Positions 1 through 64,000 of a stretch of 64,000 nt of DNA are shown piece by piece. A model generated the notes under the pieces. It saw only the letters and a list, made by a program, of their open reading frames with translations. It was not told the origin of the DNA and did not search any database. Every line of letters begins with the position of its first letter. Positions within the stretch are counted from its first letter, which is position 1. The position numbers and the translations under genes are program-made. The DNA is from Paraphysoderma sedebokerense (taxonomy: Eukaryota > Blastocladiomycota > Physodermatomycetes > Physodermatales > Physodermataceae), in assembly GCA_025602915.1 (NCBI GenBank), contig JAHLJZ010000005.1, forward strand, positions 124,001-188,000, written 5' to 3'.

Positions 1-570
1 ACGAGACCCTCTTTCACGCTACAGGCTAATCAAACAAAAGACTAGAATCAAATATCCAAGCTAAAAAGAAACCAGATTATTTGTCCTGTGGCTCTCGTTG
101 CCGCTTATTTTTAGATAAGTCAAACTAACATCAAACCTATTGCCCTGACAAATATTTACTTCCCTTTGTGCTGCATTCAAGCCTACAACAGTCACCTTGG
201 ATGTGGCAGTTAGAAGCGTTCTGAAACTTTGCCTATTGAAGTGTCAGCCTTTCGCTATTGTTTGTCCGGCGGCATCTTGACCGGTTATTAGAATAAGCGG
301 GAATCTCATGGGCTGTTTTAAGCTGTGACGCGAAGTCCTGATTATAACGTACAAACGGATGAGGCTTGGATACGACTTGAATCCACAGTAAAGGTCGGAC
401 AGAAAACAAGATGCAATGAAATTTGTAGCCACATATAAAAATAGGCCATTGATGAAAATGTTTTTTCCGTCCGCTTTTCTCATTACTATAAATAGTCGAG
501 TCCATATATTGCGTCAAATTTGTGATTTCTAGCGTTTCATTGACTGCACGTTTGAATAACATCATCGATT
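1..570. other. 5' intergenic stretch, no gene seen
   Basis: No reading frame here resembles a known protein. The longest frame, on the minus strand between about 233 and 628, has no recognisable domain and overlaps the promoter of the next gene, so I treat it as chance. The right-hand end probably carries the promoter of the gene starting at 644. Confidence 0.5.
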
Positions 571-578
571 CCGCAACA

Positions 579-586
579 TATAAAAG
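579..586 (+). promoter_or_regulatory. TATA-box-like element
   Basis: The sequence TATAAAAG lies about 58 bases upstream of the ATG at 644. This is a plausible core promoter element for that gene. The call rests on motif and position only. Confidence 0.45.
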
Positions 587-643
587 GCCCCGTAGTATAC
601 CACTATTATCTGTATCTTCTTTCCTCATTTACAATATACAACC

Positions 644-1102
644 ATGAATACTGCTCCAAGTACTTCGACTTCTCCACGGAAAGTTCAGTTCGCCGAGTCA
701 GTTCAAACTTTCCACACTCATTCACCTTTAGATTATGATCGGTACCCCATCATAACGGATACTTTAACACCCGATGATATGTTGGAGTACCAACTTATGC
801 AAATTCAAATGAAACAAAGTATTGAGTATGACGTTTCGGTACAGAACAATACTCCAAGTCACGGATTCACCGGAAAGGCTGAAGTGAACGGACAGTGCTC
901 AGTGCCGAGGGAAACAGACAATAATTCTCATACAACAAATGCCGCATATTACAGTTCCTCTTCGAACATTGAATCGAGTTCAAACCAAATTCGAACTTTT
1001 AAAGAGTACATTAAGACGTCCCAACCTGCGCCGGGCTCAAACTACTCCTGCACTGCTAGGCCACCCAATTTTGAAAATAGAGTGTATTCTGTCTATATTT
1101 AA
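644..1102 (+). CDS. Small protein with a PP1-docking-like motif
   Basis: This intronless frame encodes 152 residues. Near the N-terminus (residues about 12-33) is RKVQF, fitting the K/R-V-x-F docking motif for protein phosphatase 1, followed by THSPLDYDR. This combination, an RVxF-like motif and then a Y/HSPxxYDR box, recurs in small uncharacterised fungal proteins as far as I recall. The rest is polar, Ser/Asn-rich and probably disordered. A TATA-like element precedes it. A role as a phosphatase regulator is inference; no catalytic domain is seen. Confidence 0.6.
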   Translation: MNTAPSTSTSPRKVQFAESVQTFHTHSPLDYDRYPIITDTLTPDDMLEYQLMQIQMKQSIEYDVSVQNNTPSHGFTGKAEVNGQCSVPRETDNNSHTTNAAYYSSSSNIESSSNQIRTFKEYIKTSQPAPGSNYSCTARPPNFENRVYSVYI

Positions 1103-1430
1103 AGTGAATTTGTATATAATATCCCCCACCTAATGTAATAATTTTATTTTGAGATGAATAGAGTAGGGTAAAACCTGCATTATGTTACAGATTTCTGTTG
1201 TTAATAAAGGCGAAAATGAAAATACGTAATGGCATAAAAAAAGAGACTACGTTGAAGACTTCACGGATAAATCACGACAGGGGTCAGGGAACAGTTAACA
1301 CCCCCAGGCAATGCTAGATAATGCTACATGCGAGCACAATACTAAGAATGTTTCTTGAAACCATGACTTTGACCGCTACATTTTATTTAAATGCCCTTTC
1401 ATCCTACATTGGAGATATCGAATTTAACCA

Positions 1431-2952
1431 ATGCAGAAGCTGAAAGCGAAAACTAGCCGTCTTTGCCGTCAACACAAGAAAAGGATCATCTTTTTTCTTG
1501 TTCTGATCATTTTAATCATTGCCGCCGCCTCCGTAGCGACATATTTTTTCCTTAAAAAGTCTAGGGCATCTTTATCTCCACAATCAGGCGAAGATGGTGA
1601 GACTCAACCTTTACCAACCTCTGGTGGTTTACTGAACAAAAAAGTCACCCCGTCATCGTCGAATAACATTTATTTCGGTGCTCATATATGGGGCAATAAA
1701 ACGCTTTATCTACCTGAATCACCTCAAAAGTTCAATGATATGATAGGTCGCAAATCAGCTGGTTTTGGAATATTCGTTAGTGTAGATCCGGCGAAAGGGG
1801 TTAAAGAATTGGAAGAATTGATGAACGCTGCGAAGGCGACCGCGAGGGTTAAAGGGTTTCTAATGGTGACATTGGAGCCATTTGATGGATTTAGCGCTGT
1901 GACAAAGCAAGTCGAAGAAACTATTGCGAACATCATGAAAGACATCAATGATTTAGGAGTACCCGTTGTATTGAGGTATATTCTCGTTCATCTGATCTGT
2001 TGGAAACTATGGAGCGCTCACAGACATTATCTGATTTATGCTTTTCTTATTCTTTAGATATATGCATGAAATGAATGGTATGCAAGATGTTGAATTGAAG
2101 AAACAATATTGTCTGTTGTATGGATCAATAACGTAGTTTTGCTTCCTCTTCGTTTCTTCCCATTCTTCATCTGTTAGGTGGCTGGTATCCATGGGGCCTT
2201 CAACCTCGACTGTTTATACAGCATTGGATCTCAATGACACAATCGATTAGAGCTAAAGCCCCGTTAACTTCCATGATGTGGGCTCCGAACAGCGGCAATT
2301 CGTATCCTTGGGTTTCACCTAATGACCCAGCTGAAGGGACAGCAGACTTTCAGGCGATAGATACGAATAGAGACGGACAACTCACAAGAGTAGATGATCC
2401 TTATACTCCTTACTGGCCTGGAGCTGAGGTATTTTGTCGCTTTTACGAGTAAAGCAATGTTACAGTTATTAATTTCAGTTTTTTTTCAAGTACGTCGATT
2501 GGGTTGGCGTTTCATTATTTTGGTACGGACCCTTTCCGTATGGCAACAATACGCTGCCTCCATCAACCCGCCTGGTTTCAGTGCTATCGGGACAGGCGGC
2601 CGATACTGCATCGTCATTTTCCGCGCTAATCGCTCAAAGATTTCAAAAACCGCTAGCAATCGTTGAAACTGCAGGGGTATATTACCCTGAAAGTCCCAGA
2701 ACAGCCACAGCTCAAGTAACATCATCGATGATAAAGACGAATTGGATCAACCAATTAACGAATGATGAAGCTAAAAGATGGGGTGTTAGAATGGTCATGT
2801 ACTTCGATATCGTGAAAAGAGAGGATCCAGCTAGACAGAATACGAACGGTCAGTTAAGAGATTTCTCGATAACATACGAAGCAGATGTTTTGAATAATGT
2901 GAAGTCAGCCTTGGCCCAGAATGATAAAAATATTGCGTGGATTGAAGATTAA
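1431..2952 (+). CDS. Membrane-anchored GH26-type glycoside hydrolase
   Basis: Four exons (1431-1975, 2058-2077, 2178-2428, 2491-2952) join in phase to give 425 residues. The N-terminus is short and basic, followed by one hydrophobic helix (about residues 18-42) and a Ser/Pro/Gly linker, so a type II membrane protein with an outward-facing catalytic domain is expected. The catalytic domain shows the GH26 signature RYMHEMNGGWYPWG, whose Glu is the predicted acid/base, and AIVETAG, whose Glu is the predicted nucleophile. GH26 enzymes cut beta-mannan or related beta-glucans. A DTNRDGQ stretch may bind calcium. Substrate is not predictable. The 20-nt exon 2 carries part of the acid/base motif. Confidence 0.8.
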
Positions 2953-3099
2953 AGAGTAGGTGTAGGAACTCGCCTTTATTCATCTATGAAGATATTTCAG
3001 TTGTACAAACAATTATCTGATTACGATTAGTTTGTTGTTTGATGTTATTAAAATATGTGATTTGATATTGTATGAAATAGATATTTATAGAATATGAGA

Positions 3100-3355
3100 A
3101 TGTCATCCTCGGATCATATTCATAGCGTAAGAAAATCCATGTTGAAATTACCGAAAGAATTCAATACTGTGGAACTTGAATCCTGCAACTTGTGCAGAGT
3201 GCGAACAGTTCGAATGTCATGACATAAAAAAGGTATTATCCTTAATCAATGCAAGGAACACTGTGTCGAATATTGAGTGGAATCTGCTGAAGGTTGCTGT
3301 TACTGGGTTACGAGCACGTGACCCTGCCAAAACAGGTGAAGTTGGCAAGTATTAA
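3100..3355 (+). CDS. Candidate tiny spliced gene, unknown
   Basis: One frame is open without an ATG from about 3150 to the stop at 3355 and reads like coding sequence (CEQFECHDIKKVLSLINARN, then a conserved-looking VTGLRARDPAKTGEVGKY tail). A possible first exon starts at ATG 3100 and ends at 3126 before a GTAAGA donor, joining in phase at 3200 after CAGAG, giving about 60 residues. The Cys pair is the only motif. I do not recognise the family. The model is tentative, and the frame may be chance. Confidence 0.3.
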
Positions 3356-3554
3356 CAATTTGCCGATGCGTTCTCCATTCGCTGAGATCTGTACATCGAA
3401 CTCAAATAATCTCAGAGACGAAGCTAATTACTTTCATTGCTTTCACGAAGTCAGTTGAATCGATTCCAACAGTTTCCGTTACGTTTGTCGGCACCTACTT
3501 TGAACCCTGGAACAGCGGCTTGTTGCTATTCAATACAGACCAGACTAAAGAATC

Positions 3555-3845
3555 ATGCGTCCCTACTTCAAGGTTACTTTGCTTCGGTCAACCATCGGTC
3601 TCCCACGAGCTACCCGAAAAACAGTCACAGCCTTAGGACTGAAGAAACCACATTCAGTCGTATACCAGCCTGTTAATCCGTCGACAGCTGGATCTATACT
3701 TAAGCTGAAGGAGATTCTGAAAGTTGAAAATATGGTTTTTAAAAATAAAGATGATTTGGAGAATTATCAGAAATGGGAGAAAAGGTGTAGGAAGAAGGAT
3801 CCCGGGTTTGAGGTTGTCGGCCGGGAATGTGGAGTTAGGTTGTGA
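3555..3845 (+). CDS. MRPL33: Mitochondrial large-subunit ribosomal protein uL30m
   Basis: This single-exon gene encodes 96 residues of the L30 ribosomal family. The N-terminal half is typical: FKVTLLRSTIGLPRATRKT, then LGLKKPHSVVYQPV and a closing KLKEILKVENM. The C-terminal extension after residue 60 (KNKDDLENYQKWEKRCRKK) is a mitochondrial-type addition. No long targeting peptide precedes the L30 core, as is common for this protein. It acts in the mitochondrial 54S subunit. The start chosen is the only ATG that leaves the fold intact. Confidence 0.88.
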   Translation: MRPYFKVTLLRSTIGLPRATRKTVTALGLKKPHSVVYQPVNPSTAGSILKLKEILKVENMVFKNKDDLENYQKWEKRCRKKDPGFEVVGRECGVRL

Positions 3846-4405
3846 ATCTGCTGGTTTTAATTTATGTGTCTTCGGAATATGAGCACGGTGGGAGGTGTCA
3901 TACTGGACCGGAACTAATGGACGATGTGGATTTGTAGTGGGCAATGGATTGGCTATCTAGGCATTAGGTGATAGCAATTATGATCTGGTAGGCAAGACGG
4001 ATGGTTGAAGCCGTATCCAGGAATTCTAATGGTAGTGTGACATGGTAAATGTCTGTAGGAATCTTCTCTAGCAAAAGGCTCAGATTGTATATAAAAAATA
4101 CCGCGTTTTCTCTGAACGGCCGATTCAAGGAACTGTAGGGAAACGGACCCTGCTGATACTGCAAACCGAAAGTTTGCTTGCACTTTGCCTTCTGTGGAAT
4201 CTCTCATCGCACTTTAGGGGTAAATGGGACCACTTCAGTGGAGTTGATTTGAGAATAAAAGATGATTGTTCCCTTTGTGTCTAATTCCGGTAGCGTGGCG
4301 TTCCGGCTTTTTTTCTTCCTTTCCGAAGTCCTCACATCCCAACCATCTTTTTGCACTATTTACAATCAGAAGCAGAAGAGTAATTTATTTTGTCCAAGAA
4401 AAGAA
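3846..4405. other. Intergenic, arginase 5' region
   Basis: No independent gene is evident. The frame of arginase exon 1 stays open upstream to an ATG at 4262, which would add 48 hydrophobic and polar residues. I regard this as 5' UTR or an alternative start. Minus-strand frames here have no recognisable content. Confidence 0.45.
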
Positions 4406-5821
4406 ATGACAAACTACAAGTACAAGCATCTAAAAGACTCAACCCCGACAGTCGGGATCGTGGGAGTTGCTTTCTCGGGCGGCCAGGTACGGATACTGAT
4501 TCATATGTTATGACAAATTACTTGTCACTTTGGACCACCTTCCAGTCACTAAATTAACGTCTTTAAACTTAATTGTATGATGATTCCCTCATCGCTTCAC
4601 TCTATTGTCCGTCGTCATTTACCTTCAGGCCCGCGGCGGTGTTGAATACGGAGCTCAAACTCTGGAGGAATTCGGACTGCACACTCAACTCACCGCACTT
4701 GGCTGGAAAGTGGAAGTAGACGCTAGATGTTCAGATCTCACTCATCTAAAGCCACCAAAGGATCCGAATGTAGGAAAAGTCAAAAACCCAATTTACGTAT
4801 CAAAAGTAAATCAGCTGTTGTCAACTGTTGTTGGCGAACATGTCCGAAAAGGACACTTGGCCTTGACTATCGGAGGTGACCACAGTTTGGCTATGGGAAC
4901 TATTTCGGGAAGTTGTAGTGCTTACAAAGATGTTTGCGTCGTCTGGATTGATGCTCATGCGGTAAGTTTAACTGATTCTTTACTTAAGTTCATGTTCAAT
5001 GAGCTGATTTATTCTCTGCATTTTCAATGTATGTCGATCATTCGTCAATAGGATATCAATACTCCCCTGACCAGTACGTTTTTTACTATACAATGCACCT
5101 AATGTTTATTTTGGGCTTTTAGGCTAACTGATTTCTTCATTTTTGAATCATGAAGCCGATTCCGGGAATTTGCATGGCTGTCCCGTATCATTCCTTCTAG
5201 GACTGGAGGGTACAAAAATGGACGCTTTCTCTTGGTTGTCGCCGTGCCTTACGCCCGATAGAATTGTTTACGTTGGTTTACGAGACGTCGACCCAGCAGA
5301 AAAAAAGATTCTAAAAGATTTGGGAATTAAAGCATTTTCTATGCATGAAGTGGACAAATATGGTATTGGACGTGTTATGGAAATGGCCCTGGACCATGTC
5401 AATCCTAAGAGAGATAGACCCATTCATTTAAGTTATGACGTCGATGCTTTAGACCCTAGTGTCGCCCCCGGTAAGTTTACGGTCACAGTTTGCTGTTCTC
5501 ATATTCCTGTTAATGACAGTATTTGATTAATCAATTCATTCATCAATGATTACAGCTACTGGCACACCTGTGCGTGGTGGATTGACTGTAAGTTATTGTC
5601 TTGCTTGTGTCCTTACCAAAATATAATAATTAATATCTTTTTGTTAGTTCCGAGAAGGACATTACATCTGCGAAGCTCTCGCTGAAACCGGATGTCTTGT
5701 TGCGGTTGATATCATGGAAGTGAACCCAGCATTGGCGAATGGTGATCATCTTCAGCTTACTCAAACTGTCAGTGTTGGGTGCAGTTTAATCCGAAGTGCA
5801 CTTGGAGAAACCTTATTGTAA
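4406..5821 (+). CDS. CAR1: Arginase
   Basis: Six exons (4406-4486, 4629-4961, 5052-5073, 5156-5470, 5556-5587, 5648-5821) join in phase to give 318 residues, the normal arginase length. It hydrolyses L-arginine to ornithine and urea. The manganese-binding motifs are intact: GGDHS, DAHADINT (split by an intron after DAHA) and SYDVDALDP. The SGNLHG substrate loop and the [14 protein letters not shown] region are also present. Exon 3 is only 22 nt. The cytosolic start at 4406 matches family proteins. An in-frame upstream ATG at 4262 could give a longer form, but its extension is not clearly a targeting peptide. Confidence 0.93.
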
Positions 5822-6068
5822 AAGAACGAGGGCTATGAACTATTATTAATGACTATATTGATAAATAAATAAATTTCTTGCTAATTGTCACAAGTAATAT
5901 CTATGAACATAACCGAAAAATGAGACTGTAATGTCAGTATAAAATAATATCTGTGATGAGGAAGCGCGCGGGAAGGAATCATAAGTTTGCTTGTTTTGCC
6001 AACAGATATCACTGATTTCATCATTCAAATACAAAGCATCATCTCCTGACACAACAACATCATTAACC

Positions 6069-9000
6069 ATGGTGCCTGAGGATTCGAATGCCGCCATAAA
6101 GGAAAAGGCCTTGCATACTATCGTATGTATCTGTCCTATAATTTTTCTGTCGCTTTTCACCTCTCCTGCTTTGTTTATTTCAGGTCGCTCGCTCACCAGA
6201 ATTTTAACACTCGCCTCGTTCTTTAAATGATTCGATTATTAGACCGAAGAAGACATTCCGTACGAAGACGATTTGATACGAAATCCATATTCTGTGAAAT
6301 CATGGCTTCGGTATATTAATCATAAGGTCGCTGTAGCCAACATACCCGACTCTCATTTGATCATTCTCTATGAGCGTGCGGTGAAAGAGCTACCTGGAAG
6401 TTACAAATTATGGAAAATGTATTTGGATTGGCGGGTAAATAGGGTCGACAGAAAGCTGGGGGCGATATTTGCTAATGAAGGGGAAAGAGAAAGAGTTGCG
6501 AATGCCTTTGAAAGAAGTTTGGTCTTGTTGCACAAGGTTGGTTTATTTTTAATTCATGTCTATTTAAGACCATTCAGAAGTCCTCGACATAAAAAACAAT
6601 TCTCTTCTCTAAACTGCTTTTTCCTGATACAACATACAATAGATGCCACGAATATGGTTGATGTATTTGGAGTTTTTGACAAAATACTTACCGTATCGAG
6701 TTACGAAAACTAGACGAACTTTCGATCGAGCTTTGAGGTCGCTTCCCATTACTCAACATGATAGAATCTGGGAAATATATCTTACATTTGCTAATTTCAT
6801 TGGTGGAGAAACGGGTGTAAGAATCTGGCGAAGATATTTGAAGGTATGTTTGTTCAATCCGCAACCTCGGGCTTTAAACCTTTTCGATTACCCAGACTGA
6901 CGTTATGCCTAATGTATTGTTCTGTACCTTGAACAATAAGTTGGAGCCAACGCAAGCGTCTGCGTACATCAAAATCCTCCTTGGAAAACAAAATTATAAC
7001 GAAGCTGCCCGCCAGCTATATCAGCTCCTGAAATCGCCATCCGCCACTTACTCCAATTTCACTCAACTCTGCGACTTACTCTCCTCTCATGCATCTTCCG
7101 TTGATTCGATTCCTGTGACAAAAGTGCTCAGGATAGGAATATCAAGATACTCCGAAGCTGTAGGAAAATTATGGGTGGCGCTGGCGAGGTGGTATATTTT
7201 GAAAGGAATGTTCGAACGAGCAAGAGACGTTTTTGAAGAAGGAATTAAGCATGTTAAAAGTGTTAGAGACTTCACCGTTATATTTGATGCTTACGCAGAG
7301 TTCGAAGAAGAAATGGTTAGTGCTAAGATGCAAATGGCCGCTAGGCGAGAATTGAAAATGCAAAACGGAAAAAACGGAAAGAGGCATGGTGAAGAAGACG
7401 AAGAGGAGAGCAGTGACGAGGATGAAGATATTGATGAAACGGAATTAGACTTGCATCTAATGCGCTTGGAAAAGCTGATGGATAGACGGCCATTTTTGGT
7501 GAATGATGTCTTGCTGCGACAAAATCCGAATAACGTGAAAGAATGGCTTAAGAGAGTCGACTTATGTAAAGGAGATCTTGAGAAGGTGTGTCATCGGTTT
7601 TTAGTCACCCTACTATTATTTAACACCATTGATTAACACTAATTTTCATCATTGCGAAGACCGTTTCAACATTCACCAAAGCGCTCACTACAGTTAATGC
7701 TCGGAAGACTCCCGGTCTTAACACCATCTGGATTGCTTTTGCGAAGTTCTACGAAAGCAATGGCGATATGGAAAATGCGAGAAAAGTATTCGAAAAGGCA
7801 GTCAATGTTCCATTTAACAGTGTTCCGGCTTTAGTCGAAGTCTGGAAGGCGTGGGCAGAGATGGAACTGAGACATGAGTATGTTTCTTGTTCTTCCATCA
7901 ACGCACAATTGATATTAACTGCTGTCTTTCAGCGAATTCGACTTGGCGTTGGAAACTATTTCAAGAGCTTGTGTGATTCCGAATAATAAGCGGGTGAATT
8001 ACCATGACGAGGTAGCTACATCCCCAGCGTGTCTCTTTTTGTACGGAACTAACCACGGGCCTTATATGATTGGTTTCGTAGTCCCTACCCCCGCAGGCAC
8101 GCCTTTTCAAGTCCCTTCCCCTCTGGTCATTCTACGTCGACCTCTCCGAATCAGTCTCTACTCTTGAACAGACTAAATCAATTTACACTTCCATCCTCGA
8201 TCTCAAAATTGCTAATCCTCAAATCGTCATTAATTTTGCTGCCTTTTTGGAAGAAAATCAATATTTCGAGGACAGCTTTAAAGTTTACGAAAGAGGTATT
8301 GCAGAATTCGGCTATCCGATCGCTTGGGAAATTTGGAATGTATACTTAGGAAAGTTCGTTAAACGATATGTATGTATTCGTTCAAGAGTTTATGGATATA
8401 CTTCACACTTCTTTACCCCGACTAATGCATATCCTTTGTCGAATTAATGTCTGATTAGGCTGGTTCTAAACTTGATCGAACTCGAGATTTATTTGAGCAA
8501 GCATTGGAAGGATGTCCGCCCAAATTCTGCAAATCTCTTTATCTAATGTATGCAAAGTTGGAAGAAGATTTTGGTTTAGTCAAGAATGCCATGAAAATTT
8601 ATGATAGGGCTGTTAAAGCGGTCAGCGACGAAGATCGATTTGAGGTAATTCTATAGGTTCTGGGCTCATATTTTGACAGTTTTTTTTACTTACTTTGTTG
8701 TCTTTCGTTAGGTTTTCACTCATTATGTCCATCGTGCTACACAATTTTTCGGTGTTACGTCAACTCGCCCCATCTATGAATCCGCCATCGAAGTCTTACC
8801 GGATTCACAAGCTGCGGAAATGTGTTTGCGGTACTCTAATGTTGAAACCAAGTTGGGTGAAATTGATAGAGCAAGAGGGGTGTTGGCCCACGGCAGTCAA
8901 TTTTGTGATCCCAGAGTATGTTTCTTCTATTCTACCTTTGCTTTTGAGATTTACTACGTTCGTAATAAACTTTCGACTTGACGGTTTATATTCACCATGT

Positions 9001-9770
9001 ATTGTTTAGACAAATCCTGGATACTGGCAGACGTGGCATGAATTTGAAGTCAAACATGGTAACGAAGATACATTTAAAGAAATGTTGCGCATTAAACGTA
9101 GTGTTCAAGCGAAATATAATACCGAGGTACTTTCGAGAAGCTTACGTTCTTCTTCCATTGAGTTTGAACTAAACTGTCTCGAATGACTCAACAGGTCAAC
9201 TACATATCTGCCCAAATTGTCGCGGCTCAGAAACAACAACAGCCAGGCGCTGAACCGAATGCGGAGGGTGAACTCGAACTTGGTGATGTTGACGGTGAGA
9301 GTGACGAAGATCAAGATGAGGGGTTAAATCCTATGCAAAGATTAGAATCACAAGCTCAAGAAGGTACAAAATTGAAAGTGAGGGAAGGCATATCGTTTGT
9401 TAGGTATTGTTAATTTAAAATTTGAACGCTCGAATCTACTTAAATGTAAAACTAACTAAACGCTTTCTCGATCCTTAGCTCCAACTCAATAGGCCAGCGT
9501 CAACAGCAAGTAGAGACAAATCCTGACGAAATTTCACTTGATGTTGACTCAGATTCTGACGCCAATGACGCAGTCGAACTATCATCGAGTTCCAAGAATG
9601 GTAAACCCGTTGATCTGAGTTTATCAAAACAATCGATTCCGGCTGCTGTGTTCGGTAAATTTGGTGAAAAAGTTGGAACTGGAAAACGTGAAGGCAGGGG
9701 TGAGGATAACGAGGATGCCTCCGATTCAGGGTTAGGCGCTAATGAACGATCCAAGAGACGAAAATTATAG
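6069..9770 (+). CDS. SYF1: Pre-mRNA-splicing factor SYF1 (XAB2), HAT repeats
   Basis: Twelve exons join in phase: 6069-6122, 6243-6536, 6643-6843, 6941-7585, 7660-7877, 7933-8011, 8097-8369, 8459-8644, 8712-8915, 9010-9126, 9195-9403 and 9479-9770, for 923 residues. This is a tetratricopeptide-like HAT-repeat scaffold of the Prp19-associated complex that helps activate the spliceosome. Colinear family blocks include [20 protein letters not shown] near the N-terminus, [20 protein letters not shown], and [20 protein letters not shown]. An acidic insert ([16 protein letters not shown]) and a low-complexity acidic C-tail are typical. The short first exon is the least certain part, because an ATG at 5991 in the same frame also exists. 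Confidence 0.92.
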
Positions 9771-10057
9771 TCGGTTTTACATTCTTGGGTGATATGTGAT
9801 TCATAATATTGGTGTTTTCTTGTTAGCAATCAGCGAAAATGAATCTATTCATTTTGAATTACGAAGATGTCATAGTTCGTAGGGCAATCTTCTTAGATAT
9901 GCAGGACAATCAGCACAAGTCACAAGCAAGAGCAACAAATAAAATGCTGAAATTCATTCCCAATTAATCTTCATACATGAAACAAAATCTCAACAAAATC
10001 TTTCAAAGAACATATTATCCTAGTCATTGGTGTGTTTATGCAATCTAGACCCACAAT

Positions 10058-12930
10058 TTACTCTTCGTCACCATCCTTTCCCACCTTCTTTTTCTTTCGT
10101 TTTCCTTGCTTACTTTTACTTCTAGAACTTATTAATAGCATCGAAGCCTTCTTGATCGTTTCACGATCAGGTATATTGGTTTCGTCATCATCTTGGGCAT
10201 CGTCTTCTACGATTAAGCAAAATGTATTAAATTAAAAAATGGCGAAATTGTACGGTTATAACACACATCGAAAAAGCAGTAGGGATAAGAAGAAAGGAGT
10301 GCCGAGAAATTGAGCAAACGCGAAATTTGGATTGTACGCTGTTAAAGAATGAAAAAATAAATTGTTTAGAATGCTAAGAACGGAACTAACCGGCGTCTGA
10401 ATCAATCTCAAATTGAACAGAATGTAGTTTGACTCTACAATTGTATGTCGGTTGATGAATGGGGATTGAATGAAGTTCACCCTAGATATATGTGTCAAGA
10501 CAGTCATTTTAATGTAGATATAGAACAATTAGAGTTTGGGAAGGTATACTATAAATAAAAATAGAGTAACATACGTCGACCTTGATTTCTTTGTTTTGTA
10601 CTGTGCTTAATAAATACTCAATTTTCTGGATACATGATTCCATAGTCGGTATGACACTTTCATCGGTAATTGGACCAGTCGCATTTCGAGCTGGGGTTTT
10701 CTCACCTTGCTGCGTTGACGAAGAAAGATAACACAAATGACATACAGAAATTGGTGGGAAAGTAAGTAATAAGTACTGTTCTTACTAAATCTCACAACGT
10801 AATGGCAAAAAATACCATCACAACGCTCTCTAATTTGTCCATTATGTGTTGCAATCCTGCCTTTGCATTGTTCATCAGTTTCACCACCCTCTCGTATTTA
10901 ATCTTGAGGTCGGCACATCTCGCCATCTCGCCCTCTAGATGCTTTTCGAACTCTTCCATGATACCTTTATCCTTGTTGTGTTTTCCCTCTCCATTGAATT
11001 TAGCCTCCATGAGTTCATCGTGCATTTCTTTTCGTTTTTTCTTCAGTTCTTCAATTTTCTGTTCATTCGCAATTTGAAGTTGTGCTAAGTGCGTATGAGT
11101 ATCCCATTGGCTTTGAAATTTTTGTATAACTTCGTTCAAATTTGAGACCCCCATGGCTTCTTTAATGAGCCGAATAGTTTCTTCGTATTGACTAATTTGG
11201 CGTTCGCGGTCGTAATCGCTCGTGTCTTTTTGCGCATCAAATGGTGTTGGTTCAGCGGATGTGTCCGCGGTATTGAGTAGCCTGAATTCAAACTTTTCAG
11301 ATGCTTCGATCTTTTGGCGTACTTGCTCTTTTCGCACTTGCAAATCTTTTTCGCGAAATTTACGTTCTTCGTTAATTTGGGTTTCGAAACGAGTCAATTC
11401 AGCCTGTAAGATTGATCGGCAACAAGGGTGGATGTAATCGATGTATATCAGATTGAGTAGGAGTCTAACAATTTTCATTAAAATTAAATAGTGCATACTT
11501 TAGCCATTTCTTTGGCATGATTTGCGTCCCTGTTCATTGTTTCAATTTCTGAAGACTCTGTACGCTTCGTCTTTAGAGTTCGCTCAAATTGCGCTAACTG
11601 ATGATCAAACGTCAATCGCTCTTCTTGAAGTTTTTTCACAATCTGCTCGTACGTCTTGCGAATAGATTGAGCTTCATTAAACTTGATGTGAGCTTTGTCG
11701 AGACGATTTTCAAGTTGATGGATTTCCTGAGTGGTATTGTCGACAGATAGTTGATAAAATATGTTACCATATGTAAATAGATTTTACACCATACAGTGAT
11801 AGGAAACTCATAGTTAGTTTCCATCTCTCTCTTCTTCCTTTCAGACAAACTCGTCAAACCTTGTCAACTTCCGTTGCTCCTTCTTTCCCGTTGAATATTT
11901 CCGCTTCTTTTCTCAGATCATCCAGCTGATCTTGCATTTCACTTAACTTTTCTTCTTTAGCTCGAACTAATGATTGCATGTCGTCATGTTTTTTGTGTAA
12001 TTCGCATATCCGTTGATCCATTTTTTCGAGATCTGTCATCGCGAATTGATTAGGGTTGTCGATTCGATCAAAATTCGATTGCTAATTTAGTTTATAGAAG
12101 AATATTGGAAGCAATGATTCATTAATGCAGCTGATAAGAAAAATGAAATAAAATTCATCGGTCTATCATGTCATTTCGGCTGAAATGATGAAGTCACCAC
12201 ATCTTCAAATATTTAGACCGCCGAAAAGAACCAACTATGCCTTATTCTACATAATACTATCACAATTTCAAATCCAGAATGCAAACCTTTTTCAGTTTGG
12301 ATAGCGACTCCCGCAATTCCTTATTGTGCGATCTCAACTTTGCAATCTCTTCTTTATTCTGTCGAATCGCCCATTGGCTAGTTTCATAATACGCTTTACG
12401 ATCTCCCTCTTTTATATTTTCAATTCCAGTAAAGAGAATCGTTTGTCATAGAGATAATTGACATATTTGAGTAACAGTGGATAGGCGTGAAGTTGAGTAG
12501 GGCATGAGTGGTTGAGAATGAACATTCACAAGTTGCAAGGTTCGGGTGAATTACGTCGACCACCATGAATGTTTGACAGATAATATCGAAGTAGGAGAAC
12601 ATAAAACATGTCATCAATATGGAAGTCAAGCATATAGATACAGTGAGATAATTTGATAATGTTTTAAGTCGAAGCTACAAGGTCGATTAAGTAAGTTGAA
12701 CGAGACAAACCCAACAATTCTAACCGCATCTTCAAATCCTGGATCTCCTCCTCCATCAAACCCTGTTTATCTAGTTGCCGCATTTCAGTAACGGAGAGTC
12801 TTGATTGATAACGCTGACAATGTTGCTATTTAAGATAAATGCCTTTTGTACATTTAACTGCAAACGCGAAGGAACGCGAAGTCCAATTACGTAGATCTTC
12901 ACACAGATTTACAGACACTGCGGCAGACAT
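10058..12930 (-). CDS. Outer dynein arm docking complex subunit ODAD3 (CCDC151-like)
   Basis: This multi-exon gene encodes a long coiled-coil protein. Blocks are colinear with animal CCDC151/ODAD3: an N-terminal EGDRKAYYETSQWAIRQNKE (about 12400-12340), a central coiled coil (about 12040-11400), AMGVSNLNEVIQKFQSQWDT with the following ELKKKRKEMHDEL (about 11150-11020), a YNCRVKL block (about 10440), and a basic Lys/Arg-rich tail ending at the stop at 10058. ODAD3 anchors outer dynein arms to axonemal doublets, so its presence implies a motile flagellum. The first exon is uncertain: ATG 12930 with a donor near 12912 fits in frame, but other starts are possible. It is convergent with SYF1. Confidence 0.82.
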
Positions 12931-13105
12931 TTATAGAAAAATACTATTTTCTATTTCACACAAAGAAATACATCTGGTAATATAAAGATTCTATCACTGA
13001 ATCGATATTATTACATAAAATAAGTTGCCATGGCTGACGATTACATTCATCTCATTAAAGGTATTTTTCGTTATCAAACTCTAAACTCATGGAACACAGA
13101 TTTGC

Positions 13106-13958
13106 TTAATCATAAATATTGTCAGACAAAACACCCTTCGTAGAGGGAACATCATTCAAGTGGGTTCTTGAGACAGCTTCACGAATTGCTAACGCTAACG
13201 ATTTGAAAGCAGATTCGGCTCTGGAGAGATTATACGGTTAGAGTCCCACCAATAATATGAATTCAAATGGGCAACTGACCTATGATGATCATTATCGCCT
13301 TTCAAGACATCAACATGCACAGTAATTCCAGCGCTCGTAGCGAACGACTGTATCACATGAGGAATCATTTCAGTTGATAATGTCCCAAGCTTCTCTCGCT
13401 TCAAATTTAAACAAACAGACGCATAAGGTCTTCCAGATATGTCGACGACAGCCCGAGATAGCGCCTTTTCATAGTCAAAACATGTCAATTCATAAACCAC
13501 AGGTGATAACGCTCCAATAATAACTCCTGCTGACTGATACGGGAAAAACTTTTTATTACCTCGTCTAACGGAGCGTACGCATGTCCGTATCTTTTGATAC
13601 CCTTTATTTCACCCATAGCTTGCTTGAAAGCCATTCCGAGGGCAATTGCACAATCTTCAGCCGTATGGTGGTCATCGATATGAAGATCTCCTTTACACTT
13701 GAGAGTCAAGGACATATGCGAGTGCTTGGCCAAAGCGTGGATAAGCTGTATGAACGAAAACAACAAGGTCAATAGAACTGCGTGAAGACGATGAATAGAT
13801 ACAAGGTGTAATGAAAATCGATAAACTACATGGTCCAGGAACCCAATACCGGTATTGATATCGAAGTTTTGTCTTCCCCCAGAGTCTAGCGTCACCGCAA
13901 CATAAATATCCGTTTCGTTTGTCTTTCTATGTATTGAGGCAGTTCGCATAGGCTCCAT
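13106..13958 (-). CDS. HIS3: Imidazoleglycerol-phosphate dehydratase
   Basis: Four exons (13958-13830, 13745-13560, 13464-13280, 13220-13106) join in phase to 204 residues. The enzyme performs the sixth step of histidine synthesis, dehydrating imidazole glycerol phosphate to imidazole acetol phosphate. The two manganese-binding His-rich motifs are intact: [14 protein letters not shown] and [26 protein letters not shown] and the C-terminal [10 protein letters not shown] are also diagnostic. The last exon lies antisense to a misleading spliced frame on the plus strand (13030-13241). The gene is divergent from MRI1. Confidence 0.94.
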
Positions 13959-14136
13959 GATGAATATAATATCAATACAACTTTATCAGATACAAGTCAC
14001 AAGGAACACATCTGAAAGTGGTCATGCATTCTAGCTGTCACCATGGCAACGGCTTGATCAAACAAGCTAATCGTCCGCACGAACATGATCCGGCTGAAAT
14101 CTCGTGTTTAACAATTACGTTCGATTGAATTCAATT
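13959..14136. promoter_or_regulatory. Divergent HIS3/MRI1 intergenic region
   Basis: Only 178 bases separate the HIS3 ATG (minus strand) from the MRI1 ATG (plus strand), so the promoters of both amino-acid metabolism genes must lie here or overlap the 5' UTRs. I saw no convincing TGACTCA-type Gcn4 site; a GATACAAGTCAC stretch is not a match. Confidence 0.5.
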
Positions 14137-15469
14137 ATGAGGATGACATCTGCCTCGCCTACACTCGAAGCGATCGTGTACAAAAACAACGAACTCCATC
14201 TTCTCAATCAGTTGCTGCTTCCTCATTCTACAGTCTACGAGAAAGTGAACGGTGTCGAAGATGGCTATCATCAGATAAAAGACATGAAAGTGTGTTAGAA
14301 ATTGATTTCAATGTGCCGTGAGGCCTATTAACCGTATCATTCAATTATCTTCCTTTCAGGTTCGAGGTGCTCCAGCGATTGCCATTACAGGTGCGCTTTG
14401 CCTCGCCGTTGAATTAAAAACTCTCGACATTTCAACCTACACACCTTCGACGTTCCTTCCGCTCCTCGAGAAATATCTCACAAGGCTGAAACAGTCCCGT
14501 CCGACTGCAGTAAACTTGACTGATGCTTGTAACAAAATCCAAACCATAACATCTTCAACCGCCGCTTCATCTTCTGATGTTTCCTTCATCATCTCCAAAA
14601 TCGTTGAATTCGCAGAATCCATGCTTGAAGATGACAAGGCTTGTAATCACAGAATCGGGGAATACGGTTCTTCATGGATCATTTCGAAATTACCATCCAA
14701 CCTACAAAAGGAAGTCAAAGTTTTAACGCACTGTAATACCGGATCACTCGCAACAGGTGGATACGGCACCGCTGTATGTCATGAAGATTTATTTTCCGTT
14801 ATTCTACTGTTCACTCTGATTTAACAATTGACGTGTCTACATTTTTATCAACCAAAGCTTGGAATCATTCGTTCCCTTCATTCCTCTGGTAGCTTAAAAC
14901 ACGCATACTGTACAGAAACTAGACCGTATAACCAGGGTTCCCGGTTAACCGCCTACGAATTAGTGTTTGAACGTATCCCGAGTACATTAATCACCGATTC
15001 CATGGTTTCATTTCTTCTTTCAACGAGTCAGAAGAGTGGGAAACCAATATCGGCAATTATTGTCGGAGCCGACAGAATCGCTGCGAATGGCGACACCGCC
15101 AATAAAATTGGTACTTACCAGTTAGCTGTTACCGCGAAACACCACAACGTGTTGATGATTGTCGCGGCCACGATTAGTACCATTGACTTAACATTACCGA
15201 ATGGACAAGGCATTCCGATTGAAGAACGGAAAAAAGAGGAATTAGTGAGAGTGAGTGGGGTAAAACTCGAAAATGGGGTCGTAGGTGATAAAATTGAGAC
15301 AGTACAGGTTGCACCCAAAAATGTTGAGGTTTGGAATCCTGGGTTTGATGTGACGCCGGCTAGTATGATAGATGCAATTGTCACTGAGTTTGGCGTTTGT
15401 GTTAAAGAACCGGGGAAGGATTACTTTGATTTGACCAACTTTGTCAAGTCATGCCAACTCAAAAATTAG
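14137..15469 (+). CDS. MRI1: Methylthioribose-1-phosphate isomerase
   Basis: Three exons (14137-14289, 14360-14773, 14858-15469) join in phase to 392 residues, the usual size. The enzyme converts 5-methylthioribose-1-phosphate to methylthioribulose-1-phosphate in methionine salvage. Diagnostic blocks: VRGAPAIAITGALCLAVEL, THCNTGSLATGGYGTA with the catalytic Cys, TETRPYNQGSRLTAYEL, and VGADRIAANGDTANKIGT with the catalytic Asp. The VWNPGFDVTP tail separates it from eIF2B regulatory subunits. ATG 14137 is followed two codons later by another ATG; either could be used. Confidence 0.93.
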
Positions 15470-16027
15470 AGCAGGCAGAGTCAGTCTTGCAATTTTCCGC
15501 TTTTTACGGGCTTCGTCTTCCTTTTGTATATTTAAATGACGGATCGATGTAATCTTGGAGAAGAAATAAGTGCGACAGTTGAAGAGTGTCACACATACCT
15601 AAATAGAGGACGATTGGGACAAGTCATTATGAAAATTGCGCTTCTTTTGACGATGGCGGCTTCACAACCCTTAGGCACGAGCACTGTGGTGGTCAACCAT
15701 AATTATTCATTGAGAAAACGAAAAGGGATCCAATGTATTCTACAGAATCCCGCGTTATAAATTCGACATTGCAGGCAAGTAATAAACATAACTGCTAATA
15801 TGTATACATCGAGCATAAAAAACTACAACAAAGAATGCGAATGACTGACTACAATCGAGATATGCAAAAAGCAACATGCTAACTATTATTTCTTTACAAG
15901 TTTCGCTACGCAATGCGTATACCCATTCATGAGATTCTGCTCCACATGAAATTAATCATCACTACTCATTCCGTCATTTCCCGTCTCTCTTCATCCATCC
16001 ACCCATCGCAATTTCAGTGGATAGAGT
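15470..16027. other. Convergent 3' intergenic region
   Basis: This lies between the stops of MRI1 (+) and the caprin-like gene (-). A 74-codon plus-strand frame at 15536-15760 has no recognisable domain. The rest is AT-rich with several A/T runs, as expected for two facing 3' ends. Confidence 0.5.
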
Positions 16028-17868
16028 CTAAGTCTCTTTGGTAACTTCCTTTTCTTTTCTGTCTTTGTCGCCGCCCCTGGGTTTTCCTCTGAAACCACCT
16101 CGGCCTCTCCTACCTCTATAGCCACTGCCAGAGGGAGCGGCACCTTCCCCATCTTGGCCTTGTTGTGCTCCACGATGATAGTTAGGGTTGTATCCATAAT
16201 ATCCACCTCTGCCTCTACCACGGTAGTAGCCGCCACCACGGTATCCTCGATATCCACCTCTTCCTCTACCTCTCTTAGCCTGACCTGAAGGCTCCGCCGG
16301 AGTGGATGAAGCTTCAGAAACTGTAGATACTAGACCAGGTTCTTTTATTTCCTGCTCGTCGGAGGGTTGGTCAAGTTCAGCATCCGCTGGCGCAGGGATG
16401 TTAACTTGTTCCTCTGCTTCTTCTTCCTCGAGCTGTTCATTCATGGGGACTGCGGCGGCGAGTTGGGACATAACAAGGTTTTGATTTGCTATTTGGGTCA
16501 TGGCTTTCACATCATGCATTGCCTGGACCATTTCGGGGGTAGGTTCAATTGGTGCTGATGTCGTGGCTTCAACAGTGGATGGGATAGAGGGTGGGGGGAT
16601 GAATGATACAGGAATTGAGGCGGGCTGTTGATACGGAGCGGAATGTGGGTAAACCATATTTGCAGCAGCCCCATATTCAGTAGGGTATGGTGGTACTTGA
16701 GACTGTTGCATGGCGTTGATGAATTCTTCCCCGGTCAAAAAGCTGACTCGCCCACCTTGAGACTGTAATTGTTCGGACATATCTTCAGAGACTTGATTCG
16801 CGGATGGCTGTTCAATCTGAGCGACCTGTTCAGCAAACGATTCAGTGGACGGTTCTGCCTCAGCCGCTGACTGAGTGGTATCTTCTTCGGGTAGGGTGTC
16901 CTCGGTTTGAGGCGCAGGGGTAGTAAGATCGTTAATGCGATTAAAAATATCGGCATCTAAAACGAGACAAAGTATGAAAGTCAAGGTATAATGACGGCAG
17001 AGGCATAAATCTGGACAAGAATTGAGGCATGAGACGCAAAAAGGATACAAGTTAAACTATCAGATTCAAATTCCGAGACTGCATTCTCATCCTTGTTCAA
17101 CACCTTCTTGGCAAAATTTAAACCCTGATCAAGTTCGGCCACAGACATATCATCCAAATCGGAGGGAGAGACGGATGGTAGTAAGAGACTTTTGACATTG
17201 TGGAGTAAATCCAATGTGTTTTCATTTAAATCGTCCGATTGGTTTTTGATCAATGTGTCCAAAGAGGACAGTAACTTTAACATGAACTTTGTCAAGTTCG
17301 CACTGTTCTTTACAGCTTCTGATACCGACTTTGCGATACTCGCTTGCTTCTCCAAGTGGAATTGTTTCTGCTGCCTTTTGAGTTGCTTGAGCTCATCGAC
17401 TTCGAGGGATGTGAGGGAATTTGACAGCTCAGTTAATTCTGCGATCAAGCTGGATACAACTGGTTTGCTTTTAACGGCTTCGAGCTGATCAGCGTTAAGC
17501 GAGGATACTTCGGTAGTTTCATACTTTTCAATCTTGGCCTGATGATTCGAACGAAAAGAAGAAAGCAGAAACGTCGTGAGAATACAGACAAGCCACCAAA
17601 ACGAACAAAACAAACACCCAAAGACCATGACGTAAACAAGAAAGCCCATTTATTATTAAAAGAGTGGAAGAATCATACATACCAATCTCTTTTTCAATGT
17701 TCGCAGACGTTTATTTACAATTTCGGCGAAACCAAACTTTTTCTCAGAAGGAGCTGCAGAAACATCGACAGCCGACGACACCAAGGACTGGACGCCCGAG
17801 TCAGTTGGGGGAGGCGAGACAGCTTTCCTGGCCGAGGGTACGGCGGGTTGGGAGTTTACAACGATCAT
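16028..17868 (-). CDS. Caprin-like RGG-repeat RNA-binding protein
   Basis: Three exons (17868-17683, 17538-17049, 16956-16028) join in phase to 534 residues. The N-terminal third has a basic helix (NKRLRTLKKRLAKIEKYE) and a helical region resembling the caprin/HR1 dimerisation domain. The middle is Pro/Gln/Ala-rich and acidic. The last 100 residues are dense in RGG, RGRGG and YRG repeats followed by a Lys/Asp tail, the mark of an RNA-binding protein of cytoplasmic granules. Caprin membership is moderate; the RGG call is certain. An upstream in-frame ATG at 17994 would add 42 residues but looks like UTR. It is divergent from the ArfGAP gene. Confidence 0.72.
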
Positions 17869-18151
17869 TGCGGAGGGCGGTTTGGACAGAAAGAGCGACG
17901 GAGAGGGAGGACAGAAGAGAGCGGAAGAGGAATGAGTTTGAGATTGGAATGGAGGAAGAGGAACGCAAAAGCCAACAAATTTTCTCACAGACATTGGTTC
18001 ACGCGTTCACCCGTTCACCCTGCATTATTCCATTGTCTGGTGAATGAAAAAATATGAATTTGGCCATGTGCCTTACACCTGACTTGCACGTGACATACGC
18101 GTGGCTTCTTGCAGGTGGAAGTATGCATGGTCAACTTTTGTCGTTTGTCGA

Positions 18152-18187
18152 CATTCCTCTTTTCATTCCTCTTTTCATTCCTCTTTT
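18152..18187 (+). repeat. Three copies of a 12-bp pyrimidine repeat
   Basis: CATTCCTCTTTT occurs three times in a row in the interval between the caprin-like gene and the ArfGAP ATG. It ends 54 bases before that ATG. A pyrimidine tract here may affect promoter structure; that is inference. Confidence 0.75.
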
Positions 18188-18241
18188 GAATTCCCTCACC
18201 CTACCTTCCACTGCATTGCATAGAAAACCAGACCAGCAAAC

Positions 18242-19992
<1,751 letters not shown>

Positions 19993-21135
19993 TTTGTTCA
20001 TTGGCGTGGGTTTAATGATTTGAAGGGTAGTAATAAATACACAACACAAATTTCTTGAGGATCCTCAATAATGTCAACCTCTTGAGTCGGAGAACATATG
20101 GAAAACGGGTATCGAAAAATTACGTAGTATAATGAAAGTAGAGCATGAAAAAATAGAAAAAAAATAAATAAATAATGTATGGTACAGAGCGAGCGAATGC
20201 TTATTTAAATACCGATACCGATTTTTTGTTGTAAACGAATTTTAAAATTTCAAATTTGTCAAATATGTGTGTGTCCATACATATTTCCCCAATCTTCTTA
20301 TCCTCTTTTTTTGGATTTTTAATTTCTGGTGTGTAATTTCCGTTTGTATCAGATTTTCGTTAAGTGCTGGGATACCGCGAATACTGAAATAGATGACGTT
20401 TCCGATTTCGGTGGTCGCTAAGTTAATGCAACTTCACTCTCACAATTGCTCTGACCGGACTTTGCACAAAATCGCGAATGCAGGGTTGAAACTTGACTCC
20501 TACTTAAAATAAAAATAAATGATTCAGTTAAACACGGCTTGCAGCTACTTTTGACTCATATTCATTTTGGCTTTCTTTCTTTTAATCTCAAAAGGGGAAT
20601 ATAAAAATCGGTTCTCTTTGTTTCTTCAATTCAATTCAAGAAAAAAAATATAATCATGATACTACAAAAGGATTTTCTTTCATTTCTTTGATTCAGATCC
20701 ATTCAACATTCAACGGTTGTGTGTTTGTTTATGAATACAAATTTGACAAATTTGGTACAAAGGGGACCTGAGGTCGAAGGGGGTTATAAAAAAAACGAGA
20801 GAGAAAAAAAGAGAAAAATAAAAAAGTGTTTCGGGGGAAGTAAAAAAAGCGAAAGTGATATGAAGGGAGAGTTGGAAACAGGAATATTGGGATTGAGAAG
20901 AGTAGGAAAAGGGGAAGAAGGCAGGAAATTTGAAAATATCGATGGTTCAAAACAACCACCTGGACTCGAATATTATTAAAGAAAAAAATTGAAAGTATAA
21001 GGTATGCAGGACGACAAAGATCGAGGAAAGACAGAAAAGAAAAGACGGACGAGGTTGAAAGAAGAAGACCGTCTTGATTCTTTTCGGTTTCAGTAAATAA
21101 GAAAATCAATCACAAATTTGTTTTTGTGTGTCTGT
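19993..21135. other. Long convergent AT-rich 3' intergenic region
   Basis: About 1.1 kb between the ArfGAP stop and the importin beta stop. It is AT-rich with many A and T runs; 20760-21070 is purine-rich on the plus strand. The 86-codon plus frame at 20719 and the opposing minus frame are low-complexity products of that purine bias. No gene, RNA or mobile element was seen. Confidence 0.5.
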
Positions 21136-24100
21136 CTACTTTGAACTTCTAATAACATCCCTGGCCCATTTGGCTACTTGTCTGGTACTACTCGTGTTGA
21201 CCCGACCTTTGCAAATTCGCATCAAAAAGTCTTCGACCCATTGCTGATGAAGCAAGTCTCGGACTTGTCCTGATTTAAACGTTTCCGCCAAATCACTAAA
21301 TTCATCCAGGATTGTCGTTGCGTTAGTTATCGAAACGATACCATTTACAAGAGCAAAAATGGGAAGAGAAATACAAACCCAATCAAACCGGCGACAGCAC
21401 GAGCCATACCATCGGGGAGTGGTGACTGCAACGTTATCATTTCATACATTGTTTGCATCATGATCGGTACTTGTGGTTGAATCAGGTTGCCTAAAGCCGA
21501 CGAAAAAATATACTATTAGACAAAATCCTCCACGGAACTCCATGGGGGTAAGGATTTTAAAACGAACCTTTGTTTTCAGCTTTGAATGCTTGGACAATAC
21601 CAACCCAAGCTTCGACGATACCTTCTCTTAGATCCAAAAGGTAATCTGCGTATTCATAGTTATTCTTGAATTTTATTAAAACAAAGGAGTCAGTCCCGTG
21701 TCAAACATCCGACTACAAAAAACTTGAAAAGTAAATCTATACCGGATCAGCTTTCAATTGACAGGCTTGCTGCAACACATGGAAAACTACTTCAAGGTAG
21801 ACTTCGAATTTGGAACCGATTGCCAAAGCGACATCACCAAAACAGGCAAGGATAGCGGGTTTGACATCTCGATGAAGAACGGGGCTCTGTTGAAATGGAA
21901 GGCCGTTCAGCAAAAGGTAGTAAAAGATGGACAACAACGAAGAAAAGCGTCAACGAACCTGTAAATCTTGTAGAAGCAAGTTCATAAACATGTCACAGTA
22001 AGGTGCGGCATCGGTGACCAATGCACGACATATATCGCTCACCAAACCGACGGCAATGGAGCAAAGTTGATGTTCTTCGTGATTTTGAAGTGCGTTACAG
22101 AGGAAAGGGGAGAAGGAATCGAGGTATCTGGCGAAATGTTTATCGATGGCGGTACAAACGGCACCCACTGCCAAGAATGCATCTTCCAAGACGGTAGATT
22201 GTTTTCCGGCGGCGCTGAATATGGAGAGTAGAGTCACCATGATGCGGTCGGAGACGTTCTTAACGTCACCACCTAATCTTCGGACACCGCTCGTGAGAAC
22301 GCTGCAAAGGTTAGCTTGTAATTCGTTATGGAGATTGCGATCGTCCATGCTGACGAGTTGGTTTTGCTGTTGAATGGTGGCTTCCAGACGAATGATAATT
22401 TCTTCGGTCACTTTACCAACGATGGGTAGACAATCCATAGGTGCGGCAGTCATAAGACTAGCCAGGGATTCGTATGATGCAGTTCGAACGTTGCCGTCGT
22501 TGTTTGGTCTGACAAGTACAAGCTATGTGAGCAAGATCGCTTTGAGGCAAAACCTTCATTAAGGGGTATTGATGTTAATTACCTGTTGGCAGCTTTCAAG
22601 AGACTGGTACTGATATCTTGGAAGTAGCCCGATAGTATACTCGTCTGTTCGTTGGGTTCTTCCATTCTTTCGGCCAAATTCATCAAAGCCTAAAGAAGCT
22701 GTCGTTAGCACCAGGACGAGCCGAGGTCCAATTGAAATGAAAGCTATCATACCCAACAACAGTTGGCGGCAATACGTGGGTTATCCTGTAATCCAAGGAT
22801 GAGGGCGGCAATCATAGCTGGTAAGGGATCCAAATTGATGTGGTGAAGGAGATATTCACAGACACGGCCGAGTGTCCAAGCAGTGGTGTCTTTGACTTGA
22901 GGGGAAGGATCTTTCATTGATTCGATCAGGAAAGGCAAGGCTTGTTGCACGAGTGGACCTAACTGTTTGGGATCGGGACCTTCAAGAATAGAACCTATTA
23001 CGGTAGCGGGGTCAGTGCGCCTTGCCTACTTGAAATTTCGAAGCCGAGAGAATGGAAAGTGGTAATTACCAAAGGTCATGACGGCGGCATCGCGATATCG
23101 CCAATCTTGATTTCGGAGATTTTGTTCGATGAAGGGCAAAGCATGAGGGACGATGGGGTCTCTGACACATTGTGCCAATAACGACATGCACGTTCCAGCA
23201 GCCATTGCCACTGTCCATTCATCCTCATCCGCATCTTCCTCCTGATGGCAAATACGTGTTAAACACAATCACCCTTTACCCCGCTTTTGCAATACAGATA
23301 CATACTTGTTTGGTCAGAAGAAAAGTCAACACCGGCAGAAGATCTTTCACGACAGCGGCCGCAAAATTATGGCAAACTTGAGTCGGTGTCTGGCCCAACT
23401 CTTGATCCTACGGGGTTGGTGACGATATTAGGCAAACCGTACTTGAGCGCGATACTCGTTTGACTGGAAGACTTACCTCTTCAATTTCTACCTGAATCTG
23501 GATTTCTTCATCGCAAACGGTAGACCAAAACTCGATAGCTTGTAAAGCGACTCTCTCGTTCTCGCTTTGCATACCGAATATTGTAAGCTAAAAATTAGAA
23601 TGCACATCAATCAACTGATATATGGACCAAAATAGAAAACCAATAAAAAAGTAACACACCCCGTACAAAGCCTTCTCCATATATAAAACCATTTTATCAT
23701 AGTACAGCTGCATAATCTTGATTAAACATTCGAAGGCAGCGACTTCAACATCGGTGTCTTTACTCTGGGTTGCTTCGCACACTACTTGCATGATGAAATT
23801 TCGTTCACCCTGACAAACATCGATTCCAATTAATGTTACATATCCCAGAACACGGAGATGCCACTTCCAAACAACAAACCTCTCTATTTTCAAAGTTGTT
23901 GCGAATGAATTCTAACGAATTCAATAGAGCGCGGAGCGCCGTCAAACGAACTTGCATGCTAGAAGTGAAGAGAGAGACAACATCAATGATCTGAACATCC
24001 ACTCTCATTGAACATCGGGGGCTACTTACTTTGGCTCTTCTTTACGAGCGCCATTGATAACCGCAGTTAGGATAGAGTCCGAATGTGCAGCAAGGATATT

Positions 24101-25123
24101 AGCATCCTAGAACCATGACCAGTCAGAATCAGATCATCAAGGAGTACTTCCACGAATAGAACAATGTACCAAGTTTTCGCAGATGTAACCGATTGACATT
24201 AAGGTATTCTTTTTCAAGGCAGAGTTGGTAGCTCCTGTCGTCTTTTGAAGCAAAACTTCAATCAAATCCGGCCAAAGGTTAAGAGGGAGTTCGACAAGAG
24301 CGATGGACGCCAATGCCTATAATAGGATCGTCAACAGATGTTCATGAAAGTGAGCTGTAAAAGCAAGGGTGGCGTACCTGGGCTGCTTGACTGCCAGCAG
24401 ACGGGTCTTGGGTTTCGAGAGTTTGCAGAACCTAGCATGCGAATGCAAAGTGAGTATGCGCGATCGTATCACAATACCTTCTAGAATTCACAAATCCCAA
24501 GCGAATACATACAGCCATTTTGACCTGCTGCCTCATGTTGATGTCTGTATTTGTCCACGCCAATTTCATTTGATCGCGACGTTGTTGGTCCTATTGGCGA
24601 TAATCATGATATTTCAGTTGAAGCAGATAATTTCGACACGATTTGAGAAAATGTCAAGACATACGCCTCCAACAAATGTATTTTTGAGAGCGATACCCGC
24701 AGCAGAACGGACGTGTGATGCAGAGCCTTCGTTCACGAGCTCTTGCGCCAGCATCATCACATATTGGGGCTAATCCCATAATTTAGTCAAAGGTCGAGGG
24801 TAAAACATGCCGGCCGCGGGTTCAAATAAAAGCAAAGTTATATATCAATAACGGTATGGAAGCGACTTCGCTGCGAAAGAGGTATGATAAATGCAATGAC
24901 GTACGAAATTTTCTTTGGCTGCCGCCTCCAATTTTTGGGTCGCATCTTCGCGCAGCTTTTGATCTGAATGGTGTCAAATGTTGAATAAAATGCGAGGAGA
25001 GATCGGTATTTAGTATTCGGGCGGGTCGAAAGATGAAAATCACAGAGAAAGGGCACGAAAAATATGCTGATATTTACCTGGCGACAGGGTATTTGCAAGC
25101 CATTCACCAATGCTCATGGTCAT
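21136..25123 (-). CDS. KAP95: Importin subunit beta-1 (Kap95 type)
   Basis: This HEAT-repeat karyopherin is broken into many short exons. It binds importin alpha, nucleoporins and Ran to carry cargo through nuclear pores. The N-terminus is [13 protein letters not shown] (ATG 25123 or the in-frame 25117). Family blocks include [20 protein letters not shown] near 22870, then [20 protein letters not shown] across an intron near 22690-22760, and [20 protein letters not shown] near 22060. The C-terminus [15 protein letters not shown] is typical. I estimate about 860 residues. I did not fix every splice junction. Confidence 0.9.
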
Positions 25124-25555
25124 ATGTTCTGATCTGGTTATACAAGTTTAAGAAGGAGAATGTAGGGGAGGGAAAAGAGGAGAGAAAGAATGGAAGTGAG
25201 TTTGATTTCCTTGTTTGTCTTTTTTTTTGTTGGACTGAAGCAGACGCCAATTCACAATGGGATACGCAAAACAAAAAGTTGCGGGAACGAGAATAAACAA
25301 CGTCATGTCACGGTTTGAGTAGGAAAATGCAAACATTAGGGGCCTGATGGTGTTGGCGCAAGATCTTGTGGTTTACAACGAGGAGGGATAGGGGGAAAAT
25401 CACAAAAAGAATGACTGTGGAAGGAGGGGCAAGTTGCTGAAGAGAGCGGGAAAAGGGACCAAAACAAACATACTTGTTTTCGAGGAGAGACGGTAAGAGA
25501 GGGTAGGGACGGAAGGTGCGTGTGGCTATCTAGAAGACGGATATGGAGGGTGCGG

Positions 25556-25629
25556 ATAGATAGCTAGATAGATAGATAGATAGAATGGGTGGATATGAGA
25601 ATGGGTGGATACGAGAATGGGTGGATATG
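25556..25629 (+). repeat. GATA microsatellite and 16-bp minisatellite
   Basis: A run of GATA units at about 25556-25581 is followed by three 16-bp copies of AGAATGGGTGGATATG (25582-25629; the second copy has ACG for ATG). The block sits between the divergent importin beta and Gln-rich genes. Confidence 0.8.
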
Positions 25630-25947
25630 AGAGTGAGGGAACGAGGGAGTGAGAGTGGACATCCGACGCAACAACATTCCCCCTAGCAAGTCAACTGCCT
25701 TCTGGTTCACCCGTTCACTGCCTGCGCACCGCTCCCCGTTCACTGCTTGCTCTTTTTCTGCTCGCTTGCTGCATGCCATTATAGATATATCTGTGATATT
25801 ACACTATCACTCCCTGTACGACAGCACACTGCTCAATGGGTAATTTGATTATTTATATTATGCTATCCATATGGCATTTATCTCACATGTCAGATATTCC
25901 CTCTTGCTACATTCCACTCTACTCACTATCTATATGTACCTGTAGGG

Positions 25948-26491
25948 ATGCAGCAACCACAGTCCCAGTCGCAGGGCATCAAGCGATCTCTCTCCTGCGC
26001 AGACCCGCTCCCTGTCTCTGCCTCTGTCTCTGTCGCCGACCGTCCCTTTGTCTGTGTCACTCTCTTTCTCTTATTAACATTCCACTCTCAACATATACTA
26101 ACTCAACCTTCAAATGCAGAAACGACCCAACACCGCAAACCTCCAGAACCTCCCAGACTCTCTCCTCCAATTCTACTACACCCATCAACACCAACGTCAA
26201 CTCCAACAACTCGAACAACAACTTCAGCAACCACACCCAGAGACCATCCCCACAACCGTCGACGTCTACTCAAACTCCCAAGACATGGAAATGGACGATA
26301 CCACAAATTCTGTCCCATCCTATACCACCCACCTTAACCATCTCCACCAAACGAGTCAACACAACCAACCATTTGGTGACGAAACAAACGCAAACAACAT
26401 GATGGATACAATGGTAGACAACGGCATGAATTATAGAGAACTCATGGATTTGTATCCCGGTTTATTAAGAAAATTCATGAACACGGCTTAA
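25948..26491 (+). CDS. Small Gln-rich protein, unknown
   Basis: The second exon (26120-26491) follows a textbook branch point and acceptor (ATACTAACTC then AATGCAG) and encodes LPDSLLQFYYTHQHQRQLQQ, Gln-rich sequence and a conserved-looking end MNYRELMDLYPGLLRKFMNT. A first exon from ATG 25948 (MQQPQSQSQGIKRSLSCADP) can join in phase at one of several GT sites near 26013-26025; the donor is not settled. The charged and Gln-rich composition suggests a regulatory protein, but no domain is recognised. Confidence 0.5.
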
Positions 26492-27272
26492 CATCGTTAA
26501 CATGCATGTTGAAAACAAGGTAAGAGAAACAGAAAAGGAACAGGAAAAAAGTCTCGTTCAAAATCAATCCTTTCTTGGATGCGCGATTCCGCGTTCAACT
26601 TGGACCAAAAAAAAAAAAAAGTTGCGTCGTGGGCTGGTTCCCTCTTTACGCTTACCATTTTATACAAATGACACCGATAAAAATAGAAATCTTAGAAAAC
26701 CAAAAATTATAGTCGATAAAGTTTGGAAAAATATCTGCTTTTTATCTGCTTTTTATTATTTTGCTATCTGTACGTTGTATTCGAAATAGATGATGTTTAT
26801 TCAAATATTCAAATGTAGAACGATTATCTGTCAGTTGTCACTTTATTCTCTCTCTCAATTGTATCTGTAATTCCCTACTACATTAAAAAAGGACTTTATC
26901 TTTAGATACAAAATCTATTTCTCAAATCTGAGCTGTATAAACCCATTCTATCATCATTTCATAAATAAAATAAAATAATCCCATGAATCATACTCTGTGT
27001 CACATCCCTCTTTCAATTCGACCCCCCTCATTACTCATCGCTAAACCCATACTCTTCGATTCTCAAATCTATTGATCAAAGCTGTATACAACCATTTTAT
27101 AATAGTTATTTTATATTTATAAATAAAAATAAATCATCCCCTAAATTATCCCCAGAACCACAAACTCAGTTTCACCACCCTCTTCCAATCCAACAATCCA
27201 TCTAAACTCTCTCTCCTCCCATCCTTCCCCCATATTTCCTCTTTCGTGATTTTTTTTTCTAAATCCTAAATT
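26492..27272. other. Convergent intergenic region with a 13-A run and a diverged repeat
   Basis: About 780 bases between two convergent stop codons. It is AT-rich, contains a run of 13 A near 26608, and holds the imperfect direct repeat listed separately. No gene recognised. Confidence 0.5.
26914..27195 (+). repeat. Diverged tandem duplication, about 140 bp per copy
   Basis: Two stretches share an ordered series of blocks: TTCTCAAATCT, then AGCTGTATA, then ATAAATAAAA, then CCCTCTT with CAATTCGAC or CAATCCAAC. Copy one starts near 26918 and copy two near 27060. They differ by small indels, so the duplication looks old. Confidence 0.6.
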
Positions 27273-30085
27273 CTAAACTTTCTCAATCGCATTAAAAGTA
27301 CTCAAACAAACCGCAAACCCAATCAACGGAGTCAACGGGTTCCTCGCGTCTAATGTGAACGAGTCTTTGGCGATTCGACCGAATTGGAGGTGAACTTTTG
27401 AATCTAAGATACATTTACACACAAAACAAAGACGAACAAATGACAAAAAGGGAATATTTTGAGTGGTTAGAATGGGAAGTTGAGTGAATATGATGAGGTG
27501 ATGAGGTGATGAGGTGATGAGGTGGTGCAGAAAGTGGAGTAGTTACTTACCGGAAGATGAAGGATGATCAACGATCAATTGGAAATTTTTTACACTCGGT
27601 ACAGTGACTCGACCGCCAAAATTGAGGCAATAAGTTTTCAATGCTTCATTGAAAATTCATTCAATTCATATTAGATTCACCAAATCATCAAAACATCGAG
27701 ACATCAAAGAGTCAAAATGGTACCGTTAGTGCCCATTGACACGCCAGAATCCTTAACAGAAATCAAGAATAAAAAAACTAACCAGGATTATATTTCGGTA
27801 ATTTATTCTTCATCAACACGATAGACTGACCGCTATTCCCAAGTTCCTCGGTCAACCGCGCCATTTGATTCCGCATATTATGTTCCGTGAGTTTGGTGAG
27901 TACAGTCGGATTAATCTATCATTTAGACGAAAAAAAAAAAAAAAAAAAAGAAAAATTAGACACCTCAACGTAACAATTATTTCGAGAAAGACTAAAGTAT
28001 AATAAAGAAACCTGGTCACCGGATTTGACTGCCGCCGCGACAAATATTTGACGAGGGATCGCATTCGAACTCTGATTCAAGAATCAATGATAAATAATCA
28101 GTGAGGAATCTCAAAAGTTTGCGTTGGGTTGTATAATACATAATGATAATGAATTGAACAATATTGATCAACGTACGTAACGAATAAACGCGATTAATTT
28201 TCCAGTCGAAAGTTCAATCAACTTGAATTCTGATCCTTGATAGTTTCCTCTTTTTGACACAAACATAACCCAAGAGTAAAAAAAAAAAAGTAAGAACACG
28301 AATCAATCAATTCCCAAGTTTAAAAAGAAAGTGGAACCCTCATACTTTAATTTCCATCCGGCGTCTTCGGTTCTTCCATGTTCCATGACCCCACCCACGG
28401 CGATATAAAAAACAGGTTTCATATTCATCTTGATGAATCTACGTGCTGTAAACATCGTCGTACCAGATTGTTCATTTTGAATCGTAAACAACGGTTGCGA
28501 GGTCAAGGATGATTTGGAACGAGAAATAATTGAACGAAGGAGAGAGTTGGGTTGGATTTGTCTTTTCGTATTGAAGTTTTGGAAAAAAAGGGGTAAGAAT
28601 TAGTTGAATTAGTTTTAGTCGAACGTAATGAATGTGTAGAAAATACGACATACTCTAATGGGTTCGCGTCACTCGCGAGTTCTTCATTCAAATTGTCATC
28701 CAACGTCTCGATTGTATCATCTTGGATAACCCCGTCTACGATCTCTTCTTCATCGTGAATAATAGTATACACTTCCTCCGCTTTCGTCGTATCTATAACC
28801 ACTGTTTCGTCTCGTCTGAAATCATTCAATTCATTCAATTGATCACGATCGTCGTTCGCTTTTTGATCGAATACATCGTTTTTACTGTCTACTCTGATAG
28901 TATCTGTTCGTTCTGGTTCTATAATCACCGGTGCATGAATTTGGTGGTCTACGTCGTCGGGAATTTCGGTTGCGGGTTTAGATGGGGTAGAGGAAGAAAC
29001 TGTCGATGTTGGGTTCTGTTGTTCTTGTTCCTGTGAAACTTGAGAAGAACCAAGACTCAACACGTCAATGTTGATCGGAACGGATGAGGTTTGCGTAGGT
29101 TGAGACTCGGATTGAAAAATTTGTCCTATTGTGGGTGATTTCCGTACGAAAATACCAGTTTAGTGAATCATTACCTTTAAGACACAAAAATCAAACAGTT
29201 AAATGACGTACCAACTACACCCCTTCGTTTTCTGGCTTGATTGTACTTTTTAGTAGCCTCAATCTTTAATGTTGCAGCGGCCCTAGAATTAGATGCCACT
29301 TTCATCTCTCCTTTGGCTCCTCCGTTTGCACTTTTTGTATCCTGATTCACTATATCCTGATCTACAACTTTACCACCGCCAAGTTTGTCATCAAATTCAG
29401 GTTCAAGATCTCCATCGGCATTTTCTTTCCCTACCTCACCGTTCACAGCCGCGACAATGTCATCGGGCAACGGGGCAATTTTAGAACGAGACTCCACCCT
29501 CCCAGATTCAGCTTCAACATCCCCACCAACTTTTTCTTTTCCCATCTCATCGTTCACAGCCGGAATAGCGCCGTCAGGTGTCAGAGTATCTCTAGAAGGA
29601 GACTCTAAAGTCCCAGATTCGGATTTTTTTTCCGAGGATTTTAGGCGGTTATAGAGTTTATATAAATGTGCTGATTTATAAAATCAATAAAGAAAAGTAA
29701 AAAAATGAGAATCAGTGGTGGAAGAATAACGGATCAATGATAGGATGTGCAATGGGAGTCGTGGTTGTCGTGGTTAGTGATTCACAGTTTACTTGGAATT
29801 GAGAAAACATGGTCAAATCAGAGATCAAAGATATGGTACATACATATATCGGAATTAGCATATACATCTTCCTTTTGAGGTCTTCACATATTCCACGGAG
29901 CAAAAAACCAATAAAAAAAGGAATATCAAGGTTAGCAACGACAATACCCATTCATGGATCACGTAACCCGAAGAACCAAGGGATGTAAGAGAGAGAAAGA
30001 AATTGTACCGTCTGCCGTGGTCGATTTCGAATTGTCGTTCCCAGCGTTTAATCAGATCTTTGAGGTACTTTGCGTTGACGTTCAT
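27273..30085 (-). CDS. Sld2/RecQL4-N-like and tubby-domain fusion protein
   Basis: Ten exons keep phase at every junction: 30085-30009, 29881-29844, 29670-29212, 29125-28654, 28561-28346, 28249-28177, 28071-28012, 27915-27783, 27643-27551 and 27403-27273, for 583 residues. Residues about 7-52 match the Sld2/RecQL4 N-terminal module: LIKRWERQFEIDHGRRPQKE, then LYKLYNRLK; RecQL4 has an AWERAF...GRRP...LY..Y..LK pattern. Residues 60-340 are acidic and low-complexity. The C-terminus ends like a tubby domain: LNFGGRVTVPSVKNFQ, then LQFGRIAKDSFTLDARNPLT and GFAVCLSTF. Tubby domains bind phosphoinositides and often serve cilia; Sld2 modules act in replication initiation. No helicase domain is present. 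Function is open. Confidence 0.8.
27491..27522 (+). repeat. Four copies of an 8-bp repeat in an intron
   Basis: TGATGAGG is repeated four times in tandem. It lies inside the last intron of the tubby-domain gene (27404-27550). Confidence 0.8.
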
Positions 30086-30559
30086 TTTGTGGGTTGTGGC
30101 TGTAGTTTTTGATTTATTGGGGTAAAAAGGAATGAGGGAAACACGGGAAAGGGAAAGGGAACAGTTTGGACAAGTTGGCACGCGTCTGGGGTTATGCTGT
30201 GTTCATCTAAATTAAGTGATTTGTGCAGTGGGGATTAACAGAGGCATCGTGATTTAAAAAGAATTGATTGAAACTATATATTTGAAGTACATATTATCGG
30301 TAGGATATGTCATACTCTGACTCCGCTATCCTCGAATTAAAGAGGACGTCACCTACAAATCAAGAGACCTTCCTGTCGAAACCGATCAAACGCAAGACTC
30401 CTATCTGATCCGTCACCCGGCCGCCGAACAGATATTTGTTTTTTGTAGAAACATTCGCCAAACGGCAATCATCGAAGGCCATTCTATCCAATATTCTATC
30501 AATTACGTCCCTTTCTTTTCTCAGCCTCCATTCCCCGCACTCCTTCTCTCTCTGTTGCC
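30086..30559. promoter_or_regulatory. Divergent intergenic region
   Basis: 474 bases between the starts of the tubby-domain gene (-) and the Cys-motif gene (+). A minus frame at 30360-30617 has no recognisable content. Promoters of both genes are expected here. Confidence 0.45.
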
Positions 30560-31302
30560 ATGTCGGCTTGCAGAGACTTACGTGACCTCCAGCAAAAAGT
30601 TTGTTTATCTTCGCCAAACTCTCCAGACTGTATCAAATTGAAAAAAGAATTAGAAGAGTGTGAATCCAAGAAACGTCGTAATAGGTCTACTTTCTGGAAC
30701 TCATTTTGGAGTGGCGGACCTAAATCTGGTTCAGGTCCAAGGTGAATGTTGCATTCGTCAAGTTGCTCATCCTTCAATACGGTGGTCAAAACCGGGAGAT
30801 ACTGACTTTTTGACTGTTTTTGTATTTGATTGTCGGTTGGTATTGGTATTTGATTTTGCGGTGTTTCAGTGTAAAAAGTTCGACAGGGACAACAGGCACT
30901 GCGTAAGATATTTTGAGTTGTTTTGAACTCTGAGTTGCGGTGGTTACTAAACCGCTTTTTGCTTGTTTATCTTGTGGTATCTCTTTACCCGTAGACAACC
31001 AGCAACAGCTACATCAACAAACTCTAGCTCATCTACTACCGTCGAAGGTACCTCGGCTGGTGCACCTCATAGTCAAGGACATTCGTCGGGTTCCTCACAC
31101 GCAGCAACCGCGGCTGCAGCAGGAGCTGCCGCTGGTGCCACAGCAGCTCATTTAAAAAATTCTTCAAGCACATCAAGCTCAAGGTTTGTGTTGTGAATCG
31201 ACGATTAAGTAGGTTCAAAGATTAACAAGGACCACATTTTGTAGTATCACCCGAGGCGGGTTCGGTGGAACAGCTTCTTCGCACGGTTCCGCTTCCTCTT
31301 AA
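30560..31302 (+). CDS. Cys-motif, Ser/Ala-rich small protein with GGFG tail
   Basis: Four exons (30560-30741, 30870-30902, 30995-31183, 31245-31302) join in phase to 153 residues. The N-terminal 40 residues hold four Cys in helical spacing: C-x10-C (residues 4 and 15) and C-x9-C (24 and 34), close to the twin CX9C pattern of mitochondrial intermembrane-space proteins. The remainder is Ser/Thr/Ala-rich with an Ala run and ends TRGGFGGTASSHGSASS. The GGFG...HGS tail recurs at the ends of small fungal proteins in my memory, but I cannot name the family. Mitochondrial import is a guess. Confidence 0.65.
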
Positions 31303-31329
31303 ATTATCCTTTTGCGTCGCTTCACCACT

Positions 31330-32823
31330 ATGAAGCTACAAAGAACCACACCTCGAAAAAACTGGCAACAACTTGTAGAATCCCAAGGCTTACTCTACCA
31401 TACCCAACCGAACACTAAAGCGCCTTATTGGGTCGAGGATATATTCATCAGCCTGAACCCTCCCGAACTTGAAAATCTCAAAAGTGTAATCAACTCACTC
31501 CATTCTTTATGTTTATCCGCTATCCCTTCAATCCTTGAATCAAGGGATACATTATCACACTACTTTCAACTTCCCGAAATATTCCATGAATACTTTATAT
31601 CAAGTTGGATTCATCATCAAAACAACGACGGAATGGATACACTCTATGGACGATTCGATTTGGCGTTTGATGAAAACAATGTACCAAAAATGTTGGAGTA
31701 CAATGCAGATACACCGACTTCTTTGATCGAAGCTGCTGTAGTTCAACGTGAATGGGCTTTAGATTGTTTCAATGGCGATTCAAAGCAGTGGAATCAAATT
31801 GAAGACTCGCTGATATCTACATGGTCGAAATTGCATTCACGGTATTCTCGTCTCCGATTAGACAGGACGGAGAATATGGTCGACCGGTTACCTCAAAACA
31901 GATGCAAACTTCATACGAGTTGTATAAAATCACATATGGAAGATTACCAAACTACCCGGTACATCGAATACACTGCATCCGAAGCAGGTTGGGACACTGG
32001 GTTCATTTATATCGAAGATGTAGGATGGAACGACGACAAAAAGACATTTGTAGATTTAAATGAAGACGAGATTCAATCCTGGTTTAAATTGTATCCCTGG
32101 GAATGGCTTCTTAAGGAATCATTTGGTCAAAATCTATTGTCGGTATGTTCAGTTTAGTTTAACATTTTTGTCGTTTTTGCCAGAGATATAATTTATACTG
32201 GTATTCAATCTAAGTCACCGAATTTAAATGTCATCGAACCGCCCTGGAAATTGTTACTCTCCTGTAAATCAATTCTACCGGTTCTACACCACCTCTATCC
32301 TTCGCACCCAAATCTACTCCCGTCGTACTTTGCCTCGTCGTCGTCTCCACCGTCCGACTCTGCCCCTCGATACCCAAACTTCAAAATTTCAAGTCCCACA
32401 AATCCACTGCTAGATCATTACGTCTCAAAACCGATATACGGTCGTGAAGGCTCCAATATTTCTATTTATTCTGCTACTCCTCCGACATCCTCGCTCGATC
32501 ATACTTCATCACATCCCGCAAAATTGTTATACAATACATCAGGTCCATACACTCTACAAACAACTCCTGTTATCCATCAACAATCTCTTTACTCCTTCCA
32601 TACTGAAAAATCAAGTTTCATCGCACCATTCGGACCAAATTTAAAATCAGGGGAAAATATCGGACTTGGATTTGGACTTGGAGAAGGACCGTTGGAAGGG
32701 TATTACCCCGTTATCGGGGGTTGGGTTGTAGATCATTGTGCTGTCGGATTGGGAATTCGAATTGATCGGAAACCAGTGACTGGTGATGATAGTTGGTTTG
32801 TGCCTTGGATTGTAGATGGTTAG
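31330..32823 (+). CDS. Glutathionylspermidine synthase-like ATP-grasp protein
   Basis: Three exons (31330-31841, 31902-32142, 32215-32823) join in phase to 453 residues. The protein matches the GSP_synth family (E. coli YgiC/YjfC type). Evidence: YGRFDLAFDENNVPKMLEYN followed by ADTPTSLIEA, then KLHTSCIKSHMEDYQTTRYI, LYPWEWLLKE, EPPWKLLLSCKSILPVL, HPNLLPSYF and a C-terminal VIGGWVVDHCAVGLGIR. These are ATP-grasp ligases; free-standing members probably form a peptide-like bond on an unknown substrate. There is no CHAP amidase domain. The first intron is 60 nt and read-through stays in frame, so retention would insert 20 residues. Bacterial affinity makes old gene transfer possible. Confidence 0.85.
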
Positions 32824-33581
32824 AATAATGTAGTGTGGAAATGATATTTGTTGAATTAGAATTCAAAATGTCGGCAATAATGTAAAAATAAATTTGCAAT
32901 ATTAATGGACTCTAGAGTTTTTAAATTAAATAGCAATTCCTATTGCAAATTTTATTTTTTCCCATCTCGCAAGGCCATTTGTTGAACGAAATGTGGTACG
33001 AGGAGATTGGCAAGGAACAAGGAATTGTTATGATATTCTAGGTACTCATCCGTGGACCGCATACACTCAAATACGTTATCACACCATTGCTCGATTACTT
33101 TTATAAATAAAAGCTAAAAAAAAATCTGCCATGCCGCCAAGAAGAATCCAACTTTTTCTCCGATCGATGCTTCGACGTACTTGATTCCAATGGGGAGCAT
33201 CGATGCGAGAAGGAGCTGAATTTCTTCTTTGCGGCATAAAAGATTTGAGTTTCTATTTTTAAAAATTATCGGGCGATGGTGTGGTAAGGTATTAGGAAAG
33301 ATTTGGTCCACTGATGAGTAGCGATTTATTATGGATGGATAGTCTAGCTCCTAATCAGTATATGATACACATCTCTATTTATTCGCGTCACGTGAAGATC
33401 ACATGGAATAGCATATTTCGGAACAGGAATTGATCACGGTTGAGCAGAATTATCAGTTCTGAGTTCTGACGAATTCTTCCTCCGCAATTTGCACGCTTTC
33501 CTTGAAAACATATTATTTCCAGTCGTATTGCAGTCTGCAAAGTGAGTGAGTGGTATTGCATCTAACAATTATCAGCTCAAA
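32824..33581. other. Intergenic region
   Basis: About 760 bases between two plus-strand genes. A minus frame at 33114-33311 is short and unrecognised. AT-rich blocks near 32860-32960 fit a 3' end. No RNA gene seen. Confidence 0.45.
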
Positions 33582-34685
33582 ATGATTCGGCACTTGGCTC
33601 TTCTTAAACCGAGATCAAATCCTCAAATTTTTCAGATCTTCCTCACTAGACATTCTTCCACCACAACCGAGTCCAACACAACTGCTGTTCCACTTTCATA
33701 TTCCCATTCACCTCCTCCCCAGTCGGTTCATCCTTCTTCAACTACACCGCAATTACCGCCTTTAGTCATACTTCATGGCCTTTTCGGATCCAAACAAAAT
33801 TGGTCTTCATTATCCAAATCCCTTTCAAAACAATTAAATACCGACGTTTGTGCCCTCGATCTACGTAATCATGGTGATAGTACACACTCTGAGATAATGG
33901 ATTATGAGAGTATGGCGAATGATGTTGTCAGGTGGATGAACGAGATGAGTGGAAAAACGAAACTCGGACAAAAAGGGAAATGGATAGTGATGGGACATTC
34001 TATGGGTGGAAAAGTAGCAATGGAGGTTGCGTTAAGATCGAGTGGGAAATTGGATCATGAGGATAGCAATAAGAGTAAAGTTAGTGTAGATCGATTAGTG
34101 GTTGTCGATATGGCGCCAGTGGATATGATATTGTCGAGTGCTTTTCCGAAATATATCGAAGTGATGCAACAGATTGAAGAAGCAGGGGTCAAAAAGCAGT
34201 CCGAGGCAGATCATATAATGAAGAATGTGATTCCGGTTTGTGATCTTCCGTATTTTGTTTTAGATTTAGTTTATTTGTTTCGTTTTTCCTGTCATTCTTG
34301 ACTATAACTAATATGACTCTTCTTGATCAAAAAGGAACCTTCAATTCGTCATTTCCTTCTTACAAATCTTAAACGTCCTACCTCAACTTCCACGCATTCT
34401 CCCCTCAAATTCCGCATTCCTCTCTCGACAATAGCTCGAAGCCTTCCATCCCTTGGTTCATTTCCCCTCAAGTCCTCCAATATGACGTACACAAAGCCAA
34501 CACTTTTCCTTGGTGGTTCTAAAAGTGATTATATCAGGCCCTCCATGAAAAATGATATATTGAAGCTGTTCCCAAATGCAACTATGGAATGGATTGACGG
34601 TGCAGGTCATTGGGTGCATAGTGAACGACCGGGAGAGTTTGTTAAGGCTGTGACTGAATTTTTGAAATCGGATAGTAGATTATAA
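33582..34685 (+). CDS. Mitochondrial alpha/beta hydrolase, ABHD11 (Imo32) type
   Basis: Two exons (33582-34235, 34335-34685) join in phase to 334 residues. The N-terminus (MIRHLALLKPRSNPQIFQIF) is basic and lacks acids, a likely mitochondrial presequence. The hydrolase core shows the oxyanion HGLFGSKQNW, ALDLRNHGDS, the nucleophile elbow GHSMGG, VVVDMAPVD, the acid-region FLGGSKSDYI and the catalytic His in GAGHWVHSE. This order is typical of ABHD11 and yeast Imo32. ATG 33582 is preferred over upstream non-ATG codons. Substrate unknown; human ABHD11 protects lipoylated enzymes. Confidence 0.88.
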
Positions 34686-34843
34686 TGACAAAGAATTGTG
34701 GAACTATATAGCGTACAATTTGTAGATTAGTCATAAAGTAGAATGAGCCCAACCAAAGTAGACTGTAGACAATTAATGAGTTTTGATGTAGGATTTATTT
34801 CTTTGACTTAATAAACTAGCCTTAATTATAGTTTACATTTTAA

Positions 34844-36153
34844 TCATCCAAATCTAGCCAATCGTAACCTCCTCAGCTCGTCTGCTCCCATTTCCTTATT
34901 CTCTGGCTTCCCTGCATCAGCTAAGCTGGCGGCAATAGCAGCACTGAGTTCCAAATCTTCATCTGTTATTCCATCTATCGAATCTACACCAGTCTTGGCG
35001 TTTATCCCATTTTGGGAATCAGACGAAGCAGAAAGTTTATATCCTTGCCCACTGAAACTTTTCTTCTCGGAGGATTGCGAGGTTGCAGATGTAGGTGATG
35101 CAAGTTCTGGAGGCGGAGTGTCTGGTAATGTCATTGCGATCTCATCGGCCGATGAAGGGGGTAGTATTCCACGAACGATAAAAATAGAGTATCCTGGTTT
35201 CGATTATTTCAATTGGACGTTAATTGATGTTAAAATCGTCGCACACAACTGCTAATTTCTTTCCGGCCAACAAATCATGCAGGAAAATTTAGGAAAAAAG
35301 ATATTTCATACCATCCAGTTGTGCTTGACTCAGCAACATGTGTAGATACGTCTCCGATATCCATGTTGGCTTCGATTGAGTTGAATTTAAATTGTACCAC
35401 CGTTTATGAAATCTTCTTATCGTGTACCCTATTCATAACAATATAACAATCATTTCATAGACAATGTGAGATTTAAACCAAAGGAAGTTAGCAAGAGTTA
35501 AGAGCCAACGTTAGCTTCTTTGCAGCTCAATGGTATTCGAGAAAGAGATACTAACAATGTTCAGACTGGTTGCATATGTAAGCAATCTCTTTATGAGGAT
35601 TATCCCTCGCAGTCTTGCCCGCTTCACTGGCGTATGATATTAACTCCAGATTCCATACTTTGAGTGCGCTTTGTATGACCTAAGTTCACACGAAGGGTTT
35701 AGTTTTGGTGAGCTTCTATCGAAAATGGCAGAGTATAGAAATGTATATATTGCAAAGTTTCATCTGCGATATTACGTACTTGTACGGAAAAGAATCCAGA
35801 ATCATCAAAGTTAGAAGACCCTTCTTTCAAGTACTGTTCGTAATCAGAAGCCGAGCCTTTCGCTATTTCCTGCATTTCTTTCGCATCCAGTTCTCGTGCA
35901 ATTTCTGACAAATCCACAGCGGTAAAATACGGCCCTATTTGAAAGTTTATAGGGTAGTTTAGACAAATTTATCACAGAATTGTTGAACCAGAAGTGAAAG
36001 CACCTTGAAGAAGGGAATTGAGGGCATGTTGGGCACAGAGGCTGCCTTCTTGCTGCGTTATGGCAAGTTAGAGATGGAAAAATGACAGTCATAAAATGGT
36101 CTGAATTGAGCATGTACCTTCTCGTGAAAGATATATGGTATTAAATCTGACAT
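34844..36153 (-). CDS. Ataxin-3-like Josephin deubiquitinase
   Basis: The first exons are 36153-36118, 36052-36004, 35934-35780 and 35679-35556, with a fifth starting at 35428; they join in phase. The Josephin domain has all three catalytic residues: Cys18 in QEGSLCAQHALNSLL, His121 in EHWYTIRRF, and Asn136 in WYNLNST. Other family blocks are YFTAVDLSEIARELD and NFDDSGFFSVQ. The C-terminal part carries a ubiquitin-interacting motif (DEDLELSAAIAASLADA) and ends ELRRLRLARFG. It should trim ubiquitin chains in protein quality control. There is no polyglutamine tract. The last splice junctions are approximate. Confidence 0.9.
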
Positions 36154-36304
36154 TGGTTGACGGTGGCGGAGGATATGAGTTGAAGAAGCGTGGCAAGGCA
36201 AATAGGAATCAAACGCTCAGCATCAAAGTGCGATTTTATTTTTATTATATTGATATGAGCTAAATATATAGAGTACAAATGAAATCGTGCAAACATTATG
36301 TGAT

Positions 36305-36817
36305 CTACATACAGTATCCGGGTATTTGTTCCGCTATAGCTTCCATCCTTTTCGACCCTTCCTCTGTGAATTCTCATCCAAGTTAGATACATCGACCGAA
36401 ATTTGAAGTCGCAGAATAAATTCTTAACAAATACAAACCATTAAATGAGTGGGGAGTTTTTTCTTCGATGTCATTTTTATGTTGCGCTATCTCTTCTACT
36501 TTTTCATCATTTTCGTTTTTCGGCGTCTGCCCTTCGACAGTCACTTTATAAATTTTGGTCTTCTCATTGTCCTTTGTCATTTCAGCAACGATGACCCCAC
36601 CTGCGTTGGAGCATTGAAAATGAGAAGCATCTGCACATTCACAATTCAAACATCCTTCGATTAGAGGTTTGGCTATCTCATTGTTGCCGAGATACACTTT
36701 TCTGTCTACAACGAGAGCATCGGGACCCTCAGGATCGGGCGTGAACTTGTCGACAAATTTTGCTTTTTCATCGATGATTTCTTTGTCTGAGTTAGGAATG
36801 CTGATTGTATTCTCCAT
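36305..36817 (-). CDS. Unknown acidic protein with Cys cluster
   Basis: Two exons (36817-36439, 36363-36305) join in phase to 145 residues. A preceding CTAAC branch-point-like site supports the intron. The only motif is a Cys cluster, GCLNCECADASHFQC (residues about 56-70), which could bind metal. The C-terminal half is rich in Lys and Glu. I do not recognise the family. It starts divergently from the PUF gene. Confidence 0.55.
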
Positions 36818-37143
36818 GGTTTTGGATATGAAGGAACCGAATTACGTTTCTTAAGGCCATCTCTGAGTGCACAGAAGCGTAATATTGGTATAAAATAGAC
36901 TCTTGATGAAAGTGCTGATGTGATTGGCAAAATGTATCACGATAAACGCGTCGGTTCTTTCGTTCGTCGCGTCTTTTTTTACCCTTCAAAAAAATCTCTT
37001 TTTTTGCTTTCTCTATTCTTATTCTCCTTCAAATTATTGTTTCGCTTTAAATTTTATTAATTGTTAGGTTTCCTTGAGTTTCTGCCTTACCCGAGTGTCA
37101 TCTTCTTTCATCTTTCTGTGTCTCAGCGCAAAGAGCATCAATT
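36818..37143. promoter_or_regulatory. Divergent intergenic region
   Basis: 326 bases between the unknown acidic gene (-) and the PUF gene (+). T-rich runs on the plus strand precede the PUF start. No specific site identified. Confidence 0.45.
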
Positions 37144-39974
37144 ATGCTCACCACTGATATTTTATCTCATCTTCAACTCTCTCGCGCAAGAGAAAATATT
37201 AACCTGTCGACCATCGAAAACTTCATCAAGACTTCCGATGTGTCTTTACAGAAATATGTCAACACTCTGACTGCCAATTTAGTTCCCACTGTATCTGAAC
37301 AAGATATCGTTTCTGCTTTCGATAACTTGTTTTTTCAAGCGTCAAACAGGGCATTGGTTTGTCAGCTTCGTGGGTAGCTGTCAATCATGAGAACTGTTAA
37401 CCAAACTTCCTCATAGGTTATTACGCCCTTATTTCTGGCGCTACTAAAGTTAGAATTAATATTAAAGGAGTCGCAACAATCTGGAACTAATTTATTCGGG
37501 GAGCTTACAAAGAAGCTACCTAATGTGGATTCTTTGAACGCAACATTTGACAGCATTTCAGTTGTCTTTGGATATGTGTGTGATAAAGTTCATTTTGTCA
37601 CAACTCGACAACTAACCTCACATCATAATTTACCCTTTCGTCTTTGCAGGTTCTTTACCGACTTTCTAAACACGAAACAGAATTGTCTGCAAAAGACAAA
37701 GAAATCGAGCGATTAAAAGATGAATTAGGACAGTCCCAGAAACTCGTTGGGGAATTATATCAGAAGTTATCAACCAGCTCCGATAAAATGGTTTCATTGA
37801 ACGCTGAAGTGATTAGGCTATGCAACGAATTGGATCAGGTAATTTCAGAATTAGCCTCCTGATTTCACGAATTTTACTCAATTCATAATAAAATGTAGAT
37901 TGAGAAGAAACAGCAAACCAACGCAACAGTGGATCATAACAAAAAAGAATTTGCGTTTAATTCCTTAGAAGAAAAACTTGAGTTGGCTAGTCGAACTCCA
38001 AACGTTCCCTTCGGCAACATCAGTAGAAAGGAGGCCCTTGGTCAAAATGTTCAGAACAAGCTCGCCAAGATGTCTGCAAAATACATAAGTAACGACATCA
38101 AACATAGATTTTTACGAGGGGAAGGACAACCAAAGATGCCCGAAGCTGCTGAAAAGACAGAAGTTGGCTCTGTTGATGTTAGTATAATTGTCATTTTCGA
38201 CAATTTATAGGTAATGCTGACAAGAACACCGCAATAGAATTTATCCTTAGAGGAGTCACTCGAAAAACAATTCGTGGACACCAAAAAAGGATTGGATTTT
38301 GAATCCCCCCTTAATCGAAAACGGTCAGATATAGATTACAAAGTAATTCCAATTTTTCTTATTAAATCATTGTTTCGAGCTGTATACTTAATCATACCAT
38401 GTTTGTCCTTTGTTTCAGAGTTGGGTGACTAAGATTGTCAAATCGAACGACCAGCAGGCTTCATTATTTTTGCAGTTAAAATTCAAAACTATGGCCGATG
38501 CGGATTCTAAGCAATCAATCGTTGACGCTATTCTTCCCCACGGTGTTGAACTAATGAAAAACAAATTCGGCAATTTTTTGATGCAACGATGTTTTGAATG
38601 GGGTGAGCTTATCCTCTTCAAAGTCTCTGTTGATAGATTGGTTATTGAAGTCAAACTGTATCATAGGTTATCCTCATCAACGCCGTGCACTTGCTTCCTT
38701 GATCGTAGGTAAGATGGTTGAGTTGTCCCGAGATCAATATGCCTGTCACGTAGTGCAGAAGGTCTGCTTTCATTGCCTGTTCTTCCTTCCACACGAGTCG
38801 ACCAACAAACAGCAAACTAATTACATCGCTCAACCTAGGCCATTTTTCACATTGACGAAGACATCAAAGCCAGCCTCGTTAGCGAATTTTTACGAAGTAT
38901 TCCTGATGCGATCGTACATCAATATGCTTCTCATGTTGTTACTGCGATTGTTCAAACTAAATGGGTTACAGCTCCTCCTGCCGTTATTCTTTACTTTCAA
39001 CGAGCATTAGTGAATAGATGGCATACAGTTGCGCTTAATGAGCATGGTAGTTTAGTTGTCCAGAGTATTCTCGACAGCTGCACCGAAGATGAAAGGGTTA
39101 GATCTCCAAACCTTTATTTCTACCTTGGTCGTCTAACTTATGCCATTAATCTCTGACGATACAGCGTCCAATCATTCAAGAGATACTCAATTACGCGATA
39201 CCTATATCGAAAGGTCAATGGGGTAACTGGGTGATTCAGCATATCCTCCAGTATAGCGGTTCTACAAACGATAAACAGACGATATTTGATGTCGTCAACG
39301 CGCATCTCATCGATTTAAGCGTTAGTCGATACGGTTCTAAAGTTATAGAAAAGATGTTAAAAGTTGGAACGAAGGATCAGATCATCGCATTGGTCCGGAA
39401 AGTCGTTTCCCCAGGAGAAGGAGGGTAAGGGTTCATTTTTCGTACTCGTGTTTCTTTGATTCAATACCTTTAGAGAGCAATGAGTTTTATATCTAAATAT
39501 TGACTGTTAAACTTTCCTTCACACTTAATCAGATTAATTCCTTTACTCTCAATTGGTATGTATATTCAGTGTGCTAGATTCCGCCAATAGATTGAACTAA
39601 CATGCAACATGTTTACCTTCTACGCTTACTTCAATTGTTTCCCCGTACTTTTACCTCTTAAACAATCTTTAGCGGAAGATGAATTCGGAAATTATGTCAC
39701 TCAATACATCCTATGCCATAATCACAATTCACATCGCGCATACTGCATCGAATTGCTGAGACCGTTGTTGCCGCGACTTAAGAACTCAAAGTATGGAAGG
39801 CGAATTGCCGGTTTCGTTGAAAAATGGGGATTCGGTCAGTTGAATTGCGCTAATAATATCGACTATTTCAATGGTATTGCGGAAGACGCCGGAACAAGCA
39901 GATATACTAATTGCGAGCCTGTGGCTAGTACCGCTTTTCGATCAATGAGTCCACAAAAGTTTTCTTTAACCTGA
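37144..39974 (+). CDS. PUF (Pumilio-type) RNA-binding protein with N-terminal coiled coil
   Basis: This multi-exon gene has a helical N-terminal part (to about 38210) with a clear coiled coil in the exon at 37650-37840 (SKHETELSAKDKEIERLKDE), followed by a C-terminal PUM domain. Repeats can be read at FGNFLMQRCFEWG, YACHVVQK, YASHVVTAIVQT, HGSLVVQSILD, WGNWVIQHILQ, YGSKVIEKMLK and FGNYVTQYILC, so at least seven are present. PUF proteins bind 3' UTRs and repress or localise mRNAs. The first repeats are short and divergent. The start at 37144 is followed by an in-phase chain of short exons; I did not fix every junction. Confidence 0.86.
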
Positions 39975-40524
39975 TAGGGTTATTTAAATTGTGCCATTTT
40001 ATTTTACGTGGGACAAAATTTTTAAATAGTACATTATTAAAATTAGATTGTAGTAGTCCAAGTATGGTCATAATTAGGATTTATATTGATATTTCTTTAT
40101 AATTAATGTAGATTTTGCCAGTGTCAGGCTGATGTAACTTGATTGAAGTTTCCGCGGTTATCGGGGTCTGACCGAAATAGTTGGAGATTAAGAAATGTTC
40201 ATAAACGGAAAGATAGTTCGAACATGATATTTATATAAGTCTTTGTATTTTTGTAAGACTGAATTGAATACTATTTGTGTGTTATATTAGTTTCCTTGAA
40301 CTGCGTGATTTGAATTATTCATATCTTATCCTCATATGTGATAGCTGTTTCGTATTTCACTTTACTAAATTAGCGCGAACTCAAATTTATATTCAGATCA
40401 CCATTGAAAATTCTATTAAAATTGTGTAACGAAATCTATATACAAAATAACAAAGCAATCAGCAAAATAGATTGTGAAGGTTATTTCCTCATACCCCTTG
40501 ATAGTCTTGTACGCCGAACAATAT
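39975..40524. other. Convergent AT-rich 3' intergenic region
   Basis: 550 AT-rich bases between the PUF stop (+) and the CEP43 stop (-). No gene recognised. Confidence 0.5.
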
Positions 40525-42594
40525 TTATATCTCCAACTCATCATCATCGCTTCCTACCCCCTTTCCTTCTAAATATCTGTGGAACTCAATGTCAGCTTCT
40601 TTATCGGTCAATCCCCGCTCAGACGGTGACCCGCTGTACATCTTTTTCGTCAAGTCTAACGACAATGGCGATTCGTATCCTTGGAATTCATCAGATTGCG
40701 ACAGGTTAGGCGAGTGAGGAGACCGCGGGGAAACCGATTTATCGGTGGTCAAAATATCTTCAGACTATAATTTAGAAGATAAATTGTCGAAATTGTATGC
40801 ATGATATAACACAAGGAGATATGGGCACAAGATAGACGGGTTAGATTTTGCATTTTGGCTGATCTTTAAAAGGGAAGCACACATACTCCAGAACGGAACA
40901 GGTAGTCTTTTTTCAACAGATCGGCAAGCAAGTCCGACCCTCGATTTTGATCAGCTAGTTGACTCACGGTTGTTTTTGAAGGGTTCTCCTTTCCTTTGTC
41001 GCCAAGCGCGTCTTCTTTGTTACTTTGTGAATTTAATGTTTGAACGGTGTGCCTACATAAACGTGAATTTAGGGGATCAGAACGGAACTAAAGGAGGGAG
41101 CAGCTCAATCGGCCCCATCGTGCGGGAATTACCTATCTGTTGCAGCAATTTGATCTTTCGCCCCATGGATTTCAACGCGGCTTGCTGGGTCAGCCGATAA
41201 TTGTAACTTATTATCCTTCGAAGACCCATTAGACTGAAGTTCAAATCTCGTCGATAATTCTTTTGATGCCCTCAAGTACTCCGGAATGGACACAGTCGTC
41301 GGAGATTGTACTGCTGCAGTATCAAGTTCGATCACACTACCTTGTCCTGATGAAGTTCCAGACCCCACATTAGATTCTCCTGTTGGCAGCTCAACAACAC
41401 TGTTAGCCGCAGAGCTGGCACTGCTTGAAACTATATCTTTAAGGACATCGCGAGATTCGTTAATGTTAGCACTCAATCGACTGGTTTGAACGTTAAGTGA
41501 CCGATATTACCTTCTTCAGGCTTGCTTTGTTTCGAATTCATCAATCCCTTCTGCTGGATTACAAGCGCCGATTCATCAGGCTTCGAGGTCGCGTTAGGTT
41601 TTGGGGTGTTAACAGGAGAATTTGATCTGGATAAAGATAATAGATGCGCCATGCGAGCTTTGGGGGCTGTGGGTTTAAATTGTGTACTGAATGGATTGCC
41701 GGGTGAAGATTCTGTGGATGAAATTTCTGCAAGCTTCGGGTTATTGATGAAAGGATTTGTCTGTGGATAACAGGAGAGTTAAATGAAATTCAAGCGGCTT
41801 TGAAGTCTCTTGACAAAGTAACCGGTTGCATAGGAATAAAAACCACTCAGTTATTGAATAAAGCGGAAGCTGGCACATACCGCAGACGAATCGGGGGCAG
41901 GTGCATCCCCAGTGAGAATCGCCTCGACTAATTCGACGAGCAATGGCTTCGAATTGTCAGCGGGACGAATTCCAAGTTGATCGGCAAGGTTATTTCTGCT
42001 CTGATACGATGATTCCTACATTGAAATTCGATTCAAGATTCTTTATGAGTCCGTTCTTTGCACTAAGTTCATTCGAGTATTTCGACCTACCACATTCGCT
42101 TCCGCGTTGAATACTTCAGCCGCATACTCCATATCAAAGAATTTCATAAACTCGTGAATGAGATCTATTGCTAAACTGCCTAAAGCAATGTAAGAACAAA
42201 GACAAAGATGGCCATATTAACTACGGTCTGAGTGTAGGATCCCAACATAGGACGGGAATGGTTACCACATACCGACTACATTGTCTCTAATTCGCAACAC
42301 ATCGGGACTGCATTTCATAATATTTCGAAGATTTGATTCCGAGCTCTGTTGCTCTTTCAGCACCGCAAATATACTCGCTCTAAGTTGTGCCTAAACCGAG
42401 GAAACAGCATACATCGTATCAAGTAACGCGGATGTTATTTGGGGAAGGGGCTTGAAAGAAATTGCATTCTTAATAAAAAAGGGTCGGAGGTATCATACCT
42501 TGAGTTTCGGAAGGATTCCTCTTTGATATAAGGTATCATTTACCAGAAGTTTCAATGGCTGAAGACCAGCGAGCGATGATTGAACTTCGACCAT
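40525..42594 (-). CDS. CEP43/FOP-like basal-body (centriole) protein
   Basis: The N-terminal exons join in phase and match the FOP/CEP43 dimerisation (LisH-like) domain: LLVNDTLYQRGILPKLKAQL, RASIFAVLKEQQ, then IDLIHEFMKFFDMEYAAEVF and RNNLADQLGI. Human FOP has the same order (VNESL, LVAEFLQFFNLDF, RENLARDLGI). FOP sits at centrioles and ciliary basal bodies with CEP350. The C-terminal two-thirds is Ser/Pro-rich and disordered (SLSRSNSPVNTPKP, SVSPRSPHSP) with many possible proline-directed phosphosites. ATG 42594 is the only start next to the domain. Its occurrence beside a dynein-docking gene points to a flagellated fungus. Confidence 0.82.
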
Positions 42595-42826
42595 AGCGTC
42601 CTTCGTCAGGATGTGAGCAATTAGAGTAAAATAATAAGCGGACACTCAATTCGACAGTTGAGCTATTCTAAGTGCTCAAAGGTGTCTACGATTATAATGA
42701 ATATCAAAGTTGTCGATTTACTCTGAACAACTTCCAATTGGGATTGGAAGCGAAAGACGAAACACCCGTTCCTCTCTTGTTCGCAGCTGTGCAAATTCTT
42801 CCTCATCTTTCAAAACTTTTTTGGGA

Positions 42827-44531
42827 ATGGCTCATTACAGAAAACTACTGAAACCGAGCTACGAAACTCCACTAACAGAGCAAGGCCACTCAGAGCTTCG
42901 GCCGGAGTTCCACCATATTCTGCCCGGTAATGTATGTCGTAATCTGCATCTCTTGATTTTACGTTTGCTACTCAGCTAACAAGTTCTTACATCAGGAGCT
43001 TCTCCAGGCAATACATTATGCTGCATCAAGATTTTATTCACTTTCAGACAGGCAGATGATGGATCTGTATGGCGAAAGCACAAATCGGAGCAAGAACCGG
43101 AATGTCAGGATGTTCAAAAAATTTGATGAATCGGCTTTGATTGCTTGTGGTTAGTTTCTCACCGCTTTATCAAGAACTGCAAATCGATTAATTTGCAGTA
43201 TCTGTCTATTCAGGGGTGTTGATTGAGGAGTACGTCAATTATTTAATGGAACCCTCTGCAACTCCGGCGAGTGATTTAGAGCAGTCGAGAGAGCAGCGGT
43301 TAACAAACGAGCAGCAAATTCGGGCCGATATACCCACCGAATCAAGTGGCCCGGCTGACAGTGAAGTAATATCAAGGTCATCTCAGCTCGGATCCGCATC
43401 CACATTGCTGTCTACCCTACGTCCTTTGGCTCCTCAAGTTCCACGATCAAGCGAGGAGGAATACACCTATGAAGAAGAGTACGAAGACTTGTTGCATTGG
43501 ACAACCAAAATTAGCTCAGCTCCTTCGGCTTCAGGATTTCCCCCAATCAACTCCTCCTCGTTCCTTGATTCGGAAGCCGAAGTTATTATTCCTGTAGCGA
43601 CAAAGCTATCGCAACGATACCTTAGATACCTTCGAGAAAGGAAACAAAAATTTAGTTTGAAAAAGAAACCTTCAAAACTTCTGCTGAGAAGATTGGTTGC
43701 CGAGGAAAGCGGCCAGCAGCGGAAGAAGAGACCCGAATTCAAAGTTCGTGTGAGAAGGAAAGGAAAGGACCGTGCGAAGAATGGAGATAATGAAGTGAAC
43801 TCGGATTCATCGTACGAGACGGTGACAAGGAGAAAAACAGAGTTTCTGCGACCTACAGGTTTCAACTGTTCTTTCCTATTTTTCTGTTTCTCATCCCGCG
43901 ACAATTATTTAACTGGCTCATTTTTACCTGGTTAGCATGTCGAAGTTGCAAAGGGCCTTTAGGTAGTTACGTCAGGGCTGTAGTAAAAAATCCTGAAACC
44001 AATAGCGACGAGCTGATACATTTCTGTGGGAAATGCAAGAAACGACTAATGTATGTACTTTGATCCCTTAATAATCTTCTCGTAAAATACGGTGGGATTT
44101 CTGACTGAGATGCCCATTTTCTATGTAATAGCAAAAATGGGTGGCAATGCTGCGCCTACTGTTATTACATACCATCTCTTCGATTTGATTTATATAACAA
44201 AGTCCCTGAGTCGTTCCCATCAGAGCATGAACCGGCTTCGACTAGCTCCCCCCATCCAAGCAATAACTTCAAGGAATGTCCTAATCCAGAATGTCGCAAA
44301 TTTATGGAGTTGAAAACTGTAAGAAGATTTAGAGAACTGGGAGTTAAGGAGAAAGTAAGGCTGAGGTTGCAAGAGGAGCAGCGCATGATTAACGAGATGT
44401 CTCGTGTAGCTGAGGATGATGCTGAAGACATGAGTAGAAGGTCAGGCGGGACGGATGCAAGAAGCGAAGAGGCAATGAAGGAACTAGATCAAGATGATGG
44501 TGTAGATGCGGATATTGAGGCAGACGAATAG
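42827..44531 (+). CDS. Rrn10-like (UAF) protein with C-terminal zinc module
   Basis: Five exons (42827-42926, 42976-43149, 43214-43858, 43936-44050, 44132-44531) join in phase to 477 residues. Residues about 35-105 resemble yeast Rrn10, a subunit of the RNA polymerase I upstream activating factor: QAIHYAASRFYSL, then FDESALIACGVLIEEYVNYL; yeast has HYYATQL and FDETSLITLGLLIEKWV. After a Ser-rich, then Lys/Arg-rich linker (about 240-300), a Cys-rich part follows: CRSCKGPLG, FCGKCKKR, WQCCAYC and CPNPEC, enough for two zinc sites. Yeast Rrn10 is only 145 residues and lacks this. The C-terminus is acidic. rDNA transcription or another promoter-bound role is inference. Confidence 0.6.
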
Positions 44532-44675
44532 ATGGTGTATAAGACATGTAACATACTGTAAAAATCCATTTTAATCGCGAGAAATGTCAGAACAAGATAA
44601 GCGCGTCCAATTGATCCTCGCTCCTTCCAGCATCCTTCTATCACAAAAATTCCCTTTGTGGTATTCATTGATCAT

Positions 44676-47600
44676 ATGGGATTTTTGACTGTAGTAGAAA
44701 TTCTGTCGTCTTTTGCTCAGGTGTGTAGTAATATATCTCTAACTGCCCGTTTAACCGATATCCTACCAATAACCGATCCTGATTTCCATTTTATCTCCAG
44801 TATTTGGGAATTATAGGGAGCGTAAAGATCAATTGGCCTCCGGAGTTTGCTTTCGTCGGTCAATATGTAACTTGATACCTTTCTTTACAATTGTTATTTC
44901 CTTGCGCTGAGTCTCAACTCATTCGTCCATCGTATCAAAACTGCATCCACATGTATGCCAATCACTTTGACAGTTACGATATCTCCGAATCGATTTTAGT
45001 ATACCAATGCCGAGATTGAATATACCCGCTTTAGATCATCGAGCTCAGCATATTATTCTGTCTAATCTGGTGCCCTTAGCGACAACTCTCATTTTGCTGG
45101 TCTTTTTCAAAACATTCAAGGTCGTGATCTGGTATGCTGCTCTATTGTTTGGATTGGGAGTTGCCGTAGCAGGTATGTTTCTTGGTACTATGTACTTATA
45201 TCTACGCAAAAACAAACTTTTCCGATGGTGGATCATAACGTCGTTCAATCATTGTTTCAATCGTCGGTAGGAATTGTATTAAAGGTTTTACCAAGAGGAA
45301 GGTTTTCTGGGGACTCGAATCTTGCAGATTATTTCCTTTTGGGCGGATTCGGCGGCGTAGGACTACTCCTGGTAATTTATATGATTCAAGACCTCTACAA
45401 CAAGCGTCGTCGCAATAAGGTGCAAGTACTGGCAATCTGAGTGATCGACTCATTGGCTTATAATCCTCATTTTTGTCAATATTGCAGGTCGTGCCCTTGA
45501 AGGAATCGGACAGTGATAGAAATCGCATCAGTCGCAGCAGCCTTGTGCAAGAAGATGAAAATAACGAATCGCAATTCTCTCCGAATTTAGCTATAATTAG
45601 AGCTAAAAATCGATATGCAAAGAAAGCCTTTTGGAAAATGACAAGAAACTTCTTGTTAGCGTTAATATTGATTATAGTTGGTTCGATCGCTAGCGGGGCC
45701 CACATAGAATGGTTGAAGAAAGAGTTTTATTATTATCACAATATAGAGGTGGCTACATGTTTCTCATTATAGCTAAATTACATGTTGTTTAAGTACTTTC
45801 TGTTTAGCAGAGCGCAGTCCGAACGATTGGCTCCACGGTTGGTGGTATAATGATAGCTCTTGGAAGTATCTTGATGTATAACTGGATTACTGGAAATTTT
45901 AAATGGGTAGGTTCAACATACCAGAAATAGGCTACTATAACCCTGCAGTGAATGTTATTACTTTAGGGTCGCCGATTTAACGCCCGATTAAATTACATAT
46001 TCCGAAAAAATGTTGCCAAATTCACTTTGTTGATCTTAGGAATTCTTTATATTCCAATGACAACTTCTATTTTGAGTATGACCAATTGCGAATGGGTTAC
46101 TTGTCCTGCTGGCACGTCAATTTTTCCGAAGTTTCAATGGTTTTTATATCGGTTAACCGTCACCAATAGAACACGAATTCCCGCTGCGGTCTGTGCAGCT
46201 CGGTAAATGTCACATGATACTCATGCTCTGATGGACGAGCTTATGAACGTTATTTTTCAGACGTCACTTCGATAGCGTCAGATTTCCAACGAAATATTAG
46301 CAACGGCACAGTCTGTTCTTCGTGTTCGTTCAACCCATCGTGGTGTCCCATAGCGTCCGAGTTATGTCCAGAAACTCAAGATCTGCGATTGGTAATCTTC
46401 CATTAACAATTGCTACCGCGAGTTACAGTCTCACACAATACAATCGAATTTTTAGGTTAAAAATAACTCGTTCTCTTGTACGAGAGAGATATATCCGTAT
46501 TATTTACCAGGCGCTGTACTCATGTTTATTACCATAACTGTTGGAGTTCCACGTAAATCTTCTTTTTACGTATACGTCAAGAATGTTTGGGAACTAAAAA
46601 CCACGTTCAGTGATATTCTACAAACTTATATCAGTTTCGACTCGCTACGTAACCGAGATACCTGCCGAGGGTGATACCCCAACCGAAAAATGGAGATCAC
46701 AATGTCTATCATCGAGCAACAGCTGCCGATCTCTTTATTCTATGTTCAGATACAGGTGGTGAGTGATTTTATCCTGATTTTATCTATGCTTCCGGACATC
46801 AAAGATATCAGCATTTGACGTGTTCAAATTAACAGGCGATACTACAAACTATTTGCGATTATCCACAAACTAGCCTTGGTCGCAATCTTTATTTATGGGA
46901 CAAATAACTCCTTCTTGCTGGTCGCGAGTTTAGCAGCTTCGCACAGTTTGTTTGCTGCGTTGTCCATTTACAGCAGTCCATACGTCAGTAAGGCCGAGGT
47001 ATCGATTCTTCAATTACTCCATAATCCTGAGCACCCGATAACAGAGTTGAATTTCTCAGGATTTCCTAGCCACAAGTTGCCTCTTAGTGAATGCCGCGAA
47101 TGCGATAATTGCCCTTCTAATTGCCATGAATTACAAATTGTCTAGCGAAATTGCCTATGCAGTAGCCATACTGAACATTGCTGCTCCGATATTAGCAGTG
47201 TGTGTGGGGTTTTATGCGGAGTACAGAGACTACCAGAAAATGCAAGAAAGAAAACGGCAGAAAATGGAGGATCTTGAAGAGAAAATATCCGCCCAGGCAT
47301 CTGCGAATCAGTTAAGCATAAACGAGAGAAGTTCTGCAATTCAAGACGGGAACAATGAGGTAGGTTTCCCTAATAAGCACATAAATCTGAATATTTAACA
47401 TTAATATGGCTATATAAAAGTTAATTGATAGTCTCGATCAAGAACTCGATGCACGACTTTCAAAACTTTTGGTTAATTTTTTCCTCTACATGGGGATAGC
47501 TGCGTTTTTGTCACTTTGCGTTGTGGCAATTGGAATAATACAACTCACTAGTAACGGAGATCTGATTCATGGAGATTTTCCGGGAAATGTTGGCGTCAAT

Positions 47601-48072
47601 TACTCTGGTTCGTTCATAGGTTCCCGATATTGATAAGCTATGCTTTTGTAGTTAAAAAAGCAAGAAATGATCGCGCAATTCGAATTTGCCGGATACTCTT
47701 CATGGTCTGAATTCACAAGCAAATGCTGTTGCCAAATGAAACCAGTCGATACTTCTATGACGGAGGTGAAAGAAATTTGGAAATGCAGTACGAATGCAAA
47801 ATCAAAATTTATCTACAAGGTGAACGCGTCCGACCGCTTTTTTGAATTCTTAGATCCCACTTTGACTAAAAACAACTCTTTAAAACCCTTAGGAAAGAAT
47901 TCGCAGTCAACACACTGAATCGGGGTTAGAAATTCGTCCGTACTGTTCTCCAACGTTTGATTCGTCAAAAGTTTGTAGCGGTCCGAAGTACGATAGTTCT
48001 AGCCAACGTTATGTAGTCACTCTGTGTACTGGTATAACCTATTCTTCAAATGTGACACAATCACTGTGGTAG
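44676..48072 (+). CDS. Large multipass membrane protein, uncharacterised
   Basis: About ten exons encode a polytopic protein. It begins near MGFLTVVEILSSFAQ (ATG 44676), followed by YLGIIGSVKINWPPEFAFVG, and has hydrophobic segments at 45055-45180, 45645-45700, 45830-45890, 46010-46075, 46870-46950, 47155-47215 and 47480-47550. A loop has CEWVTCPAGTSIFPKFQWFL. The last exon, reached through an intron at about 47819-47893, ends with several Cys (RPYCSPTF, SKVCSGP, VVTLCTG) before the stop at 48072. The pattern of a KxNWPP box and Cys-rich loops recalls a large uncharacterised membrane family of fungi and protists. No channel or transporter signature is recognised. The 5' end and middle junctions are uncertain. 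Confidence 0.6.
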
Positions 48073-48436
48073 ATTTGAAATATATCAATTTTTATATCAT
48101 CGATTAACACCCAGGCATTGTTATGCCCTCTAGTATTTCAACGAATAGAACTATTTGATCAAACATGAGTTGTACTTTTACATCCGAACTTGACTAGAAA
48201 TGTGGGATCAGTAAAAGTTTTGCGTGAATATAAGATATATAGAGCCACAACACTAAAGTTTTGAACGATGAATACTAAATGCTGAGTATATAATTCAGAA
48301 CTGCATCCATAGCAAACGTCACGTGCGATGGTAAACAACATTACTGTATCACCCGAACTACTTCGGCTGGGCTGCCGGCGGGGTTCTTTGAGCTCCCTCT
48401 TTCTTTCTTATCCCCATTTTCGTCTATATTTTCATT
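48073..48436. other. Intergenic region
   Basis: 364 bases between plus-strand genes. Nothing recognised beyond a pyrimidine-rich tract just upstream of the ATG at 48437 (CTCCCTCTTTCTTTCTTATC). Confidence 0.5.
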
Positions 48437-49375
48437 ATGACATTTCATTTTGACCGGCTCCCTTACGAAATAATTCACGAAATATTCATTCTTTCTGGGT
48501 CTCCATCGTTACCTCTCGTTTCGAAATCACTCCATTCTCTCCTTTCATCCTCCAGTCCTCTCATTTCAACTCGATCGAAAACAGAATTTCTACTGTCCCG
48601 TTATAAATGCCCTGTGTATGCTTTTATCCGAGGAGTTAAACACGGCATATTCGATTTGGATGTGGGCATACGGTTAGAGCAACGTTTTCGTGAATTGTTC
48701 CTCCTCGATCATCGTCACCACGTCGGGAAGTATGACAGAAAACCAAATGAATCATGCGACAGTAACGAAACTATTAATGTGACTCAAAAGTATCATAACC
48801 CGTCAGCGCAAAACAAAATAAGCAAATTATCGAATAAATATGGCGTCGTGTTTCGAGAGAGCCATTCAATCCCGACGTTCAGTTTCGTTGGACACCGTAG
48901 TATGGAGGGTGTTGAACTGCCGAAACATTTATTTAAACATACTCATTTAAATCAAACAATGGAAAAGCAAAGAGAAACACTAAAATATCTGTTGGATAAA
49001 GGGTACCCGGTGAACTCTTCCAATGGTTTACCGTTGCTTCTTTGTGTTAAGCAAAATAGATTTGATTTATTGGAAATACTAGTAGAGCATAAGGTGGATA
49101 TGTCAATTAGAAATAACTTAGCAGTTGCAGTTGCAGCCAAGGTAAGTGTAGTTATTGCCAGTCTTTTCCGCGTTGTCCATTTGAGATAACTCACCTTCAT
49201 TTCGCATGATTTGCAGCGCAACAAAATAAAAATGATGAAAGCATTACTCAAATACGGGGCGAAAGCGATTAGTACGGCATTGCAAATATCATACGAGAAT
49301 GGAAATTTAGAAATGAGTCAACTTTTGATTAAACACGGAGCAGTTCCTGAAATGAGTATGATAAAGAAACTGTAG
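48437..49375 (+). CDS. F-box-like protein with ankyrin repeats
   Basis: Two exons (48437-49141, 49217-49375) join in phase to 287 residues. The N-terminus FDRLPYEIIHEIFILSGSPS and the following LPLVSKSLHSLL fit a short F-box-like helix pair, suggesting a Skp1-binding adaptor. The C-terminal 110 residues form ankyrin repeats: ETLKYLLDKGYPVN, FDLLEILVEHKVDMS, KMMKALLKYGAKA and LEMSQLLIKHGAVP. The middle is basic and without known motifs. Ubiquitin-ligase use is inference. Confidence 0.75.
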
Positions 49376-49566
49376 TTTCAATGACGTCAAGCCCTGCTTA
49401 CTAGTATATAATTAGGTTATTATAAATGCACAAAATTTAGTGCGATGTATATATGTGACAATAATTAAATGAATATTTTATTCTTCATCCTAGAGCAGCT
49501 GTTCCAACATGTCGTCCTTTATTACACATCCAATTTATAGTTCAGCAATAGACCCAACCTATTTCT

Positions 49567-52500
49567 TTAAAGTTCTTCACGGCCTGGGGTAGAAGTACCT
49601 GGTCGTTTGGATTGCGGTTGTTTCGTTTCGGAGGTGGCAGACGACTCTTTTATCTTTTTAGCCAAATCACTTACTCGTTGATCATATTCTACCCATTCAG
49701 GTAATAACCGTCTTGCTCGTTCTAATTTCGGCTCTTTCGTTTTGGGATTGTTACACTGTCAACCCGGAAGAAGTACAGTAATTGCAAAAATAAATGGCGA
49801 TTGTTAGTGATCTCTTAAGATCCTGGCCGCAAGTAAGCATGTCAGGCAATTACCAAGTCGATTGTTTTGGCTTTCTTCAGAGATTGATCATCACACCATG
49901 TTTCGCACCTATCAGGCGACGTAAATAGATATCAGTGTTCTTGAACTTTACCAATCCATGAAATTGACGCAAAGGCAACAAAAGTTCGCAGGTACTCACC
50001 ATAACCATTCCTTGGGTAATGAAAAAATGGGAACCTCATGTTGCATATTATTCGGTAAATCTTGATCCAAATTGGCCAAGGAGTTAGGATCTGCACTGAG
50101 TGTGTGATATTGGCCTATATTTCGGATAATTAATTTGTTAAATTCACTTTCTAGTCAACTTCTGAAAGTTAAAAAATAGTTCATCGAGTATACCTCGCAG
50201 TCGGTCACCCGCAGCTAACTGTCTGAATCTGATTAAGTCAACCACATAGAGAGCAGAAATATGGTACGGTTTTCCGTCTAAATGATTCTTCCAATAACCA
50301 GTTTTCCAGAATCGATATTCGTCCATGCCTGTTGTAAAATCAATGGGTTATATCAAAAATCCAAATATCCGCCGAAGTTTCCTGTGGAAAAGTACGCGAC
50401 GTACCATCTCGACTATCACACTGCAATACAACACCATAAGCAACGGGGAATACTTGTCAATGCCAGGAATTACAAGAGATTAGAATCAATTTTGAAAGTA
50501 ACTTACGAATGGAGTATACCCATACGGTGCTCCTTGTAAATCGATATTCAACAAGTTCAATAAATCAGTTCTCACGATTTGATCGGCATCAACGAAAATA
50601 ACTTTATCCAAGTCCAACGGAAATAGCACATCGAGGAACAATATTTTGTATCTATCAAGGATGCCAATCAATGTAAATTAGCGCACGTAAAATCGGATAC
50701 GGTCTTATTTCATTAGGTATCTAGCCATAAGTATAAGTAGAATACTACTTACCCCCAAATGATACGCTGCTTTTCAGTTTGCGCGCGTAGCCAACTGGGC
50801 CATTTATACGTGACAAATTCATACTGAAAGTTGAACTCTTTGGCCATATGCGGAAGAAAATCCTTTATGAAGAAGCACACCTGAATCAGCATCCAGCCTT
50901 TTGAACTCATAAGGCCAAAAAGGAACAATCACTTACTCTGAACGAAGGACTCAGGAAATTTTCAATCAACCAAAACTTTACGGGATTCTTGGTATGTTGT
51001 AGAACACTTAAAAACATAATAGACATGAATCGTTCATAAAGGTGACCGCTAGCAACCGAAAATACGTTGATGGTTCTATTCGCCGACTTGTCTGATTCTC
51101 CAAAAATGCTAATGAGAACTCATTAGTCGGAATTCAGTCGGACGGTTTTTAGCAGAAGGAGACTACTTACGTTGATTTAATTGAATCCCACAGCCCTGAT
51201 TCTTTTTCTTTCGTGGTGTCCAGAATGTCTTCTTGTTCCTTTCCAGGTTTTTTAGACACCTTCATATACGCCATTCAATCGTCAGCAACCCGAAAAATTA
51301 AAGCATCTAAAAAATAATAATTGAACTTACTATCGGAAGTATGGTACTTCCTTCAAAACTATCCAAAATCAATCTCACTCTTTTTCCTTCTCCACTTCCT
51401 GATTGACCACCAGCAGTGTTATCACCCACCGAAACAATATCATACAACTCAGTTGACCTTCCTTCTCTCAATTTTAAATACCAAATACCGGGGTTGGCTT
51501 TCAACTGAAAATACCCCAAATTAGCCATTACAATCGTATCTACTCTTTTCACTTTATTTTCTGGATTCAACATATCCGAAGTTTTAGCCTCTGACTCAAG
51601 TATAAATTGAAGTCCCCGTGGTGGTGCACCGGTGGCAGATTCTCGACAGTGTCCTTCTAAGAGGATACTTTGGAGTTCAAATGTTGCTTCGACGTTGGAT
51701 GAAAAAGATGTCTCTGAGAGTTTACTTAGTTGAATGTTGTCCAAGTCGTGGGGAGAAATAACCGGGGCTGTATGCCATTTTTGGTGAACATCAAGAGCAA
51801 GAGTGTAAAGAGGATCGACTGGGAGCTTATCGAATTTGGCAGTTGGATTTTGAATCGCACTTTATCGGTGGAGGTAACATCATATGGCAAAATGGTTAGA
51901 TCATGACGGGTTGCGATGAAAAGGAGCCAATATAAATGAATTCACGAATCATACCCAGATGAGGTAAACTGTAACTCTGGTTGAATTACATAACGATAAA
52001 ACCGTTTTAACGAAATCTCAGTCACTTCAACATCCGGTAATAATATAATTTTAACATAAACTCCATCAATTGAACTCAGAGTCTACAATGATCACACAAA
52101 ACATTAGATTTTAATCCAACATTACAACTCTCAAGAAGAAAAATATAGTACCTCTAAAATTGGTGCCCAACTTTGAGCAATCTCAGAAACGGGATCAATA
52201 GCGGCTACTATCTCAAACAACGCAGTCTTTTTATCTCCGACTTCGAAAGATCTAAAGAAGCAATTTCGTCAGAGATAACTTCCATCTTCCCAATCAAGAC
52301 ACAGAGCACAGAAACAGAAAACGGAATGAAAACTTACAGTGAATTATTTTTTAGCCAAATGTAAGCCTTATTTCTCTTTAGTTTCGGATAAAAGATATTT
52401 TGTTCGTCATTTAACTGATTTTTAGAGATTCCCTGAATCGATGATAACTTTGGAATCAGGCTGTATGTTTCCACGAAAAAAAGCAAGAAATAAAACAAAT

Positions 52501-55500
52501 TAGATCCCAATGACAGTACAATTCAACTTGAACATTGCTCCTCATTCATGTCGTCATTAAAATCCTAGATAAGGAACTCACCTGGTAACTTGACTCGCGT
52601 CTAATCCTTCAAAAATTTTAAACCCTTTCATCAAATTGCTTAATTTTTGGGTTCTCTTAGCATTCTCCACAGAAGCTAACAACTCGAAATCGGCGTCAAC
52701 GAATTGTCGACTGGAGGTGATTGGACCAATCGACTATTGACATAGCAGGAAAGCAAAGAAGTTAGTCGTCATTTATGTGCATTGGACAAAATATTTATAA
52801 AAAAATATCATGGATGAAAGACGAAAAACGTACCCTGCCATTCACGACAACCCAATTACCGTCTTCGATTCCTAGCTTTTGGATATATAGTTTTACTTTA
52901 TTCCAGTACAAATTCACCTCTTTTTCATACTCTGCCGTTTCTTTGAACTTCGGACAATTTTCGTCCTTGGCATTACCGCCCGACACAATGGATTCACCAA
53001 CGGAGATTAAACATTTCAGAGTATCTTGTGGTGATTCAGAGTGAGTAAGGTGGTGATAGAGTTTAAGGAATCTTGATGTCTTAGTAGATGGAGAAAGAGT
53101 TGAAGCAGCAGGAACATGGACGATGGCGATTCTATGAATCGACTTTTCGGAGTTCTAAAATCAGATATTGAGGAATATATAGGCATGGTTAGCAAATCGG
53201 AACAATCTGAATGACGATGACCATGACGATAGTGAGGAAACAATGACTAAAGAAATGACATAATTACCAATGACTTCAACGCATTCACAGCCAATGCCAT
53301 ACCATCTTTCTGCGTCAAATCAGTGATTACCCACATACTTATTGGCACCACTTCCTTCGAATCTACAGCAACATAAAGTACGAAACCCATCACGGTATTC
53401 TCAATCAACAATCACAGTACCAACGAGAGTGAAGAAAGCACAAACCAGTAGAAATATATCTGACGACATCAGCCTTTTCATCTGCTTTGCCAGCGTCACT
53501 TCCAGTTTTTAGACTATTGACCCCAGCAGCGAGATCAAGCCATTTTCCACTTTTCTCGCCGCTAAAGATATATTTATTGCGCCTGGGATAAACCTGTTTG
53601 TTAACGCCAGAGGGGGATAAAAGGAGCTCAATAAAATCGGTAGAATCGTTTATCGTTCCGTCGTAGATAAGTTGTTGTAATTGAGTGGTTTGGTAGAGAG
53701 TTAAGCGGAGAAGTTTTTGGATGTAGTACTGTCATGCATAGGAGTGTATGACCGTTGCATAGTGAGGAAGACAATATGAAGAGACTTGTCAATAACGTTG
53801 AATCATACTGGTAGACTCGCTCAGGAAATGGAAGCAAAAACACACAAACCTCGTCAACTTCAACATCAATACCATTCATGAAAGCGTAAACTCCCTTCCC
53901 TTTACCAATTTCCAATCCTAATCGATCCATATAACTTTTCACATTCTCCACTAGTTTATCACCTTCCGTATCGTTGAGAACTTCTTCGAACGATTTCGTC
54001 GATTTACGTCCAGACCATGAAGTGAAGACTTGTTTTAAAGTATCCAGGAAGGGCGATGTGGATTCAGTAAGATTTTGAAGAAGCTGGAGAACGGGATGGG
54101 AGAACAAGACGGTAAGGTTAGGATGAGTTGAAACAGATTCGTTGAAAGGGGAGAAACGTAATAGTACCATTGGAAAGAAACTGCTAACGCCAACTCTTCC
54201 CGCTTCAGAAAATACCTGTTGGAAAACGCGAAGAGCGATATTTGCTATTCGTATATTCGCAAAACGGCCATGAGTACCCTATAGTAAACGGTATTCTAAA
54301 AATAGATATGAAAGAAATCCGAACAAACCATCACCATCCTTGTCTGCATGGTCAGCTAATACTACAACCCCGAATCTGATGGGTACACCTCGCTTGATAT
54401 ACGCCACTAACTCTTCAAAGATTTCGAGACCATGTTTAGTTGATAAATCAAGCATGAATAGTGTATTGAAAATATTCTTTCCAATGTAACGGAGTTGACC
54501 AGGAAAGACGGGTCGGAGAAGCTATTGGTAATACGAAAACCAAGGAATCGTTAAACAAGGGATGTGAAAGATAAGAAGACGGAATACACAAAAAGAAGGA
54601 AATTGGAATTACATCTCTAACAGTTGATGGCCAAGGTTTGTATCTACTGTCTTTTTCCAAGTTATTCAGCCAGGTAATGCCATCAAATCGAGTATCAAAT
54701 ACTTCCAACCCTTCTTCTTCCTCATCATTCTCTCCTTTTCCGTCTCCATCAATTTCACCACTCAAAAACTGTCTCGCATCTTCAACGCTTAACCCGAGAT
54801 TACAAAGACTCAAAATCGAGCGCGCCTCCAAACGTAACAGGTTACCCAAGAAAAACGGTTGAATTTTATTCTTTGGTAATGATATTCCGTTCACCCAAAA
54901 TCCGTCACCGTTGCTTAAGTCTAAACCTTTGAAACGATCTTTGTTCGATTTAGCGGCAGAACTGAGCTTAGCGGACGGACTGGGGAGTGATGAAAGCAGA
55001 TGAGCGTATTTTGGGAAATTTTGAGACACTTGAGACAAAGTTTTTAATTTCTTCGTAGCGGTACCTTTGGAAGTGGCGATATACACTGCAGTTTTGAGAG
55101 GAAGATCTAGCAAAACATTTCGAACCGTTAGTATCAACTGACAAGTTAAGACACGATATAGAAGGGGAATTAAAGAAATTAAATATAGAATTCATCGATG
55201 ATGCGTATTACCTTTAATTTCGTCTTCGCTCAATTTCTTAATCGCTGGAGTTGATCCGGCCAAGAGTTCGTCTTCTTCTTCGTTTTGCTGTTCGCCAGCC
55301 AAAATCCCGCTAGATTTATCTGAATAATAGAGACATCCAATTTAATCACACCAACGAATAACCATAATTAACCCAATCAATAAATACTATACCCGAAGCA
55401 ACTTTTCTATCATCCACAACTAAATAATCAGTTTTCTTGATCGCCAATTCAACTCCGTATCCACTTATATAAATTCCTTCTGTCCGTTTCTTGGCGCTTG

Positions 55501-56412
55501 ATTCTTCAGAACTTTCTTTTTCAACTTTGGAAGGTTTATACCTGACCACGTAATTCAGGGTTCCCTTCTTTGCACGTTTTTCTAACTCCTTATGAAACTT
55601 TCCAAAATCAGGATGGGGAATTGAAGTGTATAGAATGGCTGTTGGGAGCGCAGAGACGAGAGGTGGAGAATAGATATGGTCTATCGGGAGGAGATCGGGT
55701 CTATTGAAGTGGAGGCTATATCGTTAGATACACCAGAAGAGTAATGAATGAATTGAAAAGCCCGCCCTCGAATATCTGTGGCAAAGACTTTGACGATGTG
55801 ACCAATTCCTCGGGTAATCAAATCTAAGAAATCAACATACTGTTCCAATGCTTTCTTTTGACTCAAAACATTTTCAATTTCATCTACCTTACAAACTTTT
55901 ATTCCGTTTAAATCCACCCAAACTTGACACGTTCCGTCCTTGAGGTTATCCACACCGAACCTCGTTTCAACTTGATTATAATACTCCCAAAAAGCTTCTA
56001 CCCTGGGCGCATATTCTCTTAAACTTAAACTTAGTTTTAATAACCCGAGAGTAGTATTCTTGTTGGGTAGTTCTAATGACGAAATGTGATTGAGGATGGA
56101 ATTGTATTGATCGGATGGGGTGAGTGTGGAGCTCGGGGCCGAAGAAAACCGAGAAAGAAAGGGAAAGTAGAGGGTTGGATAGTTTGAGGCTATGAATTCT
56201 CTGTGAATTGGTGGACAAGAAGAAGGTAGAAAGACCACTTAGTACAATACAAAGAGACGCAATCAATGAAATGTCGAGTTAACGCACAAGGATTCAATCA
56301 GGATAGAGTCCGAAAGGAATGGAGCTTTCAGGTTGACATTCACCGAAACGGCGTGAGTGCGACTGAATAGCACAACGGGCAGCAATATAAGGGCGGCGAG
56401 ATATAGATGCAT
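49567..56412 (-). CDS. UDP-glucose:glycoprotein glucosyltransferase (UGGT)
   Basis: This 6.8-kb gene with about twenty short introns encodes an ER folding sensor of roughly 1,500 residues that reglucosylates misfolded N-glycoproteins. The start at 56412 gives a signal peptide ([20 protein letters not shown]). Thioredoxin-like domains fill the N-terminal two-thirds. The C-terminal GT24 domain is clear: [20 protein letters not shown] with the metal-binding [34 protein letters not shown], and [16 protein letters not shown]. The end is [15 protein letters not shown] followed by a polar tail ending in REEL, an ER-retrieval-like tetrapeptide. An upstream in-frame ATG exists but would bury the signal peptide. 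Confidence 0.92.
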
Positions 56413-56634
56413 CCTGACGAGATGATTTTCCAATTGGAATCTCCGAATGAGGAGGAATCGATGTATTCTTTTTGTTTGTTTGTTGCGGAACGGATGAAGA
56501 TTGAAGACGCGACGAATTTTTATATTTTTGTCAGATTTCATTCTATTTTTTATCTTACACTTTTTAGGGGTTTTAACTTTGTGTGTAATGGACATACAAT
56601 CCTATTTGTACAATAGTACTTCCTTCATTTCCCA

Positions 56635-58179
56635 TTAACACTCTTCCGGGCGTGTTCGGTATCCCGCTGACGGTCTCTCCACTGATCCATTCTCGTGTCT
56701 GGGCCCATCCCAGCAGCTCAAGTTGGTCAATCCTGGATAATCTCTTGCATCTGATCTACTGTCTACGTCTGATACATATCTCGGAGAACCCAATGAGTAC
56801 TCTGAACTGGGGGATAGTAGGTCCTTTGAATTGAAATCGGAGGATGTGGATGGACGATAGTCAACGTCTGAAGCTTTGGACAAATTGGCGGGGTAAAATG
56901 GATCATAACGTTGCGAAGTTGCGGACAGTGGAGGATAATTAAAAGAGTCGGTGGGAGTCGGGAGTGATGAGCTAGGAGATGAAAGCTGCGAAGTACTTGT
57001 TCGTGCACTATTATGCTCGACTGCTACCGGTGAAACAAATGAACCCTTTAGATGATATAGAATAGTTTTGTAAGCGAATGAATCACTTACATTGTGCACT
57101 CGGCGCTGGGATCGTTGGATCAAAGATATTGGGTGTGAAATTCGCTTTCTGTGGAGAGCCTTGCTGGAACTGTTGCTTCTGCTCTTGCTGCTGCTTTTGT
57201 TGCGCCTTCTGCTGCTTGAGCAACGGTTGCAAGATGCGGCGACGTGCATTGATAAACCAATTATTTATCTGGTGAACAGTAAGACCAGTTTGTTGTGCCA
57301 GTGTTAGTTTTTCCTGGTCAGTCGGATAGGGGTTGGTACAATGTGCCTGAAAGAAGAATCAAATGTCATTCACCATTTTGGATACCAGGAAATGGAAAGG
57401 CAAATACGAACCAGTAGCCAATTTTTTAGAATATTTGTACTTTCTTTTGGAAGATATACTCTCTTTTTCCTCGGACTGATAGATGACGAATCCAGAATTG
57501 GTGGAGGATACATCTGAGATTGTCGATGTTGTCTCTGGTAGTTAAGCATGCCAGAACTTGAGGAGCTGGATGGTGGATATGATCCAACGGTATTGGAAGG
57601 ATGAAAACGGTGCGAATGAGTTGTGTTTGTGGAGTGATGACCATTTCTAATTGCACTTCCACCGCCAGCATTCCTTCCGGCATAGTATTCTCCCCCTGAT
57701 GCAGACGTTGGCGATCCTGCTCCAATCCCGTTTTGTACATTTTGGATATATGAGTGATTACGATAGTAATGATCTACATTCGAGGGTGGAGCACGTTGGC
57801 CATTGGGATTCGGATTGTAATGACCATAGTTTGTCGATGGAAAAGATGCTTGAAAAGGTTCAGAGTGTGGTAAATCAGAAGGAAGACTGTGTCGCCGATA
57901 AGATGCCGATCCAAATAACGCATAGTCTGAGGGTACCAGGAATTTAAATCATTCAATTTAGATTAGCTTATCACAAGAAATCGAGAGAGTGAAATCCATG
58001 TACATCGATACATGAACAGAAAGAATACAAAAATAACTATGCTACTGACCTGGGGTTTTTTCCCTCCAAGATGGCATGAAGGATATGCCGGAATCATGAG
58101 GAGACATGGAAGGACGAGAGGACTGGACATAGAGCTGAAGCTGCTGAGCGTCTGACATGTATCTTTGATGGGATTGCAT
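56635..58179 (-). CDS. TALE-class homeodomain transcription factor
   Basis: Several exons encode a protein that starts at ATG 58179 ([20 protein letters not shown]). The homeodomain crosses an intron near 57410-57350: [18 protein letters not shown], then [20 protein letters not shown], then [18 protein letters not shown]. The PYP insertion in the loop between helices 1 and 2 defines the TALE superclass (Meis/PKNOX and yeast Cup9/Tos8), and WFINARRR is the recognition helix. A Gln/Lys-rich coil follows. The flanks are Ser/Pro-rich and probably disordered. It should bind DNA in the nucleus; targets are unknown. It is divergent from the SAAL1-like gene across a 944-bp region. Confidence 0.88.
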
Positions 58180-59123
58180 TTTCAACAGGGCAGACTGTGG
58201 CCGCGTAAGGGATTAGAAAAAGGGGAATTGATTCGGGGTTGTTTCGGAGGGGGAATTCCTGCCTGTTGTTCTGCCTGCGCGCTTGTCGGGGGAGTCAGGG
58301 GGACGGATGAGTGTCGTCTCGCGGGTGGGTGGACTTGCGCTACTCTGCCACCAGTATATAAATACTCTATATAAAGATGATATCTGCAGTATTGGCTGTA
58401 TTGCAGCTGCAGGGTGTTGGGTGCACTGAGCGCCGTGAAAGCTCAGCGTTGGATGTAAATGTTCTGGATGCGGGACTGAGGTGACCAAGAGCGTCCAGAG
58501 CGCAGAGGACGGTGGGGCACTAGAAACTGGGGAGGGAGTGCGTCTCAATAAAAGCGGCCAGAGGGGCACTCTGTGGCAATAATTCCTGTATTAGAGATAA
58601 TAATAATTTTAATGAGGGAAGGATGGGTAATAAAGAAGAGGACGCGAGGAATTCGCATTTCCAAGGATTAAGGAGCTTCAGGGGTTTCCTCCTCGAAAGA
58701 ATGGCAGCGGGAGAATTTGGACATTGTCGTATTTCACATCTATTCAGCAGATTTCAGCAGACGTCGCAATTTTGTCTCTTACTGCAATTGCGCACACACA
58801 ATCAGTAACACAATCGCACAGTAATCGCACACAATTCCCTCTTTTAAAGTTGATTCGAGACACAATTCATTTATTAATTATTTCTGCCTTCCTTCGCGGT
58901 CTCGACGCTCGCAGACGCCCCGCCCCATGCACCGCGTGGCCCCTCCCCCGGATGGTTCTGACAGCCCCCGACACCTACGCGTCTGTCACGTGTTTCCGCC
59001 CAACTCACGTGACTGTCATTCTTATTAGAGACTTAAATCCTCCCGCCGGCCGAGCGTCGGAGTTTCCATAGGACATGGAGTATTAGATATACAGACCGAC
59101 AAGGCATTCCTTTAGACTGGAAA
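58180..59123. promoter_or_regulatory. Long divergent intergenic region
   Basis: 944 bases between the homeodomain gene (-) and the SAAL1-like gene (+). It is more GC-rich than other intergenic stretches, notably 58900-59060, with CACGTG-like cores (TCACGTGTTT and CTCACGTGAC near 58986-59012) that could bind bHLH factors. Frames on either strand have no recognisable domains. Confidence 0.5.
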
Positions 59124-60728
59124 ATGGCATCCACCTCCTCCCTCCTCTCCGGCCTCGTCCAACCCATCGTCTCCTCTATCCGCAAGGGAGACATAGACAC
59201 TCTCCTCCCCTCCCAGGATGAAACCCTTGTCGAGCAGAACCTGGCGGGCCTGGTCGACCTGTCTTCGATGGAAGAATCTGTTCAGGACATGATTGATAAG
59301 GGCGTCGTGAGATTGTTGGCCAGAGTTATGAGCGAAACGGAACGATCAAGGACAAAAGTTTGTGTTGTATTTTACTATTGCAACTCTCCACATTTTAAAT
59401 CAAGGTCGTGTTACGGGGACCGGCCATAGGTATATACTAAAAGGAGACGTGAATTCTTGTTGCGGGTGATTCATAAAAAGAGACGAAAGCAATCAAGTAA
59501 CAGATTCTTCATTTTGGTCCAACATCTATGTAGGAGCTATGTATAAGTTGTCTGGCCAATATGAGTTGCTTTCAAGCCGGGTCATCCGTCTCTGAGGACG
59601 CAGACATTCGCCAACTCGTCACATTCATTTTCAAAAACGAAATCGACTCGCAAGTACTATCTCAAACATTCCGGTTTGCCTCTTTTACTTCGACTCTGAT
59701 AAATATTTGGCCGACCTCACTGATTCGTCGTTTCTCCCTACAGTCTTTTTCAAACTGTTTTCACTATTCATTCCTCAACCTTACCTACATGGGTTTCTGA
59801 ATTCCTGGAAAACAAAATATTGAGTCATGCCATTTTCATCCTTCAGAATACCCTGACCTACGAACTCTTTTTAAAATCTGTCGAGTCGTTACCTACACTG
59901 ATATGGGCTTGCCATAAACGAGTCCAGTTGCCGTCAGATGATCCGTGGTGTTTTATCTCGCAGAAGGAAGGATCAGAGTTAGTGAGTTTTGTATTAAACA
60001 AGTTGTGGACCCCGAAATCGAAGTTGGGCAAAGGATTTGATATCGATTGGACTCTGACGAAATGGTTGGTAAAGTTGTTGGGTACGATTGCAATGTTGGG
60101 TTCAGAATGGGTAGAACTGTTAGGTAATCTAATCTTTCCTTACTTCATATGATGATTATCTGCTTTTTGATGGCTAACTAACGGTTGCCCCTTACCATTA
60201 TATTTATCAACAATGATAGTACCGCATTACCCCAAACTAATTCGAATCTTTATCGCCGCTTGGCCGTCGATTTCCAGAGATTCCGATCTGTCAGATTTGA
60301 ATTCGTACTGGATAAGAGTCTTCAATACACTTTGTACAGATCCAGAATTCACTAAACAGTTGAACGATTTTACATTATACCTTGATTCCTGTATGTCACT
60401 GCCCAGAATAGTTTTTCCCTTGACTCACTGCCCTCCCGAAACTGATTCCAAAATTGTTTAACTACTAGATCCTCAATCACTGCATTCCCTATTGTACACT
60501 GCACTCGCGTCTTCTCAATTTACCCTTGTAAACTATCTATTACTCTATCATCTTTTACCTCCTTCCATCCCATCAAAATCTCAGCCGAACAAAGAGTCTA
60601 TACTTACAGTCAAAAAATCAATACAACAATTCAAGCGAGACAGTGAAGTTGAATTAGAGGAGTTGTTGAGTGTACTCGACGAGAAAGTTAGAGACTCGGT
60701 CGCCGAATTTTTCGAAAATGGAAATTAG
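59124..60728 (+). CDS. SAAL1-like armadillo-fold protein
   Basis: A multi-exon gene starting MASTSSLLSGLVQPIVSSIR. Exon 1 (59124-59357) joins in phase to 59534, giving SRTKELCISCLANMSCFQ, close to the LREICVGILGNMACFQE block of animal SAAL1. Later exons keep helical, Leu-rich repeats, and the last (from about 60470) ends LEELLSVLDEKVRDSVAEFF before the stop at 60728, similar to the SAAL1 C-terminus. Animal SAAL1 is a poorly understood growth-linked protein. No enzyme motif is present. Middle junctions were not all fixed. Confidence 0.7.
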
Positions 60729-60973
60729 CGGCGTTTACGTCATAGAGTACTCTCAAATAAGTTCTGCAAATTGTAATCTGGCATAATCAACATTGGAAAT
60801 AAAGATCACTTTTCCATAAATTTATCATTGATCTGATACTAGCATTGGTGTTGGCATTACGCCCGAGAACTCCCGCGTTGTGTTCTAGATGGCCGAGCAC
60901 AACAATGCTTCCTCTAAAGTCGCGCTTCTTCCTCAATCTGCAGATATTGTCATTAAAGCAACAAACTGGAACC

Positions 60974-61863
60974 ATGGATAACGTAAAACCTACAATTACA
61001 TCCAAGGTACACACAACTAGCATTCGTTCAAGTTACCCTATTTTTTCTTTCTAAAACCCACGTACCCTTTGAACAGCCCCACATCCGTCAACCGACCACA
61101 AGAGACCACACTTGCACTCACTGTCACCGCAGGTTCAGATTATTCCGTTTTACGAACGACCTGTGTGGTTCTTGTGTGTATCGACATGAAATCGCGGATA
61201 AAAGAAAGCTAAATATTGCGGATGTGGATGGCTTTTTGTGTTGTTTTGATTGTGGGCTGGCTAGTAGTGCGTATCCAGCGGAAAATGGGTATCGGTGTTC
61301 AAAGTGTAGAGAGATCAGGAGAGTGTACGGTGAGTTTTTTTCAGTGTTTTCGAATGAATGGACGAAGGAATGATTTGATTGTAATTTTGTTTGATATTGA
61401 CGATCGTCAAAGAATACTTGCAGGAATCGAAGAGACAAAGTTCTATGGATCTCTGAAATCATGATAGCGTCAAACCTTCTAAGAAACGATTGCGACCTTA
61501 CGATAAACAAAACGAAGGTATGTATTTATGTGTGAATAATTATAACCATTCCTTTTCTGTTTGTCCTCAGTTTGGCCAATTCTAACCGTCATGTCCCCGA
61601 TCAATGACCATACAGGAACCCAGATGAGATATACAGGCCACATGGATGACCTCAAGCCGACTACTAGAAAAGATATTGTCCGTCACAGATACTCTACAGC
61701 CGTTCCCAAATCTTCAATACTTTCAGACAACTATTTCAAACAATTACAAGAGACGATTGAAAAGTCGCGTCTAATCGAAATGGTAGCAGCTAATTATTCC
61801 TCTTTCTCAATGTCACGATCATCTCTAACGACAAGCAATATTAATAGAACAAACATCTCATGA
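60974..61863 (+). CDS. Cys-rich zinc-ribbon protein, structure uncertain
   Basis: Exon 1 (60974-61006) joins in phase to 61077-61329. Together they encode CTHCHRRFRLFR, LCGSC, CCFDCGLASS and YRCSKCREIRRVYG, at least three CxxC knuckles and so one or two zinc sites. A later exon at about 61561-61863 (from VWPILTVMSPINDHTG, ending NINRTNIS) connects in phase with a basic stretch KPSKKRLRPYDKQNE just upstream. Between them lies a TGA in that frame, near 61451, that no ordinary intron removes. Either there are two genes, an unusual splice, or a small indel. Family not recognised; the paired knuckles suggest nucleic-acid or protein binding. Confidence 0.5.
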
Positions 61864-62919
61864 AAGTTCGCATTCAACCGAAACTTCTGAAATATGGTAA
61901 ATTCAACCCTACAAAAATTTCATTAGAATCATGCATTCATGTCCCTCCACTTGCTAATTTCCAGGTAAACTTCTAACCCATCCCCATCTTCAACCCCTTC
62001 CCTTACCCAACTATTAACCTACCTTCACATACTATATTCTGTACAGGACTTTAAAAAACAATGTATCAAAACCCTACAATCGATTAACTGTTATCGGACT
62101 TCCTGATCCAAGGGAGTACAATATACTATTAGAATTCGGGGGCACATTGATCCTACCTGAACAATTTCAATCTATACAATCCTTTATTGCAGAAAATAAA
62201 GGCAATAGAAGGAAATTGGTGTTTGGGGTTGTATTGCAGGAAGTTAGTTTGTAAATGTTGATTTGGAATGTCAGCGGTTATTGAAGGAGAAGTCGAATTA
62301 TACGTCGTAAATCTTGGCGGAAGAATATCTGGATGAAGTTGGTGGCAGTTGAGATAAGAAGTAAGATTGATACTCTGATTGAAGGGTAATCGTTTGTCTA
62401 CCGTGTTTGTCTTTTGTAAACAGCGTACGTTGTACAATTTGGTGAATCTATGCACATACCTTATATATTCAATCTTTTTCGAGATGGATTTTGCAGTTTG
62501 AATTTCAATATACAATATGTATTAACAATAACCAATAACCTTGATAGTAATGATAGTCACTGTGACAAGAAGATTGCATTTATATTCATTGACTATCATA
62601 CATATACCAAGTAGTAACTTTGTTCAATAGAAGCGAAGATAGGAGTGAAGATTGTCAATGGGTTAGACGAAAAGAGGGGATGTGTGGTTAAGATAAATGA
62701 TAGCGGCTTAATTTTACAATAATAATAAAATATTCTTATACAGTAATATAATAATACATGTAGGCTAAAAATTCTGAAAATTTGTCTCTCTTCGCTGTTC
62801 ATCATTCAACTTAAGTTTTCCCAGATCACGGATCCGGGAGTCCACATCTTAATTTGATCGAGAATTAAATTTGGTTTCGACGAATAATTTCAACCGTCAA
62901 ACCTGATTCAACGTAATTG
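61864..62919. other. Region with an orphan open exon
   Basis: After a good acceptor (TGTACAG), 62047-62254 stays open and reads like coding sequence (RLTVIGLPDPREYNILLEFG, then FGVVLQEVSL before the stop). Joined from a donor at about 61897 it needs phase 2, which the frame ending at 61863 does not supply. It may be the true 3' exon of the Cys-rich gene or of a small separate gene. From 62255 to 62919 nothing is recognised. Confidence 0.3.
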
Positions 62920-64000
62920 TCAGAACAAACGAGAAAAATATCGAGTGCATAAAGAGATTAACAAACCATTTTTGTATCCTAATGTGATTTCATGTCTTGG
63001 CGGGGACTCCTTCACGATTTTACCCAAGGTGAAAAGTTTCAAGAATAACAGCAAAATGATTTTTAATTCCAAATTTGCCAATTTTTCACCTATACAACGA
63101 TGAGGCCCGTCACCGAATGTATAAATGGGATTACGTTTAGATGCAGACGAATCAAGCCATCGATCGATTGAAAATAATTCTGGTTCTTCAAAATAGTCTT
63201 CATTGAAATGTAAAGCGTACATGCTGATGAGAACGACTGAGTGCTTTGGAATAAGATATTCTCCTAAATATGTATCATGATGCATGATTTCTCTTCCCAT
63301 TTGAGGCACTACAGGATAAAATCTATCATTCAAAGGAACAATGTCGTTAGTTTACACGTTTCGTAGTACAGTCTAACATGTAGCGATTGTAAATTACCGT
63401 TGTAACTCCTTAATAAATGCGTCCAGTAGTTTGAGCCTAGGTAAGGCGTCATTCACGTCTTCTACTGATGGAATGTCGGAAGTGATTTCCTGGTCAATCT
63501 CTTCCTGTAATCGAGTAATAAGTTCAGGATGATCAGACAGCGCTTTAATCGCAAAAGTGAGTGTATTAGCTGTGGTCTGTCGAATAAAAAACATGACAAG
63601 ATTCGACGGTTAGATGATACAATCAGAGTACTCTGAATAGGATAAGCCATTCACCTCATGTCCTGCAAGGAAGAATCCCAGCACTTCATCCGAAATTTCC
63701 TTCATTGTCATATTTCCTTTCCCTTCACTCATGGCTGTATACAAGAAATCAATTAAATCCATATCGACTTTCTCCAATTTTTCCTCTCGACTTTGGTTTT
63801 CATGCTCTTTGAGTTTCTTCTCGAGTGCTTGCATAGACATTTTTCGAATAAAAGAGATCGACTCGGCATACCGTTCGCGACCTTCCCGCAGCATGTAGTT
63901 TCTAATAAACTTGGGTAAAGTGCTAAGTATCGAGAGTCGTCATTAACCGTAATTTCAGTGGGATATACGAGAATGAATAAGGAATTGATACCTCGGAACG
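62920..64000 (-). CDS. Cytochrome P450, 3' part only
   Basis: Exons on the minus strand encode the C-terminal half of a P450; the 5' part lies beyond the window. Reading downstream: the I-helix end GFFLAGHE, the K-helix with ELQR, a PKHSVVLISMYALHF segment, the PERF-like FSIDRWLD, and the haem-binding FGDGPHRCIGEKLANLELKI with the Cys ligand. It should be a microsomal monooxygenase. The I-helix has AGHE where AGxET is usual, so the conserved Thr may sit across the next junction or be missing. Substrate and CYP family are not assignable by eye. Confidence 0.9.

Follow-up and report, generated by a model that had tools for sequence, protein, structure and literature searches.

A minus-strand gene (30085..27273) was rebuilt from the sequence of a 64,000-nt stretch of Paraphysoderma sedebokerense DNA, hereafter the window. 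The model comprised ten exons and encoded exactly 583 residues, with the stop codon at 27273. Its nine introns were all GT-AG, measured 86-173 nt and kept the phase at each junction, reproducing the structure proposed in the first-pass annotation. Splicing was inferred from the sequence and from domains spanning most of the junctions. The predicted protein is laid out as an Sld2/RECQL4-type helical module (aa 7-57), a linker of ~290 residues and a tubby domain (about aa 370-583), and both domains are very probably present in one continuous reading frame. The features are as follows.

30009..30085, minus strand: exon 1, start codon at 30085 and opening part of the Sld2 module (Pfam Drc1-Sld2 match, aa 7-57)
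29844..29881, minus strand: exon 2, Sld2 module, within the Pfam match
29212..29670, minus strand: exon 3, last part of the Sld2 module (aa 39-57), then the linker's first half; 4-19 stops in the other five frames
29222..29251, minus strand: basic run KKYNQARKRR (aa 179-188), read from the sequence, the sole basic cluster noted in the linker
28654..29125, minus strand: exon 4, second half of the linker; 157 open codons, without ATG
28346..28561, minus strand: exon 5, start of the tubby domain, including K419 and the initial bases of the K421 codon, which align with tubby K330/R332
28177..28249, minus strand: exon 6, tubby domain, from the alignment with PDB tubby sequences
28012..28071, minus strand: exon 7, tubby domain (Pfam Tub match, aa 437-578)
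27783..27915, minus strand: exon 8, tubby domain, within the Pfam Tub match
27551..27643, minus strand: exon 9, tubby signature LNFGGRVTVPSVKNFQ, PDB tubby match
27273..27403, minus strand: exon 10, tubby signature LQFGRIAKDSFTLD, C-terminus and stop codon, PDB tubby match

Elsewhere in the window, a glutathionylspermidine synthase pre-ATP-grasp domain was located at 31303-32820 on the plus strand (E 1.2e-68), a family better known in bacteria and trypanosomatids. A Josephin deubiquitinase domain was found at 35702-35968 on the minus strand (E 1.7e-12), a membrane protein matching 8xMP weakly, under the cut-off (E 2.5e-4), at 45464-47395 on the plus strand, and a KN/TALE homeobox at 57086-57358 on the minus strand (E 1.4e-20). 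IGPD (histidine synthesis), Syf1 and importin beta were also present. An outer-dynein-arm docking coiled coil of the ODAD1 type lay at 10795-12081 on the minus strand (ODAD1_CC, E 5e-10). Together, the ODAD1-type gene and IGPD (HIS3-type) point to a flagellated fungus, and the organism, judged by its genes, probably has a flagellum and is likely a zoosporic fungus. The earlier suggestion that the fusion fits a coordination of flagellum and division is circumstantial; nothing ties the protein itself to the flagellum.

The N-terminal module matched Pfam Drc1-Sld2 (PF11719) at residues 7-57 with an E-value of 1.1e-14 (55.4 bits vs a curated cut-off of 28), and the first 80 residues searched alone against Pfam gave E 2.1e-16. 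The match covered only positions 3-53 of the 416 in the profile. A PDB sequence search of the N-terminus retrieved the RECQL4 N-terminus (2kmu, E 1.3e-4), and the pattern WER.F....GRRP...DV...LY..Y..LK was common to the N-terminus and human RECQL4, with 16/43 identities. No other Pfam family matched this module. Retention of the strict pattern in the absence of any competing Pfam family suggests that Sld2-type contacts are retained. The second Sld2 homology region, which is C-terminal, basic and aromatic and is common to RecQ4 (PMC4757822), was not detected at E up to 10 with the Pfam profile, which may be too weak to detect it; this region is missing or unrecognisable. Likewise, Pfam revealed no helicase family in the 583-residue product, so that the RecQ helicase which follows the Sld2 region in RECQL4 has no counterpart here.

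At the C-terminus, Pfam Tub (PF01167) matched residues 437-578 (E 5e-34; 118.6 bits vs a curated cut-off of 27), and a PDB sequence search returned tubby/TULP chains, the best being tubby 1s31 (E 4.3e-17). These results, together with those for the N-terminus, upheld both domain assignments of the first-pass annotation, whose translated model exceeded the curated cut-offs of the Drc1-Sld2 and Tub profiles; chance is far from accounting for either domain. An NCBIfam search gave zero matches. The beginning of the tubby domain, encoded by exon 5, has diverged and is not covered by the Pfam Tub match. In the alignment with PDB tubby sequences, K330/R332 of mouse tubby corresponded to K419/K421, with a change of R332 to K. 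Mutation of K330/R332 in mouse tubby weakens PI(4,5)P2 binding (PMC10445746). The lipid pocket thus aligned seems to be partly kept in the predicted protein, and the second, basic lipid site of the tubby domain appears basic in part only.

The linker between the two domains, 292 residues long, has an acidic composition (D 11.6%, E 9.9%, K 5.8%, R 4.1%) and is probably disordered. It contained three S/T-P sites compared to 2.2 expected (P 0.38), and clustered CDK sites of the kind seen in Sld2/Drc1 were not found. For comparison, phosphomimetic yeast Sld2 carried 8 of 11 possible substitutions (PMC13421386). Since the S/T-P count is near chance, CDK input is not indicated, and the cell-cycle kinase input suggested earlier is not supported; the acidic linker is also unlike the basic Sld2/RECQ4 region. 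The KKYNQARKRR run could act as a nuclear localisation signal.

The best overall reading is that one gene encodes an Sld2 module, a linker and a tubby domain in a protein that is membrane-tethered and then nuclear, to which we assign a probability of roughly 0.5. By analogy with animal tubby, the tubby domain would bind phosphoinositide via K419/K421 at the plasma or flagellar membrane and so retain the protein, which lipid hydrolysis or another signal, e.g. zoospore encystment, would then set free. Directed by the basic cluster, the freed protein would enter the nucleus and might there contact DNA or the MCM10/CMG initiation machinery through its homeodomain-like Sld2 module. This tether-release-nucleus mechanism is tentative and, taken as a whole, less likely than not. 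The first-pass annotation had linked the protein to replication licensing, but Sld2 works at a different step, namely origin firing and helicase activation, and does not count as a licensing factor (PMC13421386). It assists in recruiting GINS and is required for lagging-strand ejection from MCM (PMC13421386). A stronger version, in which the protein is the organism's Sld2 with its activity gated by phosphoinositide, would keep origins from firing as long as the protein is at the membrane, e.g. in the zoospore, which does not divide, and would lift the block at germination; we consider this improbable.

The main rival explanation holds that the protein is a DNA-binding regulator of the tubby family and not a replication factor, the homeodomain-like module of ~50 residues having been co-opted to bind nucleic acid or protein. 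Such a protein would serve as a membrane-tethered transcription regulator or a trafficking adaptor, and we regard this as a substantial possibility, short of even odds. The restriction of the Sld2 profile match to its first 50 residues and the acidic linker without CDK-site enrichment are both consistent with it. In addition, the 54 N-terminal residues of RECQL4 fold as a homeodomain-like bundle (PMC4757822), and tubby domains are counted among fungal transcription factors (PMC5415576). However, a module recruited for another purpose is harder to reconcile with the strict RECQL4-type pattern and with the lack of any other Pfam match.

That the Sld2 module and the tubby domain are encoded by a single gene is well supported by the predicted exon structure. 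The alternative, that two adjacent same-strand genes, one Sld2 and one tubby, were misjoined by the splice reading, draws on the frequency of same-strand neighbours and on splicing being inferred from sequence. The Drc1-Sld2 match spans introns 1 and 2 and stops within exon 3, whose frame continues; the Pfam Tub match spans introns 6 to 9, and the alignment with PDB tubby sequences extends across intron 5. Domain support is missing solely for introns 3 and 4, which lie in the linker; their lengths (86 and 92 nt) are like those of the others, and their donors (GTACGT and GTATGT) are strong, which argues against a misjoin. Exons were judged by stop counts and an overall codon score, synonymous codon bias being too weak for use. 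Exons 3 and 4 were each open for more than 150 codons in the predicted frame, with 3-19 stops in every other frame, and the codon score was highest in the predicted frame for both. At the window's stop frequency, 157 open codons would arise by chance with a probability of about 3e-4.

Exon 4 contains no in-frame ATG, and among all upstream ATGs, with a GTRNG donor required, exon 4 could be fed only by starts in the exon 3 frame and exon 5 by none; relaxing the donor rule to any GT added a few weak alternative start exons. The first ATG of exon 5 (28455) falls past the start of the tubby domain and would truncate its beginning. In favour of the two-gene alternative, two in-frame internal ATGs in exon 3 (aa 81 and aa 161) would permit a shorter tubby-only product, and an isoform starting at Met81 or Met161 is possible. 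Two separate genes are distinctly improbable, and the single product claimed earlier is sustained by the frame continuity of exon 3, the ATG-free exon 4 and the start-exon listing. An artefact of assembly or annotation, or a fusion in decay and not expressed, is highly improbable even though a single genome is involved, given ten exons that are all open and consistent in phase, intact domain signatures, and no tandem repeat at the joint where one was searched for.

The predicted one-gene protein is best read as a putative new domain combination and a candidate lipid-tethered Sld2-type factor. To our knowledge, the Sld2 module is known only as a stand-alone unit or in fusion with a RecQ helicase. 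None of the papers searched brought Sld2 and tubby together, and among those retrieved on tubby in chytrids or Batrachochytrium, none described such an architecture. Searches of viral_contigs and genome_contigs with tubby and Sld2 mini-alignments returned zero relatives, as expected of collections without eukaryotes. Tubby was described in 2014 as previously unreported in true fungi (PMC4133162) and was listed among fungal families in a 2017 survey (PMC5415576). If the fusion is true, it would suggest a direct path from membrane signalling to the start of DNA replication, and it could help to define the role of the minimal Sld2 module without the helicase or C-terminal region.

Compared with known systems, the predicted protein resembles RECQL4 (metazoan/plant RecQ4) in that an N-terminal Sld2-type module is fused to another large domain; here, however, that domain is tubby and not a RecQ helicase, and the Zn knuckle and basic RECQ4 region are not seen. 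With yeast and nematode Sld2/Drc1 it shares an N-terminal module that leads into a long stretch of low complexity, whereas it differs in its few CDK sites, its extra tubby domain and the lack of detected C-terminal Sld2 homology. Unlike Tubby and TULP1-3, it carries an Sld2 module at the N-terminus, shorter loops and a tubby domain whose beginning has diverged, but like them it places that domain at the extreme C-terminus behind a probably disordered N-terminal part, retains the signature motifs and, in the alignment, appears to keep two basic residues of the pocket.
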